A DNA stretch of 64,000 bases from Xanthomonas indica (GTDB lineage Bacteria > Pseudomonadota > Gammaproteobacteria > Xanthomonadales > Xanthomonadaceae). Below are positions 1 to 64,000 of the stretch, in pieces. The notes under the pieces were generated by a model. It was not told where the DNA came from. It worked only from the letters and a program-made list of their open reading frames with translations, and ran no database searches. The stretch covers positions 4,200,501-4,264,500 of the forward strand of contig NZ_CP131914.1 in the NCBI RefSeq assembly GCF_040529045.1, written 5' to 3'. Within the stretch, counting starts at the first letter, position 1. The number at the start of each line of letters is the position of its first letter. The translations under genes were made by a program, and so were the position numbers.

Positions 1-327
1 GCCAAGGGCCTGCCATGGGATATCGCCAAGGGCTTCGATGCGTCCGCGCCGATCAGTGAGTTGATCCCAGCGGGCGAAGTCGGTGCGCTGGAGGCGCTGA
101 ACCTGTCGCTGGAAGTCAACGGCGAGGTGCGTCAGCAATCGCTGCTGGATCAGATGATCTGGAACGTGCCGGAGATCCTGCACGAGCTGTCCAAGCTGTT
201 CGCGCTGCGCGCCGGCGACCTGGTGTTCATGGGCACGCCGGCCGGCGTGGCCGCGCTGCGCCCGGGCGACCGCTTCAGCGCGCGCCTGGAGAACGTGGCC
301 GAACGGCACGGCCGCATCGTCGGCTGA
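1..327 (+). CDS. Fumarylacetoacetate hydrolase family protein, C-terminal part
   Basis: The reading frame is open from the first base, so the gene begins upstream of the window; only about 108 C-terminal residues are seen. The visible part has family hallmarks: a KGFDASAPI stretch, LSLEVNGEVRQ, and the C-terminal GDLVFMGTPAGVAALRPGD block typical of the FAH/MhpD-like fold, where a metal-dependent enzyme hydrolyses C-C bonds in acylpyruvate-type compounds. The sequence is closest in style to the short acylpyruvase/FAHD1-like branch, expected to be about 230 residues and cytoplasmic. The substrate cannot be told from the fragment. It ends in TGA at 325-327, 109 bases before mscL on the same strand. 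Confidence 0.85.
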   Translation, partial: AKGLPWDIAKGFDASAPISELIPAGEVGALEALNLSLEVNGEVRQQSLLDQMIWNVPEILHELSKLFALRAGDLVFMGTPAGVAALRPGDRFSARLENVAERHGRIVG

Positions 328-436
328 AGCCATGCGCTGGTCGCGCGCCGTGCGCATGCCGTGATCCGACGACCACAGTCACTGCGCTAGGCTAGCGCCG
401 CGGCGACAGGCCCGCACTGACAAGAGAGGAGTTCCG

Positions 437-856
437 ATGAGCATGATCCGCGAATTCAAGGAATTCGCCATGCGCGGCAACGTGCTGGACCTGGCGGTCG
501 GCGTGGTGCTCGGCGCCGCGTTCGGCAAGATCGTCACCGCGCTGGTGGAGAAGATCATCATGCCGCCGATCGGACTGCTCGTGGGCGGCGTGGATTTCTC
601 GCGTTGGGCCTGGACGCTGAAGGCGGCCACGGTGGACGCGGCGGGCAAGCCGGTGCCGGCCGTGGTGATCGGCATCGGCGATTTCCTCAACACCATCATC
701 CAGTTCGTGATCGTGGCCTTCGCCATCTTCATGCTGGTCAAGGCGATCAACCGCATCGCGCGCAAGGAACCGCCGGCGCCGAAGGCCCCGAGCGAAGAAG
801 TGCTGCTGCTGCGCGAGATCCGCGATTCGCTCAAGCACGAGCCGCGCCCCGAGTAA
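437..856 (+). CDS. mscL: Large-conductance mechanosensitive channel MscL
   Basis: A 139-residue protein matching MscL along its whole length. MscL is an inner-membrane pentamer that opens under high membrane tension and releases solutes during hypo-osmotic shock. The N-terminal [20 protein letters not shown] segment is the conserved amphipathic helix and the start of TM1 (about residues 15-45). TM2 lies at about 75-100, and the charged C-terminal helix ([13 protein letters not shown]) follows. The ATG at 437 has an AGGAG ribosome-binding site about 6 bases upstream. A perfect 10-bp hairpin lies 12 bases after the stop, so the gene is probably monocistronic. Confidence 0.97.
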
Positions 857-867
857 GCGCGACGGCA

Positions 868-895
868 GGCGCGGCCTTCGCATGGAGGCCGCGCC
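868..895 (+). terminator. Hairpin downstream of mscL
   Basis: GGCGCGGCCT (868-877) and AGGCCGCGCC (886-895) form a perfect 10-bp stem with an 8-base loop, 12 bases after the mscL stop. There is no T-run, so termination is inferred from stem strength and position only. Confidence 0.5.
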
Positions 896-949
896 GTGCA
901 CGACGGCGAGGCACTGCTAAGCTCGCCGTTCCTGTCCGCGGAGTCTTCC

Positions 950-2365
950 ATGCGCCGTCTCGCCGTCGTCATCGCTGCCGTCCTGAGCCTCTCCTCCCCT
1001 GCCGTCGCCGCCGAGGCCACGCGCATTCCGGAGGCGGCGCTGCGCGATGCGGCGACGTTGCGCGAGCGTGCGCTGGCCGACGACACCGGCTGGAAGGTGG
1101 TCGAATCGCTGACCACCGAAATCGGCCCGCGCCTGGCCGGCAGCGAGGCCGATGCACGCGCGGTGGCCTGGGCCACGGCGAAATTCAAGGCACTGGGTTT
1201 CGACAAGGTGTGGACCGAGCCGGTGACCTTCCCGAAGTGGGAGCGACGCAGCGAACACGCGCAGGTGCTCGGCGCGCATGCGCAACCGCTGACCGTCACC
1301 GCGTTGGGCGGCAGCCCCGGCGGCACGGTCGAGGCCGAGGTGGTGCGCTTTGCCGACCTGGCCGCGTTGCAGGCGGCGCCCGCGGACGCGCTGCGCGGCA
1401 AGATCGCCTTCGTCGATTACCAGATGCTGCGCACGCGCGACGGCAAGGACTACGGCAATGGCGGCGCGGTGCGCAGCAAGGGGCCGTCGGAAGCGATCCG
1501 CAAGGGGGCCATCGGCTTCGTGATGCGCTCGGCCGGCACCGATTCGCACCGCGTGCCGCATACCGGCATCACCCGCTATGACGAGGGACTGACGCCGGTG
1601 CCGGCGGCGGCGCTGTCGGTGCCCGATGCCAACCAACTCACGCGCCTGCTCGCGCGCGGCCCGGTGCGCCTGCGCCTGGCGCTGGACTGCGGCTGGGACG
1701 GCACCGCCACCTCCTACAACGTGATCGGGCAGATCACCGGGCGCTCGCTGCCCAACGAGGTCGTGCTGATCGGCGGGCACCTGGATTCGTGGGACCTGGG
1801 CACCGGCGCGGTCGACGACGGTGCCGGCGTGGCCATCAGCATGGCCGCCGGGCATCTGATCGGCCAGCTCAAGCAGGCGCCCAAGCGCAGCATCCGCGTG
1901 GTCGCCTTCGCCAACGAGGAGCAGGGATTGTACGGCGGCAAGGCCTACGCGCAGGCGCATGCCAAGGACGTGGCGCGGCACCAGATCGCCGCCGAGAGCG
2001 ACTTCGGCGCCGGCCGCATCTACGCGTTCAACACCGGCTCCGGCGACGCCGCCGGCTCGCGCGAGGCGACCCGGCAGATCGCCGAGGCGCTGGCGCCGCT
2101 CGGCATCGCCTATGCGCCCGATGCCGGCGGCCCCGGCCCGGATGTCGGTCCGCTCGCGGCCAAGGGCGGCGCCTGGGCGTGGCTGGCGCAGGACGGCAGC
2201 GACTACTTCGATTTGCATCACACCGCCGACGACACCCTGGACAAGATCGACCCGAAGGCGCTGGCGCAGAACGTCGCCGCGTATGCGGTGTTCGCGTATC
2301 TGGCGGCGCAGGCCGATGGCGGTTTCGGCAGCCAGGCCAAGACAGTGGAACCGCCCAGGGAGTAA
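950..2365 (+). CDS. Secreted M28-family zinc metallopeptidase (aminopeptidase type)
   Basis: A 471-residue protein with an N-terminal signal peptide ending around AVAAEA. The ATG at 950 is chosen over an earlier in-frame ATG at 896 because it gives a clean signal sequence and has GGAG 8 bases upstream. M28 di-zinc ligands are visible in order: GGHLDSWD (His), GAVDDGAG (bridging Asp), NEEQGLYG (catalytic and ligand Glu), ESDFGAG (acidic ligand) and DLHHTADDT (His). A PA-type insertion (about residues 130-260) precedes the catalytic half. The family removes N-terminal amino acids from peptides in the periplasm or outside the cell. The neighbours give no further hint of the substrate. Confidence 0.92.
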   Translation: MRRLAVVIAAVLSLSSPAVAAEATRIPEAALRDAATLRERALADDTGWKVVESLTTEIGPRLAGSEADARAVAWATAKFKALGFDKVWTEPVTFPKWERRSEHAQVLGAHAQPLTVTALGGSPGGTVEAEVVRFADLAALQAAPADALRGKIAFVDYQMLRTRDGKDYGNGGAVRSKGPSEAIRKGAIGFVMRSAGTDSHRVPHTGITRYDEGLTPVPAAALSVPDANQLTRLLARGPVRLRLALDCGWDGTATSYNVIGQITGRSLPNEVVLIGGHLDSWDLGTGAVDDGAGVAISMAAGHLIGQLKQAPKRSIRVVAFANEEQGLYGGKAYAQAHAKDVARHQIAAESDFGAGRIYAFNTGSGDAAGSREATRQIAEALAPLGIAYAPDAGGPGPDVGPLAAKGGAWAWLAQDGSDYFDLHHTADDTLDKIDPKALAQNVAAYAVFAYLAAQADGGFGSQAKTVEPPRE

Positions 2366-2429
2366 AGTGCACCGGACCTGCGCAGGACGCGCGCAGGGGC
2401 TCCCTTCCGCAGCAGCGCCAGGACCTTTG

Positions 2430-3479
2430 ATGGGCATACGGCAACGCCGCGCGGGCTCAGCGGTGACGTTGCTGGATGTGGCCCGCCATGCGGGCGTGTC
2501 GCCGATGACCGCTTCGCGCGTGATCAACCGCCACCCGCGCGTGAGCGCGACCATGCGCGAGCGCGTCGAGGCGTCGATCCAGGCGCTCGGCTACCGCCCC
2601 AACCTCGCCGGCCGCTCGCTGCGCACTGCAGGACTGGCGCGCATCGGCGTGCTGTACAGCAATCCCAGCGCGGCCTACCTCAACCAGTTCATGCTCGGCG
2701 TGCTCGAGCGGAGCAGCCTGGAAGGCTGCCAGGTGCTGGTGGAGAAGAGCGAAGACAGCGACAGCCAGCGCGCCGCCACCGAACGCCTGCTCGATGCCGG
2801 CGCCGATGGCCTGATCCTGCCGCCGCCGCTGTGCGATGCGCGGCAGACCATCGCCGAACTGGACGCGCGCGGCATCCCGCTGGTGGCGGTGGCCACCGGC
2901 GCGCCGATGCCCGGGGTCAGCTCGGTGCGCATCGACGACTACGCGGCCGCATGCGCGCTCACCCAGCACCTGCTCGACCTGGGCCACCGCGACATCGGCT
3001 TTGTCAGCGGCGATCCCGGCCACACGCCCAGCGCGCTGCGCAGCCGCGGTTTCTTCGACACCATGGCCCGGGCCGGACTGACGGTGGCGCCGGAGCGCGT
3101 GGCCGAGGGCATGTTCACCTACCGCTCCGGCCTGCTTGCGGCCACCGCACTGCTGCAGGTCGCGCCGCGCCCCAGCGCGATCCTGTGCAGCAACGACGAC
3201 ATGGCCGCAGCGGCGCTGGCGATCGCGCACGGGTTGCGCCTGCGCGTGCCGGACGATCTGTCCATCGCCGGCTTCGACGACACACCGGTGGCGACCACGA
3301 TCTGGCCGGAGCTGACCACCATCCACCAGCCGGTGGCGGCGATGGGCGGGGCGGCGGTGACGCTGCTGCTCGGCGAGATCCGCCAGCGCCGCGATGGCCT
3401 GCCCAGCCGCGGCACCCACCAGGTGCTGGACTACACCCTGGTCACGCGCGCGTCCACCGCGCCGCCTGCGGCGGGCTGA
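2430..3479 (+). CDS. LacI-family transcriptional regulator
   Basis: A 349-residue regulator. The N-terminal helix-turn-helix (VTLLDVARHAGVSPMTASRV, residues 12-31) and hinge helix (YRPNLAGRSLRT) are followed by a periplasmic-binding-protein-like effector domain with typical motifs (DGLILPPP, GHRDIGFVSGD, SILCSNDDMAA-like, DLSIAGFDDTP). Such proteins usually repress sugar or nucleoside catabolic genes and release DNA on ligand binding. The longer upstream open frame lies inside the peptidase gene, so ATG 2430 is chosen. It is convergent with the P450 gene, with only 27 bases between the stops; it may or may not regulate that locus. No obvious sugar operon lies next to it. Confidence 0.92.
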   Translation: MGIRQRRAGSAVTLLDVARHAGVSPMTASRVINRHPRVSATMRERVEASIQALGYRPNLAGRSLRTAGLARIGVLYSNPSAAYLNQFMLGVLERSSLEGCQVLVEKSEDSDSQRAATERLLDAGADGLILPPPLCDARQTIAELDARGIPLVAVATGAPMPGVSSVRIDDYAAACALTQHLLDLGHRDIGFVSGDPGHTPSALRSRGFFDTMARAGLTVAPERVAEGMFTYRSGLLAATALLQVAPRPSAILCSNDDMAAAALAIAHGLRLRVPDDLSIAGFDDTPVATTIWPELTTIHQPVAAMGGAAVTLLLGEIRQRRDGLPSRGTHQVLDYTLVTRASTAPPAAG

Positions 3480-3506
3480 TCGCGACGGCGACGCGTGCGC
3501 TGCCGC

Positions 3507-4556
3507 TCAGGCGCGCGCGTGCCGGACCGCGTCGACCTGGGCGACGCCCAGCAGGCCGGTCAACGGCACGTCGGCGCGGCGTTGCCGCGGGTCGGCCACC
3601 AACCCCTGGTTGCGCAGCAGGTCCAGCAGCCGCTCGGCCAGCGGCATGACCATGTGCCGGCCCCAGCACCGTTCGGACGCATGCCCGAACGGCAGGTAGC
3701 CCGGCAAGGCATCGGGATCCACGCCGTCCCAGCGCTCCGGGCGGAACGCCTCCGGCTTCTCCCACAGCGCCGGATCGCGATGGCTGAGCAAGGGCAGCAC
3801 CAGCACGTCGTCGGCGGCGCCGATGCGCGGATCCAGCGCACCGTATTCCGGCGAGGCGTTGCGCAGGATGTTCCAGGACGGCGGCAGCAGGCGCAGGGAT
3901 TCGTAGAGCAGGTTGCGGTTGGAGACGCGCGGGTCGAACGGCGACCCCAGCCACAGCGCATTGGCGACCAGCGTGGAAATGGTGAAGCACACCGGGGCGG
4001 CGGTGCGCCGGTACAGGCCCATCGCATCGCGGCGTGCACGGTAGCCGTCGGCCGCCGACAGCAGCGTGGCCAACGCCGAGGCGTCTGCGCCCGGCGCCAG
4101 CGGCGCGAGCGCGCCGGCGGCGATCATCGCCCAGGTCAGGCGCGGCGTCAGTTCCAGGGTGCGGTCCATCAGCAGGCGCAGCCGCCACGGGTCGCCGCCG
4201 AGCAGCAGATCGCGCAGATAGACATGGCCGACATGCGGCCAGGGACCGGACAGGTCGAGCGTCGGCGGCGGCGGGCGCTTCAGCGCCTCGCGTACATCGC
4301 GACCGATCGCCTGCATCAGCTTGGCGGCCTCGCTGCGCGCGATCGAACGGCCGTGCAGCGGCTTGAAGGTCGGCCGTTCGTACTCGGTGGCGGGCCGCGC
4401 CGCGAGCAGGCGGTCGCCCAGCGCGGCGCCGGCGACGCCGACCGTGTCGGCATCCAGGCGGAAGGCTTCCTGTCCCACATGCGTGCGCAGCAATGCCTGC
4501 AGGCGCGGCGCGAAGACCGTGGCGCGCGCGTCGCGGTCGACCGGGGTGGCGGACAT
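3507..4556 (-). CDS. Short cytochrome P450, putative peptide-crosslinking enzyme of an atropopeptide-type RiPP locus
   Basis: A 349-residue protein, shorter than the usual 400 or so. P450 landmarks are clear: the K-helix ExxR (ESLR, residues 219-222), the PERW motif (273-276) and the haem-ligand loop FGHASERCWG (290-299) with Cys297 as thiolate ligand. The expected I-helix region (about 183-200) lacks the usual acid-Thr pair, which is seen in some P450s that couple radicals rather than insert oxygen; this is inference. ATG 4556 is chosen because AAGAG lies about 8 bases upstream and the N-terminal extension from 4631 is Arg-rich and unlike a protein. It lies 88 bases downstream of, and on the same strand as, a 26-residue peptide ending YAWYIWY. 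In Streptomyces, one P450 acting on such a peptide makes the C-C and C-N bonds between Trp and Tyr of tryptorubin. The predicted role is the same oxidative cyclisation here. Confidence 0.9.
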   Translation of the reverse strand: MSATPVDRDARATVFAPRLQALLRTHVGQEAFRLDADTVGVAGAALGDRLLAARPATEYERPTFKPLHGRSIARSEAAKLMQAIGRDVREALKRPPPPTLDLSGPWPHVGHVYLRDLLLGGDPWRLRLLMDRTLELTPRLTWAMIAAGALAPLAPGADASALATLLSAADGYRARRDAMGLYRRTAAPVCFTISTLVANALWLGSPFDPRVSNRNLLYESLRLLPPSWNILRNASPEYGALDPRIGAADDVLVLPLLSHRDPALWEKPEAFRPERWDGVDPDALPGYLPFGHASERCWGRHMVMPLAERLLDLLRNQGLVADPRQRRADVPLTGLLGVAQVDAVRHARA

Positions 4557-4644
4557 CGCGAATCTCTTGGAGGAACGGCGCCCGACGCAGCGTCTCCGCC
4601 GGGCGCCGGCCGCACGCGAAGCGCGCGGCAACGCACAGGGGCGC

Positions 4645-4725
4645 TCAGTACCAGATGTACCAGGCGTACGACTTCAGCGGCTTCTTCGACGACAGCAGGT
4701 GCTTGATGGAGAACAGCAGCTTCAT
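4645..4725 (-). CDS. Atropopeptide/tryptorubin-like RiPP precursor peptide (26 aa)
   Basis: A 26-codon gene starting MKLLFSIKH, with a basic KKPLKS stretch before the C-terminal heptapeptide YAWYIWY and a TGA stop at 4645-4647. The final six residues AWYIWY are, from published knowledge, the exact sequence of tryptorubin A. The leader is short (about 19-20 residues), basic and amphipathic, and the core holds no Cys, Ser or Thr, so P450 side-chain coupling is the only evident chemistry. ATG 4725 has GGAGA 9 bases upstream; the longer in-frame start at 4884 gives an Arg-rich, unlikely extension. The P450 gene follows on the same strand. No dedicated peptidase or transporter is next to it, so the leader would be removed by host peptidases, as proposed for atropopeptides. 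A type I toxin or random ORF is possible but does not explain the core identity. Confidence 0.88.
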   Translation of the reverse strand: MKLLFSIKHLLSSKKPLKSYAWYIWY

Positions 4726-4930
4726 GAGCGATATCTCCGCAGGAGTGACGACGACCCTTTCGGGGGAGGACTGCGCGGTCTCGCTGGCGCGCATCGCGCG
4801 GGGCGCGATCGCATCGACGAGGCGCGCCTGCACGCTACGCCGCCGACAGTCGCCCCGCAAACCCGAACAGGCACGTGCGCACACTATTTCGTAGCCAAAT
4901 GCCGGCCGTCCTCAACGCGTAACGCCGTGC
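4726..4930 (-). promoter_or_regulatory. Putative promoter/leader region of the RiPP locus
   Basis: A 205-base gap between the RNA methyltransferase stop and the precursor ATG. It is locally less GC-rich around 4880-4915. A weak sigma70-like pair can be read on the minus strand: TTGAGG (4915-4910), a 16-base spacer and TACGAA (4893-4888). The match is poor, so only the presence of a separate promoter somewhere here is suggested. Confidence 0.3.
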
Positions 4931-5773
4931 TCAGCGCGCGGCGGATCCGTGCGGATGCCGGCTGCGCCAGGTCCCCAGCAATACCGCCGTGGCGGCGGCG
5001 ACGTTGAGGCTTTCCACCGCGCCGCTGCCCGGGATCGACAGGCGCAGGTCGCAGGCCTGCGCGAAGTCGCGGTCCATGCCGTCGCTCTCGGCGCCCATCA
5101 CGTAGACAAGCCGTTGCGGCAAGGCCGTGGCGAACAGATCGTCGCCGCCGGCCACCAGCGTCGCCGCCAGGGCGAAGCCCGCGCCGCGCAATTGCGCCTG
5201 CGCCTGCATCGCCGGCGGCAGCCGCACCAGCGGCACCGCCTCGGCGCCGCCCTCGGCCACGCGTGCGGCGGCACCGGACAGCGCCAGCGCGGCCTGCTCC
5301 GGCAACAGGATCGCGCCCACGCCGAAATGCGCCGCCGAGCGCAGGATCGCGCCGAAGTTGTGCGGATTGCCGACGCCATCCAGCCACAGCGCCACCACCG
5401 GTCCCGGCGCCAGCGTCTGCAGCCAGTCGGCCAAGGCCAGCGGCGCAACGCGCAGCACGTCGGCGACCACGCCCTCGTGGTGGCTGCTGGCGGCGAGCTT
5501 GTGCAGATCGGCCTCGTCCACCACGCGGTAGCCGACCCGATTGGCCACGCACCACTTCAGCAGCGGCTGCAGCGCCGGGATCCGCGCCTCGCTCAGGTAC
5601 AGCTTGCGGATCGCCTCCGGGCGCCGCGCGTACACCGCGCGCACGGCGTTGAGGCCGTACAGGCGCAGTTCGCTGCGGTTGGTCGCGGACGCCGCACCCT
5701 CACCCCCGGCCCCTCTGCCGGGGGGAGCGGGGGGATTGCCGCCGCGCGGGCGATTGCCCCACGGCGAGGTCAT
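4931..5773 (-). CDS. TrmH/SpoU-family RNA 2'-O-methyltransferase, YfiF-like
   Basis: A 280-residue protein. An N-terminal substrate-binding domain (YGLNAVRAVYARRPEAI to VVDEADLHKLA) precedes a SPOUT catalytic domain with motif 1 NPHNFGAILRSA, motif 2 around VYVMGAESDGM and motif 3 SIPGSGAVESLNVAAAT, which form the SAM-binding trefoil knot. The sequence resembles E. coli YfiF more than RlmB, so the RNA target is uncertain. The first 30 or so residues are odd: Pro/Gly-rich, and encoded partly by a copy of the dispersed 'CCCTCACCCC' repeat (5695-5734). No alternative start codon occurs between this segment and the conserved domain, so the gene seems to have absorbed the repeat as its N-terminus. 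No good ribosome-binding site is seen before ATG 5773. Confidence 0.88.
   Translation of the reverse strand: MTSPWGNRPRGGNPPAPPGRGAGGEGAASATNRSELRLYGLNAVRAVYARRPEAIRKLYLSEARIPALQPLLKWCVANRVGYRVVDEADLHKLAASSHHEGVVADVLRVAPLALADWLQTLAPGPVVALWLDGVGNPHNFGAILRSAAHFGVGAILLPEQAALALSGAAARVAEGGAEAVPLVRLPPAMQAQAQLRGAGFALAATLVAGGDDLFATALPQRLVYVMGAESDGMDRDFAQACDLRLSIPGSGAVESLNVAAATAVLLGTWRSRHPHGSAAR
5695..5734. repeat. Dispersed CCCTCACCCC-type palindromic repeat inside a coding sequence
   Basis: A single degenerate copy of the element that forms a tandem array at 47801-48544 (pattern ACCCTCACCCCCGGCCCC followed by its inverted half). It encodes the Pro/Gly-rich residues near the N-terminus of the RNA methyltransferase. 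Confidence 0.65.
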
Positions 5774-6243
5774 TGGCGCACGCCCGTGGCGCAGCGGGAA
5801 CGAAGGGCATGACGCATGGCAATCTCCTGAAAAAAGCGTGGGCCGCTCGTCGGGAACGGCGGGTTGCGGGCATTTTCGCTCATCCGCGCGCCGCCGGCTG
5901 CCCCGGCGTGGTCAATCGCGGCACCGCCACTTGTCTACATCGCGCGACACGAAGCGCAAACCAGATCGCGGCGGCGACCGAGAAGCAGTTCACCCTCGCC
6001 CGCACCATGCGGGATTCGCGGCGCGGCATGCGGAAATCCGACAAGCGCGCGCTGCGCGTTGGGTCCATCGTCGCCGCTTCCCCAGCAATCACGCAGGCCT
6101 TTATCGAGCGCAGCCACGTCCCATCCCACTCGCTTCGCAGGCGGGAGGCACGCCGCGACCGTGGGCGCCGCAACGCGCCGCGCCGCTGCGCCGGATGGCC
6201 TCCCGAGAACGCATTCCGCATTCTCACGACAAGGCGAACTTCC
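5774..6243. other. Gene-free interval between divergent genes
   Basis: About 470 bases without a convincing coding region, between the leftward RNA methyltransferase and the rightward secreted-protein gene. An open frame runs into the downstream gene, but its translation is Arg/Ala-rich with no recognisable content. It presumably holds both promoters; no clear sites were identified. Confidence 0.6.
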
Positions 6244-7305
6244 ATGCACTCCGAGCTCCGCACCTCCTCCTGGACCGCGCGCCACCATGCCTGCGCCGCA
6301 TTGCTGCTGATGCTGGCGCTGTTCGGCCTCAGCGCGAGCGCGCTGGCGCAGACCGCCGCGCCCGATGCGCGCCTGGCCCGGGCCGGCGCCCTGCGCGCCG
6401 CGCACAAACCCGCCGACGTCCCCGACGACTACATCCAGACGCCCTTCGGCTACTTCGCGCCGGCCTGCGTGCGCCAGGTCCATCGCAACGAACGCATCCT
6501 GGGCGACGGGCTCGTGCAGCGCGCCGACGGCGTGCGCGAACAGGCGCAGGCCTGCACGCAGGACAACTTCACGCCCAGCGGTATCCGGGTACGACCTGAC
6601 GGACGCGGCGTGGATGGCCGGCAAGTCCGCGGCAACGCCGCACTGGCGGCCTCCAGCGCCCGCCGCGCGGTGCCGCCGCCGATCACCCACGACTGGGTGC
6701 AAGCAGCCATCGACGTGACCGGCAACAAGATGGGCCGCATCGTGGCCAGTTGGACGGTGCCGCAGAACCCGACCAACGTGGCGCAGCAGACGGTGTACTT
6801 CTTCCCCGGGATGCAGAGCGACGACCCGACCATCCTGCAACCGGTGCTGGGCTACCGCGGCGACAGCGACACCTGGGATCTGAGCAGTTGGAACTGCTGC
6901 CAGGACGGCATGGTGTGGTACAGCGATTTCATCCCGGCCAAGGCCGGCGACCGCATCGTGGGCGACACCTATGCCACCTGCAACAACGGCAGCCCCTGCG
7001 CGAACTGGAACGTCGACACGCGCAACGTGACCAGCGGCCAGAGCGTGCGGCTCAGCACCACCTACGACATCAATTCCCGGACGCACCTGGTGGTGGGCGG
7101 CGCGCTGGAGGTGTATGCGGTGGACAGTTGCGACCAGTATCCGCCCGACCGCCGCATCACCTTCGAGTCGATCGGCGTGTACGACTACCGCATGCAACGG
7201 GTGACGTCACCGGCGTGGGTGTCGTACATCGACAGCTCCGGCCTGGACGTGCAGTGCGACTACGCCGTGGATACCACCGCCACCTCGGCGACCATTTCCT
7301 ACTGA
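6244..7305 (+). CDS. Secreted protein of unknown function with a beta-sandwich-like C-terminal domain
   Basis: A 353-residue protein with a strong signal peptide (hydrophobic LLLMLALFGLSASA, cleavage near ALAQ). The mature N-terminal third is Arg/Ala-rich. From about residue 150 the sequence becomes Trp/Tyr-rich and strand-like: IVASWTVPQ, VYFFPGMQ, TILQPVLGYRG, SSWNCCQDGMVWYSDFIP and AGDRIVGDTYA, followed by TSGQSVRLSTTYD. The order Q, then W/aromatic, then a GD-I segment faintly recalls G1 (eqolisin-type) glutamic peptidase sandwiches, but no catalytic Gln/Glu pair can be assigned with confidence. Cys residues suggest disulfides outside the cytoplasm. ATG 6244 is chosen because it starts the signal peptide. 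The gene is alone, ending at a bidirectional terminator. Confidence 0.8.
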   Translation: MHSELRTSSWTARHHACAALLLMLALFGLSASALAQTAAPDARLARAGALRAAHKPADVPDDYIQTPFGYFAPACVRQVHRNERILGDGLVQRADGVREQAQACTQDNFTPSGIRVRPDGRGVDGRQVRGNAALAASSARRAVPPPITHDWVQAAIDVTGNKMGRIVASWTVPQNPTNVAQQTVYFFPGMQSDDPTILQPVLGYRGDSDTWDLSSWNCCQDGMVWYSDFIPAKAGDRIVGDTYATCNNGSPCANWNVDTRNVTSGQSVRLSTTYDINSRTHLVVGGALEVYAVDSCDQYPPDRRITFESIGVYDYRMQRVTSPAWVSYIDSSGLDVQCDYAVDTTATSATISY

Positions 7306-7316
7306 GGTCGTGACCC

Positions 7317-7347
7317 CCGCGCGTCGCTCCGAACGAGCGACGCGCGG
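7317..7347. terminator. Bidirectional terminator hairpin
   Basis: CCGCGCGTCGCTC (7317-7329) pairs perfectly with GAGCGACGCGCGG (7335-7347), a 13-bp stem with a 5-base loop. It sits exactly between two convergent stops (7305 and 7349). Confidence 0.7.
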
Positions 7348-7348
7348 A

Positions 7349-7906
7349 TCAGGCTGCCGGCCAGGTCCGGGCAAACAGCCGCAAATCGCGTCGTTTCCCG
7401 TCGCGTACCGACACGTCGGGGCGCACGCCGATCTCGGCGAAGCCGTTCTTCTGCAGCACCCGCGCCGAGCGGTGATTGTCCGGCAGCACCAGCGCCTCGA
7501 TCCGCTGCAGTCGCAATGCCGGCACCGCCCAGCCCAGGTAGGCGGCGGCGATGCGGGTCATCCGCCCCTGGCCCCAGTGCGCACTGCCCAGCCAGTAGCC
7601 GAGCTCGGCCCGGTCCGGCGCCGGCTGCGCTGCCGCATGCAGGCCGATCCCGCCGCAGGCCTCGCCGCCGATTTCGATCGCCAGCACCGGGTCGTTCAGG
7701 TCGATCACCTGTCCGCCCAGGAAGGCCGCGCCGTCGGCACGCGTGTAGGGGTGCGGAAACCGCCGGCTCAGCCCGCACGCCACCTGGGCATCGTCGGCGT
7801 GGCGGACCAGCGCGTCCAGGTCGCTGGCACGCCAACGCCGCAGCACGATGCCATCCAGATGCAATTGCAGATCGCGCCAGGGGGCGTCGGCGGCGGTCTC
7901 GGACAT
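7349..7906 (-). CDS. GNAT-family N-acetyltransferase (RimJ/RimL type)
   Basis: A 185-residue acetyltransferase of the RimJ/RimL subgroup. It opens with the LHLDGIVLRRWRASDLDALVRHADD type of start and has LGYWLGSAHWGQGRMTRIAAAYL for the acetyl-CoA pyrophosphate-binding loop (Q/RxxGxG/A, here WGQGRMT), then RIEALVLPDNHRSARVLQKNGF near the C-terminus. Such enzymes acetylate N-termini of proteins, amino groups of small molecules or antibiotics; the acceptor cannot be predicted. Start ATG 7906 gives the normal family length. It stands alone, convergent with the secreted protein gene. Confidence 0.9.
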   Translation of the reverse strand: MSETAADAPWRDLQLHLDGIVLRRWRASDLDALVRHADDAQVACGLSRRFPHPYTRADGAAFLGGQVIDLNDPVLAIEIGGEACGGIGLHAAAQPAPDRAELGYWLGSAHWGQGRMTRIAAAYLGWAVPALRLQRIEALVLPDNHRSARVLQKNGFAEIGVRPDVSVRDGKRRDLRLFARTWPAA

Positions 7907-8059
7907 CGGCGGCTCCTGTGCTGCGGGCGCCCAGCATAGCCGCCGGCTGCGGCGCGCGATCGTCTACGGCTGAGGGTTTTCCCTGACAGACCAGCGAAAG
8001 CCAGCGCCGCTAGACTCCCGCGCCGCACCTCGCCCTTCCGTCCAAAGAGCCGTTCCCCG

Positions 8060-8803
8060 ATGCCCTCCGACACCGCCGCCACGGCCCGCATTCCGATCTT
8101 CATGTACCACAACGTGGCCGAGGCGCCGCGCCACCTGCAGGTGTACCGCAGCCTGTACGTGAGCCCGGGCCGCTTCGCCCGGCAGATGCGCCTGCTGCAG
8201 CGGCTGGGCTACCGCGGCCTGTCCATGTCCGACGCCATGCCGTACCTGCGCGGCGAGCGCCAGGGCAAGGTCGCGGTGGTCACCCTGGACGACGGCTACC
8301 TGGACAACCTGCATGCGGCGCTGCCGGTGCTGCAGCGGCTGGGCTTCACCGCCACGGTGTACATGGTCAGCGGCTGCATCGGCCGCCACAACGTGTGGGA
8401 TGCGCAGAAGCTGGGCATCGAGAAGCCGCTGATGAACCTCGCCGAGCTGCGCCAGTGGCGCGCCGGCGGCATGGAGATCGGCGCGCACACCCGCTCGCAC
8501 CCGCACCTGACCGGCTGCAGCGATGCGGCGCTGCGCGAGGAGATCGGCGGCTGCAAGCGCGAGCTGGAGGACCTGCTCGGCGAGGCGGTGCCGCAGTTCT
8601 GCTACCCCTACGGCGATGTCGACGACCGCGTCGCCGACGTGGTGCGCGAGGCCGGCTACACCGCCGCCACCAGCACCCGCCGCGGCCGCGCGCCGGCCGG
8701 CTCGGACCCGATGCGCTATCCGCGCATCCAGGTCGCCCGCCACCACCTGCTGCCGCAATTCGCGCTGCGCGCCTTCACCGCCTACGAGGACCGGCGCGGA
8801 TGA
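8060..8803 (+). CDS. Polysaccharide deacetylase family protein (NodB/CE4)
   Basis: A 247-residue NodB-homology protein. It opens with IPIFMYHNVAEAP, the usual strand 1, has the metal/base pair Asp-Asp in VVTLDDGYLDN (about 75-83) and the two His metal ligands in GAHTRSHPHL (about 141-150), and carries the CYPYGDVDDRVADVV block near 195. CE4 enzymes remove N-acetyl groups from glycans with a divalent metal. No signal peptide is present, so a cytoplasmic or membrane-associated glycan is likely. The stop overlaps the next start (ATGA), so it is translationally coupled to a glycosyltransferase, suggesting both act on one glycan, perhaps a cell-surface polysaccharide or lipid-linked sugar. Confidence 0.92.
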   Translation: MPSDTAATARIPIFMYHNVAEAPRHLQVYRSLYVSPGRFARQMRLLQRLGYRGLSMSDAMPYLRGERQGKVAVVTLDDGYLDNLHAALPVLQRLGFTATVYMVSGCIGRHNVWDAQKLGIEKPLMNLAELRQWRAGGMEIGAHTRSHPHLTGCSDAALREEIGGCKRELEDLLGEAVPQFCYPYGDVDDRVADVVREAGYTAATSTRRGRAPAGSDPMRYPRIQVARHHLLPQFALRAFTAYEDRRG

Positions 8804-9921
8804 AATTCCTGTTCGTCGGCACCAATCCCGAAAACACCGGCGCGGCCACGCATTTCGTGGCGCTGGCGCAGGCCCTGGCCGGCGTCGGCCACCAGGTCGA
8901 GGTGATCGCCTGCGAGGGCGGCCTGATCGCCGACGAGCTGCGCCGCAGCGGCATCACCGTGCACGTCGGGCACTTCCGCAACGTGCTGGATCCGGACGGC
9001 TACGGGCCGCTGCTGCGGGTGGCGCGACGCAGCCGGCCGGACTGGCTGGTCGGCAACTTCGGCAAGGAGTACTGGCCGCTGCTGCTGGCCGGGCGGGCGC
9101 TGGGCATTCCCGTCACGCTGTTCCGCCACCGCACCCCGGCGATGAGCGCGCTGTCCGGCTATGCCATCCCGCGGCTGGCGGCGCGCTTCTTCGCGGTGTC
9201 GCACTACGCGCGCCAGGCCTACCTGGAGCGCGGCGTGCCGGAGGCGCTGGTGCAGGTGCTGTACAACCCGGTGACGATGGAGCGGCTGCGCCCGGATCCC
9301 GAACGCGGCCGCGCCATCCGCGCCGCGCAGGGCTTGCCCGAGGATGCGATCGTGCTCGGCTACAGCGGGCGCATGCATGCCGGCAAGGGCATCTTCCCGT
9401 TGCTGGAGGCGGCCTCGGCGGCGATGGCGCAGGAGCCGCGGCTGCACTGCCTGTGGCTGGGCGACGGCCCGGACGCGGCACAATTGCAGGCGCAGGCCGC
9501 GACGCAGCCGCATGGCGAACGCCACCGCTTCGTCGGTTGGGTCAACGACACCACGCCGTACTACAACGCGATGTCGATGCTGGCGTTCCCGTCGCTGGCG
9601 CCGGAAACCTTCGGCCGGGTCTCGGTGGAGGCGCAGGCCAGCGGCGTGCCGGTGCTGGCCAGCCACGTCGGCGGCACCGCCGAGACGCTGGACCCTGGGG
9701 TCAGCGGCGAACTGCTCACGCCCGGCGACGTGGATGGCTGGCGCGATGCGATCCTGCGCCTGTGCGACGGCGAACGCCGCCAGCGCATGGGCCAGGCCGG
9801 GCGCGACTTCGTGCAGCGCCATTTCGGCGGCGCGGTGATCGCCGCGCAGTTCGTGCACCTGCTGCAGCAGCCGCGCTGCGCGCCGCAGCCGCTGGCGTCG
9901 TCGCGGGTGGATCCGGCCTGA
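8800..9921 (+). CDS. Family 4 (GT-B) glycosyltransferase
   Basis: A 373-residue GT-B enzyme. It starts MKFLFVGTNPENTGAATHF, the usual glycine-rich N-terminal Rossmann segment, and has GYSGRMHAGKGIFPLLEAA and the retaining-GT EX7E motif in PETFGRVSVEAQASG, followed by VPVLASHVGG, the donor-binding signature of GT4 (RfaB/WcaI-like). It should transfer a sugar from a nucleotide donor to a lipid or glycan at the inner membrane. The start is fixed by the 4-base ATGA overlap with the deacetylase gene. An Arg/Ala-rich tail ends 38 bases before the convergent RND transporter. Confidence 0.92.
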   Translation: MKFLFVGTNPENTGAATHFVALAQALAGVGHQVEVIACEGGLIADELRRSGITVHVGHFRNVLDPDGYGPLLRVARRSRPDWLVGNFGKEYWPLLLAGRALGIPVTLFRHRTPAMSALSGYAIPRLAARFFAVSHYARQAYLERGVPEALVQVLYNPVTMERLRPDPERGRAIRAAQGLPEDAIVLGYSGRMHAGKGIFPLLEAASAAMAQEPRLHCLWLGDGPDAAQLQAQAATQPHGERHRFVGWVNDTTPYYNAMSMLAFPSLAPETFGRVSVEAQASGVPVLASHVGGTAETLDPGVSGELLTPGDVDGWRDAILRLCDGERRQRMGQAGRDFVQRHFGGAVIAAQFVHLLQQPRCAPQPLASSRVDPA

Positions 9922-9958
9922 GCACGCGCGCTGCGCGCACGCGCCTGGGCGATCCCGC

Positions 9959-12900
9959 TCAGGCGTGGCCGCCGACCGACGGCGTCTGCGCTTCCAGTTC
10001 CTGCAGGCGCTGCTGCACTGCGTCCGGCGAGCGCGTGTACGGCGCCAGCAGCGCGTAGAACGCCGGCACCACGAACAGCGACAGCAGCGTGGACACCGAC
10101 ACGCCGAAGATCACCACGATGCCGATGGTGGCGCGGCTGGCCGACCCGGGGCCACCGGCGACCACCAGCGGGATCGCGCCGACCACGGTGGCCAGCGAGG
10201 TCATCAGGATCGGCCGCAACCGCACCGCGGAGGCTTCGACGATGGCGGCGCGCACGCTGCGCCCGGCGTCGCGCAACTGGTTGGCGAACTCGACGATCAG
10301 GATGCCGTTCTTGGCCGCCAGCCCCACCAGCATGACGATGCCGATCTGGCTGAACAGGTTGAGCGTGCCGCCGCTGATCGCCAGGCCGATCAGCGCGCCG
10401 AGCACGCCCAGGGGCACGGTCAGCATGATCACCAGCGGGTGGATGAAGCTCTCGAACTGCGCCGCCAGCACCAGGTACACGATCAGCAACGCCAGGGCGA
10501 AGGTCAGCAGCACCGCGCCGCCGGCCTGCTGGTACTCGCGCGATTCGCCCTTCCAGTCGAGCTGCGCGTAGTCGGGCAGTTCCTCGCGCGCCACCTGCTG
10601 CGCCCAGGCGATCGCCTCGCCGAGCGGATAGCCCGGGGCCAGGCCGGCGTTGATGGTGATCGCGCGCAGCCGATTGAAGCGGTGCAGGTTGCCCGGCTCG
10701 GCGACTTCGCGCAGGGTCACCAGGTTGGACAGCGGGATCAGCTGGCCGCTGTCGGCGCGCACGCGGATCGCCGCCAGGTCCGTCGGGTTGGCGCGGCCGT
10801 CGCGGCTGGCCTGCAGCATCACGTCGTATTCCTCGCCGTTGTCGACGAAGGTGGTGACCTGGCGCGAGCCCATCAGCGTCTCCAGCGCGCGGCCGATCTC
10901 GGTCACCGGCACGCCGAGGTCGGCCGCGCGCTGGCGGTCGATCTCCACGCGCATCTGCGGCCGGGTTTCCTTGTAGTCCGAGTCGGCGCCGACCAGGCCC
11001 GGGTTGTCGGCGATGCGCGCGAGCAGGCGGTCGCGCCATTGCGCGATCTCGGCGTAGTCGGGGCCGCCGAGCACGATCTGGAACGGCTGTCCGCGACTGT
11101 TGACCAGCCCGCCGCCGACCTGGGTGCGCGCCCGCACGCCGGGCAAGGCGCGCAGTTCGTCCTGCAGTTGGGCGGCAACGTCGGCAGTGGCCACGTCGCG
11201 CTCGCTCCAGTCGCGCAGGAACACGCTGACCCGACCGGTGTGCATCTCTTCGCTGGCGCCGAAGCTGCCGGGCACGCGCGGGTTGGCGCGCGCGATCGGC
11301 TGGCCGTCGCCGCGGTGGCGGTCGAGGATGGCCTCGACCTGGTGCATCTGCCCCACGGTGTAGTCGAAGCCGGCGCCTTCCGGCGCGTCGATCATCACCT
11401 GGAACGAGCCGCGATCCTCGGCCGGTGCCAGTTCCGAGGGGATGACCCGCGCCAGCAGCGCGCTGGCCGCCAGCGCCGCCAGCATCAGCGCGCCGAACAA
11501 CCAGGCGCGGCCGACGTGCCGCTCGAGCACGCGCCGATAGCGCCCGCTCAGCCCCTGCAGCCGCGCCTCGACCCAGCCGTGCACGCGGTTGGGCCGTTCG
11601 CTGGCGTGCGCCTTGAGCAGCTTGGACGACATCATCGGGGTCAGGGTCAGCGCGACGAAGGCGGAGATCGCCACCGCCGCGGCCAGCGCCACCGCCAGTT
11701 CGCGGAACAGGCGGCCGGTGTTGCCTTCGAGAAACCCGACCGGCAGGAACACGGCCACCAGCACCGCGGTGGTGGCGATCACCGCGAAAGCGACCTGTGC
11801 GGTGCCGCGCCGCGCCGCCACCAGCGCCGGTTCGCCGAGGTCGACGCGGCGCTGGATGTTCTCCACCACCACGATCGCATCGTCCACCACCAGGCCAATG
11901 CACAGCACCAGCGCGAGCAGGGTCAGCAGGTTGATCGAGAAGCCGAACGCATACAGCGCGATGAAGGCGGCGACCAGGCATACCGGCACCGTCACCGCCG
12001 GGATCAGCGCCGCGCGCACGCTGCCCAGGAACAGCCAGATCACCACCAGCACCAACACCACCGCTTCGATCAGGGTGTGGTAGACGCGTTCCACCGAGGC
12101 GTCGATGAACACCGTGGAATCGAAGGCGACGAAGATCTGCGTGCCCTTGGGCAGGGTCTGCTGGATCTGCTGCGCGGCCGCGCGTGCGGCGCGGGCCACG
12201 TCCAGGCTGTTGGCGGTGGAGGTCTTGACGATGCCCAGGCCGACATTGGGCACGCCATTGCTGCGGAAGTAGGCGCGGCGCTCGGCCGAGGCCAGTTCCA
12301 CCTTGGCCACGTCGCCCAGCCGCACCACGTAGCCGTCGCGGCCCTTGCCCAGCGGGATCGCGGCGAAGTCCGCCGGCGTGCGGTAGCCGCGCTCCACGCG
12401 CAGGGTGAAGTCGCGATCCGCAGATTCCAGGCGACCGGCCGGCAGCTCCACGTTCTCGCGGGCCAACGCGTTCTCCACGTCGGTCACGGTGAGCGCGCGC
12501 GCGGCCAACTGGTCGCGGTCCAGCCAGATCCGCATCGCGTAGCGCTGGCGCCCGCCCAGGCGCACCTGGGCGACGCCGTCGATGCTGGAGAGCCGGTCCA
12601 CCACGTAGCGTTCGGCGTAGTCGGACAACTGCAGCGCGTCCATCGTGCTGGAGCTCATGTTGAGCCACAGGATGGCGTCGGCATCGGCCTCGACCTTGGC
12701 GATCTCCGGCGCGTCGGCCTCGTCGGGCAGGCGATCGAGCACGCGGCTGACCGCATCGCGCACGTCGTTGGCGGCGGCCTCGATGTCGCGGGTGGCGCGG
12801 AACTCGATGCTGATGTCGGCCACGCCATTGGAACTGCGCGCCTGGATCGTCTCGATGCCTTCGATGCCGGCCAGCGCGTCCTCCAGCACCTGGGTGATGC

Positions 12901-13084
12901 GGCTTTCCACCACCGCCGCCGAGGCGCCGGGGTAGCGCACCTCCACCGAGACGATCGGCGGATCGATCGCCGGCAGCTCGCGCAGGGTCAGCCGGCTGTA
13001 CGCCATCACCCCCAGCACCACCAGCAACAGGCTCATCACCGCGGCGAACACCGGCCGGGTGATGGAGACGTCGGACAGCTTCAT
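9959..13084 (-). CDS. RND-type efflux transporter, inner-membrane subunit (HAE-1/AcrB family)
   Basis: A 1041-residue AcrB/MexF-like proton-driven pump. The N-terminus MKLSDVSITRPVFAAVMSLL is the first transmembrane helix, and the first large periplasmic loop follows to about residue 335. The TM4 charged motif LVVDDAIVVVENIQRR (about 405-420) carries the Asp-Asp proton relay, and the second half repeats the plan, ending with VVGAIPLVVAGGPGSASR and a short tail. It exports drugs, solvents or plant phenolics together with the upstream adaptor and an outer-membrane channel not encoded here. ATG 13084 overlaps the adaptor stop by 4 bases; the far longer open frame upstream is only readthrough across the adaptor gene. 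Confidence 0.95.
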   Translation of the reverse strand: MKLSDVSITRPVFAAVMSLLLVVLGVMAYSRLTLRELPAIDPPIVSVEVRYPGASAAVVESRITQVLEDALAGIEGIETIQARSSNGVADISIEFRATRDIEAAANDVRDAVSRVLDRLPDEADAPEIAKVEADADAILWLNMSSSTMDALQLSDYAERYVVDRLSSIDGVAQVRLGGRQRYAMRIWLDRDQLAARALTVTDVENALARENVELPAGRLESADRDFTLRVERGYRTPADFAAIPLGKGRDGYVVRLGDVAKVELASAERRAYFRSNGVPNVGLGIVKTSTANSLDVARAARAAAQQIQQTLPKGTQIFVAFDSTVFIDASVERVYHTLIEAVVLVLVVIWLFLGSVRAALIPAVTVPVCLVAAFIALYAFGFSINLLTLLALVLCIGLVVDDAIVVVENIQRRVDLGEPALVAARRGTAQVAFAVIATTAVLVAVFLPVGFLEGNTGRLFRELAVALAAAVAISAFVALTLTPMMSSKLLKAHASERPNRVHGWVEARLQGLSGRYRRVLERHVGRAWLFGALMLAALAASALLARVIPSELAPAEDRGSFQVMIDAPEGAGFDYTVGQMHQVEAILDRHRGDGQPIARANPRVPGSFGASEEMHTGRVSVFLRDWSERDVATADVAAQLQDELRALPGVRARTQVGGGLVNSRGQPFQIVLGGPDYAEIAQWRDRLLARIADNPGLVGADSDYKETRPQMRVEIDRQRAADLGVPVTEIGRALETLMGSRQVTTFVDNGEEYDVMLQASRDGRANPTDLAAIRVRADSGQLIPLSNLVTLREVAEPGNLHRFNRLRAITINAGLAPGYPLGEAIAWAQQVAREELPDYAQLDWKGESREYQQAGGAVLLTFALALLIVYLVLAAQFESFIHPLVIMLTVPLGVLGALIGLAISGGTLNLFSQIGIVMLVGLAAKNGILIVEFANQLRDAGRSVRAAIVEASAVRLRPILMTSLATVVGAIPLVVAGGPGSASRATIGIVVIFGVSVSTLLSLFVVPAFYALLAPYTRSPDAVQQRLQELEAQTPSVGGHA

Positions 13085-14175
13085 CGCGCCAGATCCGCCG
13101 CGGCGCTGCCGCTGCGCGCGCCGCCGCCCGTGCTGGCGGCGGCATCGACCACCGCCACGCCCGGACGCAGCTTGCCGGTGCCCTCGACCACGATGCGCTG
13201 GCCGGGCTGCAGGCCGTCGACGATCTCGACTAGGCCGTCGCGGCGCGCGCCGGTACGCACGTCGGCGCGCGCCACGGTGGCGTCGGCGCCGACCCGATAG
13301 ACGAAGGCGTCGCGTCCCACCTGCACCACCGCGATCTCCGGGATCACCAGCGCCTGTCGGGCGGGCCGGTACAGGCGCACGTCCATCAGCATGCCCGGGC
13401 GCAGCGCGCGGTCGGCGTTGTCGAACGCGGCGCGCACGGTGACCGCACGGGTGACGCTGTCCACGCGCGCATCCACCGTGGCGACCTTGCCTTCGAAGGC
13501 GCGTCCCGGATAGGCCACGCTGCGGCCGCCGACGGCATCGCCCGCCTGCACCGTCGACAGCGCCGCCTCCGGCACCTGGAAATCCACGTAGACCTGGGCC
13601 ACGTCGTCGAGCGTGGCGATGGTCGCATCCGGCGTCAGCAGCGCGCCGGGGCTGACCTGGCGCAGGCCGAGCACGCCGGCGAACGGCGCGCGCACGCTGC
13701 GGTCGCCGATCTCCGCGCGCATCTGCAGCACCCGCGCCTGCGCGGCGTCGCGAAGGGCGCGTTGCGTGTCCAGTTGCGCGCGCGAGACCAGCTGCCGCCC
13801 GACCAGTTCGCTCTGCCGCCGGTACAGTTGCTCGGCCTCGGTGTAGGTGGCCTCGGCCTCGCGCAGCGCCGCCTGCTGGCCCTGCCCGCGCAGCGTCACC
13901 AGGGGCGCGCCGGCCGCCACTTCCTGGCCGCTCTCGAAATGCACGCGCTCGACGATCTCGCTGACCTTGGCGGTCAACGTCACCGACTCGCGGGCCTTGA
14001 CCGTGCCCAGCGAGGACAGGCTGTCGTTCCACTCGCGGGGCTGCACCGTCTGCAGCGTCACCGGGACCGCGGCACTGGCGCTCGCCGGCGCTGGCGGCTT
14101 GCCGCAGCCGGCGAGCGCGAGCGACGACAACAGGAGGCACACCAGGCGGACGCCGGCGCGTGGTCGGTGCGGCAT
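13081..14175 (-). CDS. RND efflux periplasmic adaptor lipoprotein (HlyD/MexE-like)
   Basis: A 364-residue membrane fusion protein. The N-terminus has a lipoprotein signal with lipobox LAGC (Cys24), so it should be anchored to the inner membrane. The core shows the lipoyl/hairpin arrangement: VTLTAKVSEIVERVHFESGQEVAAG for the first lipoyl half, a coiled-coil hairpin around LREAEATYTEAEQLYRRQ, the second half APFAGVLGLRQVSPGALL, then beta-barrel and membrane-proximal domains (GMLMDVRL, GRDAFVYRV, EIVDGLQPGQRIVVEG). It bridges the RND pump to an outer-membrane channel. It is first in a two-gene operon, overlapping the pump gene by ATGA. No dedicated regulator lies nearby. Confidence 0.94.
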   Translation of the reverse strand: MPHRPRAGVRLVCLLLSSLALAGCGKPPAPASASAAVPVTLQTVQPREWNDSLSSLGTVKARESVTLTAKVSEIVERVHFESGQEVAAGAPLVTLRGQGQQAALREAEATYTEAEQLYRRQSELVGRQLVSRAQLDTQRALRDAAQARVLQMRAEIGDRSVRAPFAGVLGLRQVSPGALLTPDATIATLDDVAQVYVDFQVPEAALSTVQAGDAVGGRSVAYPGRAFEGKVATVDARVDSVTRAVTVRAAFDNADRALRPGMLMDVRLYRPARQALVIPEIAVVQVGRDAFVYRVGADATVARADVRTGARRDGLVEIVDGLQPGQRIVVEGTGKLRPGVAVVDAAASTGGGARSGSAAADLAR

Positions 14176-14338
14176 GGAGATTCCGGACGCGTGGAGTTCG
14201 ACGCAGTCTAACGGCCCGGCGTGACGGCCGTTGACACATCGCGACCATGACCGACGACCCTTGCCGGCCCCGGCATGCGCTGCGCGGTGAGACGCAGCGC
14301 ACGGGTGACGCGGCGTGCGCCGCGTCAGCGCGGCCCGC
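14176..14338 (-). promoter_or_regulatory. Upstream region of the efflux operon
   Basis: A 163-base gap between the M1 peptidase stop and the adaptor start, the only place for the efflux promoter. GGCCCGGCGTGACGGCCGTTGACA contains an imperfect inverted repeat (CGGCC...GGCCG) near 14212-14232; no firm promoter elements are assigned. Confidence 0.3.
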
Positions 14339-17017
14339 TCAGCGTGGCGCGACGGCGCGCTGCTGCCGCGCGCGCAACGCGCTGCACAGGCGAATGGTTT
14401 CGGCAGTCTGCGCCAGGCCGCGGTCGGCGCCGCTGAGCGCCTTCAGGCGCGGCGCGAAGAACGCCTCCAGCCGGTCCGCTTCGGCAGCGTCGCAGCCGCC
14501 GCTGGCGGCCAGCGCCGGCAAGCGCCCCCCGTCGAAGGAACCGGAGCGCGCGACGATGCGATCGAAGTGCGCGGTGTACCAGGGCCACATCGACGCATGC
14601 GTGGCCGGCTCGGCATGCGCGCCCATCAGCAGGCTGTTCATCTCGCCGACCTTGATCGCATCGGTCAGGGCGAAATCGCGCACCTTCTGCAACTGCTGCG
14701 GATCGCGCACGGCGCCGAGCGCGGCGATCATCGCGTTGCGCTGGGCCGGTTCGCCATGGCCGCGCAGTGCGGCGATCAGCGCGTCCACCGCCGGCGCGCC
14801 ACGCTCCTGCACCGCCACCGTCAATGCCGCGCCGAGCAGATCCGGGTTGGCGGCGGCGAAGTCCAGCGCACCGCCCTTGCCGGCCAGCACCGCATCGCCC
14901 TGCGCCAGCAACGCCTTCTGCACCGCCGGCACGCCCATGGTGACCCCGAGCAGTTCGGCCAGATCGGAGCGCAGCGCCACGTCATCGTCGCTGTCGCCGG
15001 CGCGGCGCTGATATCCAAGCGCCTGCAGGCGTGCGCCGAACGCGGCCTCGGTGGCCTGGCGCAGCATGGCGCGCTGCGCGTCGTCGCGGGCCAGCACCCG
15101 CCAGATCCAGCCGATGCGATCGTTCAGCGCGGTCGCCACCGCCGTGGCCTTGGCCGGCGCCAACTGCTGCATCGCCGCGATCACATCGGCGGTGTCGGCC
15201 TCGCCGGTGCGGAACGCGCTGTCGATGGCATCGGCATAGGCCAGCTTCTCGGCGTCGTCGAGCGCATCGAGGTGGCGACCGAGCGCCGCCAGTTGCGGCT
15301 TGGGCAGGGCGAAGCGGTAGTAGCCGGTGCCGCCGGCGTTGGGCATCACCCAGCTGTCGGCATCGGCGCCGGCGAGCGCGAGGCGGCCGTCGCTGGCCGA
15401 CAGCATCTGGCAGGCGCGGCGCACGCCCTGGCGGGTGCCGTACTTGACGCACACCGGCACGCCCCAGGTCTGCGCGGCGCTGCCGCGCGAGCCCAGCGGC
15501 AGGAAGCGCTGCTGGTGCAACTGCAGCACCGCGCCGTCCACCGCCGGCTGCACCCGCACCTGCAGGGAGGGCACGCCCGGCTGATCGAGGAAACTGCGGA
15601 ACGCGGCCTTGAAGTCGGTGCCCTTGCCGGCCGCAGTGGCGATGGCGTCGACCAGGTCGTCGGCGGTGGCGTTGCCGAAGCGATGCGCGCGGATGTAGGC
15701 GCGCATGCCGTTGCGGAAGGTGTCTTCGCCGACGAACTGCTCAAACATGCCCAGCACCGCCGCGCCCTTGCGGTAGGTGATGCTGTCGAAGGCAGTCTCG
15801 ATGTCGCCGTTGCCGGTGATCGGCTGACGGATCTTGCGCGCGCTGACCAGGCTGTCGTTGTTCATCGCGTCCTGCGCGGCACTGACGCGGTCCAGGTCGG
15901 CGCGGTATTGCGGGCGCAGGCGCATGGTGATCTTCTGCTGCATCCAGGTGGCGAAGGCCTCGTTGAGCCACAGGTCGTCCCACCAGGCCATGGTCACCGT
16001 GTCGCCGGTCCACTGGTGGGCCAGCTCGTGCGCGGTGACGTTGAACGACCCCTCGACGTTGTGCCGCGGCGAATCGTCGTCCAGCAACAGCAGCCAGTCG
16101 CGGAACGTCACGAAGCCGGGGTTTTCCATCGCACCGGCGGAGAAGTCCGGCGCGGCCACCAGGTCCAGCTTGTCGAACGGATAGCCGAAGTCGTAATAGT
16201 CCTCCAGCGCGGCGATGATCTCCGGCGTTTGCTGCAGCGCGCACCGGATGCGCGGTCCCTGCCCACGCGCGGCCACCCCGCGCAGCGGGATGGACTGCGG
16301 ACGCTGCGGCGTAGCCGGCAATGCCGGTCCGTCGACCACGTCCCACGGCCCGACCGCATAGGCCACCAGATAGGTCGGCAGCGGCACGGTCTCGGCAAAG
16401 CGCACGGTCTTCCAGCCCTTGCCGGCCGGTTCGGTGGATGCGGCGCGGGTATTGGCCAGCGCCTGCTCGCCCTCGGGCACGGTCAGGCGCAGTGCGAACG
16501 GCGTCTTCAGCGCCGGCTCGTCGAAGCCGGGAAAGGCGTAGCGCGCGCTGATCGGCTCCATCTGGGTCAAGGCATAGGCGTGTCCCTGCGCCTTGACCTG
16601 ATACAGACCCTGCAACTGCTGGTTGAACGGCGCGCGGTAGGCGAAGGTGAGGGTCAGTTCCTGCGGCTGCAGCGTGCGTCCGAAGGCGATGCGGGCCACG
16701 CCTGCCTGCGCGTCGGCCTGCGTGTAGCGCACCGGGAACGAGGTGCCATCGGCGGTGCGCAGCGTGGCCTTGCTTACCCGCAATTCCTTGCCGTGCAGCC
16801 ACAGATGATCGGACGCGCGCTCCAGGCGCACGCGGATGGTGGCGGTGCCGTCGAAATCGGTGCGTTCCGGATCGATCTTCAGGTCCAGCGCGTAGTGCTC
16901 GGGGACCGCCCAGGCCGGCAGGCGCCCGGTCGGCACCGCATCGGGCGCCTGCGCGCAGGCCGCGCCGCAGCACAGCGCGAGGACGGAGAACAGCACGCGA
17001 TGGGACAGAGCTGGCAT
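14339..17017 (-). CDS. Secreted M1-family metallopeptidase (aminopeptidase N-like)
   Basis: An 892-residue gluzincin. A signal peptide (LFSVLALCCGAACAQ) implies export, unlike cytosolic E. coli PepN. The N-terminal beta domain covers about 1-220. The exopeptidase motif GAMENPGF and the zinc motif HELAHQW with the third ligand in NEAFATW (HExxH-x18-E) mark the catalytic domain (about 250-470). An ERAP1-like helical C-terminal domain follows. It should trim N-terminal residues from peptides in the periplasm. ATG 17017 is preferred over 17059 because the 14 extra residues would precede the signal peptide. It has no operon partners. Confidence 0.94.
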   Translation of the reverse strand: MPALSHRVLFSVLALCCGAACAQAPDAVPTGRLPAWAVPEHYALDLKIDPERTDFDGTATIRVRLERASDHLWLHGKELRVSKATLRTADGTSFPVRYTQADAQAGVARIAFGRTLQPQELTLTFAYRAPFNQQLQGLYQVKAQGHAYALTQMEPISARYAFPGFDEPALKTPFALRLTVPEGEQALANTRAASTEPAGKGWKTVRFAETVPLPTYLVAYAVGPWDVVDGPALPATPQRPQSIPLRGVAARGQGPRIRCALQQTPEIIAALEDYYDFGYPFDKLDLVAAPDFSAGAMENPGFVTFRDWLLLLDDDSPRHNVEGSFNVTAHELAHQWTGDTVTMAWWDDLWLNEAFATWMQQKITMRLRPQYRADLDRVSAAQDAMNNDSLVSARKIRQPITGNGDIETAFDSITYRKGAAVLGMFEQFVGEDTFRNGMRAYIRAHRFGNATADDLVDAIATAAGKGTDFKAAFRSFLDQPGVPSLQVRVQPAVDGAVLQLHQQRFLPLGSRGSAAQTWGVPVCVKYGTRQGVRRACQMLSASDGRLALAGADADSWVMPNAGGTGYYRFALPKPQLAALGRHLDALDDAEKLAYADAIDSAFRTGEADTADVIAAMQQLAPAKATAVATALNDRIGWIWRVLARDDAQRAMLRQATEAAFGARLQALGYQRRAGDSDDDVALRSDLAELLGVTMGVPAVQKALLAQGDAVLAGKGGALDFAAANPDLLGAALTVAVQERGAPAVDALIAALRGHGEPAQRNAMIAALGAVRDPQQLQKVRDFALTDAIKVGEMNSLLMGAHAEPATHASMWPWYTAHFDRIVARSGSFDGGRLPALAASGGCDAAEADRLEAFFAPRLKALSGADRGLAQTAETIRLCSALRARQQRAVAPR

Positions 17018-17118
17018 GGACGGGGCCTTCGCCGATGAGGAGGGCGACGACTTAAGCATGCGCAGCGGCGACTGTCACGTGATGACGCCAGCAGCCCCTC
17101 GCGCGGCGGGAGAAGGTC

Positions 17119-17190
17119 TCGTAGGAGCCGCTTCAGCCGCGACCGGGCATCACCGGGAAGGACGGGTCGCGGCTGAAGCCGCTCCTACGA
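17119..17190. repeat. GTAG-type REP inverted pair
   Basis: Two head-to-head copies of GTAGGAGCCGCTTCAGCCGC and its complement, about 20-24 bases each and separated by about 25 bases, form a near-perfect long hairpin upstream of the M1 peptidase gene and downstream of cysNC. Each copy carries the terminal GTAG tetranucleotide typical of REP/SMAG palindromes known from Stenotrophomonas. Confidence 0.85.
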
Positions 17191-17269
17191 CAGGTGTGCT
17201 GTGGCGCGGCGCGGCGCGGCGCGGCGAGACGATCCACACCGGCCACGCCAGTTGCAACGCCGCGATCCC

Positions 17270-19270
17270 TCAGTCCTGCAGCCCCAGCGCCGCCAGCACC
17301 TGCGCGGCCAATGCTTCGACGTTGTCGCCATCGGCGTGCAGGTGCAGTTCCGGGCGCTCCGGCGCTTCGTACGGCGAATCGATGCCGGTGAAGTTGGGGA
17401 TCAGGCCCGCGCGCGCCTTGGCATACAAGCCCTTGACGTCGCGCGCCTCGGCCACCGGCAGCGGCACGTCGACGAACACCTCAAGGAATTCGCCCTCGCC
17501 GAAACGCTCGCGCGCCAGTTGCCGCTCGGCACGGAACGGCGAGATGAAGCTGACCAGCACGATCAATCCGGCATCGGTCATCAGCCTGGCCACTTCGGCG
17601 ACGCGGCGGATGTTCTCGACGCGGTCCTCGGCGGTGAAGCCCAGGTCGCGGTTCAGGCCATGGCGCACGTTGTCGCCGTCGAGGATGAAGGTGTGGTAGC
17701 CCAGCGCGTGCAGGCGCTTGTCGACCAGGTTGGCGATGGTGGACTTGCCGGCGCCGGACAGGCCGGTGAACCACAGCACCTTCGGCGTCTGCCCCTTGAT
17801 CCGCGCACGCGCGGCCTTGTCCACGTCCAGGTGCTGCCAGTGCACGTTGCCGGCCCGGCGCAGCGCGAAATCCAGGGTGCCGGCGGCGACGGTGGCGTTG
17901 CTGTGGCGGTCGATCAGGATGAAGCCGCCGAGCATGCGGTCCTGCGCATACGGCGCGAAGGCGATCGGCTGGTCCAGCGCCAGGTTGCAGTAGCCCACCT
18001 CGTTGAGTTCCAGTCGCTTGGCGGCCAGCCGCTCCTGCGTGTTGACGTCGATGCGGTGCTTGATCTCGGTGACGCTGGCGGCCACGGTGCGCGCACCGAT
18101 CTTCAACCAGTACGGGCGGCCGGGCAGCAGCGCGGCATCGTCCATCCACAGCACGTGCGCGGCGAACTGGTCGGCGACCTCCGGTGGATCGTCGGCGGCG
18201 GCGATCACGTCGCCACGGCTGACGTCGATCTCCTCGGTCAGGGTCAGCGTCACCGCCTGCCCGGCCACGGCGCGCGGCACCGGTTCGGCGCCGACCAGCA
18301 CCTGCGCGACCTGCGCGCGCCGCGCAGACGGCAGCACCACCACCGCATCGCCGGGCTGCACCGCGCCGGCCGCCACGGTGCCGGCGAAGCCGCGGAACTG
18401 CGCATGCGGGCGGTTGACCCACTGCACCGGCAGGCGCAGGCCGCTGTCGCCACGGCGCGCGTCCAACTGCACGCCTTCCAGGTGTTCGAGCAGCGCCGGG
18501 CCGGCATACCAGGGCATGCGCACCGAGCGCCGCGACAGGTTGTCGCCCTCCAGCGCCGACAGCGGGATGCACTGCACGTCGGCAATGCCCAGTTGCGTGG
18601 CGAGCGCGCGATACTCGGCGGCGATCGCCTCGAACGTGTCCTGCGCGAAGTCGACCAGGTCCATCTTGTTGACCGCCAGCACCACGTGGCGGATGCCCAG
18701 CAGGGCGACGATGTAGCTGTGCCGGCGGGTCTGGGTCAGCACGCCCTTGGCGGCATCGACCAGCACCACCGCCACGTCGGCGGTGGAGGCGCCGGTGGCC
18801 ATGTTGCGGGTGTACTGCGCATGCCCGGGGCAGTCGGCGACGATGAACTTGCGCCGGTCGGTATCGAAGTAGCGGTAGGCCACGTCGATGGTGATGCCCT
18901 GCTCGCGCTCGGCGGCCAGGCCGTCCAGCAGCAACGCGTAGTCGATCGCCCCGCCGCGGGTGCCGTGACGCTTGCTGTCCGCGCCAAGCGCAGCCAACTG
19001 GTCGTCGAACAGCCGCTTGCTGTCGTACAGCAAGCGCCCGATCAAGGTGCTCTTGCCATCGTCGACGCTGCCGCAGGTGATGAAGCGCAGCAGCGGCTTG
19101 TGTTCGTGTTGCTGGAGGTAGGCGGCGACGGCGGCGCCGTCGCGGCCGGGAATCGAGAATGGGGAATCGGGAATGGGAACAGCGGTCTCCCGCGGCGACG
19201 CGTCAGATGGCGGCGATGCTTGCTTTTGCACTTGCGATTCCCGATTCCCTGTTCCCGATTCCCAGCCCAT
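17270..19270 (-). CDS. cysN: Bifunctional sulfate adenylyltransferase subunit 1 / APS kinase (CysNC)
   Basis: A 666-residue fusion. The CysN GTPase half has G1 [16 protein letters not shown]3 DCPGH and G4 NKMD, then EF-Tu-like beta domains to about residue 450. The CysC half starts near 470 with P-loop [12 protein letters not shown] and ends with the APS-kinase fold. CysN with CysD makes APS from sulfate and ATP at the cost of GTP hydrolysis; CysC phosphorylates APS to PAPS. The first 45 or so residues are odd: they are encoded by an inverted-repeat element (19148-19266), and no other start codon is evident before the G1 motif. ATG 19270 shares one base with the cysD stop (TGATG), so translation is coupled. 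Confidence 0.95.
19148..19266. repeat. About 115-bp inverted-repeat (MITE-like) element at the cysNC start
   Basis: Outer arms rich in GGGAATCGGGAATGG-type sequence face each other: AATCGAGAATGGGGAATCGG near 19151 and GATTCCCTGTTCCCGATTCC near 19241. The element lies inside the first codons of cysNC. The same element occurs at 22251-22363 and as half copies at 31546-31608 and 32500-32780. Confidence 0.75.
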
Positions 19271-20178
19271 CAGAAGTACCCCTCCACCTTCTTCTGCTCC
19301 ATCGAGGCGCCCGGGTCCTGGTCGATGATCCGGCCCTGGCGTTCGGAGGTAGTGGCCTGCAGCATCTCGGCGATGATCGTCTCCAGGGTGTCGGCCTGCG
19401 ACTCGATCGCGCCGGTCAGGGGGTAGCAGCCAAGGGTGCGGAAGCGCACGCGCCGCAGTTGCGGGGTTTCGCCGGGCCGCAACGGCAGGCGTGCGTCGTC
19501 GACCATGATCAGCGCGCCGTCGCGTTCCACCACCGGGCGCTCGGCGGCGAAGTACAGCGGCACCACCGGAATCGCTTCGCGGTAGATGTACAGCCAGATG
19601 TCCAGCTCGGTCCAGTTGGACAGCGGGAACACGCGCACGCTCTCGCCGGGGTGGATGCGCGGGTTGTACAGGTTCCACAGCTCCGGGCGCTGCTGCTTGG
19701 GATCCCAGCGATGGTGCGCGTTGCGGAACGAGAACACCCGCTCCTTGGCCCGCGCCTTCTCCTCGTCGCGGCGCGCCCCGCCGATGGCGGCATCGAACTT
19801 CCACAGGTCCAGGGCCTGCTTCAGCGCCTGGGTCTTCATCACGTCGGTGTGCACGCTGGCGCCGTGGCTGAACGGGCCGACGTCCTGGGCGACGCCATCG
19901 GGATTGATGTGCACGCGCAGCTCCACCCCGGTCTCGGCGGCGCGGCGGTCGCGGAAGGCGATCATCTCGCGGAACTTCCAGCGCGTGTCCACGTGCAGCA
20001 GCGGGATGGGCGGCGGCGCCGGCGCGAATGCCTTGAGCAGCAGATGCAGCAGCACCGAGCTGTCCTTGCCCACCGAATACAGCAGCACCGGGTTGCGGAA
20101 CTCCGCGGCGACCTCGCGCAGGATGTGGATGCTCTCGGCCTCGAGACGGTCGAGATGGGACAGGGGGGGCGAACTCAT
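19270..20178 (-). CDS. cysD: Sulfate adenylyltransferase subunit 2 (ATP sulfurylase small subunit)
   Basis: A 302-residue member of the PAPS-reductase/ATP-pyrophosphatase family. The PP-loop [19 protein letters not shown] (about 33-51) binds [20 protein letters not shown] and [18 protein letters not shown] are CysD hallmarks, and the conserved C-terminus EQKKVEGYF is present. Together with the GTPase CysN it forms APS from sulfate, the first step of assimilation. It is the first gene of the leftward cysD-cysNC operon, divergent from cysJIH. Confidence 0.97.
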
Positions 20179-20372
20179 CGAAACGGCGGCGGCAGGCAGT
20201 GGAGACCGGACCGAAGCGTAGCAGCGGTCGTGGCAGTCGGGGCGGCAGTGTGCGTCGCGCCGGGCACCTCGCAGAAATAAGCCCCGGGCATGAGCCGATA
20301 ACCCCTGTTCCTTTCTGCGCCGGGCAACGCTTCCCTAACATCGGTCATCCCTTCCCAACACCCGGACCGGCC
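20179..20372. promoter_or_regulatory. Divergent cysDNC / cysJIH promoter region
   Basis: A 194-base divergent gap. Rightward, TAACAT (20336-20341) is a fair -10 for cysJ. An ATAACC motif at 20298-20303, followed by a CTG 14 bases on, resembles one at 33832-33837 before cysG, suggesting a shared CysB target; this is inference. Confidence 0.45.
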
Positions 20373-22247
20373 ATGACCGCCGCCTCGCCCGCGTTGCCGC
20401 CCAGCCCCTTGCCCGAGGAGCGCAAGGCACTGCTGGCGCGGACCGTGGAGGGCCTGGACGCGGCCGGGCTGTGGTGGCTGTCCGGCTACGCCGCCGGCCT
20501 GGCCCAGGCGCAGGGTCCGGCGACGCCGGCCCTGGCGGTGGTCGCCGGCGCCGCCGCGGCGCCCTCGCCCGCGCCGCAGCTGAGCATTGTCTATGGCAGC
20601 CAGACCGGCAACGCACGCCGCGCCGCCGAACAGGTGGCGGCCGAGGCCGAGGCGGCCGGGCTGGCGGTGCGCCTGCTGCGCGCCGACGCCTATCCCACCC
20701 GCGAGCTGGGCAACGAGCGCCTGCTCTATGTGGTCATCAGCACCCAGGGCGAGGGCGACCCGCCGGACGATGCGATCGGCTTCGTCGAGTTCCTGCAGGG
20801 CCGGCGCGCACCCAAGCTGCCGCAGTTGCAGTACGCCGTGCTCGGCCTGGGCGACTCCAGCTACGCCGACTTCTGCGGCATCGCCCGGCGCCTGGATGCG
20901 CGCCTGGCCGAACTGGGCGCGCAGCGGCTGCTGCCGCTGGGCGAGGCCGACCTGGAGATCGAGACGGTGGCGGCGCCGTGGCGCGCGCAGGCACTGGCGC
21001 AGGCACGCGACATCCTGGGCCGCACGCCCGCGACGCCGTCGGCCACGGTGACGCCGCTGCGTGGCACCGCTGCGTCAGCGTGGAGCCGCAGCCAGCCGTT
21101 CGCCGCCGAGGTACTGGCCAACCAGGCGATCAGCGGCCGCGACTTCAAGGGACCGCGCTACGCCGCGCACGGCCAGGCCGACAAGGACGTGCGCCACCTC
21201 GAACTGTCGCTGGCCGGCAGCGGCCTGCACTACGAACCCGGCGACGCCCTGGGCGTGCGCCATCGCAATCCACCCGCGCTGGTCGAGGCGGTGTTGACCG
21301 CGAGCCGACTGGACGGTGATGTCGAATTCACTGCCGATGGGCACACACTGCCCCTGCACGAGTGGCTGGCCGGCCATCGCGAACTGACCCGGGCCTCGCG
21401 CCCGTTGCTCGCCGCGGTGGCCGAACGCGCCGGCGCCAAGGCGCTGGCCGAGCTGCTCGACCCCACCCAGACCGCCGGCCTGGCGGCGTTGCTCGCCGAT
21501 CACCAAGTGATCGACGTGTTGCGTCGCTGGCCGGCGGATTGGGACCACGCCGCGCTGCTGCAGGCGCTGCGGCCGATGGTCCCGCGCCTGTACTCGATCG
21601 CCTCCAGCCGCAAGCGGGTCGGCGACGAAGCCCACCTCACCGTCGACGTGCTGGCCTACGACGCCCACGGCCATGCCCACGGCGGCGCCGCCAGCGGCTA
21701 TCTGGCGGCCCTGGCCGAAGGCGACAGCGCGCCGGTGTACATCGAACCCAACGAACGCTTCCGGGTGCCCGCCGACGATAGCCGCGACATCCTGATGATC
21801 GGCCCCGGCACCGGCGTGGCGCCGTTCCGCGGTTTCGTGCAGGAGCGCGCCGAGCGCGGCGCCAGCGGGCGCAACTGGCTGTTCTTCGGCGCCCGCCACT
21901 TCAACCGCGACTTCCTCTACCAGGCCGAGTGGCAACAGGCGCTGCGCAGCGGCGAACTGCACCGGCTGGACCTGGCGTTCTCGCGCGACGTGCAGCCGCT
22001 GCGCGGCAGCGCCGCCCCGTCCAAGATCTACGTGCAGCAGCGCCTGCGCGAACACGGCCGCGCTGTCTACGACTGGCTGCAGAACGGCGCGCACCTGTAC
22101 GTATGCGGCGCCATCGCCATGGGCAAGGACGTACACGCCACCCTGCTGGACATCGTCGCCGAACACGGCGCCCGCAGCCCCGAGGACGCCGCCGCCTACC
22201 TCAGCCAACTGCAGCAGGAGGGACGGTATGCGCGCGATGTGTATTGA
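20373..22247 (+). CDS. cysJ: NADPH-sulfite reductase flavoprotein alpha subunit
   Basis: A 624-residue diflavin reductase. The flavodoxin domain (about 65-210) starts with the FMN loop GSQTGNARRAAEQ. The FAD domain carries RLYSIASS, and the NADP domain has GPGTGVAPFRGFVQER and the C-terminal GRYARDVY ending. Electrons pass NADPH-FAD-FMN and then to CysI, which reduces sulfite to sulfide. ATG 20373 is chosen: upstream in-frame sequence has no homology and lies in the promoter region. cysI begins 118 bases after the stop, unusually far for this pair, because an inverted-repeat element has entered between them. Confidence 0.96.
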   Translation: MTAASPALPPSPLPEERKALLARTVEGLDAAGLWWLSGYAAGLAQAQGPATPALAVVAGAAAAPSPAPQLSIVYGSQTGNARRAAEQVAAEAEAAGLAVRLLRADAYPTRELGNERLLYVVISTQGEGDPPDDAIGFVEFLQGRRAPKLPQLQYAVLGLGDSSYADFCGIARRLDARLAELGAQRLLPLGEADLEIETVAAPWRAQALAQARDILGRTPATPSATVTPLRGTAASAWSRSQPFAAEVLANQAISGRDFKGPRYAAHGQADKDVRHLELSLAGSGLHYEPGDALGVRHRNPPALVEAVLTASRLDGDVEFTADGHTLPLHEWLAGHRELTRASRPLLAAVAERAGAKALAELLDPTQTAGLAALLADHQVIDVLRRWPADWDHAALLQALRPMVPRLYSIASSRKRVGDEAHLTVDVLAYDAHGHAHGGAASGYLAALAEGDSAPVYIEPNERFRVPADDSRDILMIGPGTGVAPFRGFVQERAERGASGRNWLFFGARHFNRDFLYQAEWQQALRSGELHRLDLAFSRDVQPLRGSAAPSKIYVQQRLREHGRAVYDWLQNGAHLYVCGAIAMGKDVHATLLDIVAEHGARSPEDAAAYLSQLQQEGRYARDVY

Positions 22248-22250
22248 AGC

Positions 22251-22363
22251 TGGGAATCGGGAAAAGAAAATGGGGAATGGGCAACAGCCGACCTCGACAG
22301 GCTTTCCGTAAACCGACGCGCCCGCATTTGCCATTCCCCATTCCCTATTCTCGATTCTCTGCC
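22251..22363. repeat. About 110-bp inverted-repeat element between cysJ and cysI
   Basis: A GGGAATCGGGAAAAG...GGGGAATGGG arm just after the cysJ stop faces CCATTCCCCATTCCC...CGATTCTC just before the cysI start. It is the same element type as at the cysNC start. It fills nearly the whole intergenic gap and could fold into a long hairpin in the mRNA. Confidence 0.75.
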
Positions 22364-22365
22364 CA

Positions 22366-24090
22366 ATGTCCCACTCCGTCGAAGACATCAAGCACCACAG
22401 CCAGCGGTTGCGCGGGTCGCTGCTGCAGAGCCTGGCCGATCCGGTCACCGGGGCGCTGCGCGAGGACGATCAGACCCTGATCAAGTACCACGGCAGCTAC
22501 CAGCAGGACGACCGCGATCTGCGCGAGGAGCGGCGCCGGCAGAAGCTGGAGCCGGCCTACCAGTTCATGATCCGCACGCGCACCCCGGGCGGGGTGGTGG
22601 ATCCGGTGCAGTGGCTCAAGCTCGATGCCATCGCCACCACCTACGGCAACCACTCGCTGCGCATCACCACGCGCCAGGCGTTCCAGTTCCACGGGGTGAT
22701 CAAGCGCGAACTGAAGGCGACCATGCAGGCGATCAACGCCGCGCTGATCGACACCCTCGCCGCCTGCGGCGACGTCAATCGCAACGTGCAGGTCGCCGCC
22801 AATCCGCTGGCCTCGCAGGCGCACGCCACGCTCTACGCCGATGCCGCACGTGTGTCCGAGCACCTGCTGCCCAACACCCGCGCCTACTACGAGATCTGGC
22901 TGGACGAGGAGCAGGTTGCCGGCAGCGGCCAGGAGGACGAGCCGATCTACGGCAATGCCTACCTGCCGCGCAAGTTCAAGATCGGCTTCGCGTTGCCGCC
23001 GATCAACGACGTCGACGTGTTCGCCAACGACCTGGGCTTCATCGGCGTGCTCGACGCCGATGGCGCGCTGGCCGGCTACAACGTCAGCCTCGGCGGCGGC
23101 ATGGGCGCCAGCCATGGCGATGCGGAGACCTACCCGCGCGTGGCCAACGTGGTCGGTTTCATCGACCGCGCGCAGTTGCTCGACGTCGCCACCGCCGTGG
23201 TCACCACCCAGCGCGACCTGGGCAACCGTACCGTGCGCAAGCGCGCGCGCTTCAAGTACACCATCGACGACCACGGCCTGGACACGGTGCTGGCGGAAAT
23301 CGAGCGCCGCGCCGGCGTGCGCCTGCAGCCGGTGCGGGACTTCGCCTTCGAGCACAACGGCGACCGCGAGGGCTGGCACGCCGGCGAGGATGGCCGCTGG
23401 CACCTGACGCTGTCGCTGCCGGCCGGACGCATCGCCGACCACGTCGACGGCGCGCAGCACCTCAGCGGCCTGCGCGCGATCGCCGTGCAGTTGCGCGACG
23501 CCGGCGACGGTGCGCACTTCCGCATGACCGCGAACCAGAACCTGGTGATCGCCGGCATCCCCGCCGCGCAACGCGCGGCGATCGACGCACTGGTGCGCGC
23601 GCATGCGCTGGACGCCGGCAACCGCGCGCCGACCGCGCTGGCGCGCGCGGCCATGGCCTGCGTGGCGCTGCCCACCTGCGGCCTGGCGATGGCCGAGGCC
23701 GAACGTTACCTGCCGGCCTTCGCCGCGCAGCTGCAGCCGCTGCTGGCCCGCCACGGCCTGGAGGACGCCCCGATCCTGCTGCGCCTCTCCGGCTGCCCGA
23801 ACGGCTGTTCGCGGCCGTACCTGGCCGAGATCGCCCTGGTCGGCAAGGCGCCGGGCCGCTACAACCTGATGCTCGGCGGCGACCACCGCGGCCAGCGCCT
23901 CAACACCCTGTACCGCGAGAACATCGCCGAGCCGGAGATCCTTGCCGCGCTGGAACCGCTGTTCGCGCGCTATGCCAACGAGCGGGACGCGGACGAGCGC
24001 TTCGGTGACTTCCTGCACCGCACCGGCGTGGTCGCCCTGCCCGCCTATCCCACCCACCGCCACCTGATTCCGTCGGAACTGCACGCATGA
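22366..24090 (+). CDS. cysI: Sulfite reductase hemoprotein beta subunit
   Basis: A 574-residue sirohaem/[4Fe-4S] enzyme catalysing six-electron reduction of sulfite to sulfide. The duplicated nitrite/sulfite reductase ferredoxin-like domains are seen, and the cluster ligands lie near the C-terminus as CVALPTC (C-x5-C) and GCPNGC (C-x3-C), the last Cys bridging cluster and sirohaem. [11 protein letters not shown] and the [12 protein letters not shown]-terminus are CysI-specific. It needs CysJ for electrons and the sirohaem made by CysG. The stop overlaps the cysH start by ATGA. Confidence 0.97.
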
Positions 24091-24827
24091 GCGCTCTGCC
24101 CGCCGCCTCCCAAGACGCCCCCGCCAACGCACCGGTACCGGCCCTGGATCTCGATGCCGCCAATGCGCTGCTGGCGACGCTGTCCGCGCCGGAGCGCGTG
24201 GCCTGGGCGTTGCAGCACGGCCCGGCCGAAGCCGCCCTGTCGTCCAGCTTCGGCGCGCAATCGGCGGCCACTCTGCACCTGCTGACCCGGCAGCGCCCGG
24301 ACATCCCGGTGATCCTGATCGACACCGGCTACCTGTTCGCCGAGACCTACCGCTTCGCCGACGCGCTGACCGAGCGGCTCAAGCTCAACCTCAAGATCTA
24401 CCGCCCGCTGGTCAGCCGCGCCTGGATGGAAGCGCGCCACGGCCGCCTGTGGGAACAGGGCATGGTCGGCATCGAGCAGTACAACAACCTGCGCAAGGTC
24501 GAACCGATGCGCCGCGCCCTGGACGAACTGAAGGTCGGCACCTGGTTCACCGGCCTGCGCCGCAGCCAGTCCGACAGCCGCGCGCAGACCCCGTTCGTGC
24601 AGAAGCGCGGCGAGCGCTACAAGATCAACCCGATCGCCGACTGGAGCGACCGCGACCTGTGGCAATACATGCAGCAGCACGACCTGCCCTATCACCCGCT
24701 GTGGGAACAGGGCTATGTCTCGATCGGCGACTTCCACACCACCCGCCGCTGGGAACCGGGCATGCGCGAGGAAGACACCCGCTTCTTCGGCCTCAAGCGC
24801 GAGTGCGGGATCCACGAAGATCTGTAA
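24087..24827 (+). CDS. cysH: Phosphoadenylyl-sulfate (PAPS) reductase
   Basis: A 246-residue thioredoxin-dependent PAPS reductase producing sulfite. The ATP-pyrophosphatase-like loop [15 protein letters not shown] (about 51-65), [11 protein letters not shown] and the C-terminal [10 protein letters not shown] with the catalytic Cys are present. The paired CC/CxxC cluster cysteines of APS reductases are missing, so PAPS is the expected substrate, in agreement with the APS-kinase domain of CysNC. It is the last gene of cysJIH, overlapping cysI by 4 bases. Confidence 0.96.
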
Positions 24828-25132
24828 GGCCCTCCAGCACGCGTCCGGCCTTTGTGTAGGCGCGGCTTCGCCCGCGGCAGACGTGGCCGCCGTACCGCAT
24901 CTTTTCCGTAGGAGCGGCTTCAGCCGCGACCGGGCGTTCCCATGAACGCCCGGTCGCGGCTGAAGCCGCTCCTACGCGTGTAGCCCCGTGTCTCCGGCGC
25001 AAGTGCTGACGGCAGTAATGACCGCTGACCCGCGCCTTGCGGGAGGGACTTCAGTCCCGACTGCACGAACTCGAATGCGCCGATGGTGGCGCCTATCGCG
25101 GCGAAATCACAGTGGACTGCGACCTCGACCCG
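24828..25132. other. Intergenic segment with REP elements
   Basis: About 305 bases between the convergent cysH and PepSY genes. It contains the GTAG palindrome pair (24907-24976) and a second REP type, GGGAGGGACTTCAGTCCCGA (25041-25061). No coding capacity is recognised. Confidence 0.7.
24907..24976. repeat. GTAG-type REP inverted pair
   Basis: CGTAGGAGCGGCTTCAGCCG and its reverse complement flank a GACCGGGCGTTC/GAACGCCCGGTC stem, giving an almost perfect 70-base palindrome. It is the cleanest copy in the window and may act as transcription terminator for cysJIH. Confidence 0.88.
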
Positions 25133-26557
25133 CTAAGCCCCCACCGCCGGCTCGCGCCGCAGCACCAGCGCCCAGTCCAGCGCCAACATCAGCAGCAACG
25201 ACACACCGACCAGCGGGAACAGCATCCCGCCCAGCACCAGCAGCGCGACCACGCCGCGCAGGGTGCGTCGGTCTGCCGGCAGCGGCGGCACCCCGAGTCC
25301 ACCCTGCGGGCGGCGCTTCCACCACATCACTGCGGCACTGACGCACAACAGCACGATGCCCAGGCAGGCGCCGATCAGCACGAGTTGGTTGAGCAGCCCG
25401 TACTCCTGGCCCAGGTGCACGTTGATGCCCCACTCCAGCGCCTTGGCCAGCGGGCCGTAGTCGGCATAGCGCATGTCCAGCAGCACCTGGCCGCTGTACT
25501 GGTCCAGGTGGATCACCCGTTGCTGGGCCAGGTCCGGCGGATACACCGAGGCCGTATAGACCCCGCGCACACCGCGCGGCAATGCCACGCTGTAGCCCGG
25601 CGCGATGCCGCGCGCCTGGAACCGCGCCACCGCCGCATCCAGGCCGATCGCCCCCGCCGCCGGCGCGGCATCCGCCATGCCGGCCATGCCGTCGTGCTCG
25701 CCCTGACCGCCGTGCGCCGCATGCGGGTCCGCGGCCGGCGGCGACGACTGCGGCAGGCGCGCCTGCCGCAGCGACCATGCCGGCACCTCGCTGTCGCTCA
25801 GCCGCTGCGTCGACATCGGCAGGTCCACGCGCAGCCCGGCCGGATAGCCGTAGTGATGGCCGTTGGCCAGGCGATTGACCTGCGCGCCCCAGAACCACGA
25901 CCACGGCATGCCGGTCAGCGCCAGGAACAGCAGCAACGCGCCGACCACGCTGCCGGTGAGTGCATGCACATCGCGCCAGAACACGCGCTGCGCCGGCCGC
26001 CCGCGCACCGTGGTCACGCCGCCGCGGCGCCCGCGCGGCCACCATAGGTACACGCCGGTCAGCACCAGCAGGATCGCCCAGCCGGCCGCCACCTCGATCA
26101 GCGCGTTGGCGAACCAGCCGACGTAGTCGAGGCTGTGCAGGCGCCTGATGGTCCAGGCCACGGTGCCGTGCTCGGGCAACCGGCCCAGCACCCGCGCCCG
26201 GTACGGGTCCACGTAGACGACTTCGCGGTGGCCGTCGGCGGTGGCGATGGTCACTTCCGCCGCGGCATCGCGCCGTGGCGGCGTGGTGTAGCGCAGCGCC
26301 TGGCCCGGTTGCGCGGCCAGCGCCGCATCCAGCACGCGCTGTGGCGCCAGTGTCTGCGCGTGGTCCGGCACCGGCACGGTCTTCAACGCGCGATGGAAGT
26401 AGCCGTCGATCGGCTGCTGGTAGACGAAGGCCGCGCCGGTCAGCGCCAGCCAGACCAGCAGCGGCAGGACCAGCAGGCCGGCATAGAAATGCCAGCGCCA
26501 CACGGCGCGATAGAAGCGCGCCGGCGCCGCCTCGGCCGTGCGGATGTGCGTGGCCAT
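25133..26557 (-). CDS. PepSY-associated transmembrane protein (PiuB-like)
   Basis: A 474-residue inner-membrane protein of the PepSY-TM family. TM1 is at about 20-42 (FYAGLLVLPLLVWLALTGA), followed by a PepSY-like periplasmic domain, TMs near 155-180 and 200-225, a second periplasmic part containing a His-rich insert (HAAHGGQGEHDGMAGMAD) and TMs near 375 and 420-455. Such proteins accompany TonB receptors and are thought to reduce or move iron/copper from siderophore-type complexes. The His/Met-rich insert suggests metal, perhaps copper, contact (inference). The start shares a base with the TonB receptor stop (TGATG), so the genes are coupled. Confidence 0.88.
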   Translation of the reverse strand: MATHIRTAEAAPARFYRAVWRWHFYAGLLVLPLLVWLALTGAAFVYQQPIDGYFHRALKTVPVPDHAQTLAPQRVLDAALAAQPGQALRYTTPPRRDAAAEVTIATADGHREVVYVDPYRARVLGRLPEHGTVAWTIRRLHSLDYVGWFANALIEVAAGWAILLVLTGVYLWWPRGRRGGVTTVRGRPAQRVFWRDVHALTGSVVGALLLFLALTGMPWSWFWGAQVNRLANGHHYGYPAGLRVDLPMSTQRLSDSEVPAWSLRQARLPQSSPPAADPHAAHGGQGEHDGMAGMADAAPAAGAIGLDAAVARFQARGIAPGYSVALPRGVRGVYTASVYPPDLAQQRVIHLDQYSGQVLLDMRYADYGPLAKALEWGINVHLGQEYGLLNQLVLIGACLGIVLLCVSAAVMWWKRRPQGGLGVPPLPADRRTLRGVVALLVLGGMLFPLVGVSLLLMLALDWALVLRREPAVGA

Positions 26558-28611
26558 CACCAGCCCCAACTCAGCGTGGCGTACAGCGCGCGGCCGTCGC
26601 CGGGCGAGTAGCCGGAGGACCCGCTGTCGTACCAGGCGTAGACATAGTGGCGGTCGGTCAGGTTCTTCAGTTGCAGCGAGACCTCGCGCTGCGCGCGCCA
26701 GCGCCAGGTCGCGCCGAGATTGGCCAGCGCATAGCCGCCATAGCGGCCCAGGGTGTTGCTGCGCTCCACGTAGTAGTCGCCCTGCGCATTGCCCCAGGCC
26801 GACAGCGTCAGCCGCGGCGTGGCCTGCCAGTCGACACCGGCGGTGGCCAGGTAGTGCGGCACGTTCTCGATCTCCTTGCCGCGGGTGGCCGGCGCGCTCG
26901 GATCCGGCGTGACGATCAGCGCGCGTTGCCGGGAATAGGCCAGCCACAGCGTCCAGCGCTCATCCGGACGCAGGTTCAGTTGCGCATCCCAGCCGCGGCG
27001 CAGGGTCTTGCCGACGTTGCCGACCTCGCCGGTGCCGACGCTGCCGTTCACGCCGAGGATGGTGGCCACCTCGTCGGAGGCGCGCTGTTCCCAGTAGGCC
27101 ACGCGCGCGTCCCAGCGCTGCTGCGCGCCGGCGAACTTGAGGCCGCTCTCCCAGCCATCGTTGAACGAGGGCGCAAGGTTACGCGCCTGGGTGCGGTAGG
27201 CGCCGTTGCCGCTGCCGATCTGGAAGCTGCGGCCGATGTTGGCGTACAGGCTGGCCTGCGCGGTCAGCGCATACACCGCGCTGAACTTGGGTTGGCGAAT
27301 CGTGCCGTAGGCATAGGTGGGATAGCGCGCGCCGCTGGCGAGGTCGCGGAACTGCCCGCCGACCCGATCCACCCGGTAGCCGGGCACCAGTTGCAGGCGC
27401 GCGGTCGGGCGCAGCACCGCCTGCACGTAGGCGCCTTCGGTATGCAGGTCGAAGTCCCAGTCGCGCAGCGGCGCGGTGCGCACGCGCGCCACCGTGCGAT
27501 AGCGCTGCGAGACGTTGTACTGCCACTGCGCATCGACCCCGCCCTCCAGCGCGAAGGCGTCGGCGCGGGCCAGCGCCGGGCGCCAGCTGAGCCTGGCCAG
27601 CACGCCGTGCTGGCGCTCGTCGGTATCGCGTTCCTGCTGCGCGCCGGCCGCGGTGAAGCGCACCCAGCGCTGATTGTCGTAGCGGTTCCAATACGCCTTG
27701 GCGCTGCCCTGCACGCTGTCGGCCAGGCGCGCATCCAGGTGCAGCGACACCTGCGTGGTGTGGCGTTGGCTGCGATCGTCGCGGGCGTAATCGGGGGAGC
27801 TGCGCGGTGCGCGCTGCGCCGTGGCGTAATCCAGATACCCCGCCTCCAGCGCCGTGTTGCGGTAGTCGCGCGCGCTGAGCCCGGCGCGCCAGCGCCCGTC
27901 CGGATCGGTATAGAACCACTTGCCGGAGAACGCATGCTTGCGCGCGTCGGCATGGTCGCGGTAACCGTCGCTGTCGCGCCAGGCGGCGACGTAGTTCTGG
28001 CTCCATGCGCCGCGCTCGATGCCCTGCGTCGCCTGCACCTCGCGGGTGCCGAAGCTGCCGACGGTGACGCTGGCGCGGCCGTCGTTGCCGCCGCTGCGGG
28101 TCAGCACGTCGACGCTGCCGGCGATCGCGTCCAGGCCGTAGCGCGGGTCGTTGGTGCCGCGCACGATCTCGATCGCGGCGATATCCATGGGGAACACCGC
28201 ATCCAGGTACGGCATGGCGCCGGCATTGTCGTTGCTGGGCACGCCGTCGATCAGCAGCTTGACCGCGTTGACCCGGCCCTCGCCGTTGAAGCCGCGGAAG
28301 GAGAAGCGCCCGGCGTCGGTCCCCATCTTGAACTGGGTCACCTGCACGCCGGGCGCGCGCATCAGCAGTTCCCAGCTGTAGTCCACGTGCTGGTCCTGCA
28401 GCAGGTCGCCGCCAAGGATGTCGACGGAACTGAACACGCTGCGCGCGCTGGAACCGGCGGCAAGCGGCGAGGTAGCCTGGACCTTGCCCAGGGTCAGAAC
28501 GGAATCGCCGGCGGCGCCGGGCGGCGCATCGGCGGCCTGGGCGGGCGCGGCCGCCGCGAGAACGACACAGCAGCACGCCGCCACGGGCGGCATGGCAGGA
28601 AAGCGGGTCAT
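26557..28611 (-). CDS. TonB-dependent outer-membrane receptor
   Basis: A 684-residue receptor with a signal peptide (VLAAAAPAQA). The plug domain covers about 55-170: VDYSWELLMRAPGVQV, RFSFRGFNGEGR, KLLIDGVPSND and IEIVRGTNDPRYGLDAIAG are classical plug motifs. A 22-strand-type barrel follows and ends in an aromatic residue (LSWGW) as in BAM substrates. No TonB box is obvious before the plug. With the PepSY protein and the DUF2946 protein it forms a metal or metallophore uptake unit; the ligand is unknown. ATG 28611 begins the signal peptide; the far longer upstream frame is readthrough. Confidence 0.93.
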   Translation of the reverse strand: MTRFPAMPPVAACCCVVLAAAAPAQAADAPPGAAGDSVLTLGKVQATSPLAAGSSARSVFSSVDILGGDLLQDQHVDYSWELLMRAPGVQVTQFKMGTDAGRFSFRGFNGEGRVNAVKLLIDGVPSNDNAGAMPYLDAVFPMDIAAIEIVRGTNDPRYGLDAIAGSVDVLTRSGGNDGRASVTVGSFGTREVQATQGIERGAWSQNYVAAWRDSDGYRDHADARKHAFSGKWFYTDPDGRWRAGLSARDYRNTALEAGYLDYATAQRAPRSSPDYARDDRSQRHTTQVSLHLDARLADSVQGSAKAYWNRYDNQRWVRFTAAGAQQERDTDERQHGVLARLSWRPALARADAFALEGGVDAQWQYNVSQRYRTVARVRTAPLRDWDFDLHTEGAYVQAVLRPTARLQLVPGYRVDRVGGQFRDLASGARYPTYAYGTIRQPKFSAVYALTAQASLYANIGRSFQIGSGNGAYRTQARNLAPSFNDGWESGLKFAGAQQRWDARVAYWEQRASDEVATILGVNGSVGTGEVGNVGKTLRRGWDAQLNLRPDERWTLWLAYSRQRALIVTPDPSAPATRGKEIENVPHYLATAGVDWQATPRLTLSAWGNAQGDYYVERSNTLGRYGGYALANLGATWRWRAQREVSLQLKNLTDRHYVYAWYDSGSSGYSPGDGRALYATLSWGW

Positions 28612-28678
28612 TGCAAAACTCCATCGACACGAGGACGTGCCGCAGCGGCGCCGCGGCACGGAAACGGCAACCCGTGGA

Positions 28679-29083
28679 TCAGGAGAACAGCGGCGGCCCG
28701 CGGACCGGGTGTGCACGGCGTGCGGTGGCCGTGACGACACGGCTGCGCAGCGCCGCGCCCGGGACCGGCGGACAGCACCAGGGCAGCAACGCCAGCAACA
28801 GCGCCACCCACGGCAGCAGCCGCGCGGCGAGCAGGCAGTAATCGCAGGCCGGCGCGTGCGCCAGGCCGGCATCGTCGTGGTGGCCGCCATGCGCCGCGGA
28901 GACGGCACCTGCCAGCGCCGCCAGGCGCAGGCCGCCGCTGGTGCACAGCGCCTGGCCTTGCAGCGCGGCCGCCTGGGCCTGCGCCTGCCGCCACTGGCTG
29001 ATCGGCGGCGCCAGCAGCAACAGGCCGAGCGCCAGCGCAGCGAGCGCGGCCCAACACGACGGCAGCTGGCGGAGACGGACCAT
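28679..29083 (-). CDS. DUF2946-type membrane protein with His-rich and CxxC segments
   Basis: A 134-residue protein with TM helices at about 10-28 and 85-103. Between them are AHGGHHDD and the ACDYCLL motif, matching DUF2946, whose members lie next to copper- or cobalt-linked TonB receptors. The His cluster and CxxC pair could bind a metal in the periplasm; this is inference, as the family has no firm function. It is the first gene of the three-gene operon with the receptor and PepSY protein. Confidence 0.78.
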   Translation of the reverse strand: MVRLRQLPSCWAALAALALGLLLLAPPISQWRQAQAQAAALQGQALCTSGGLRLAALAGAVSAAHGGHHDDAGLAHAPACDYCLLAARLLPWVALLLALLPWCCPPVPGAALRSRVVTATARRAHPVRGPPLFS

Positions 29084-29496
29084 CGGCGCATTCTAGAGGG
29101 TGCGCTGGCCATTGAAACGCGTGCGACGCCGCATGCGGCGAAGTGACGCAGGCGCGTCGTGGCGGTGCAGGACGGACGCGGCCTCGGTCGGCAGGCCACA
29201 CCCCGCAATGGCGGCCACGACCTCCGTCCGCCCATGGCCCCAGCGCTGTCGCCCCGCCGCCTGCCAGTCGCCCGGCAGCGCGGTCCATCCGTTGCCCGCT
29301 CGGACCATGCCGTCTCAGCGGATCGACGACAGGTCGGCCGTTCCCGCCCGGCGACCACGGCCAAGGGCGCCGTGCACATGGCGTACCCGACGCGCGCCAC
29401 TCTTGCATGGCGCCGCGATTGCGGCACCATCTGCCGCGGCCGCGTGGAGGATTCCGCAACGGCCGCCCTTGTCCGTCCCACGCAACGAGCCGACCC
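29084..29496. other. Gene-free divergent interval
   Basis: About 410 bases between the leftward metal-uptake operon and the rightward arsC. Open frames here are compositional shadows with no recognisable protein. It should contain the promoters of both; no Fur-box-like or zinc/copper operator is evident by eye. Confidence 0.55.
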
Positions 29497-29922
29497 ATGC
29501 CGACGATCACGATCTACCACAACCCTGCCTGCGGCACTTCGCGCAACGTGCTCGGGCTGATCCGCAACAGCGGCGTCGAACCGATCGTGATCGAGTACCT
29601 GAAGACGCCGCCGGACCGCGCCACCCTGCAGGCGCTGGCGGCGGCCAGCGGGCTGCCGCTGCGGGAGTTGATCCGGCAGAAGGGCACGCCCTACGCCGAA
29701 CTCAGGCTGGATGATCCGGCGCTGGGCGATGACGCGCTGCTGGACGCCATGCTGCAGCACCCGATCCTGCTCAACCGGCCGATCGTGGTCACCCCGCTGG
29801 GCACGCGCCTGTGCCGGCCCTCGGAGACCGTGCTGGACATCCTGCCATCGCCGCAGCGTGGCGCCTTCGCCAAGGAGGACGGCACGCCGCTGGTCGACGC
29901 ACAAGGCCGCTGGGTGGGCTGA
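29497..29922 (+). CDS. arsC: ArsC-family arsenate reductase (glutaredoxin type)
   Basis: A 141-residue ArsC. The N-terminal thioredoxin-like strand carries the catalytic Cys12 in YHNPACGTSRN. Arginine ligands follow in the IVVTPLGTRLCRPSETV segment, and IEYLKTPPDRATLQAL is family-specific. It reduces arsenate to arsenite with glutathione and glutaredoxin. No arsR, arsB or acr3 is near, so arsenic detoxification in context is not supported; lone ArsC/YffB-like reductases are common. ATG 29497 gives the canonical length. Confidence 0.92.
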   Translation: MPTITIYHNPACGTSRNVLGLIRNSGVEPIVIEYLKTPPDRATLQALAAASGLPLRELIRQKGTPYAELRLDDPALGDDALLDAMLQHPILLNRPIVVTPLGTRLCRPSETVLDILPSPQRGAFAKEDGTPLVDAQGRWVG

Positions 29923-30054
29923 AGCGCTGGCGGCGGGGATCGACGGATTCGCTAAGGGCGGGTGCAGCCCACGCGAGTGCCATGTGAACGCCGCGTCGGC
30001 AAAAACCGTGACAGGTACCATAGACTGCGCGTCTTCCTGACCGAGCCGCGCTGC

Positions 30055-31257
30055 ATGTCCACCGTCGAACCCGCCGCCGCCCCGGTCTACTGCGCGGTCA
30101 AGCCACGCAACGAAGCGCTGCGCCTGGACGCGTTGCACAGCTACGCGATCCTGGACACGCCGCGCGAGCCGGCATTCGACGACATCACCCGGCTGGCGGC
30201 GCTGATCTGCCAGGCGCCGATCGCGGTGGTCAACCTGATCGACAGCGAGCGCCAGTGGTTCAAGAGCGAGATCGGGCTGGGCACGCGCGAAACCCCGCTG
30301 GCCACCTCGCTGTGCGCGCACGCGCTGCTCGAGGACGACCTGCTGCTGGTGCCGGATACCCGCGAGGACCCGCGCTTCGCCTGCAATCCGCTGGTGACCG
30401 GCGAGATGCGCCTGCACTTCTACGCCGGCGCGCTGCTGAAGACCTCCGACGGCTTGGCCCTGGGCACGGTGTGCGTGCTGGACCGGCGCCCGCGCCAGCT
30501 CAGCTACGAGCAGATCGAAGCGCTGCGCGCGCTGGCGCGGCAGGCGATGGGCCAACTGGAACTGCGCAAGGCGCTGCAGCTGGCGCAGGAATCCAACCAC
30601 TACCGCAGCCGCCTGATGGCCATCGCCGGCCACGATCTGAAGACGCCGCTGCGCACCGCGTCCTACGCGCTGAGCAAGCTGCAGCGCCTGCACGACGCCG
30701 CGCAGGACGGCCCGCTGGAGACCGCACGCGCGGCCTTGAACCAGGTCGCCAGCGGGCTCGACCAGCTCGCCACCAATGCCGCCGCCGGCGAACTGCGCCT
30801 GCCCGCGCTGCACGACCTGGCCCTGGCCGACGTGCTGGCGCCGATCCTGGCCACCTGGCAGCCGCAGGCCGCGGCCAAGGGCGTACAGCTGCGCAGCGTG
30901 CCGACCTCGCTGCGCGTGCGCAGCAGCGCTCCCCTGCTGTCGACGCTGCTCGGCAACCTGCTGGGCAACGCGGTCAAGTACACCGCGCAGGGCAAGGTGC
31001 TGATCGGCTGCCGACGCCGTGGCGATCGCGTGGCGGTGGAAATCATCGACCGCGGCATCGGCATGGACGAAGCCGGCCTGCGCACGATGTTCCAGGCCTT
31101 CCAACAGGCCGACCCGCGCAGCGACGGCCTCGGCCTGGGCCTGTGGATCGTCCGCCGCGCCGCCGAGACCCTGGGCTGCACCGTCGAGGTCCGCAGCCAG
31201 CCCGGCCAGGGCAGCCGCTTCACCGTGCTGTTGCCGGCGGCAGCGGCCGACGCCTGA
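30055..31257 (+). CDS. GAF-domain sensor histidine kinase, soluble
   Basis: A 400-residue protein without transmembrane helices. A GAF domain (about 25-170) has the typical AILDTPREPAFDDITRLAALIC start. The HisKA segment has the phospho-acceptor in AGHDLKTPLR (His193), and the HATPase_c domain shows the N box GNLLGNAVKYTAQG, the G1 box EIIDRGIGMDEAGL and the G2 box GLGLGLWIVRRAA. The H-box reads HDLKTP rather than HELRTP, as in hybrid-kinase relatives. No response regulator is adjacent, so it is an orphan kinase; the GAF ligand is unknown. ATG 30055 is chosen as the first Met at the family start. Confidence 0.9.
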   Translation: MSTVEPAAAPVYCAVKPRNEALRLDALHSYAILDTPREPAFDDITRLAALICQAPIAVVNLIDSERQWFKSEIGLGTRETPLATSLCAHALLEDDLLLVPDTREDPRFACNPLVTGEMRLHFYAGALLKTSDGLALGTVCVLDRRPRQLSYEQIEALRALARQAMGQLELRKALQLAQESNHYRSRLMAIAGHDLKTPLRTASYALSKLQRLHDAAQDGPLETARAALNQVASGLDQLATNAAAGELRLPALHDLALADVLAPILATWQPQAAAKGVQLRSVPTSLRVRSSAPLLSTLLGNLLGNAVKYTAQGKVLIGCRRRGDRVAVEIIDRGIGMDEAGLRTMFQAFQQADPRSDGLGLGLWIVRRAAETLGCTVEVRSQPGQGSRFTVLLPAAAADA

Positions 31258-31280
31258 GTCGCGTGGGTGCAGGCCCCCGC

Positions 31281-31327
31281 ACCCTCATCCGCCCCTTCGG
31301 GGCACCTTCTCCCGGGGGCAGAAGGGA
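31281..31327. repeat. Single copy of the CCCTCATCCGCCCCTTCGGGG element
   Basis: ACCCTCATCCGCCCCTTCGG followed by GGCACCTTCTCCC and its inverted half is one unit-half of the 140-bp array at 47801-48544, here in reverse orientation just after the kinase stop. It may act as a terminator. Confidence 0.7.
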
Positions 31328-31393
31328 GCATCGCCGGCGCGGCGGCAGCCGAGCGCGCCGTGAGCCAGCGGAGGCGATGCGTTACAGACAGAC

Positions 31394-31483
31394 CGGTCGC
31401 GGCTGAAGCCGCTCCTACCGGGCAATCAGTGAAGTACTGGGGTCTTCCCGCAGCCTGCAGTCGGGACTGAAGTCCCTCCCACA
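31394..31483. repeat. Two REP motifs in tandem
   Basis: A GTCGCGGCTGAAGCCGCTCC motif (31397-31416, extending to a terminal CTAC) is followed by TCGGGACTGAAGTCCCTCCC (31461-31480). These are the same two motifs that make up the 110-bp array at 36178-36676. Confidence 0.75.
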
Positions 31484-31545
31484 ACGTCCCCTCCCGCTCA
31501 GCGAGAGGGACCAGGCTGCAGCAGCCGCGGGAGTCCAGCTTTTGC

Positions 31546-31608
31546 GATTCCCCAATCCCGATTCCCGACTCCCGGCTTCACCGCGATTCCCCATTCCCGG
31601 CTTCACCA
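31546..31608. repeat. GATTCCCCAATCCCGATTCC-type repeat block
   Basis: Several GATTCCC/CATTCCCGGCTTCACC units lie directly before the LURP-one-like gene stop. They match arms of the inverted elements at cysNC and cysJ-cysI. Confidence 0.7.
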
Positions 31609-32196
31609 TCACTCCTTCAACACCATATCGATGCACAACACCGCCGCCATGATCAGGATCCGCCGCGGATCCTCGGCAGGCAGGCTCTCGGCGATCGACA
31701 GCATGTAGTTGTCGGCACTGGTGAACAGTTCCTTGCCCAGTCCGGCCCATTTCTTGGACACCTGCGCCAGTTCGCGCTCGCCCTGCACGAAGCGGAAATC
31801 CCAGCTGGTCCACTTGCCGCGCAGCGTGCACACCGGCGCGCCCTGGGCATCGAGCACATCGAACTTGCCGCCGATGGAGAAGAACTTCTGGCTGAAGGAG
31901 CCCACACGCCGGTCGTGCTCGTCCAGCACCTCGACCGTGGACAGGAACAGCGACACGCCGCGCCTCACGGTCAGCACCTTGTGCCCGTCCGGCGTGCGCA
32001 CTTCCACCTGGAACGGAGTCATGCGCTTGTAGTCGGTGAAGCGCAGCAGCTTGGTGAACACGCCCAGGTGCGGCTCGCGGCATTCCAGCAGCTTGCGGTT
32101 GCTGTGCGGATCGAACACGTCGTAGTTGTTGGCGGCCTTGAACATGCCGACCTGTTCCTTGACGAAGAACAGGTTGTGCTGGAGAACAGGATGCAT
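31609..32196 (-). CDS. LURP-one/phospholipid-scramblase-like protein
   Basis: A 195-residue protein of the Tubby-like/LURP-one-related fold. Visible signs are LFFVKEQVGMFKAANNYDVFD at the start, repeated strand pairs (LTVRRGVSLFLSTVEVLDEH, RVGSFSQKFFSIGGKFDVLD) and a C-terminal hydrophobic helix (RRILIMAAVLCIDMVLKE), as in scramblase-type proteins. Bacterial members have no settled function; membrane or lipid binding is plausible. ATG 32196 is preferred to an upstream frame start at 32436, whose translation is low-complexity. It stands alone between repeat blocks. Confidence 0.82.
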   Translation of the reverse strand: MHPVLQHNLFFVKEQVGMFKAANNYDVFDPHSNRKLLECREPHLGVFTKLLRFTDYKRMTPFQVEVRTPDGHKVLTVRRGVSLFLSTVEVLDEHDRRVGSFSQKFFSIGGKFDVLDAQGAPVCTLRGKWTSWDFRFVQGERELAQVSKKWAGLGKELFTSADNYMLSIAESLPAEDPRRILIMAAVLCIDMVLKE

Positions 32197-32782
32197 CGGG
32201 CGTCCTTGCGTTGGGAAAGTCGACACGCCCCGGGGCGTCGACCGCACATCGGCGGCGCATGGCCGGCAGCCGCCGGCAGTCCAGGGTCGCGATCTGCCAG
32301 GTGGCAGAAGGGGCCGCATGATAGGGGGCGGCTCGGGCCGCGGCAACGCACGCGATGCCGTTGCGGCAGGCGCCCGCGCCGATGCCTGGTGTGTATTCCG
32401 GGATTCGAATACCAGACCGCGGTGTCGTTGCCGCACGTCTTATGCTCGGATGTCGGTCTGAAGCCAATCGACGCACCGGCCCCGGGACGCCGCCGTCACG
32501 ATTCCCCAATCCCGATTCCCCATTCCCGGCTTCACCACACCTTGGCTGGCGATGGCCTGATCAGCCGCGCCAAGCGGCCATGTCGATGCGACGATGCGTT
32601 GTCTTCGTTCCCGCATCCAGCACAGGTCGCAGTGTCGTTGTCCGCACGTCTTTTGCTCGGATGCCTGTCCGAAGCCAATCAACACATCGAGCACGAGGCG
32701 CCGCCGTCACGATTCCCCAATCCCGATTCCCCATTCCCGGCTTCACCGCGATTCCCCAATCCCGATTCCCGACTCCCGGCGT
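32197..32782. repeat. Gene-free interval with a duplicated 117-bp repeat
   Basis: About 586 bases without a credible gene. Two diverged direct copies (32421-32537 and 32631-32747) lie 210 bases apart; both share GTGTCGTTG, CGCACGTCTT, GCTCGGATG and GAAGCCAATC and end in the same CACGATTCCCCAATCCCGAT block. The unit may be a decayed mobile element. Confidence 0.7.
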
Positions 32783-33766
32783 CTAGCTGGTAATGGTCTG
32801 GGTGAGTTCTTCCCAGCTCGGCGGTGCCGGCCAGTCCGGCTGCTGGTTGCCTTCCATCACCCGGCGCAGGTCGCGCGTGTCGATCTGCGGCGCCAGCACG
32901 TGCACCAGCTCCAGCGCGTAGTCGCGCAGTACCCGGTCGCGCGGCAGCACCGCCCAGGCGATGCAGTCCGGAATCTCCGGCGGCGCCGGCCAGGCGCGCA
33001 GGTCGGTGTCGTTGGCGCTCACCGCCATCTCCGCCAGCAGGCCCACGCCAAGCCCGGTGCGCACGTAGGTCTTGATCAGGTCCGCGTCCAGCGCGGTCAG
33101 CGCGATCCGCGGCTCCAGCCCGAGCCGGCCGAAGGCGCGCTGCAGCGAGGAGCCGGCACGGGTCGAGGATTCGTAGCTGATCAGCGGCTGCGCCGCCAGT
33201 GCGGCCATGTCCGGGACCCGCTTCGGCACGTCCAGCGCATGCCCGCGCGGCACCAGCACCAGCCGCCGCCAGCGGTACAGCGGCACGGCGATGCCGGCGG
33301 CCGGCGCGGTGCCGGCAGTGCTGACGATGGCGATATCGGCATCGCCCTGGCTGAGCAGGTCCAGCGCCGCGCTCTCGGCGGCCTGCTGCAGGTGCACGCT
33401 GACCTGCGGATAGGCCTGCTTGATCTGCGCCACCGCCGGCGGCAGCACGAAGCGCGCCTGGGTGTGGGTGGTGGTGAGGGTGAGCTGGCCCTGGCTCTCG
33501 CGGCGCTGGTTGGCCGCGTAGGTGCGGATGTTGTTGGCCTCGGCCAGCACCGCACGGGCGCGCTCGATCACCTCGCGCCCGGCCGGGGTCACCGTCTCCA
33601 GGCTGCGGCCCTTGCGCACGAACAGCAGAAAGCCCAGTTCGTCCTCCAGTTGCTTGAGCTGCTTGGACAGCCCCGGCTGGGTGGCATGCACGCGCGCCGC
33701 CGCCAGGGTGATGTTCAGATCGGCATCGGCAATGGCGACGAGATAGCGGAGTTGGGTCAGCGTCAT
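32783..33766 (-). CDS. cysB: CysB-like LysR regulator of sulfur assimilation
   Basis: A 327-residue LysR protein of the CysB/Cbl branch: MTLTQLRYLVAIADADLNIT at the N-terminus, HTH at about 18-40 (AAARVHATQPGLSKQLKQLE), then the CysB-type effector segment TTTHTQARFVLPPAVAQIK (about 98-116) that binds sulfate or acetylserine-type ligands. It is expected to activate cys operons when N-acetylserine signals sulfur shortage. It is divergent from cysG-cysK, and the cys operons 8-13 kb to the left are likely targets. Confidence 0.93.
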   Translation of the reverse strand: MTLTQLRYLVAIADADLNITLAAARVHATQPGLSKQLKQLEDELGFLLFVRKGRSLETVTPAGREVIERARAVLAEANNIRTYAANQRRESQGQLTLTTTHTQARFVLPPAVAQIKQAYPQVSVHLQQAAESAALDLLSQGDADIAIVSTAGTAPAAGIAVPLYRWRRLVLVPRGHALDVPKRVPDMAALAAQPLISYESSTRAGSSLQRAFGRLGLEPRIALTALDADLIKTYVRTGLGVGLLAEMAVSANDTDLRAWPAPPEIPDCIAWAVLPRDRVLRDYALELVHVLAPQIDTRDLRRVMEGNQQPDWPAPPSWEELTQTITS

Positions 33767-33933
33767 CGGGACGAGGGCGAGGCGCCGCCAGGCGGGACGC
33801 TCGACTGTAGTGGAATTCGGCCTTCCACCTTATAACCGAAAGCTATCTGCCTGGGGCATGAAGTCATTTCCTGGGGCTATGAGCCGGCGCTACGGTCGTC
33901 GCTCCGCCCCTCCCCGCGTTGCGAGCCGTCCCT
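33767..33933. promoter_or_regulatory. Divergent cysB / cysG control region
   Basis: Contains ATAACC (33832-33837), shared with the cysDNC/cysJIH region, and a direct repeat CTGGGGCATGA / CTGGGGCTATGA (33851 onward). This is the expected place for CysB binding; exact sites are not proven. Confidence 0.4.
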
Positions 33934-35118
33934 GTGAGCCCTGCCCCGATTGCCCTGTATCCGGACCTGCGCGACCGGGCCGTGTTGGTGATCGGTGGCG
34001 GTGCGGCCGCCGAGCGCCAGGTGCAGGCGCTGCTCGCCGCCGGCGCCGTGCCGCGGGTGGCAGCGCCGAGCCTCACCCCGGCGCTGCACGCGCTGGCCGC
34101 GGATGGCCGGCTGGCGTGGCTGCGCGGCAGCTTCGATACGGCCTGGCTGGAGACGGTCTGGTACCTGGTCGCCGCCAGCGAGGACGCCGCGACCAACCGC
34201 CAGGCGCTGCAGGCGGCGGCCGCGCGGCGGGTATTGGCGCAGGCGTTGCCGGCCGAGCCTGCGTTCGCGACCGAGGCCGCCGAGACGGCCACGGGCCAGG
34301 CGCTGCCACTGCGCCCGGGCAGCGTGACCCTGGTCGGCGCCGGCCCCGGCGATCCCGGCCTGCTTACCGGCCACGCGCTGCATGCGTTGCGCCAGGCCGA
34401 CGTGGTCCTGCACGACCGCCTGGTCAGCGCCGCGATCCTGCAGCTTGTGCCAGCGGGCACCGAACGCATCGCCGTCGGCAAGTCGGCCGATGGCCACAGC
34501 GTGGCCCAGGAGCAGATCCACGCGCTGCTGCTGGACCAGGCGCGGCGCGGACGCCGGGTGGTGCGGCTGAAGGGCGGCGACCCGTTCGTGTTCGGCCGCG
34601 GCGGCGAGGAACTGGAGTACCTGCGCGCGCATGGCGTGCCCTACGCGGTGGTGCCCGGCATCACCGCGGCGCTGGCCTGCGCCGCCTACGCCGGCATCCC
34701 GCTGACCCATCGCGACCATGCGCAGTCGCTGCGCCTGGTCACCGCACACTGCAAGGATTCGTTCGACACCTTGGACTGGGCCGCGCTGGCGCAGCAACGG
34801 CAGACCCTGGCGGTGTACATGGGCGTGGCCGGGCTGGACACGGTGCGCACGCGCCTGCTGCGCGCCGGCCGCGCCGCCGACACCCCGTTCGCCCTGGTCG
34901 AAAACGGCTCGCGCCCCGAACAGCGCGTGGTCACCGGCACCCTCGCCGACCTGCCCGACACCGCCCGCGCGCACGGCGTGCGCTCGCCGGCGCTGCTGAT
35001 CCTGGGCGAAGTGGCGGCGCTGGCGTCGACCCTGCACTGGTTCGGCGCCGCGCCGCTGGGCGCAGCGCCCTCACCTTCCCCGAAGCCGGCCGTGCCTACC
35101 CTGGCCCACGCCGCCTGA
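33934..35118 (+). CDS. cysG: Siroheme-synthase-like CysG with truncated dehydrogenase/chelatase module
   Basis: A fusion of about 394 residues, using GTG 33934 (TTG 33919 is an alternative). Residues 1-100 match the NAD-binding Rossmann part of CysG/Met8 ([22 protein letters not shown]). From about 129 the uroporphyrinogen-III C-methyltransferase domain is complete ([57 protein letters not shown]). Compared with E. coli CysG (about 457 residues), roughly 90 residues are missing between them, including the NVVDAP segment with the catalytic Asp used for both precorrin-2 oxidation and ferrochelation. The methyltransferase should work; the other two steps probably need another enzyme. It makes sirohaem for CysI and precedes cysK by 25 bases. 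Confidence 0.88.
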
Positions 35119-35143
35119 CCCGCACTTTCCGGAGACCCCACGC

Positions 35144-36103
35144 ATGGCCATCTACGACAACATCCTCGACACCATCGGCCACACCCCGATCGTCAAGCTG
35201 CAGCGCCTGGCGCCGGCGCACGTGGACCTGTACGTCAAGGTCGAGGCCTTCAATCCCGGCGGCTCGGTCAAGGACCGCCTGGCCCTGGCGATCGTGCTCG
35301 ACGCCGAGGCGCGCGGCCTGCTCAAGCCCGGCGACACCATCGTCGAGGCGACCTCCGGCAACACCGGCGTGGCCCTGGCGATGGTTGCTGCCGCGCGCGG
35401 CTACAAGTTCGTGGCGACGATGGTGGAGACCTTCTCGATCGAGCGCCGCAAGCTGATGCGCGCCTACGGCGCCAAGGTCATCCTGACCCCGGCCGCCGAG
35501 CGCGGCAGCGGCATGGTGCGCAAGGCCGAGGAACTGGCCAAGCAGCACGGCTGGTTCCTGGCCCGGCAGTTCGCCAACCCGGCCAACCCGGCCTATCACC
35601 GCAGCACCACCGCCGCGGAGATCCTGCGCGATTTCGCCGGCCGCCGGCTCGACCACTTCGTCAGCGGCTGGGGCACCGGCGGCACCCTCACCGGCGTCGG
35701 CGAAGTGCTGCGCCTGGCCCGTCCGGAAGTCCGCATCACCGCCACCGAACCGGCTGGCGCGGCCCTGCTGCAGGGCCAGGAGTGGAAGCCGCACAAGATC
35801 CAGGGCTGGACCCCGGACTTCGTGCCCGACGTGCTCAACCGCGAGGTCTACGACGAAGTGCTGAGCGTGGAGGACACCGACGCCATCACGGTCTCGCGCC
35901 GCCTCGCCGCCGAGGAAGGCATCTTCACCGGCATCTCCGGCGGCGGCACCGTCGCCACCGCGCTGCGCGTGGCCGAGACCGCGGCGCCCGGCGCGGTGAT
36001 CCTGGCGATGCTACCCGATACCGGCGAGCGCTACTTCTCCACGCCGCTGTTCGCCGACATCAACGAAGGCAGCGACGACGACTGGCTGGCCGGCCTGCCG
36101 TAA
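35144..36103 (+). CDS. cysK: Cysteine synthase A (O-acetylserine sulfhydrylase)
   Basis: A 319-residue PLP enzyme of fold type II. The PLP-binding Lys is in NPGGSVKDRLA, the substrate loop in EATSGNTGVALA and the phosphate-binding loop in GWGTGGTLTGVGEVL. It combines O-acetylserine with sulfide from CysJI to form cysteine, closing the pathway encoded in the window. CysK/CysM discrimination is not certain by eye; the length and TPFxxDINEGSDDDW-like tail fit a CysK-type enzyme. It is the second gene of the cysG-cysK unit, after which a REP array begins. Confidence 0.94.
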   Translation: MAIYDNILDTIGHTPIVKLQRLAPAHVDLYVKVEAFNPGGSVKDRLALAIVLDAEARGLLKPGDTIVEATSGNTGVALAMVAAARGYKFVATMVETFSIERRKLMRAYGAKVILTPAAERGSGMVRKAEELAKQHGWFLARQFANPANPAYHRSTTAAEILRDFAGRRLDHFVSGWGTGGTLTGVGEVLRLARPEVRITATEPAGAALLQGQEWKPHKIQGWTPDFVPDVLNREVYDEVLSVEDTDAITVSRRLAAEEGIFTGISGGGTVATALRVAETAAPGAVILAMLPDTGERYFSTPLFADINEGSDDDWLAGLP

Positions 36104-36177
36104 GCGTCGTCGGGTCGTGGCGACGCGGGGAGGCAGCCGCGTCGCCACGCCGTTGCGGCACGTCCGCCGGAGGCACG

Positions 36178-36676
36178 GCAGGGTCGACTTCGGTCCCAAC
36201 GCACTGCGCCATCGGAACGCGCACCGCTTCGCTCGTCGCGGCTGAAGCCGCTCCCACAGGGGCTGGCGGCAAGCTGGCTAGGGCACTGTGGGAGGGACTT
36301 CAGTCCCGACGCACTACGCCATCGGAGCGCGTACCGCTTCGCTCGTCGCGGCTGAAGCGGCTCCTACCGAGACTTGCGGCAAGCTGGCTGGGGCACTGTG
36401 GGAGGGACTTCAGTGCCGATGCAATCCGCCATCGGAACGCGCATCGCTTCGCTCGTCGCGGCTGAAGCCGCTCCTACGGAGTCTTGCGGCAAGCTGGCTG
36501 GGGCACTGTGGGAGGGACTTCAGTCCCGACGCATTGCGCCATCCGAAAGCGCACCGCTTCGCTCGTCGCGGCTGAAGCCGCTCCTACAGGGGCTTGCGGC
36601 AAGCTGGCTACGACACTGTGGGAGGGACTTCAGTCCCGACGCACTGCGCCATTCGAGAGTGCACCGCTTCGCTCGA
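36178..36676. repeat. Tandem array of a 110-bp composite REP unit (4.5 copies)
   Basis: The marker TGTGGGAGGG occurs at 36288, 36398, 36508 and 36618, exactly 110 bases apart, with a decayed copy before and a partial one after. Each unit holds a GGAGGGACTTCAGTCCCGAC motif, a conserved linker (GCACCGCTTCGCTC), the GTCGCGGCTGAAGCCGCTCC-TAC GTAG-type motif and a second linker (GCGGCAAGCTGGCT). It lies between the convergent cysK and xdhC genes. Confidence 0.92.
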
Positions 36677-36684
36677 TTGCGCCG

Positions 36685-37746
36685 TTATCGCGCAGCGAGC
36701 GCGGACTGCAATGGCAGCGACGCGGCGTCCCCCACGGGCGGACGACGCTGCGCGTCCAGCGCCGACATGCACTGCAGCAATTGCGCGGCTACCGCGATCG
36801 CGATCACCGCCGGTGCCTTGCCCTCGATCCCGGGCAGGCCGATCGGGCAGGTCAGCCGCGTCTGCGCAGCCGTGCCCAGGCCGTCGTGGCGCAGCCGCGA
36901 CAGGAACCGCGCGCGCTTGGAAGCCGAGCCGATCAGGCCGACAAAGCCGGCACGGCCGGCCAGCGCCTCCGCGGTGAGCCGGTAATCCAGCGCGTGATCG
37001 TGGGTCAGGATCAGCAGCATCGCGTCGGTGGGCGCGTTGCGGGCACGCGCGAGCAATGCGGCTTCATCCAGGTGCGCTGCACCGGCAGCGGTGGCCAAGT
37101 CCGCGCGCGGATCGACCCAGTCCAGCGCGAACGGCAGCTCGCGCAACGCACGCGCGATGGCGATGCCGACGTGCCCGGCACCGAACAGGAGCAGCGGCGT
37201 GCGTGGTGGGCCGATCGCCTGCCGCAGCAGCGCGCCGGCCGCGGGCGCCGGCGCACGCAGCGATAGCGACTGCGGCGGCGCGTCGTCGATGGCGTGCGCG
37301 ATGCCGTCCACCTGCAACCGGGTCGACAGCGTGCGTCCCAGCGTCGCCTGCCGCAGCCAGTCGCGGTGCGCCGGATCCAGCCGCTCCAGCAACAGGCGCA
37401 CGCGGCCGCCGCAACACTGGCCGAGCAGGTCGTCGGCGCGGGCCTGCGCCGCGCAGTCCGCACATTGGCCGCTGCAGGGCGCCGCACGCGCCGGCGCCGC
37501 CGCACCCAGCGTGTAGTCCTGCACCTGCCAACTGCCCGGCGGCTGCGCCAGCAGGTCGCGCGCCAGCGCACAGGCGCGCCATTCGAGCACGCCGCCGCCG
37601 ATGGTGCCGATGCTGCCGTCGGCGCTCACCAGCATGCGCGTGCCGGCCTCGCGCGGGGTCGAGCCGGCCGTGGCCAGCACGGTGATCAGCGCGGTCGCGC
37701 CGCGCGCCAGCGCCGCTTCGGCGTGCAGGCTCCAGTCAGCGCGCAT
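36685..37746 (-). CDS. xdhC: Xanthine dehydrogenase accessory protein XdhC
   Basis: A 353-residue XdhC. The N-terminal CoxI-type domain has TVLATAGSTPREAGTRMLVS and GTIGGGVLEWRA, a CCGG motif occurs in LLGQCCGGRVRLLLERL, and the C-terminal Rossmann part has LLFGAGHVGIAIARAL and GLIGSASKRARFLSRL. XdhC binds and sulfurates the molybdenum cofactor and inserts it into XdhB. It is the last gene of the ten-gene purine operon, overlapping xdhB by 11 bases. Confidence 0.95.
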   Translation of the reverse strand: MRADWSLHAEAALARGATALITVLATAGSTPREAGTRMLVSADGSIGTIGGGVLEWRACALARDLLAQPPGSWQVQDYTLGAAAPARAAPCSGQCADCAAQARADDLLGQCCGGRVRLLLERLDPAHRDWLRQATLGRTLSTRLQVDGIAHAIDDAPPQSLSLRAPAPAAGALLRQAIGPPRTPLLLFGAGHVGIAIARALRELPFALDWVDPRADLATAAGAAHLDEAALLARARNAPTDAMLLILTHDHALDYRLTAEALAGRAGFVGLIGSASKRARFLSRLRHDGLGTAAQTRLTCPIGLPGIEGKAPAVIAIAVAAQLLQCMSALDAQRRPPVGDAASLPLQSALAAR

Positions 37747-40069
37747 CGGCGCGCCGTGCCGCGATCGCGGCCAGGATGCGTTCCGGGGTGGCCGGCGCGT
37801 CCAGGGCCGGCACGCCGTTGCCCGGCGCCGCCGCGGCCACCGCCTGGGTCAGCGCCGAGAACACCGAGATCGCCAGCATCAACGGCGGCTCGCCGACCGC
37901 CTTGGAACGGTGGATGGTCGGTTCGTCGTTGCGTCCGCCGTCCCACAGGTCGATCCGCACGCGCGCCGGGCGATCCCCCGCGGTGGGAATCTTGTACGTG
38001 GACGGTGCATGGGTGAGCAGCCGGCCATCTGCGTCGTAGACCAGTTCCTCGGTGGTCAGCCAGCCCATGCCCTGGACGAAGCCGCCCTCGACCTGGCCCA
38101 GGTCGATCGCCGGGTTCAGCGAGCGGCCGACGTCGTGCAACACGTCCACCGCCAGCACCTTGTGCTCGCCGGTCAGGGTGTCGATCACCACTTCGCTCAG
38201 CGCCGCGCCGTAGGCGAAGTAGTAGAACGGGCGGCCGCGGTGGCTGGCGCGGTCGTAGTGGATCTTCGGCGTGGCGTAGTAGCCGCTGGCGGCCAGCGAG
38301 ATGCGCGCCATGTGCGCCTGCCGGCACAGCGCGCCGAAGTCCAGCTCCAGGCTACCGGCGACGACCTTGCCGTCGGCGAAGCGCACCTGCGCCGGCGTCA
38401 CGCCGCCGCGCTCGGCCGCCAGCGCGGCCAGGCGCGCGCGGATCTCGCTGGCCGCGTTGTACGCCGCCATGCCGTTGAGGTCGGTGCCGGAAGACGCCGC
38501 AGTGGCCGAGGTGTTGGGCACCTTGTCGGTGCGCGTGGCGGTGATGCGCACGCATGCGGTGTCGATGCCGAACACATCGGCGACGATCTGCGCGACCTTG
38601 ATCATCAGCCCCTGGCCCATCTCGGTGCCGCCGTGGTTGAGCTGCACCGAGCCGTCGGCATAGACCAGCACCAGCGCACCGGCCTGGTTGAGATGGGTGG
38701 TGGTGAAGCTGATGCCGAACTTCACCGGGGTCAGCGCCAGGCCCTTCTTCAGCACGCGGTGGCGCGCGTTGAACGCCGCCACCGCCGCCTGTCGCGCGGC
38801 GTAGCCGGTGCGCGCGGCCAGTTCCTCGATCAGCGCCGGCGCGACGTTGTCTTCCACGGTCATGCCGTACGGGGTGACGTTGTGGTGCGGCGCCGCGTAC
38901 AGGTTGGCCCGGCGCACCGCCAGCGCATCGCGGCCCAGCGCGGCGGCGACCGCGTCCAGCACGCGTTCGATCGCCAGCATGCCCTGCGGCCCGCCGAAGC
39001 CGCGGAACGCGGTGTTGGACACGGTGTGGGTGCGCAAGCGGTGCGAGACGATCTCCACCACCGGCAGCCAGTAGCAGTTGTCGGCATGGAACATCGCGCG
39101 GTCGTTGATCGCCAGCGACAGGTCGGTGGTGGCGCCGCAGCGCGAGGCCAGGTCCAGGCGCAGCGCCAGCAGGCGGCCGTCGTCGTCGAAGCCGACCTGG
39201 TAGTCGACCTGGAAGTCGTGGCGCTTGCCGGTGATGCGCATGTCGTCGTCGCGGTCGTAGCGCAGCTTGGCCGGGCGGCCGGTCAGCGCGGCGACCAGCG
39301 CGCAGGCCGCCGCTGGCGCCGCCGCCTGGGTCTCCTTGCCGCCGAACGCGCCGCCCATGCGTCGCACTTCCACGGTCACATCGGCGCTGTCCAGGCCGAG
39401 CAGCGCCGCGATCAGGTGCTGCACCTCGCTCGGATGCTGGGTCGAGGACAGCACGTGCAACTGGCCCTGTTCGCCGGGCAGGGCCACGGCGATCTGTCCT
39501 TCCAGGTAGAAATGCTCCTGCCCGCCGATCTCCAGCGCACCGCTGCAGCGGCGCGGCGCCGCCGCCAGGGCGGCATCGACGTCGCCGCCGCGGGCCATGC
39601 GCTGCGCCGGCTCCAGCACCGCGCCAGCGGCGCGGGCCTCGGCGATGGTCGGCAGCGCCGGCAACGGCGCGTACTCGACCCGCGCCAGGCGCGCCGCGCG
39701 CCGCGCCGCGGCCTGGCTGTCGGCGGCCACCACGAACAACGGTTGGCCGTGGTAGAGCACGGTGTCGCCGGCGAACAACGGATCGTCGTGCGCGACCGGG
39801 GCGACATTGTTCTCGCCGGGAATGTCGGCGGCGGCGAATACCGCCACCACGCCGGGTGCCGCGCGCACCGGCGCCAGGTCCAGGCGCAGCAGCCGCGCAT
39901 GCGGGTGGTCGCTGAGGCCGAACGCCAGGTGCAGCATGCCGGGCGGTTCCGGCAGGTCGTCGATGTAGCGCGCCTGGCCGCTGACGTGCGCCGGCGCGCT
40001 GTCGTGGCGCAGCGCGCGGTGCACCTGCGAGGACGCAGCGGCGGTAGCGGCGATCGGACCGTCAGCCAT
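37736..40069 (-). CDS. xdhB: Xanthine dehydrogenase, molybdopterin-binding subunit
   Basis: A 777-residue molybdenum hydroxylase large subunit. Motifs include RRMGGAFGGKETQA, TAFRGFGGPQGMLAIE, HGGTEMGQGLMIK for cofactor and substrate binding, and QVEGGFVQGMGWLTTEEL, containing the catalytic Glu that activates water. It oxidises hypoxanthine and xanthine to urate, with electrons passing to XdhA iron-sulfur clusters and FAD. The N-terminus SQVHRALRHDSAPAHVSGQA is typical of bacterial XdhB. It overlaps xdhA by 8 bases and xdhC by 11 bases. Confidence 0.96.
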   Translation of the reverse strand: MADGPIAATAAASSQVHRALRHDSAPAHVSGQARYIDDLPEPPGMLHLAFGLSDHPHARLLRLDLAPVRAAPGVVAVFAAADIPGENNVAPVAHDDPLFAGDTVLYHGQPLFVVAADSQAAARRAARLARVEYAPLPALPTIAEARAAGAVLEPAQRMARGGDVDAALAAAPRRCSGALEIGGQEHFYLEGQIAVALPGEQGQLHVLSSTQHPSEVQHLIAALLGLDSADVTVEVRRMGGAFGGKETQAAAPAAACALVAALTGRPAKLRYDRDDDMRITGKRHDFQVDYQVGFDDDGRLLALRLDLASRCGATTDLSLAINDRAMFHADNCYWLPVVEIVSHRLRTHTVSNTAFRGFGGPQGMLAIERVLDAVAAALGRDALAVRRANLYAAPHHNVTPYGMTVEDNVAPALIEELAARTGYAARQAAVAAFNARHRVLKKGLALTPVKFGISFTTTHLNQAGALVLVYADGSVQLNHGGTEMGQGLMIKVAQIVADVFGIDTACVRITATRTDKVPNTSATAASSGTDLNGMAAYNAASEIRARLAALAAERGGVTPAQVRFADGKVVAGSLELDFGALCRQAHMARISLAASGYYATPKIHYDRASHRGRPFYYFAYGAALSEVVIDTLTGEHKVLAVDVLHDVGRSLNPAIDLGQVEGGFVQGMGWLTTEELVYDADGRLLTHAPSTYKIPTAGDRPARVRIDLWDGGRNDEPTIHRSKAVGEPPLMLAISVFSALTQAVAAAAPGNGVPALDAPATPERILAAIAARRADAR

Positions 40070-41534
40070 CGGCCAGCTCCAGCACCGACAGCGGCTCGTG
40101 CGGATGCGCGTGCCCGATCCACACCCGCCGCAGCAGGTTCGCCGCGACCGCCAGGCGGTACCCGGCCGAGCCGCGCACGTCGCTGAGCGGGCGGAAGTCC
40201 TGCGCCAGCGCCGCGGCGGCGGCCTCGACCGTGGCCACGCTCCACGGCTGCCCGAGCAGGGCCTGCTCGGCGCCGCGCGCGCGTTGCGGCGTGCCGGCCA
40301 TGCCGCCGAAGGCGATGCGCGCCTGGCGCACCGTGCCGTCGACGATGCGCAACGCGAACGCGCCGCAAACCGCGGAGATGTCGCTGTCGAAGCGCTTGCT
40401 CAGCTTGTCGACGCGGTACAGCAGGTCCGCAGGCGGCCGCGGCACGTCCACGTACTCGACGAACTCGCCTGGCCGCAGCGCCTGGCGGCCGTAGGCCAGG
40501 AAGAAGTCCTCCAGCGGCAACGTGCGCCGCACGTCGCCGCGGCGCAGGGTGACGCTGGCGCCGAGCGCGATCAGCGCCGGCGGCATGTCGCCGATCGGCG
40601 AGCCGTTGGCGATGTTGCCGCCGATGGTGCCGGCATTGCGCACCTGGGTGCCGCCGATGCGCCGCAACAGCTCGCCCAGCGCCGGGTGCAGCGCCGCCAG
40701 CGCGGCCTGCGCCTCGCTGTAGCGTACGCAGGCGCCGATGCGCAGCCCGTCCGCCGTCTCCTGCAGCCGGCGCAGTTCGGGGATGTCGCCGATGAACACC
40801 ACGTCGTCGAGCACACGCTGCTGCTTGGTCACCCACAGGCCGACATCGGTCGCGCCGGCGACCAGGCGCGCCTCGGGCCGCTGCAGCAGCAAGGCCGCAA
40901 GCGCGTCGGCGCTGCGCGGCGCGGTGGCACGGCGCGCGCGCCCGGTCGTGGCATCGGCATGGGGCTGCGCCAGCGCGGCGGTGCGACGCAGCGCGCGCAG
41001 GCCGGCGAGGGTGGCCGCATCGTCGCGCGGCGCCGGCGGCACCGCCGCGCCGGCCTCCAGGATCGGGCCATAGCCGGTGCAGCGGCACAGGTTGCCGGCA
41101 AGCACATCGGCCAGGGCCGCCTGGCCAGTGCCGAGCGCGCCGATGCTGCGCGCGTACAGCGACATCACGAAGCCGGGCGTGCAGAAGCCGCACTGCGAAC
41201 CGTGGCGCTGCACCAGTTCCTGCTGCACGGCATGCAGCGCGCCGCCGGCCGCCAGGCTTTCCACCGTCAGCAGCGCCTTGCCGTCGAGCATCGGCACGAA
41301 CAGGATGCAGGCATTGAGCGCACGCCAGCGCACCCGCTCGTCGCCCTCGGCACCCTCGCCATCGGTGAGTTCACCGACCAGGACCGTGCACGCCCCGCAA
41401 TCGCCTTCGGCGCAGCCTTCCTTGCTGCCGGTGCGGCCAAGCCGGTAGCGCAGCAGGTCGAGCACGCTGGCGGTCGGATCCGCCGCGTCCAGTTCCATCG
41501 CCTGTCCGTCGAGCAGGAAGCGCACCGTGTCCAT
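40062..41534 (-). CDS. xdhA: Xanthine dehydrogenase, iron-sulfur/FAD small subunit
   Basis: A 490-residue subunit. Plant-type [2Fe-2S] ligands lie in GSKEGCAEGDCGACTVLV and NACILF, the second cluster in QCGFCTPGFV and NLCRCTGYGPI, and the FAD-binding CO-dehydrogenase-type domain from about 195 (RLVAGATDVGLWV, AGTIGGNIANGSPIGD). It receives electrons from the molybdenum centre of XdhB and passes them to NAD. ATG 41534 gives the standard FLLDGQAMELDAADPTASVL beginning; the longer frame upstream is inside uraH. The start is 1 base from the uraH stop. Confidence 0.96.
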   Translation of the reverse strand: MDTVRFLLDGQAMELDAADPTASVLDLLRYRLGRTGSKEGCAEGDCGACTVLVGELTDGEGAEGDERVRWRALNACILFVPMLDGKALLTVESLAAGGALHAVQQELVQRHGSQCGFCTPGFVMSLYARSIGALGTGQAALADVLAGNLCRCTGYGPILEAGAAVPPAPRDDAATLAGLRALRRTAALAQPHADATTGRARRATAPRSADALAALLLQRPEARLVAGATDVGLWVTKQQRVLDDVVFIGDIPELRRLQETADGLRIGACVRYSEAQAALAALHPALGELLRRIGGTQVRNAGTIGGNIANGSPIGDMPPALIALGASVTLRRGDVRRTLPLEDFFLAYGRQALRPGEFVEYVDVPRPPADLLYRVDKLSKRFDSDISAVCGAFALRIVDGTVRQARIAFGGMAGTPQRARGAEQALLGQPWSVATVEAAAAALAQDFRPLSDVRGSAGYRLAVAANLLRRVWIGHAHPHEPLSVLELADG

Positions 41535-41535
41535 C

Positions 41536-41868
41536 TCAGCTGCCCCGGTAGGTGGAGTAGCCGAACGGCGAGACCAGCAGCGGCACGTGGCAATGCCCCG
41601 CATCCGCCAGGCCGAACGCGATCGGCACCACGTCCAGGAACGGCGGCTCGGGCAAGGCCACGCCGCCACCGCGAAAGTAATCGGCCACGGCAAATTCCAG
41701 CCGATAGCGCCCAGCGGCCAACTCCAGCGTGCGCAGCGCCGGACAGCGGCCGTCGGCATCGGTGACATCCTCATGCAGCAAGGCCTCGCCGGCGAACAGG
41801 CGCAGCGCCACGCCGGCCGCGGGCAGCCCGCGGCTCAGGTCCAGCACATGGGTCGACAGGCTGCTCAT
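41536..41868 (-). CDS. uraH: 5-Hydroxyisourate hydrolase (transthyretin-like)
   Basis: A 110-residue enzyme. It starts LSTHVLDLSRGLPAAGVALR, has the active-site His and Arg positions (STHVLD, GRYRLEF) and ends in the diagnostic YSTYRGS tetrapeptide context. It hydrolyses 5-hydroxyisourate to OHCU, the step after urate oxidation. The start is fixed by the ATGA overlap with the flavoprotein gene. It is cytoplasmic: no signal peptide is seen. Confidence 0.97.
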   Translation of the reverse strand: MSSLSTHVLDLSRGLPAAGVALRLFAGEALLHEDVTDADGRCPALRTLELAAGRYRLEFAVADYFRGGGVALPEPPFLDVVPIAFGLADAGHCHVPLLVSPFGYSTYRGS

Positions 41869-43307
41869 CCGACGGATTCCTCCAGGTGCGGCATCGGCCA
41901 TTGGCCGACGAATTCGGGTTCGGCGTAGTCCATGTACGCGGCAAGCATCGCCTCGCGCTCGTCCAGGAACAGTTGGTCGGCAACCGCCTTCACCAGCCGC
42001 GGCAACGCGTGCTTCAGCCCGGACAGCGCCGCCGCCGACAGGCCCAGGCTCAGCAGCGCCGAGTAGTTGAACGCGAACAGGCCATGCAGCGCCGCCGCGT
42101 GCGCCGGGGTGCGCGGCAGCAACTCGAAGCCCGGCCCCAGGTAGGGATGCGCATCCAGCAGCGGCAGTTCCTGTCCCGGCGGCGGGCGGTAGCGGTCGCG
42201 CCAGCGCGCGATGCCGTCGGCCACCGCCGCCAGTTCCGGGCGCAGCGCCGGGTCGGTGACCAGGCCGGTGGACAGCACCACGAAGTCGAACGGCAGGCGC
42301 CCGTGCGGCGTGGTCACCAGCACGCCGTCGGCGGTCTCGGCCACGTCCTGCCACGGGCTGCCCAGGTGCAGGTGGAAATTGGGCCAGGCCACGGCGCGTT
42401 CGAAGGTGTCGTTGGTCGGCGGCTGGTTGCGGCGGAAGAAGCTGGCCATCATCGCGTACTTGTCGGCGTCCGGCAGCGCGGCGAAGCGCGGGATGATGCC
42501 GCTGCGTTCCATGTGCCGGATCGGATTGACCCGCGGCAGCGCGTTGCGGCGCACGAACACGTGCACCTCGCCGACGCCGGCGGCCAGCGCGTGCTGGGCG
42601 TTGTCGAAGGCCGAGGCGCCACCGCCGAGGATGCCGATGCGGCGCCCGGCCAGCGCCGCGTAGTCGATCGCCTCGGAGGTGTGCGCGTAGCGCGCGCGGG
42701 CCAGCTTGCCGGCCACCAGCGACGGCACGTGCCATTGCCCACCGCCCTGGATGCCGGTGGCCAGCACCACCTTGCGCGCCAGCAGCGTGTCGCCGCTCTC
42801 CAGGTGCAGGCGCTGCAGGCGCCGGGTCGGCAGCGGTTCGATGCGCAGCAGCCGCGCCTGGTTGCGCACCGGCAGGCCGAGCACCTCGCGGTACCAGCGC
42901 AGGTAGTCCATCCAGTCCGCGCGCGGGATCTTGCCCAGCGCGTCCCAGGCGGCGGTGCCGTGCCGGGCTTCCCAGTAGGCGCGGAAGGTCAGCGACGGCA
43001 TGCCGAAGTCCAGCGCGCTCAGTTCCTTGGGCGTGCGCAGGGTGACCATCCGCGCATAGGTGACCCACGGCCCTTCCCGGCCGGCCGGGTTCTCGTCGAT
43101 CACCAGCAGGTTGGAGATGCGCTCGCGCAGCAGGCCGAAGGCCGCGCCCAGCCCGCTCTGGCCGCCGCCGACGATGACCACGTCGTAGACGTGCTCGCCG
43201 TCGTGCGACTGCACGCGGGTCCAGTCGGGCCCGCCGTGGCCGAGCCACTGCAGCTCGCGCGCGACCTGCGCCGACAGCGCCTGCAGCCCGCCTGCCGCGG
43301 CGCTCAC
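41865..43307 (-). CDS. Class-B-like flavoprotein monooxygenase, candidate urate-oxidising enzyme
   Basis: A 480-residue protein with two dinucleotide-binding motifs, an FAD fingerprint VVIVGGGQSGLGAAFG (about 43-58) and an NAD(P) fingerprint GILGGGASAFDNA (about 225-237), the layout of FMO/BVMO-type class B monooxygenases. LATGIQGGGQWHVP and VVLSTGLVTDP are the typical FAD-contact strands. It is embedded between uraD and uraH with 4-base overlaps on both sides (GTGA and ATGA). The operon has every enzyme from xanthine to oxalurate except one turning urate into 5-hydroxyisourate: no uricase and no HpxO-type hydroxylase is present. It is therefore inferred to fill that step. GTG 43307 is the chosen start because it is coupled to uraD. 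Confidence 0.85.
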   Translation of the reverse strand: MSAAAGGLQALSAQVARELQWLGHGGPDWTRVQSHDGEHVYDVVIVGGGQSGLGAAFGLLRERISNLLVIDENPAGREGPWVTYARMVTLRTPKELSALDFGMPSLTFRAYWEARHGTAAWDALGKIPRADWMDYLRWYREVLGLPVRNQARLLRIEPLPTRRLQRLHLESGDTLLARKVVLATGIQGGGQWHVPSLVAGKLARARYAHTSEAIDYAALAGRRIGILGGGASAFDNAQHALAAGVGEVHVFVRRNALPRVNPIRHMERSGIIPRFAALPDADKYAMMASFFRRNQPPTNDTFERAVAWPNFHLHLGSPWQDVAETADGVLVTTPHGRLPFDFVVLSTGLVTDPALRPELAAVADGIARWRDRYRPPPGQELPLLDAHPYLGPGFELLPRTPAHAAALHGLFAFNYSALLSLGLSAAALSGLKHALPRLVKAVADQLFLDEREAMLAAYMDYAEPEFVGQWPMPHLEESVG

Positions 43308-43795
43308 GACAGCGCCTCCAGGCGCAACCGCGCGATCTTGCCGATCTCGTCGAGGGCGGTGACGATCTCGGCCTCGCGCGTATTCGCCAGCCGCGCCTGC
43401 ATCGCGGCGAGGATGCCGGCCTTGTCGGTCAGGCGCACGCAGACCACGAACGGAAAATCGAAGCGCGCACGATAGGCGGCATTGAGCGCGTGGAAGCGCG
43501 CGAACTCCTCGGCGGTGAGGCGGTCCAGCCCGGCCTGCGCCTGCTCGGCGGCCGAGGCGGCGGTCAGGCGGCCGTCGATCGCGGCCTTGCCGGCCAGCTC
43601 CGGATGCGCGCGGATCAAGGCCAGTTGCTCCGCGACGCTGGCCGCGTGCAGCACCTGCAGCAGGCCGGCATGCAGATCGGCGAACGGGCGCTGCGCCGCG
43701 GCGCGCTGCACCACCCATGGCGAATGCTCGAACAACCCATGCAGGCGCGCGACGAACTCGACTTCGGGCAGCGCGTTCCAGTCGACGGCGCTCAT
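43304..43795 (-). CDS. uraD: OHCU decarboxylase
   Basis: A 163-residue protein with the OHCU-decarboxylase signature FEHSPWVVQRAAAQRPF (about 22-40) and the C-terminal FPFVVCVRLTDKAGILAAM plus EIVTALDEIGKIARLRL. It converts 2-oxo-4-hydroxy-4-carboxy-5-ureidoimidazoline to S-allantoin. Overlaps of 4 bases on both sides tie it to hpxZ and the flavoprotein gene. Confidence 0.95.
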   Translation of the reverse strand: MSAVDWNALPEVEFVARLHGLFEHSPWVVQRAAAQRPFADLHAGLLQVLHAASVAEQLALIRAHPELAGKAAIDGRLTAASAAEQAQAGLDRLTAEEFARFHALNAAYRARFDFPFVVCVRLTDKAGILAAMQARLANTREAEIVTALDEIGKIARLRLEALS

Positions 43796-44172
43796 GCGTG
43801 ATCCCCCTGCAGCGAGACGTGCGCCGACACCACCTTCCAGCCGTCGGCGAAGCGTACCCAGCTCTGGCTCTGGCGGCCGCGACGCGGGCTGCCGTGGCGC
43901 TGGAACTCGGCATCGGCGGTGGCGAAGTCGCGCCCGTAGGCAACGATCTGCACGCGCAGCAGCCGCCGTTGCGGCGAGCCGCCGCGGCCGCGGCGGAACG
44001 CGCGGATGGCGTCGGCGCCGTACAAGGCCTCGCCGACGCCGTAGCGCACCGTGGTCGGCGCATCGTGGAACAGCCGGTCCAGCGTGGCGACATCGTCGTC
44101 CATCAGCGCGCGCTCGTAGGCGGCGAACGCCGCCTGCACCTCGGCCAGGACCTCGGGCGCGTTGAGGATCAT
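43792..44172 (-). CDS. hpxZ: Oxalurate catabolism protein HpxZ (SnoaL/NTF2-like)
   Basis: A 126-residue NTF2-fold protein of the DUF3225/HpxZ group: VQAAFAAYERALMDDDVATLDRLFHD, TTVRYGVGEALYGADAIRAFR and ATADAEFQRHGSPRRGRQSQ are characteristic. In Klebsiella, hpxWXYZ is required to use oxalurate; the precise role of HpxZ is unknown, perhaps as a partner of the HpxXY amidase. Here it is embedded in the allantoin genes rather than next to hpxWXY. The start is set by ATGA overlap with puuE, and the stop overlaps uraD. Confidence 0.9.
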   Translation of the reverse strand: MILNAPEVLAEVQAAFAAYERALMDDDVATLDRLFHDAPTTVRYGVGEALYGADAIRAFRRGRGGSPQRRLLRVQIVAYGRDFATADAEFQRHGSPRRGRQSQSWVRFADGWKVVSAHVSLQGDHA

Positions 44173-45059
44173 GCCGGGTGCACCTGCTGCCAGTGGCGGG
44201 CGATGTCGATGCGCCGCGCGATCCAGGCCTGGCCGCTGGCCAGGACGTGATCGAGGAAGCGGGCCAGCGCCAGGGCGCGCGCCGGACGTCCGGCGATGCG
44301 CCCGTGCAGGCCCACCGACATCATCCGCCCGCCCTCGGCGCACAACTGCTCGAAGCCATCGCGCAGGTAGCGGAAGAACGGCTCGCCGTCGGCGAAGCCG
44401 TTGTAGGCGACGAACTTCATGTCGTTGGCGTCCAGCGTGTACGGCACCACCAGCTGCGCGCGGCCGTGGCGGCGGTCGTAGTACGGCAGGTCGTCGGCGT
44501 AGCTGTCGGCGTCGTAGACGAAGCCGCCCTCCTCGGCCACCAGCCGCGCGGTGTTGGGACTGGTGCGCCCCTGGTACCAGCCCAGCGGGCGCGCACCGGT
44601 CACCTGCGTATGCAAGGCGATCGCCGCGGCGATGTGCGCGCGCTCGGTCGCTTCCGGTACCTGTTGGTAGTCGATCCAGCGCAGGCCGTGGCTGGCGATC
44701 TCCCAGTCGGCGGCGCGCATCGCCTGCACCGCCGCGGGATTGGCCGCCAGCGCCTGGGCCACGCCGAACACCGTCACCGGCACGCCGCGCGCGGCGAACA
44801 GCCGCTGCAACCGCCAGAAGCCGGCGCGGCTGCCGTATTCGTACAGGCTCTCCATCGCCATCGCGCGCGCCCCCGCATGGCTGTGCGCGCCGACCATCTC
44901 CGACAGGAACGCCTCCGAGCCGGCATCGCCGTTGAGCACGCAGTTCTCGGCGCCTTCCTCGTAGTTGAGCACGAACTGCACCGCCACCCGCGCGCCGCCC
45001 GGCCACTGCGGATCCGGCGGCTGCGCGCCATAGCCGACCAGGTCGCGCGCGGCGCTCAT
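44169..45059 (-). CDS. puuE: Allantoinase PuuE (polysaccharide-deacetylase fold)
   Basis: A 296-residue NodB-fold protein, not related to the amidohydrolase AllB. LNYEEGAENCVLNGD and the EIASHGLRWIDYQQV His motif are hallmarks of PuuE, which opens the hydantoin ring of S-allantoin to allantoate, apparently without metal. It lies between hpxZ and pucG with 4-base overlaps, consistent with a single pathway operon. ATG 45059 gives the standard GYG..PPDPQWPGGARVAVQ N-terminus. Confidence 0.94.
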   Translation of the reverse strand: MSAARDLVGYGAQPPDPQWPGGARVAVQFVLNYEEGAENCVLNGDAGSEAFLSEMVGAHSHAGARAMAMESLYEYGSRAGFWRLQRLFAARGVPVTVFGVAQALAANPAAVQAMRAADWEIASHGLRWIDYQQVPEATERAHIAAAIALHTQVTGARPLGWYQGRTSPNTARLVAEEGGFVYDADSYADDLPYYDRRHGRAQLVVPYTLDANDMKFVAYNGFADGEPFFRYLRDGFEQLCAEGGRMMSVGLHGRIAGRPARALALARFLDHVLASGQAWIARRIDIARHWQQVHPA

Positions 45060-46315
45060 CGCGGCGCTCCGTCGGCGTGCCAGGCGGCCAGCGCCGCCTC
45101 CACCGCGGCGCCCGGCGCGCAGGCATGGCCTTCGGCGCGCAGCACCGCCTCCAGCGCGCCCAGGGTGATCAGCACCTTGTGCTTCATCGCGTTGTAGCCC
45201 ATCGCGCCGATGCGCCACAGTTTTCCCTGCAACGGCCCGAACGCGGTGCCGATCTCGATCTCGAAATCCTCGCGCAGGCGCCGCCGCACCGCCTCGCCAT
45301 CGATGCCGGGCGGAATCACCACGCCGGTGACGTTGGCCATGCGGTGGCGGTCGTCGCCGAACACCTGCAACCCCAGCGCGCGCACGCCGGCGGCCACCGC
45401 GCGGCCGGCCGCGGCGTGCCGCGCGAAGCGCGCCGGCAGGCCTTCCTGCAGCGCCACGCGCGCGCACTCGCGCGCCGCGTACAGCATGCTGGTGGCCTCG
45501 GTGTGGTGGTTCAGGCGCTTGTCCGACCAGTAGTCCATCACCATCGCCAGGTCGAAGTAGTTCGAACCGATGCGCACGCCGCGGCCGTTGGCGATGTCGT
45601 CGCGGACGATGCCGCGCTCGACGTGGCGGCGCGCGAAGATCGCCTCGGCGGCCTGCGCGGAGACCGTGATCGGCGCCGAGCCGGACGGCCCGCCCAGGCA
45701 TTTCTGCAAGCCGCCGGTGACCACGTCCACGCCCCAGGCGTCGCTGGCGATCGGCATGCCGCCGATGGTCGCGGTGGCATCGACGTAGGACAGCGCGCCG
45801 GCGGCACGGCACAGCGCGCCGAGGCCGTCCAGCGGCTGCGCCATCGTGGTCGAGGTGTCGCCGTGCACGCAGGCGACCAACTTCGGCGCGAAGCGTTCGA
45901 TCGCGTCGGCCACCGTCGTCATCGGCACCACCTCGCCCCACGGCGCCTCCACGTTCTCCACCACCGCGCCGATGCGGCCGAGGATCTCGCCCAGCAGCAG
46001 GCCGAAGCGGCCGAAGTTCAGCACCAGCACGCGCTCGCCCGGCGCCACCAGCGACACCAGCGCTGCCTCGATGCCGGCGCGCGCGGTGCCGTCGACCAGG
46101 AAGGTCCAGTGGTTCTCGGTGCCGAACAGCGGCCGGTACAGCGCCATCACCTGGTTCATGTAACCGGTCATTTCCGGATCGAACTGGCCGAGCAGGTCCG
46201 CGGACATCGCACGCAGCACGCGCGGATGCGCATTGACCGGGCCCGGTCCCATCAGCAGGCGTTGCGGCGGATCGATCTCGCCGAACAGGTCGGCGGGCAG
46301 CGGCTCAACGGACAA
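45056..46315 (-). CDS. pucG: (S)-ureidoglycine-glyoxylate aminotransferase
   Basis: A 419-residue class V PLP aminotransferase. The N-terminus RLLMGPGPVNAHPRVLRAMSA, the segment LVDGTARAGIEAALVSL and the PLP-Lys region GGLQKCLGGPSGSAPI identify the PucG/HpxJ type within the AGT family. It transfers the amino group of ureidoglycine to glyoxylate, forming oxalurate and glycine; oxalurate is then handled by HpxWXY encoded just upstream. It overlaps the allantoate amidohydrolase gene by 11 bases and puuE by 4. Confidence 0.94.
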   Translation of the reverse strand: MSVEPLPADLFGEIDPPQRLLMGPGPVNAHPRVLRAMSADLLGQFDPEMTGYMNQVMALYRPLFGTENHWTFLVDGTARAGIEAALVSLVAPGERVLVLNFGRFGLLLGEILGRIGAVVENVEAPWGEVVPMTTVADAIERFAPKLVACVHGDTSTTMAQPLDGLGALCRAAGALSYVDATATIGGMPIASDAWGVDVVTGGLQKCLGGPSGSAPITVSAQAAEAIFARRHVERGIVRDDIANGRGVRIGSNYFDLAMVMDYWSDKRLNHHTEATSMLYAARECARVALQEGLPARFARHAAAGRAVAAGVRALGLQVFGDDRHRMANVTGVVIPPGIDGEAVRRRLREDFEIEIGTAFGPLQGKLWRIGAMGYNAMKHKVLITLGALEAVLRAEGHACAPGAAVEAALAAWHADGAPR

Positions 46316-47615
46316 GGGTGTCTCCCAGGGAATCGAGGAAGTGCAGCATCGCCGCCACCGCCAATTCGGCGTCGGCGGGCTCCACGTGTTCGGCCGGGTG
46401 ATGGCTGACGCCGCCGGCGCAGCGCAGGAACAGCATCGCGGTCGGGCACAGCGCGGCCATCACCATCGCGTCGTGGCCGGCACCGGACACCAGCCGCCGC
46501 GGCGCGATGCCCTGCGCGGCGATGGCCGTTTCCAGCGCCGCGACCAGGCGCGGAGCGCAGGGACTGGCCGGCAGGTCCTGCACGCACTGCAGCTCCAACT
46601 GCACGCCGCGCGCAACGGCGATCGCGTGCAGGCGCTGCGTGATCGCCTCGGCCGCGGCATCGCGCGCGGCGTCGGTGCCGGCGCGCACGTCGATCGAGAA
46701 CTCGACCCGCCCCGGCACCACGTTGACCGCGCCCGGCGCCACCTGCAGGCGCCCGACCGTGGCCACCAGGTCCGCCGGCCCGCTGCGCGCCACCTGCTCC
46801 ACCGCCAGCACGCACTCGGCGGCGGCGGTGAGCGCATCGGCGCGCAGGTCCATGCGCGTGGTGCCGGCGTGGCCGGCGCGGCCCAGCAGCAGTGCGCGGT
46901 AGCGGCGCTGCGCAGCGATACCGCTGACCGCCCCCAGCGCCAGCCCCTCGGCCTCCAGCACCGGCCCTTGTTCGATATGCGCTTCCAGATAGGCCAGCAC
47001 CTCCTGCGGCGCGCGCGCCGCATGCGGCAGCAGCGCGATGTCCAGGCCCCAGGCGGCCAGCGCCTCGGCCAGGGCGATGCCGTCGCCGTCGTGCACCTGC
47101 AGCGCTGCCGGGTCCAGCGTGCCGGCCACCGCGCGGCTGCTCAGCATCGATGCCGGGAAGCGCGAGCCTTCCTCGTCGCCGAAGGCGATCACCTCGATCG
47201 CGAACGGCAGCCGCCGACCCTGCGCATGCAGCGCGGCCACGCATTCGATGCCGAGCATGATCCCCAGCGGACCGTCGTAGCGGCCGGCGTCGCGCACGCT
47301 GTCCAGGTGGCTGCCGATCAGCAGCGCCGGCGCATTCGCGACCGCGCCTTCGTAGCGGCCAAGCAGGTTGCCGGCCGGGTCGATGCGGGTAGGCAGGCCG
47401 GCCTCGCCCATCCATGCCGCCACCGCCGCCACGGAGGCGCGATGCGCCGGGCTCAGCCAGCCGCGAAACAGGCCGTCCGTGGTGTCGCTGTAGGGCGCCA
47501 CGCCGAGCGCGTCGCAGCGCGCGACCGCACGCAGGCCGGCGCTGGCCATCGGCGGCGTCGGGGCCGTGGCCGATGCAGGCGCCGTGGCGGCAGAGGGGAC
47601 GTGGCTGGCGAACAT
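46305..47615 (-). CDS. hpxK: Allantoate amidohydrolase (M20 family)
   Basis: A 436-residue M20-type enzyme. Metal-binding segments are seen: GSHLDSVRDAGRYDGPLG, the bridging-Asp loop, and GDEEGSRFPASML; the lid-domain dimer segment GRAGHAGTTRMDLRADAL and SGAGHDAMVMA near the C-terminus complete the family pattern. It hydrolyses allantoate to ureidoglycine, ammonia and CO2. It belongs to the AllC/HpxK/N-carbamoylase group; context favours allantoate. It is the promoter-proximal gene of the ten-gene operon, with a candidate operator 59 bases upstream. The first 20 residues are Ala/Pro-rich and the start could be slightly later. Confidence 0.93.
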   Translation of the reverse strand: MFASHVPSAATAPASATAPTPPMASAGLRAVARCDALGVAPYSDTTDGLFRGWLSPAHRASVAAVAAWMGEAGLPTRIDPAGNLLGRYEGAVANAPALLIGSHLDSVRDAGRYDGPLGIMLGIECVAALHAQGRRLPFAIEVIAFGDEEGSRFPASMLSSRAVAGTLDPAALQVHDGDGIALAEALAAWGLDIALLPHAARAPQEVLAYLEAHIEQGPVLEAEGLALGAVSGIAAQRRYRALLLGRAGHAGTTRMDLRADALTAAAECVLAVEQVARSGPADLVATVGRLQVAPGAVNVVPGRVEFSIDVRAGTDAARDAAAEAITQRLHAIAVARGVQLELQCVQDLPASPCAPRLVAALETAIAAQGIAPRRLVSGAGHDAMVMAALCPTAMLFLRCAGGVSHHPAEHVEPADAELAVAAMLHFLDSLGDTLVR

Positions 47616-47644
47616 GGCGCGGTCACGAAGGAGGAAAGAAGCGA

Positions 47645-47695
47645 GCTATAGCGGGCAACGAATCGGCGGAAAAAATCCATTCGATTCAATGGATT
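47645..47695 (-). promoter_or_regulatory. Promoter with 22-bp inverted-repeat operator for the purine operon
   Basis: AATCCATT (47674-47681), a 6-base spacer, and AATGGATT (47688-47695) form a perfect inverted repeat in an AT-rich patch. On the minus strand, TATAGC (47650-47645) makes a good -10, placing the repeat at about -36 to -57, where LysR activators normally bind. A LysR gene lies 0.9 kb upstream. Operator function is inferred. Confidence 0.6.
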
Positions 47696-47800
47696 AGCGA
47701 TGAAAAAGACGATTCGTAGCGATTGTTGGCACTATACGAAGCGCCAGGATTGCAGGCAAACGCCGTTTTCGCGTGGAGGCATTGCAAAAAATGCAACGGT

Positions 47801-48544
47801 CTCTCACCCCAACCCCTCTCCCGACGGGAGAGGGGCCAGGCACTTCCCTTCTCCCGTCGGGAGAAGGTGCCCCGAAGGGGCGGATGAGGGTACGGGCGCA
47901 GCCTCGTGCACCTGAATCCACGGGTCGCTTTCGCGCCGGACCCTCACCCCAACCCCTCTCCCGGTGGGAGAGGGGCTAGGCGCTTCCCTTCTCCCGCTGG
48001 GAGAAGGTGCCCCGCAGGGGCGGATGAGGGGACGGGCGCAGCCTCGTGCACCTGACTCCGCGGGTCGCTTTCGCGCCAGACCCTCACCCCAGCCCCTCTC
48101 CCGGTGGGAGAGGGGCCAGGCACCTCCCTTCTCCCCTCGGGAGAAGGTGCCCGGAAGGGGCGGATGAGGGTACGGGCGCAGCCTCGTGCACCCAGACTCC
48201 GCGAGTAGCTTTCGCGCCGGACCCTCACCCCCGACCCCTCTCCCGATGGGAGAGGGGCCAGGCGCCTCCCTTCTCCCGCTGGGAGAAGGTGCCCCGAAGG
48301 GGCGGATGAGGGTACGGGCGAAGCCTCGTGCACCTGACTCCGCGAGTCGCTTTCGCGCCGGACCCTCACCCCAACCCCTCTCCCGACGGGAGAGGGGTCA
48401 GGCTCTTCCCTTCTCCCTCTGGGAGAAGGTGCCCCGAAGGGGCGGATGAGGGTACGGGCGCAGCCTCGTGCACCTGAATCCGCAAGTCGCTTTCGCGCCG
48501 GACCCTCACCCCAACTCCTCTCCCGGTGGGAGAGGGGCTAGGCG
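47801..48544. repeat. Tandem array of a 140-bp palindrome-rich unit (about 5.3 copies)
   Basis: CTCACCCC marks unit starts at about 47801, 47941, 48081, 48222, 48363 and 48503, 140-141 bases apart. Each unit has a CCTCTCCCGN...CGGGAGAGG hairpin, a CTTCTCCC...GGGAGAAGG hairpin, GCCCCGAAGGGGC and a linker ending in TCGCTTTCGCGCCGGACC. The last partial unit abuts the LysR stop codon. Small open frames inside it encode repeated Pro/Gly-rich junk. Confidence 0.93.
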
Positions 48545-49468
48545 CTACGCGCCCGTGCGCGGCTCCAGGATCGCTTCCACCCGCGGCGCCAACACCTTGA
48601 GCATGGCCTGCGCCGCCCTGGACAGTTGCCGCTGCGGCGCCACGCACAGCGCCAGCGTCATCGGCCTGGCCAGGCCCTCGCGCAAGGGCACGAACGCCAG
48701 GCGCCCGTCGGCCAGGTCGGCGAGCACGTCCAGTTGCGACAGCAGGCCCACGCCGACGCCCTGGCGCACCAGCGCGCGCAGCGTGCGCACGTCGTTGCAG
48801 CGGATGCAGCGGCCCGTGTCGATGTGCTGGCGCTGGTACACCGCCTTGGCGTGCTCGTTGACGATCAGCGGCGCCGCCGGCAACAGCAGGCGATGTTCGC
48901 CGAGCAGGTCGTTCAACTGCAGGCTCGCCCTGCCGCTGAGCGGGTGTCCGACCGGCATGCACAAGCCCAGCGGGATCTCGGCGAAGGCGACCACCTCCAG
49001 GTCGATGCCGCTGACCGGATCCAGCAGCAGGCCGACATCCACTTCCGCGGCGACGACCTTGTCGGCCACCTTCTGGTTGTCCTCGGTCTGCAGGTTGAAG
49101 GTCAGGCCCGGGTGCGCGTCGATCAGGTGGGCCAGGGCATCGACCACGATGCCCTCGCTCAACGCATCGATCATCGCGATCTCGACATGGCCGCGGCGCA
49201 GCCCCTTCAATTCGTCGAACAGTTCCAGCGTGCGTTGGTAGCTCTTTTCCCAGCGCCGCATGTCGACCAGCAGCAGTTCGCCGGCGCTGGTCAGGCGCAG
49301 GCCGCCCGGCAGCCGCTCGAACAACTGCACGCCCAGCTCCTGCTCGGCCTTGAGGATCTGCCGGTCGATCGCCGAGGCCGACACGTGCAGCGCCTCGGAG
49401 GCGCGGCGGATGCTGCGCCAATGCGCCACTTCCATGAAATAGCGGGTGAAGCGGGAGAAGGTCAGCAT
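48545..49468 (-). CDS. LysR-family regulator, likely of purine/ureide catabolism
   Basis: A 307-residue LysR protein: HTH at about 16-40 (RSIRRASEALHVSASAIDRQ, then ILKAEQELGVQLFERLPGGLRLT) and a two-lobed effector domain (VEIAMIDALSEGIVVDALAHLIDAH, LLLDPVSGIDLEV). It sits between the TPR-hpxW-hpxXY genes and the ten-gene operon on the same strand, so it is the natural candidate regulator of both. The HTH resembles regulators found near hydantoinase/purine genes. Its own promoter lies in the 145-base gap before the TPR gene. The 140-bp repeats start right at its stop. Confidence 0.9.
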   Translation of the reverse strand: MLTFSRFTRYFMEVAHWRSIRRASEALHVSASAIDRQILKAEQELGVQLFERLPGGLRLTSAGELLLVDMRRWEKSYQRTLELFDELKGLRRGHVEIAMIDALSEGIVVDALAHLIDAHPGLTFNLQTEDNQKVADKVVAAEVDVGLLLDPVSGIDLEVVAFAEIPLGLCMPVGHPLSGRASLQLNDLLGEHRLLLPAAPLIVNEHAKAVYQRQHIDTGRCIRCNDVRTLRALVRQGVGVGLLSQLDVLADLADGRLAFVPLREGLARPMTLALCVAPQRQLSRAAQAMLKVLAPRVEAILEPRTGA

Positions 49469-49613
49469 GACGGCTCAAAGTTCCTGGGTGCGCAACACGC
49501 GGCGCGGACACGGCGGCGATGGCGCGCCTGGGCCATGGTACGGAAGCGCCGCCGCCAGCGTGGCGTGCGCGGCGTTGCGACGCAGACGTGGATGGCATGG
49601 CGCGCGCCGCGCC

Positions 49614-50009
49614 TCATTGCGCCTGCGGATCGAAATAGGCCTCCCAGGTCGCCGCCGATCCCGCCCGCGTGGCCGCCTGCCGAAACCGCTGCATCGCCTG
49701 CGCGTCGTCGCCGCTGTTGAGCAGCGCCACGCCGAGGTTGAAGCAGGTATGGCGGTCCTCCGGCTGCAGCCGCACGGCGCGCTGCAACGCATCGACCGCA
49801 TCGGCGTAGCGCCCCAGGTCGCACTGCACCGCCCCCAGGCCGGTGAGCAGCGCGGCATCGTCCCGCACCGCCGCCAGCGCGGCCAGCAGCAGCGACTCGG
49901 CCTGCACCAATGCCGCGACCCCGCCCTGCGGATCGGTCATCGCCGCATGCACCAGCGCCCTGGCGCGCACGAGGGCGTCGCGGCCGTGGTCGGCGCCAGC
50001 ATCGGCCAC
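49614..50009 (-). CDS. Small tetratricopeptide-repeat protein
   Basis: A protein of about 131 residues (GTG 50009; ATG 49940 would give 108). Two clear TPR units occur at about 52-120: ALLTGLGAVQCDLGRYADAVDALQRAVRLQPE and HTCFNLGVALLNSGDDAQAMQRFRQA (quoted in part), with a further helix pair before them. No signal peptide is present. The gene begins 12 bases after the hpxW stop, so it belongs to the same transcript. A TPR protein is not a known part of hpx pathways; a role as a scaffold for the amidase complex is only a guess. Confidence 0.72.
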   Translation of the reverse strand: MADAGADHGRDALVRARALVHAAMTDPQGGVAALVQAESLLLAALAAVRDDAALLTGLGAVQCDLGRYADAVDALQRAVRLQPEDRHTCFNLGVALLNSGDDAQAMQRFRQAATRAGSAATWEAYFDPQAQ

Positions 50010-50020
50010 GGGCGACCCGC

Positions 50021-51601
50021 CTACCACCCCGCCACCGCCCCATCGCTGCGCGGGTCGCTGGCACCGCTCAAGGTGCCGTCTGCCTCGCGCACCAGCGCGC
50101 CGGCGTGGCCCATCACCGAGGAGAACGGCGGCAGCAGTTCGACGGCATGGCCGGCCGCACGCAAGGCCTCCACCACGGCGGGGTCGAAGCGGTCCTCCAG
50201 CTTCAGCGTGGTGCTGTCCTCGCCCCAGGTGCGGCCGAGCAGCCAGCGTGGCGCGCTGACCGCCTGCTGCAGCGGCACGCCGAACCGGGCATAGCGGCTG
50301 AACAGCGCCGCCTGGGTCTGCGGCTGGCCTTCGCCGCCCATGGTGCCGTAGGCCATCAGCCGGCCGTCGTCGAAGCGCGCCAACGCCGGATTGAGCGTGT
50401 GGAAGGGTTTGCGCCCGGGCGCCAGCGCGTTCCAACCGTCGGCGGCGAGACGGAAGCTGCAGCCGCGGTTCTGCCAGACGATGCCGCTGCGCGGCAGCAC
50501 CAGCCCGGAGCCGAATTCGAAATAGGTGGACTGGATGCAGCTGACCGCGCGGCCGGCACCGTCGATCGCGCCGAACCAGACGGTGTCGCCGGCCTGCGAC
50601 GGCTGCGGCCACGGCAGCGCGCGCGCCGGATCGATGCGGGCGGCCATCGCGTCGAGCGCGCCGGCATCGTCGAGCAGCGCCTGCGCGTCCAGGGTCATCC
50701 AGGCCGGGTCGCCGACGTGCGCATCGCGGACCAGGAACGCCTGCTTGGTCGCTTCGACCAGGCCGTGCAGGTGCGCGTAGCCATCGGCCCGGTCCGCGGC
50801 CAGGCGGTCGAACAGCGCCAGGATCAGCAGCGAGGCCAGGCCCTGGGTCGGCGGCGCGTGGTTGTACAGGCGCGCGCCGGCGACCGCCACCGACAACGGC
50901 ACGCTGGCCTCGGCCTGGTGCGCGGCCAGATCGGCGGCGCGCAGCGGGCTGCCCAGCGTCTGCAGGTCGGCGGCGAGGTCGGCGGCCAGCGCGCCGCGGT
51001 AGAAATCGTCCAGGCCGGCCGCGGCCAGGCGCTGCAGGGTGGCGGCCAGTTGCGGCTGGCGCAGCAGCTCGCCCTCGCGCAGCGGCCGCCCGGCGGCTTC
51101 GAAGATCGCCGCGTAGGCGCCGGGCTGGGCACGCAGTTCGGCGCCCTTGGCCGCGGCGATGGCGCTGCCGCCGAGGGTGACCGGCACGCCGGCCGCGGCA
51201 TGCTGGATGGCGTCGTCGAGCAGGCGCGCCAGCGGCAGCCGCGCCTCGCTCTGGCGCAAGGCCAACGCCCAGCCGGACACGGTCCCGGCCACGGTATTGG
51301 CCGCGCCCGGACCGCGCCAGGGAATCGCCGCCTGCCCGGCGTAGTGCTGCAGCGTGGCACCCTGCGCGGCGCGGCCGCAGGCGTCGATCGCGTGCACGCA
51401 GCCGTCGGGTTCGGCGATCAACCAGAAGCCGTCGCCGCCGATGCCGGTCATGTGCGGATAGACCACCGCCAGGCAGGCCGCGGTCGCCACCGCCGCCTCC
51501 ACCGCGGTGCCGCCGTCGCGCAGCACGTCGCGCCCGGCCTGCGCGGCGAGATGATGCGGGGCGACCACCATGCCGCGCCGCGAACGCAAGGTGTGCAGCA
51601 T
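50021..51601 (-). CDS. hpxW: Oxamate amidohydrolase HpxW-like (gamma-glutamyltransferase superfamily)
   Basis: A 526-residue Ntn-hydrolase of the gamma-glutamyltranspeptidase superfamily. The autoprocessing/nucleophile Thr lies in QAGDTVWFGAIDGAGRAVS, differing from the GTTH motif of true GGT. MVVAPHHLAAQAGRDVLRDGG starts the protein without a signal peptide, so it is cytoplasmic, unlike periplasmic GGTs. MTGIGGDGFWLI and GTMGGEGQPQTQAAL are superfamily motifs. In Klebsiella, HpxW hydrolyses oxamate to oxalate and ammonia, and it clusters with hpxXY and hpxZ as here. ATG 51601 shares a base with the preceding amidase stop (TGATG). Confidence 0.85.
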   Translation of the reverse strand: MLHTLRSRRGMVVAPHHLAAQAGRDVLRDGGTAVEAAVATAACLAVVYPHMTGIGGDGFWLIAEPDGCVHAIDACGRAAQGATLQHYAGQAAIPWRGPGAANTVAGTVSGWALALRQSEARLPLARLLDDAIQHAAAGVPVTLGGSAIAAAKGAELRAQPGAYAAIFEAAGRPLREGELLRQPQLAATLQRLAAAGLDDFYRGALAADLAADLQTLGSPLRAADLAAHQAEASVPLSVAVAGARLYNHAPPTQGLASLLILALFDRLAADRADGYAHLHGLVEATKQAFLVRDAHVGDPAWMTLDAQALLDDAGALDAMAARIDPARALPWPQPSQAGDTVWFGAIDGAGRAVSCIQSTYFEFGSGLVLPRSGIVWQNRGCSFRLAADGWNALAPGRKPFHTLNPALARFDDGRLMAYGTMGGEGQPQTQAALFSRYARFGVPLQQAVSAPRWLLGRTWGEDSTTLKLEDRFDPAVVEALRAAGHAVELLPPFSSVMGHAGALVREADGTLSGASDPRSDGAVAGW

Positions 51602-53058
51602 CAGCGCGGCTCCAGCGACGGCGGGGTCGCGCCGATCAGGCCGGCGCCTTCCAGGTGCGCAGCGAGCGCGAACAAGCGGTCCTCGCGCCCCGGCGCGGCG
51701 ATCAGTTGCACGCCCAGCGGCAACTGCCCCGGGCGGTACAGCGGCGCGGCCAGCACCGGGCAGCGCGCCAGGCCCAGCGGCTGGGTGAACACGCCGAGGT
51801 TGGCGCGCGCCGACACCGCCGCCCCGTCGAGTTGGATCGTCTCCTGGTCGATGCGCGGCGCCGCGCACGGTGTGGCCGGCGCCAGCAGCACGTCGACCCC
51901 GTCCCACAGGCGCTGCATCGCCTCGGCGAACCACGCACCGAAGCGCTGCGCGTCGGCAATGGCCGCGGCGGGCAGTTGCAGCCCGGCGAGCAGGCGATCG
52001 CGCGTGGCCGGATCGAAGCGGTCGCCGTGCGCGGCCAGCGCTTCGCGATGGCGATAGCCGCCCTCGGCCGCGGTCATCACGAACGCCGCCGCGCGGGCGC
52101 GTTCGGCCTGCGGCAGTTCGCGCCAGGCGTTGCCGCCCAGCGCGTCGTGCAGCGCGGCCAGGCCGGCCTCCAGCTCCGGATCGAGATTGCGCCGGAACCA
52201 GCCGTCCAGGCGCGCCACGCGCAAACCGGCGGCGTCCAGCGACGGCAGCCGCTGCCCGCGCATGGCCTCGTACACCACGCGCAGGTCGGCGACCGTGGTC
52301 GCAAACGGCCCGACCACGTCGAAGGCCTCGACGAACGGAAACACGCCATCCACCGCCAGGCTGCCATGGCTTGGGCGCAGCCCGTAGACGCCGCACAGCG
52401 CCGCCGGCACGCGGATCGAGCCGTTGGTGTCCGAGCCCAGCGCGAACGGCACCCAGCGCGCCGCCACCGCCGCCGCCGAGCCGCCGGAGGAACCGCCGGC
52501 CAGGCGCTGCGGATCGTGCGGATTGGCGGTGGTGCCGTAGTGCGCGTTGACCGTGGCGAAGCCGTAGGCGAACTCGTCCATGTTGGCGGTGCCGACCAAC
52601 ACCGCGCCGGCCTCGGCCAGGCGCCGCACCACCGCCGCATCGTGCGTGGCCGGCGCGGCATCGGCGCGCAGCGCGGCGCCGGCGGTGGTCGCCAGGCCGG
52701 CGACATCGAACAGGTCCTTGACCACGAACGGCACGCCGGCCAGCGCACCGCCATCGCTGCCGCCGGCCAATGCCGCCTGCACGCGCGCGGCGTCGGCCTC
52801 GGCACGCGCCGGCAGCGGTCGCGTCACCGCACACAGTTGCGGATTGTCGCGTTCGATCTGCGCCAGCGCCTGCCGCGCGTGCCGCTGCGCAGCGCCGCCG
52901 TCGGCACGCGTGGCCGCGACCAGCGGGGCGATGACCCCGCCCTCCTGCGGCGCCGACGGTGGCGGTGGCGCGGCGAAGTCCTGCAGCAGTTGCGCGTAGC
53001 CGCGCAGCAGTTCGGCGTTGCGCTGGATACCGGCCTGCCACGTCTCTGGGATCTGCAT
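51601..53058 (-). CDS. hpxY: AtzE/HpxY-family amidase with fused partial HpxX (DUF4089) segment
   Basis: A 485-residue amidase-signature enzyme. The Ser-cisSer-Lys triad is visible: Lys in VKDLFDVAG, the cis-Ser in RLAGGSSGGSAAAVAA and the nucleophile Ser in the same Gly/Ser-rich loop, with DTNGSIRVPAALCGVYGLRP following. It belongs to the AtzE/HpxY branch, thought to release ammonia from oxalurate-type substrates. Residues 1-35 (IPETWQAGIQRNAELLRGYA, then LLQDFAAPPPP) resemble the C-terminal half of HpxX/AtzG, normally a separate subunit of about 60 residues. The fusion lacks the first 20 or so residues of HpxX. ATG 53058 has a GGCGACC spacing typical of weak sites. Confidence 0.84.
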   Translation of the reverse strand: MQIPETWQAGIQRNAELLRGYAQLLQDFAAPPPPSAPQEGGVIAPLVAATRADGGAAQRHARQALAQIERDNPQLCAVTRPLPARAEADAARVQAALAGGSDGGALAGVPFVVKDLFDVAGLATTAGAALRADAAPATHDAAVVRRLAEAGAVLVGTANMDEFAYGFATVNAHYGTTANPHDPQRLAGGSSGGSAAAVAARWVPFALGSDTNGSIRVPAALCGVYGLRPSHGSLAVDGVFPFVEAFDVVGPFATTVADLRVVYEAMRGQRLPSLDAAGLRVARLDGWFRRNLDPELEAGLAALHDALGGNAWRELPQAERARAAAFVMTAAEGGYRHREALAAHGDRFDPATRDRLLAGLQLPAAAIADAQRFGAWFAEAMQRLWDGVDVLLAPATPCAAPRIDQETIQLDGAAVSARANLGVFTQPLGLARCPVLAAPLYRPGQLPLGVQLIAAPGREDRLFALAAHLEGAGLIGATPPSLEPR

Positions 53059-53120
53059 GAGGTCGCCTCGCTGAAGGGGGAGCGGTGCACGCTGTCGATC
53101 GCCAGCGTCGCCTGCAAGGC

Positions 53121-53147
53121 GCGGTTCGCGCAACCGCCGCGAACCGC
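53121..53147. promoter_or_regulatory. Perfect 10-bp inverted repeat before hpxXY
   Basis: GCGGTTCGCG (53121-53130) and CGCGAACCGC (53138-53147) with a 7-base spacer lie 63 bases upstream of the hpxY start and about 100 bases after the nucleoside hydrolase stop. It could be an operator or a terminator; no T-run is seen on the minus strand. Confidence 0.45.
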
Positions 53148-53249
53148 GGGCGTGTCCTCCGACTACGCGTCCGTCACCTTGGGCCTGGCCTGGACGGCGC
53201 CGGCGTCACGCGGTGCGGCGCCCCACCGACCGTAGGCCGATGGCCCGCC

Positions 53250-54374
53250 CTACCCCGGCAGCGGCGCGCCCAGCGCCGGCGGCTGCGGCGCGGTCAGGCG
53301 CTCGACCAGCAACTGCTCGATCGCGGCCACGTCCACCTCGCGCACCACCTGCTGCGCCTGCTCGCCCAGGCCCGGCTGGTAGCCCGGCGCCCACGACAGG
53401 ATGTCGCCGTAGCCGGCGCCGAACTCGGTGTTGGTGTCCACGTACAGGGTCTCGCTGACGGTAGCCAGTTCCGGACGCAGCCACACCGCGGTGGCCAGTT
53501 CGTCCCACATCGGGAAGCCGGGTTCGCGCCGGCGCAGCGCATGGCCGATCGGCGTGTCGGCGGCGCTCATCCGTGCCAGCAGTTGTGGGGTCAGTTCGGT
53601 CGCGGTGGACGGATCCACCGGCACCATCACCATGCGCCGCCACGGCGCGCGCATCACGATGCTGGCCGCTTCCGGATCCCAGCGGATGTTGAACTCGCGC
53701 CGCGGCGAATTGACGAACTCGCGCGCGAACTGCGCCGCCGAGACGCTGTCGCGGCGCTGCCGCGGATTGAGGCTGCCGCCCATGTAGACCAGTTCCTTGG
53801 CCAGCGAGGCGAACGCCGGATCCAGCCGCTGCGCCAGCGCCAGGTTGGTCAGCGGCCCGGTGGCGACGATGCTGACCTCGCCCGGGAACTCGCGCACCTT
53901 GCGGATCATGAACAAGGCGGCAGGCTCGCTGGCCGCCTGCACCACGCTCGGATTACCCAGCGGCAGATCCGGGACCACGTCGTGGGCGTGGTAGCGCGGC
54001 GCGCTCTGCACCGTGTCGTGCTCGACCCACTGCCGGGTCCAGGCGCCCTTCCATAGCAACTTGCCGTACAGCGCCTCCCAGCGCTCGGTGGCCAGCTCGC
54101 TGTTGAGCAGCGGGAACACCGGGCCGGGCAGCACCGGCACCTCGCCGCGCCCGGCGATCTCGAGCAAGCGCCGGGTGTGCGCCAGCGCCTCGTCGCGCCA
54201 GATGTTGCCGCTGACCACCGAGATGCCGAGCACCTCGACCTCGGGCGATTGCAGCAACAACAACTGCGCGGGGGTGAAGCCGTCGATGTCGTCCTCGAGG
54301 ATGACGCGGCGGCGCGGCGCGATGGCGGATGGAGAAGTGAGCGTGGTGGCGGTGCTGGCGGAGGCGATCGGCAT
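53250..54374 (-). CDS. Nucleoside hydrolase family protein with altered metal site
   Basis: A 374-residue protein of the inosine-uridine nucleoside hydrolase superfamily. SIVATGPLTNLALAQRLDP is the diagnostic central motif, and KELVYMGGSLNP and EFNIRWDPEAASIV are also conserved. The N-terminal metal loop reads ILEDDIDGFTPAQLLLL instead of DTDPGxDD, so the paired Asp is replaced by Phe-Thr, and the C-terminal HDPLA motif reads MWDELA, with Trp at the His position. A purine-nucleoside cleaving role would feed xanthine dehydrogenase, and it lies on the same strand just upstream of the ureide genes. The changes warn that substrate or activity may differ. ATG 54374 is the likely start; a longer upstream frame is not convincing. 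Confidence 0.82.
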   Translation of the reverse strand: MPIASASTATTLTSPSAIAPRRRVILEDDIDGFTPAQLLLLQSPEVEVLGISVVSGNIWRDEALAHTRRLLEIAGRGEVPVLPGPVFPLLNSELATERWEALYGKLLWKGAWTRQWVEHDTVQSAPRYHAHDVVPDLPLGNPSVVQAASEPAALFMIRKVREFPGEVSIVATGPLTNLALAQRLDPAFASLAKELVYMGGSLNPRQRRDSVSAAQFAREFVNSPRREFNIRWDPEAASIVMRAPWRRMVMVPVDPSTATELTPQLLARMSAADTPIGHALRRREPGFPMWDELATAVWLRPELATVSETLYVDTNTEFGAGYGDILSWAPGYQPGLGEQAQQVVREVDVAAIEQLLVERLTAPQPPALGAPLPG

Positions 54375-54659
54375 GAGGCGGGACGGTCGGTGGCGGAACG
54401 GGACACAAGGCGCGACCCGCGCGCGGGCACGCCGGTCGAAGCGAGAAGGGCGGCGCGTCGAAACGGAACAGCCGGCGACGTGCCGCATGGGCAGTAGGGT
54501 AATCGGGTTTGCCTGCATCGCCACGCACGGCGATGTGCCGCGGTGTACCGGCATGCGGCGCTCGTTGCCTCCATGAGGAGCGGCGACGATGTGCGACCCG
54601 CGCCGACGCCTTGGGCAGCCGCGTAAACTTGGCGCGTACTCGAACCACGGAAGGACCGC

Positions 54660-55166
54660 ATGCACGACCGAACCGATCGACCGCCTGCGCACGCACAGAC
54701 GCGCGTGCCGCTGCTGGTCCGCACGACCTCGCCCGCGCATTTCCTGCTGGCGCTGCTGCTCGGCGCGAGCCTGCAGCGCGCGCTCCCCCTGCCGCTGCCG
54801 CAGGGCGCCACGCTGGCCTGGCTGCAACTGGGCGGCGGCGTGGTCGCGCTCGCCGGCCTGCTGCTGGCGTGCTGGTGCTTCGTGCTGTTCGCGCGCGATC
54901 GCACCACCCTGCTGCCCGAGCGCATGCCGGCGCAGTTGGTCTGCCACGGGCCGTACCGGCATACCCGCAATCCGATGTACGTCAGCCTGATCCTGAGCTA
55001 CCTCGGCCTGAGCGTACAGATCGGTTGGCCCTGGTCGGCGCTGCTGCTGCCGTTGCCGCTGCTGGCGTTGCAGTGGGTGGTGATCCCCTACGAGGAAGCG
55101 CGCCTGCGCGAGCGCTTCGGCAGCGCCTACGACCGCTACTGCGCGCAGGTCGCGCGCTGGCTGTAG
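54660..55166 (+). CDS. Isoprenylcysteine carboxyl-methyltransferase-like membrane enzyme
   Basis: A 168-residue integral membrane protein with four predicted TM segments (about 25-45, 52-80, 102-120, 122-140). The C-terminal ICMT/PEMT signature is present: HGPYRHTRNPMYV (NPMY), then PYEEARLRERFGSAYDRYCAQVARW, which binds SAM at the membrane. Bacterial members methylate lipids or small substrates of unknown identity; no prenyl-cysteine protein is expected. It is divergent from the nucleoside hydrolase, with about 285 bases between. Confidence 0.86.
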   Translation: MHDRTDRPPAHAQTRVPLLVRTTSPAHFLLALLLGASLQRALPLPLPQGATLAWLQLGGGVVALAGLLLACWCFVLFARDRTTLLPERMPAQLVCHGPYRHTRNPMYVSLILSYLGLSVQIGWPWSALLLPLPLLALQWVVIPYEEARLRERFGSAYDRYCAQVARWL

Positions 55167-55188
55167 CCGCCGGCCGCGCCGGCGCGCC

Positions 55189-55692
55189 TCAGCGCGCCAG
55201 CCACCAGGCCGCCGCCGCGGCCAGCAGCAGCGCCAGCAGGATCCAGCGCCAGCGCCCACCGTGGTCGCCGGCGCTCACCGCCGAGGCGGCGCCCAGGGTC
55301 GGCGCCGACCGCAGATGCCGCTGCACCAGGTCCAGTGCCTCGCGCAGCGACATCTCCGGGTAGTGCGCGAACACCAGCTTGGCGGCCTTGCGCCGCTCGC
55401 CGCGGCGCAGCGCCAGCTCCGCCGCCGGCGGCAGGCGCCGTTCCTCTGGCACGGTCGACGCCTGCCTCCTGGCCGCAGTGTCCGGCCTCGAGCCCGCTGC
55501 CGGGCCGGAAGCGTGGCGGTCGAGCAGCTCGGTCACCGAGCGTGCCGCGCCGGCCAGCAGCCAGGCGTCGACCTGCTCCTTGGCGCTGCGCAGGTCCATG
55601 CCGGTGTAGGTCCGCAGCAGCTTGATCGCCTGGATGATCTGGCCCTGCGCGAGGGCATCGGCAACCTGCGGGGGCGGCGGGTTCGGGTTCAT
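55189..55692 (-). CDS. Membrane-anchored protein with ribosomal L7/L12-like segments
   Basis: A 167-residue hypothetical protein. Residues 8-48 (ALAQGQIIQAIKLLRTYTG and MDLRSAKEQVDAWL) match the C-terminal L7/L12 helix-turn pattern (IK-x-R...G-L-AK-VD). A second, weaker copy occurs at about 92-128 (GERRKAAKLVFAHYPEMSLREALDLVQ). A C-terminal TM helix (RWILLALLLAAAAAWWLA) anchors the protein with a very short periplasmic tail. Such tail-anchored L7/L12-domain proteins recur in Xanthomonadaceae with unknown role. It is convergent with the methyltransferase gene, 22 bases apart. Confidence 0.78.
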   Translation of the reverse strand: MNPNPPPPQVADALAQGQIIQAIKLLRTYTGMDLRSAKEQVDAWLLAGAARSVTELLDRHASGPAAGSRPDTAARRQASTVPEERRLPPAAELALRRGERRKAAKLVFAHYPEMSLREALDLVQRHLRSAPTLGAASAVSAGDHGGRWRWILLALLLAAAAAWWLAR

Positions 55693-55817
55693 GTCGCAGG
55701 TGCTGAGATCGGGACGCGCCAGTCTTGCCGCTGGCCGGTTAAGCGGCTGTGGCAGCGCGCGACGGCGGCGGTCCCGCCCTCACGTGTCCATCATTCGGCT
55801 CCCCTAAAGATCGCGTC

Positions 55818-56360
55818 ATGAACATCGAAATCTGGCAAGGCGACATCACCGAACTCGACGTGGACGCGATCGTCAACGCCGCCAACGAGTCCCTGCTCGG
55901 CGGCGGCGGCGTGGACGGCGCGATCCACCGTGCCGCCGGCCCGGACCTGCTGGAAGACTGTCGACGCCTGCCGGAACTCAAGCCCGGCGTGCGCTGCCCG
56001 GTGGGCGAGGTTCGCGCGACCGCGGGCCACCGGCTCAAGGCGCGGCATGTGCTGCATACCGTCGGCCCGGTGTGGCGCGACGGCGCCCACAACGAACCCG
56101 CGCTGCTCGCCAACTGCTACTGGCGCACGCTGCGCCTGGCCGAGCAGATGGGCCTGCACTCGGTGGCATTCCCGGCGATCAGCTGCGGCGTCTATGGCTA
56201 TCCGCTGCACCAGGCCGCGCGCATCGCGGTCACCGAGACCGACGCCTGGCAGCGCGCGCACGCGGTGCCGAAGCGGATCATCCTGGTGGCCTACAACGAG
56301 GCCACCGCCAAGGCGTATCGGCAAGCGCTGCGCGACGTGCAGTGCGCCACCGCGGCCTGA
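55818..56360 (+). CDS. Macrodomain protein (O-acetyl-ADP-ribose deacetylase type)
   Basis: A 180-residue single macrodomain. IVNAANESLLGGGGVDGAIHRAAG contains the Asn and Gly-rich, Asp-containing loop for ADP-ribose; the second loop is SVAFPAISCGVYGYPLHQAA. This is the MacroD/YmdB class, which removes acetyl from O-acetyl-ADP-ribose or mono-ADP-ribose from acidic residues. ATG 55818 gives the standard start MNIEIWQGDIT. No ADP-ribosyltransferase or toxin partner is near. Confidence 0.94.
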   Translation: MNIEIWQGDITELDVDAIVNAANESLLGGGGVDGAIHRAAGPDLLEDCRRLPELKPGVRCPVGEVRATAGHRLKARHVLHTVGPVWRDGAHNEPALLANCYWRTLRLAEQMGLHSVAFPAISCGVYGYPLHQAARIAVTETDAWQRAHAVPKRIILVAYNEATAKAYRQALRDVQCATAA

Positions 56361-56609
56361 GCGTCCGACCAACTGGCGGGGCTCAACCAGGCAGCCATTG
56401 CCCACCTCTGACCTTGCAAGGCCTGCCTTCCACCCTATGGCGGGCGTTGAAGGGTCCGCAGTAACAGCACCCGCATTGCTGTGGGTATTTCCCCGACACC
56501 GTGTCGGGGGACGCGGCAAAGAGTGATGCCGCGCTCAGATTTGCTCAGATTGATCCGCGGTCGGAAGGCTACATTGCGCGAGCCTCAATCCTAACGCCGC
56601 CTTAACATC
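56361..56609. other. Intergenic region before the two-partner secretion locus
   Basis: About 250 bases. It includes the inverted repeat CCCCGACAC-C-GTGTCGGGG (56491-56509), 100 bases before tpsB. The rest is unremarkable and lacks a T-run. It should hold the tpsBA promoter. Confidence 0.55.
56491..56509. promoter_or_regulatory. 9-bp perfect inverted repeat upstream of tpsB
   Basis: CCCCGACAC and GTGTCGGGG flank a single C. It could be an operator or a small hairpin in the tpsB leader; orientation toward tpsB and the lack of T-runs argue against a simple terminator. Confidence 0.4.
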
Positions 56610-58307
56610 ATGACGATCTCCTGCCGTCCGCGTCCTAGCACGCTGGCGAATGCGCTGTTCGCGCTTCCGTGGGCCGCCGGCCTCGCCTTGACCCTGACCT
56701 GCGTACCGGCCTTCGCCCAGGAAGCCGCCCCGGCCACCGGCACGGCCGCCGAGGCGACGCCCCCGATCGCGGTACAGGCGGTCCGCGTCACCGGCGTCGG
56801 CGACCATCCGCGCGAGCGGATCGATCCGGCGCGCCTGCAGGCGCTGGCCGACGCCCGCCTGCGTACGCTCGGCGGCGGCACGCTGCCGGCCCAGCTCAGC
56901 TTCGCGCAACTGCAGCAGATCGCCGACGCGCTGACCCAGGCCTATCGTCAGGCCGGCTTCCTGGTCGCCCGCGCGTATCTGCCGGTGCAGACCCTGGGAC
57001 CGGACCAGGTGGTCGAGATCCGCGTGATCGAAGGCCGGGTCGGCAAGATCACCGTCGAGGGCGCGCGCCGCTACGACGACCGCCTGATCGCCAGCCCCGC
57101 CCTGGCCCTGCAGGGCCAGATCCTGCGCCAGCAGGACCTGCAATCGGCGCTGCTGTACACCCGCGACCTGCCGGGCGTCTCCGCCACCTCCGTGCTCAAG
57201 CCCGGCGCCAATCCCGGCGAGACCGACGTGGTGATCCAGGCCAGCGAGGAGCGTCCGCTGCAGGTCAGCGTCGGGGCCAGCAACTACGGCACCCCGAGCA
57301 TCGGCCGCTACCGCGCCCAGCTCGGCGTGGACTGGAACAACCCGCTGGGCCTGGGCGACCACCTGTCGGCCAGCTACGCCTATGCGCTGGATCCGGCCAA
57401 TACCTGGCAGGGCAGCTTCGCTTACCAGGTGCCGATCGCCGGCGTGGACGGCCTGAGCGCCAGCGCGTCCTACACGCGCAGCGTGGTCAACCTCGACAAC
57501 GGCGCGTTCGCCACGCTCGACATCCACGGTCCGACCCAGCAAACGGCACTGGGCCTGGACTGGAAATTCGTCAATTCCGACGCCTGGCGCGTGCAGAGCT
57601 GGCTGCACCTGGTCAAGGAGAGCTCGCGCCTGCAGGGCCTGGGCGTGCTGTTGTCCAAGCAGAAATTCGACGTGGCCGAGCTCGGTACCAGCGTGCGCCA
57701 CGACGACCGCCAGCGCCACGCCATCGACCTGCTGCAGCTCAGCGTGCGCGGCGCGCTCGACGACGACTCGCCGCAGACCGACTACCTGTACGCCCGCCAC
57801 GACCGCCACTTCACGGTCGCCCGCCTGAGCTACACCCGGCTGCAGGGGCTGACCGCCACGCAGCGCCTGCAGCTGCGCTTCAACGGCCAGTACAGCGACG
57901 ACACCCTGACCCCGCTGGAACAGTTCTCGCTGGGCGGACCGACCAGCGTGCGCGCCTTCCCGCTCGGCGCCGCGCTCGGCGACCGCGGCTTCGATTCCGG
58001 CCTGGAGTACCAGGTGGACGCACCCGGCTTCGCCACCGCCGCCTCGCCGTTCGGCGGTCGCGCCTGGGGCCAGTTGCTGACCGCCAGCGTGTTCTACGAC
58101 TACGGCCGGGTCTACCCCAACGGCGCCAACCGCGCGGTGTACGACAGCGTTACCACCTTCGAAGGCGCTGGTGTCGGCCTCGGCTTCCGGCTGCCCGACT
58201 GGCACGGGCTCTCGTTCGATCTGGCCGCAGCCAAGCCCACCGGCACCACCCAGCCGGGCGACGGCAAGGACGTGCGCTACTGGGCCCGCTTCGGCCTGAC
58301 CTTCTGA
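56610..58307 (+). CDS. TpsB outer-membrane transporter (ShlB/FhaC/HecB family)
   Basis: A 565-residue Omp85-superfamily transporter with a signal peptide (ending ACVPAFAQ-like). Two POTRA-type domains lie at about 50-205: LQQIADALTQAYRQAGFLVARAYLP, then EIRVIEGRVGKITVEG. A 16-strand barrel follows, containing the L6 lid motif as TSVRAFPLG and ending with WARFGLTF, an outer-membrane-protein C-terminal Phe. It threads the neighbouring TpsA across the outer membrane. The gene is 13 bases before tpsA, so the two form an operon. Confidence 0.95.
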   Translation: MTISCRPRPSTLANALFALPWAAGLALTLTCVPAFAQEAAPATGTAAEATPPIAVQAVRVTGVGDHPRERIDPARLQALADARLRTLGGGTLPAQLSFAQLQQIADALTQAYRQAGFLVARAYLPVQTLGPDQVVEIRVIEGRVGKITVEGARRYDDRLIASPALALQGQILRQQDLQSALLYTRDLPGVSATSVLKPGANPGETDVVIQASEERPLQVSVGASNYGTPSIGRYRAQLGVDWNNPLGLGDHLSASYAYALDPANTWQGSFAYQVPIAGVDGLSASASYTRSVVNLDNGAFATLDIHGPTQQTALGLDWKFVNSDAWRVQSWLHLVKESSRLQGLGVLLSKQKFDVAELGTSVRHDDRQRHAIDLLQLSVRGALDDDSPQTDYLYARHDRHFTVARLSYTRLQGLTATQRLQLRFNGQYSDDTLTPLEQFSLGGPTSVRAFPLGAALGDRGFDSGLEYQVDAPGFATAASPFGGRAWGQLLTASVFYDYGRVYPNGANRAVYDSVTTFEGAGVGLGFRLPDWHGLSFDLAAAKPTGTTQPGDGKDVRYWARFGLTF

Positions 58308-58320
58308 CCTGGGGATCCCC

Positions 58321-61300
58321 ATGAACCGCATCTACCGCCTCGTCTTCAACCGCAGTCTCGGCGTGCTCCAGGTCGCCTCCGAAGTCGCCGCCGGCCACGC
58401 CGGCAGCGCTGGCGCGAGCGCTGCGCGCCTGGCCGCGCCGCTGCTGCCCTTCGCCCTGGCCTGCGCACTGGCCGCGCCGGCCTACGCCAGCGGCGTGCCG
58501 TCGCTGTCCAGCGCCACCGGCGCCACCGTGTCGCAGAACGGCGGCACGCTGCAGATCGACCAGAACGCCGCCAAGGCCGTGCTGAACTGGAACAGCTTCA
58601 ACGTCGGCAAGGATGCCAGCGTGGTGTTCCTGCAGCCGTCCAGCTCGGCGGTGGCGCTCAACCTGATCGACGCCAGCCGCGGCGCCAGCGTCATCGACGG
58701 CAGCCTGCGCGCCAACGGCAACGTGTTCCTGATCAACTCCGCCGGCATCCTGTTCGGCAACCACGCGCAGGTGAACGTCGGCGGCCTGGTCGCCAGTTCG
58801 CTGGGCCTGGCCGGCGACGATGACAGCGGCTACCTGCTCGCCCGCGGTGAGCATGGCGCCGCAAGCGTGATCAACCAGGGCAGCATCCGCGCCGGCAACG
58901 GCGGCTCGGTCAACCTGGCCGGCAACCATGTCGCCAACCGCGGCAGCATCACCGCCGACGGCGGCGCCATCCGCCTGCTCTCCGCCGACCAGGTCAAGGT
59001 GACCATGGACGCGGCCGGCGCCATCGGCATGCAACTGGTCGCGGCCGCCAGCCAGTCGGTGGACGGCGCCGCGGCGGCGGTGGAGAACAGCGGCAGCCTG
59101 CGCGCCAACGGCGGACAGATCCTGCTGCAGGCCGGCAGCACCGGGCTGTCGCAGTTGCTGGTCAACAATACCGGCGCGCTCGAAGCCACCGGCATCGACA
59201 CCTCCGGCGGCAGCGTGCGCCTGGTCGGCAGCGGCGGCGACGTCGCCAGCAGCGGCCGCATCGATGTCTCCGGCACCCACGGCGGCAGCGTGCAGGTGCT
59301 GTCCGATGGCGCGGTGAACGTCGATGGCCGCATCGACGCCCGCGGCACCACGGCCGGCGGCAGTATCCGCATCGGCGGCGGCTACCAGGGCGGCGAACAG
59401 CTGCAACATGCCAGCGCGGCCACGGTCGCCAGCGGTGCGATGCTCGATGCCAGCGCGACCGGCCAGGGCAACGGCGGCTCGGTCGTGGTCTGGTCCGACG
59501 GCCACACCGCGGTGCATGGCGCGCTACGCGCTAACGCCGCCGGCAGCGGCAACGGCGGCCTGCTCGAAACCAGCGGCCACACCGTCGACTTCTCCGGCAT
59601 CGACGTCGGTGCCAAGGGCGCCGGACCTGGCAGCGCCGGCACCTGGCTGGTCGACCCGGAAGACCTGACCGTGGACAGCGCGGCCGCCAGCACCATCAGC
59701 GGCGCGTTGAACGGCGGCACCAACGTCACCCTGCTCGCCAGCCTCACCAACGCCAGCGGCCCGGGCAACGTGAGCAGCGGCGCCGGCGACATCAACGTCA
59801 ATGCGGCGATCGGCTGGAGCGGCAACTCCACGCTGACCCTGGACGCGTACCACAGCATCCACCTCAATGCCGCCGTCACCGCGACCGGCGACACGGGCGG
59901 CCTGGTGCTGAACTACGGCGGCTACACCGACAACGGCACCGTCGGCGGCACGGGCGACTACTACGTCAACAGCCCCGTCTCGCTCGGTGGCGCGCATGCC
60001 AGCCTGAGCATCAACGGACAGGCGTACCGGCTGATCCACTCGCTGGCCGACGCGGCCACCTATTTCAACACCCCTGGTTCCTACGCGCTGGCCCAGGACA
60101 TCGACCTGAGCGGCGTCACCCGCAGCAGCGCCCTGGTGTCCTCCTTCCAGAGCAAGCTGGCCGGCCTGGGCCACAGCATCAACAACCTGACGATCTCCGG
60201 CGCCAGCGGCTACGTCGGCCTGTTCGGCACCACCAGCAGCAACAGCCTCATCCGCGACCTGCACCTGGGCAATGTCTCCATCTCCGGCGGCTACTACGTC
60301 GGCGGTCTGGTCGGCTACAGCCAGGGCGCGATCAAGAACGTCACCGTCGACGGCACCGTGACCGGCACCTCGGGCGGCGTCGGCGGATTGGCCGGCTACA
60401 ACCTGGGCCTGATCGACAACGGCGTGTTCAACGGCAGCGTCAACGGGCAGAGCGCGGTCGGCGGCCTGGTCGGCAACAACGTCGGCGCCCCGATCCGCAA
60501 TTCCCACAGCACCGGCAGCGTGACCGGCAGTTCCTCCGACACCGGCGGCCTGGTCGGCTACAACGACGGCGGCAGCCTCAGCAACACGTATTCCACCAGC
60601 AACGTGAGCGGCACCAGCTATGTCGGCGGCCTGGCCGGATCGAACCAGAACAGCGGTACGATCAAGAACAGCTACGCCAGCGGCAGCGTCATCGGCACCA
60701 GCTACATTGTCGGCGGGCTGGTCGGCATGAACTACCAGAGCACCATCGCCAACGCCTACGCCACCGGCAGCGTCACCGCGCCGACCTCGGTCGGCGGACT
60801 GGTGGGCGTCAACAATCCAGGCAGCGCAGCCGTCACCTCCAGCAGCGTCAACAACAGTTACGCCACTGGCGCGGTCAGCGGCACCAACAATGTCGGTGGG
60901 CTGATCGGCGCCAATACGGGCAGCGTCAGCAATGCGTCCTGGGACGTCGGCAGCACCGGCCAGGCCAATGCCATCAGCAACAGCGGCAGCGGCAGCGTCA
61001 CCAACCTGACCAGCTTCGGCAGCGGCAACCGCTACAACCACGCCACGTACGGCAATCTCGGCACCTGGTCGCTGCTCGCCGGTACCAGCAACGTCTACGT
61101 CGCCAGCGATGGCGTCGGCAGCCCGGCCTGGATCATGATCGAGGGGCAGACGCGCCCGTTCCTGGCCAGCGAGTACAGCACCAGCGTCGGCAACGCGCAC
61201 CAGTTGCAGTTGATGGCGTACAACCTGGCGGCCAACTACAGCCTGTCCACCGACATCGATGCCAGCCAGACGGCCGGCAGCACTGCCAGCGGCATGTGGA

Positions 61301-64000
61301 GCAGCGCCGGCTTCAGCCCGGTCGGCGACAGCAACAATGCCTTCACCGGCAGCCTCAACGGCGCAAACCACACCATCGCCGGGCTGACCATCGCACGCGG
61401 CGGCGCGTCCTACGTCGGCCTGTTCGGCAATACCGGCCTCGCCAGCCAGATCGGCAACCTGGCCCTGACCGGCGCCACCGTCGTGGGCACCGCCTACGTG
61501 GGCGGTGTCGCGGGCTTCAATGCCGGCAGCCTCAGCGACATCCGCGTCAACGGCAACATGAGCGGTACCGGCAACTTCGTCGGTGGCCTCACCGGCTACA
61601 ACGATGCCGGGACGATCGCCGGCGTGCAGACCAGCGGCACCGTGATCGGCAGCGGCGGCCCCTACAGCGGCAACTATGTCGGCGGGCTGATCGGCAGCAA
61701 TGCCAACGGCACGATCAGCGCCTCCTCCTCGTCGAGCACGGTGTCCGGCGGCAGCAGCGTCGGCGGCCTGGTCGGCAACGACTACCAGGGCACCTACACC
61801 GACGCCTTCGCCACCGGCAACGTCAGCAGCACCAGCACGACCACCGGCAACAACGTCGGTGGACTGATCGGCAATGCCATCCAGAGCACCCTGCAGAACA
61901 TCCACGCCACCGGCAACGTCACCGCGACCACCTCCAGCGCCGGCGGCCTGGTCGGCATGGCCGGCGCCGGCACCATCCAGAACGCGTATGCCAGCGGCAA
62001 CGTGTCGGGAACCCGGAGCGTGGGCGGCTTGGTCGGACGCAGTTCCGCCGCGATCGACACGGCGTACGCGACCGGCGCGGTGAACGGCACCTCGTCCGAA
62101 ATCGGCGGGCTAATCGGGACCATGGACCACGGCAGCGTCACGTCGGTCCATGCCACCGGCACCGTGTCCGGCGGCCGCTTTGTCGGCGGACTGGTCGGCT
62201 ACAGCAATACCGGAAGCGTGGGCGCGTCCTACGCCACCGGCAACGTGTCCGGGACCGACTATCTCGGCGGACTGGTGGGCTACAACGAGAGCGGCAGCAT
62301 CGGCAACGCCTACGCCACCGGCAACGTCTCCGGCGGCATGTATGTCGCCGGACTGGCCGGCTACAACGACGAGGGCACCATCGCCAACACCTACGCCAGC
62401 GGCGATGCCACCGGCACGGCGTATGTCGGCGGACTGGTCGGCGTCAACTACAACAACACCGTGCGCAACTCCTACGCCACCGGCAACGTTTCCGGCACCG
62501 GCGCGGTCGGCGGCCTGGTCGGCTCCAATTCCAATGGCAGCATCGTCGCCAGTTTCTTCGCCACCGACATCGGCGGCAATCCGCGGAACGTGGGCCTGAA
62601 CACGGTCGGCAACAGCGGCGGCAGCATCGATGCGATCAGCGGCGGCAGGTCCTGGAGCGCGCTGAACACGCTGTCCACCTTCACCGATGCCGGCTGGGCG
62701 ATCGACGACCGTGGCGGCACCGGCCTGACCTGGCGCCTGTACGAACAGATGGGCACGCCGCTGCTGCGCAGCTTCCTGACCCCGTTGACGATCACCACCG
62801 GCGTCTCCGGCCTCGACAAGACCTACGACGGCAATGCCGTCAGCGGCACGCTTGCGTCGTATACGATCGGCGGCGCCTTCGACCCTGGCCTGCTGTTCGG
62901 CTCGTCGCTGCGGTACGCGACCACCGGCAATGGGGTCGGCCGCTACACCACGGGCAACGGCACCCTGCAGTTCGGCGGCCTGGCGTCCTCGCAGCAGGGC
63001 TACGACATCGCCTACGTGGTCTCCGGCGGCATCAGCATCACCCCGGCGACGCTGACGGTGACGGCGACCTCGGGTTCCAAGACCTACGGCGGCACCGCCA
63101 ACCTCGGCGGCTACAGCGTTTCCGGCCTGGTCGGCAACGACACGGTGTCCGGCGTCGCCCTGGGCAGCGCCGGTGCCGGTGCGGGTGCCGCGGTGGGCAC
63201 CTACGCGATCACCGCCTCCGGTGCCACCGGCGCAGGGCTGTCCAACTACGTCATCAGCTACGTCGATGGCAACCTGCGCGTCGACCCGGCCACCCTGCGC
63301 ATCGTCGCCACCGACACCAACAAGACCTATGGCGGTACCGCCACTCTCAGCGGCTACAGCGTCTTCGGTCTGCTCAACGGCGACACTGTTTCCGGCGTCG
63401 CCCTGGGCAGCGCCGGTGCCGGTACCGGCGCCGCGGTGGGCACCTACGCGATCACCGCCTCCGGTGCCAACGGCGCAGGGCTGTCCAACTACGTCATCAG
63501 CTACGTCGATGGCAGCCTGCGCGTCGATCCGGCCACCCTGCGCATCGTCGCCAACGATGCCAACAAGACCTACGGCAGCACCGCCAACCTCAGCGGCTAC
63601 AGCGTCTCCGGCCTGCTCAACGGCGACACTGTTTCCGGCGTCGCCCTGGGCAGCGCCGGTGCCGGTACCGGCGCCGCGGTGGGCACCTACGCGATCACCG
63701 CGTCCGGCGCCAGCGGCGCGGGGCTGTCCAACTACGTCGTCAGCTACGTCGATGGCAGCCTGCGTGTCGACCCGGCCACCCTGCGCATCGTTGCCAGCGA
63801 TGCCAGCAAGACCGTCGGCAGCACCGCCACCCTGAGCGGCTACCGTGTCTCCGGCCTGCTCAACGGCGACACCGTCGCCGGCGTCGCCCTAGACAGCGCC
63901 GGTGCCGGCGCTGGCGCCGCGGTCGGCAACTACGCGATCACCGCGTCCGGTGCCACCGGCGCGGGGCTGTCCAACTACGCCATCACCTACGTCGACGGCC
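58321..64000 (+). CDS. TpsA-type filamentous adhesin (haemagglutinin domain, GLUG and MBG repeats), 3' truncated
   Basis: The frame is open from ATG 58321 to the window end (at least 1893 residues). The N-terminus MNRIYRLVFNRSLGVLQVAS is an extended signal peptide region (ESPR). The TPS domain follows with LNWNSFNVGKDASVVFLQPS, ANGNVFLINSAGILFGNHAQ and GGLVAS, recognised by the TpsB partner encoded immediately upstream. Residues about 130-560 form a beta-helix. From about residue 650 to 1415 the chain is built of GLUG-type repeats (VGGLVGYN, NSYATGNVSGT). From about residue 1570 MBG-like repeats of 81 residues begin and continue to the edge. It is secreted and probably cell-surface attached, for adhesion or contact. 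The C-terminal end is unseen; a CDI toxin tip is possible but not shown. Confidence 0.95.
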   Translation, partial: MNRIYRLVFNRSLGVLQVASEVAAGHAGSAGASAARLAAPLLPFALACALAAPAYASGVPSLSSATGATVSQNGGTLQIDQNAAKAVLNWNSFNVGKDASVVFLQPSSSAVALNLIDASRGASVIDGSLRANGNVFLINSAGILFGNHAQVNVGGLVASSLGLAGDDDSGYLLARGEHGAASVINQGSIRAGNGGSVNLAGNHVANRGSITADGGAIRLLSADQVKVTMDAAGAIGMQLVAAASQSVDGAAAAVENSGSLRANGGQILLQAGSTGLSQLLVNNTGALEATGIDTSGGSVRLVGSGGDVASSGRIDVSGTHGGSVQVLSDGAVNVDGRIDARGTTAGGSIRIGGGYQGGEQLQHASAATVASGAMLDASATGQGNGGSVVVWSDGHTAVHGALRANAAGSGNGGLLETSGHTVDFSGIDVGAKGAGPGSAGTWLVDPEDLTVDSAAASTISGALNGGTNVTLLASLTNASGPGNVSSGAGDINVNAAIGWSGNSTLTLDAYHSIHLNAAVTATGDTGGLVLNYGGYTDNGTVGGTGDYYVNSPVSLGGAHASLSINGQAYRLIHSLADAATYFNTPGSYALAQDIDLSGVTRSSALVSSFQSKLAGLGHSINNLTISGASGYVGLFGTTSSNSLIRDLHLGNVSISGGYYVGGLVGYSQGAIKNVTVDGTVTGTSGGVGGLAGYNLGLIDNGVFNGSVNGQSAVGGLVGNNVGAPIRNSHSTGSVTGSSSDTGGLVGYNDGGSLSNTYSTSNVSGTSYVGGLAGSNQNSGTIKNSYASGSVIGTSYIVGGLVGMNYQSTIANAYATGSVTAPTSVGGLVGVNNPGSAAVTSSSVNNSYATGAVSGTNNVGGLIGANTGSVSNASWDVGSTGQANAISNSGSGSVTNLTSFGSGNRYNHATYGNLGTWSLLAGTSNVYVASDGVGSPAWIMIEGQTRPFLASEYSTSVGNAHQLQLMAYNLAANYSLSTDIDASQTAGSTASGMWSSAGFSPVGDSNNAFTGSLNGANHTIAGLTIARGGASYVGLFGNTGLASQIGNLALTGATVVGTAYVGGVAGFNAGSLSDIRVNGNMSGTGNFVGGLTGYNDAGTIAGVQTSGTVIGSGGPYSGNYVGGLIGSNANGTISASSSSSTVSGGSSVGGLVGNDYQGTYTDAFATGNVSSTSTTTGNNVGGLIGNAIQSTLQNIHATGNVTATTSSAGGLVGMAGAGTIQNAYASGNVSGTRSVGGLVGRSSAAIDTAYATGAVNGTSSEIGGLIGTMDHGSVTSVHATGTVSGGRFVGGLVGYSNTGSVGASYATGNVSGTDYLGGLVGYNESGSIGNAYATGNVSGGMYVAGLAGYNDEGTIANTYASGDATGTAYVGGLVGVNYNNTVRNSYATGNVSGTGAVGGLVGSNSNGSIVASFFATDIGGNPRNVGLNTVGNSGGSIDAISGGRSWSALNTLSTFTDAGWAIDDRGGTGLTWRLYEQMGTPLLRSFLTPLTITTGVSGLDKTYDGNAVSGTLASYTIGGAFDPGLLFGSSLRYATTGNGVGRYTTGNGTLQFGGLASSQQGYDIAYVVSGGISITPATLTVTATSGSKTYGGTANLGGYSVSGLVGNDTVSGVALGSAGAGAGAAVGTYAITASGATGAGLSNYVISYVDGNLRVDPATLRIVATDTNKTYGGTATLSGYSVFGLLNGDTVSGVALGSAGAGTGAAVGTYAITASGANGAGLSNYVISYVDGSLRVDPATLRIVANDANKTYGSTANLSGYSVSGLLNGDTVSGVALGSAGAGTGAAVGTYAITASGASGAGLSNYVVSYVDGSLRVDPATLRIVASDASKTVGSTATLSGYRVSGLLNGDTVAGVALDSAGAGAGAAVGNYAITASGATGAGLSNYAITYVDG
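60250..62560 (+). repeat. GLUG repeat region of the adhesin
   Basis: Over twenty copies of a 25-30 residue unit (VGGLVGxN then I-N-YATGxVSG, with TG/SG alternation) are encoded here, diverged at DNA level but with the GGCGGCCTGGTCGG core repeatedly visible. A non-repeat spacer (about 60960-61300) splits the region into two blocks. Confidence 0.85.
63040..64000 (+). repeat. Tandem 243-bp (81-residue) MBG-like repeats
   Basis: The Asp-Pro-Ala-Thr-Leu-Arg-Ile-Val start recurs at 63283, 63526 and 63769, precisely 243 bases apart, after a diverged first copy at about 63040. Units share KTYGGTA, LSGYSVSGLLNGDTVSGVAL and GTYAITASGAxGAGLSNYV. The high DNA identity implies recent duplication or conversion. 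The array continues past the window. Confidence 0.92.

Follow-up and report, generated by a model that had tools for sequence, protein, structure and literature searches.

A probable tryptorubin-family gene cluster in Xanthomonas indica

Does a Gram-negative genus carry a working pathway for a tryptorubin-like peptide, and, if so, which product would be made? The question is raised by two adjacent genes in a 64,000-nucleotide stretch of Xanthomonas indica DNA (the window). An earlier note made from the sequence had read the span 3507-4725 as an atropopeptide precursor gene, its core being that of tryptorubin A, adjacent to the cognate cytochrome P450 gene; the boundaries were exact and the reading was right. 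The locus is genuine and conserved, and it is apparently intact. It belongs to a known family, and its host genus is already known for such clusters. Very probably it is a two-gene atropopeptide cluster, that is, a RiPP cluster of the tryptorubin family.

The gene pair and its relatives

The precursor gene (4645..4725, minus strand) runs from ATG to TGA and encodes 26 residues with the C-terminal end YAWYIWY, as had been noted. The peptide is composed of the leader MKLLFSIKHLLSSK, KPLK at residues 15-18, and then SYAWYIWY with the core AWYIWY. Thus Trp is present at core position 2, and the motif before the core is an accepted variant of KSLK. The precursor passes the NCBIfam model of the tryptorubin family, NF038372, with 54.7 bits at a cut-off of 33. 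The 18 bases encoding AWYIWY have a single exact occurrence in the 4.81-Mb genome. Just 5' of the start codon lies GGAGATATCGCTC, which seven aligned sequences share except for one A/G site and, in L092, a one-base gap.

The gene of the atropopeptide-modifying P450 (3507..4556, minus strand, 349 aa from ATG) follows after 88 bases (4644-4557), the distance given in the earlier note. The P450 fold, the Cys haem ligand and the ExxR motif (ESLR at residues 219-222) were all found by fold comparison and a motif check. Among the matches listed in the fold comparison, 50 of 50 rows per table are cytochrome P450s, and among solved structures compared by sequence there were matches to 23 cytochrome P450s, the best at E 1.3e-7. 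The usual motifs of P450s are the haem loop FxxGxxxCxG and the I-helix [AG]Gx[DE][TS]. The haem-Cys loop noted before does exist, as FGHASERCWG at residues 290-299, but it is a variant that deviates from the usual pattern, and the I-helix motif is absent from the P450 sequence. Assignment to the ApyO-type (aminopyruvatide) P450s was rejected, as the score against NF050147 is 65.6 bits, far under the cut-off of 525. Other precursor-bearing P450s score similarly (L071, 60.4; L009, 62.4; L045, 70.1 bits).

Relatives were collected from one genome per species, and the best 80 of 94 loci were kept: 11 from Xanthomonas, six from other Proteobacteria (Collimonas, Burkholderia, Dyella, Luteibacter) and 63 from actinobacteria. 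Among these best 80, a like precursor lies upstream of the P450 in 79, at 49 to 234 bases from the precursor end to the aligned P450. The sole locus lacking it, L077, aligns to P450 residues 147-344 only. The pair therefore recurs in genomes, as the earlier note had proposed to check, and the P450 groups with atropopeptide P450s, both in the tree described below and by its 61% identity over 338 residues to the P450 of Amycolatopsis xylanica (L071). One Xanthomonas locus, L096 (G012), has two precursors before one P450, with the cores SWPHWY and AWEGYISY. On plasmids, relatives of the P450 were found in 18 of 72,556 records (16 from Streptomyces, two from Embleya). Hits H1-H10 are on large plasmids of Streptomyces clavuligerus, by which the genes may have spread.

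The Pfam P450 match is limited to residues 216-302, and one could imagine a P450 of some other, catabolic function beside a small ORF that arose by chance. The probability of this is negligible. The uniqueness of the 18-base core, the NF038372 match and the like precursors at 79 of the best 80 related loci together argue against a chance origin, and conservation of the pair and the position of the P450 in the tree rule out both the chance ORF and the catabolic enzyme. Hence the outcome that was to refute the earlier note, an unrelated P450 group with an unconserved small ORF, did not occur.

No genes for a redox partner, an exporter or a dedicated protease were recognised in the cluster. Elsewhere in the genome, five 2Fe-2S ferredoxin domains score over the cut-off, and Pfam finds one other P450 (L150, G000:C1:4682622-4683941). 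The latter sits within a 1377-residue open frame and is perhaps a reductase fusion.

Descent and the genomic site

The unrooted P450 tree had 87 rows, of which 24 were proteobacterial (18 of them from Xanthomonas) and 63 actinobacterial; the broken P450s of L077 and L078 were left out. All 24 proteobacterial P450s lie on one side of a branch (support 99/99), and the 18 Xanthomonas P450s are likewise set apart (100/99). In a published rooted tree, the tested P450s from Pseudomonadota are furthest from the root (PMC12352619). Taken together, the single proteobacterial clade and the rooted tree suggest one transfer from actinobacteria into Proteobacteria as the simplest reading, where the direction is what we infer. 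Between-phyla transfers of atropopeptide clusters have been deduced from G+C content (PMC11450843). In the window, G+C is 0.734 in the P450 gene and 0.714 overall, so that the G+C looks native, as the earlier note had said, and gives no sign of a recent foreign import.

AWYIWY is the core in 11 of the 18 Xanthomonas rows, two of the six other proteobacterial rows and 16 of the 63 actinobacterial rows, a distribution that takes 16 or more changes of state along the branches of the tree. This agrees with a published remark that the core may have arisen several times (PMC11450843). KPLK is found in eight of the 87 rows, only in Xanthomonas.

One possibility is that the cluster is silent or decaying, with intact genes whose product is no longer made. 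Its presence is indeed patchy. P450 matches were found in nine of 20 genomes of the genus, eight at full length and one, G004, as a C-terminal remnant. In the family sample 21 of 395 genomes match, confined to two of 54 genera, and the copies in four of these 21 are disrupted (G004, G108, G228 and G372, the last being L003), which means that the pathway is dispensable. However, the disrupted copies are a minority, and both genes of the pair look maintained. The precursor protein is unchanged in five of the six nearest relatives, the sixth (L095) having one I-to-L change. In five comparisons with the window, dN/dS of the P450 is 0.10-0.15 at dS of 0.09-0.35; L095 was left out, as an indel makes its gapless value (1.54) meaningless. 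We thus consider decay at this locus decidedly unlikely.

In each of the six nearest relatives, zero or one of the 81 precursor bases differs. Synonymous sites of the precursor, some 17 and thus few, look constrained as well. Near-invariance of these sites in 4645-4725 despite P450 dS of up to 0.35 may reflect a constraint on the RNA.

The pair occupies a recognisable site. Upstream is a housekeeping neighbour, the gene of a SpoU-family, RlmB-like RNA methyltransferase (4931..5773, minus strand), identified by Pfam over the cut-off; the NCBIfam RlmB models match it below their cut-offs. This gene is present in all 20 genomes of the genus. The ORF next to it, at 5773-7305, has no Pfam hit. Between the methyltransferase and precursor genes there is a block conserved in the alignment of seven near relatives (4877..4902, minus strand), a possible promoter region. 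A sigma-70 promoter scan of 3300-5000 found none, and the block has no consensus match. On the other side, convergent with the P450 gene, lies a LacI-family regulator gene (2430..3479, plus strand, Pfam). It adjoins the site both in P450-positive and in P450-negative genomes, and probably marks the site without being a part of the pathway.

Next to the LacI gene is the gene of an M28-family peptidase (896..2365, plus strand, Pfam). Frequent association of Xanthomonas atropopeptide clusters with proteases has been reported (PMC11450843), and the M28 peptidase might be a pathway member that cleaves off the leader or trims the N-terminal Ala. The conserved linkage is consistent with this: genes for LacI, M28, MscL and FAA-hydrolase are found past the P450 gene both in the window and in six of the seven other genomes of the genus with a full-length P450, so that M28 is two genes off in seven of eight. 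The same neighbours occur in all nine loci of the other Xanthomonas group. However, the P450s are disrupted in three of these nine (L003, L077, L078), the M28 gene is on the opposite strand behind the LacI gene, and one genome, G012, has kept the P450 with no M28 match at the site. Moreover, the genus has 11 genomes without the P450, and in nine of them LacI with the adjoining M28 was present in the sequence fetched past rlmB; the LacI of one, G019, is only 59% identical. The other two have a contig end at the site or no LacI within 8 kb.

A nearly full carboxylesterase (assigned by Pfam; 467-501 of 501 residues aligned) lies between rlmB and LacI in six of these nine P450-negative genomes, and also in the genome where LacI is out of reach; one further P450-negative genome has a fragment. 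No carboxylesterase match was found in the genomes of the genus with a full-length P450. The nearly full genes after rlmB are those of L132, L133, L137, L144, L145, L147 and L148, none with the pair. In the remnant genome G004 (L134, about 1304-2030), the rlmB-LacI interval contains carboxylesterase fragments followed by the P450 remnant, which suggests that the carboxylesterase and P450 genes were formerly side by side there. Genes have thus been lost at this site in different lineages. Together with M28 in P450-negative genomes, this makes the M28-P450 linkage look positional, and a pathway role of the peptidase unlikely. The published hint at neighbouring proteases is weakened accordingly, although for M28 at this site only, as the section of PMC11450843 concerned names no protease family. 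Overall, the data suggest that after the transfer the pair was inherited, or lost, at one Xanthomonas site.

Predicted hairpins in the intercistronic gap

The RNA of the gap between the precursor and P450 genes is predicted to fold into two hairpins, both on the minus strand: hairpin 1 with nine pairs (4609..4629) and hairpin 2 with 12 outer pairs (4576..4608). The pattern of the latter occurs once in the window. In the seven nearest sequences pairing is retained in 98.6% of 147 cells, compared with 28-50% when the partners are slid, and the observed pairing level was attained by 20 of 500 shuffles. There is little covariation: a single pair differs at both of its positions, in three sequences, and 436 of 500 shuffles reach the same count.

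Stable folding of the gap is common in the family. Against dinucleotide shuffles, z is below -2 in the gap at 61 of 86 loci, compared with 18 of 86 upstream of the precursor and four of 86 inside the P450 gene; L077 and L078 (broken P450s) and L100 were omitted. When the P450s are clustered at 85% and each cluster is represented by one sequence, the gap passes in 30 of 42 cases, the upstream region in seven and the coding region in three (Wilcoxon p 1.3e-7 for gap against upstream, 2.3e-9 for gap against coding). In Xanthomonas alone the excess is weak (z below -2 in six of 17 gaps and five of 17 upstream regions). The gap of the window has z of -2.3; of its six nearest relatives, five are at -0.7 to -1.5 and one at +0.3. 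As these values are modest, the case for the hairpins at this locus depends on the fact that pairing is conserved, and not on an excess of stability.

The hairpin is not a dispersed repeat, as the 29 other matches in the genome at E up to 1 are all weak (best E 0.008). Neither is it a classic terminator, since the scan found none. No Rfam family scored over its gathering score in 3300-5100, the only match being to a CRISPR repeat (19 bits against 39).

The hairpins would probably protect the precursor message and restrain expression of the P450 gene. When a ribosome-binding site was placed in front of the P450 gene in the sva cluster of Streptomyces, the yield rose 100-fold (PMC11450843). This would fit normally poor expression of the P450 gene, and the RNA element may explain the gain. 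The main texts of PMC11450843 and PMC12352619 make no mention of a hairpin, stem-loop, terminator, attenuation, intergenic element or ferredoxin, and a search of the literature for tryptorubin together with such elements listed no paper that mentions tryptorubin.

Predicted product and known systems

The following pathway may be proposed. The 26-residue precursor would be translated and docked on the P450 by its leader and KPLK. Redox partners encoded elsewhere would feed electrons to the P450, which would crosslink the side chains of Trp and Tyr in AWYIWY and also one of its backbone nitrogens. In atropopeptides such P450-made crosslinks come with an unusual atropisomer. The leader would then be cut off by proteases of the cell, which may also trim the N-terminal Ala. 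The expected product would be tryptorubin A, AWYIWY minus 4 H ([M+H]+ 897.39), or alternatively the pentapeptide B form ([M+H]+ 826.36). The loss of 4 H for three bonds is taken from varsorubin B1 (three bonds, minus 4 H) and laurentirubin (four bonds, minus 6 H) (PMC11450843).

That the product is tryptorubin A or B is a prediction we favour with some reserve. The same core led to the same product with the P450s of jum and amyxirubin, which share 59% identity, and LauB1 with LauA gave tryptorubin B (PMC11450843). On the other hand, there is an appreciable, although smaller, chance that the cluster joins the same core by other bonds, for instance by one bridge alone, either Trp-Trp or Trp-Tyr (minus 2 H). 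One P450, SvaB, makes two non-overlapping bond patterns from one core (PMC11450843), so that an identical core need not yield identical bonds, and ScaB turned 11 of 13 added precursors into monocyclic peptides, five of them from Pseudomonadota (PMC12352619).

The full scenario, in which a Gram-negative Xanthomonas makes authentic tryptorubin A by a pathway acquired once from an actinobacterium and descended at one site, with the P450 limited by an undescribed family-wide double hairpin, is somewhat less likely than not to hold as a whole. According to a 2025 paper, atropopeptides from Pseudomonadota had yet to be reported (PMC12352619). The intact pair offers a route to the first native atropopeptide from a Gram-negative bacterium, the role of which is accessible by gene removal.

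Among known systems, the trp cluster of tryptorubin (Streptomyces; NF038372) is the closest in plan: it too has a short precursor, the AWYIWY core and a P450 gene directly downstream, and the two genes suffice. It differs in having KSLK in place of KPLK, in its host, Streptomyces and not Xanthomonas, and in that its product has been demonstrated. In A. xylanica, named as the amyxirubin producer (PMC11450843) and belonging to another phylum, the precursor of L071 ends in YAWYIWW, with W as the last core residue where the window has Y; its P450 is presumably the amyxirubin P450 itself. The biarylitides are similar in that a ribosomal peptide has its aromatic side chains joined by a P450 (P450Blt). 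However, their precursor has five residues and that of the window 26, and P450Blt is an outgroup to the atropopeptide P450s (PMC12352619).

Nearer to the host, the Xat, Xaa, Xam, Xav, Xvp and Xvv precursors from Pseudomonadota (PMC12352619) belong to the same kind of gene pair, as do the Xanthomonas clusters of the 2024 AtropoFinder survey (PMC11450843). The survey describes such clusters as abundant in Xanthomonas, and thus the novelty outside Actinobacteria suggested in the earlier note does not hold. It also states the rule of a conserved Trp at core position 2 and accepts six motifs, one of them the KPLK found here, so that members of the KPLK group were probably within it. Several of its Xanthomonas clusters have xWxxYx cores, whereas the window has the xWxxWx core of tryptorubin (PMC11450843). 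To these already known Xanthomonas clusters the present analysis adds the proteobacterial clade, the positional nature of the M28 linkage, and the hairpins in the gap.
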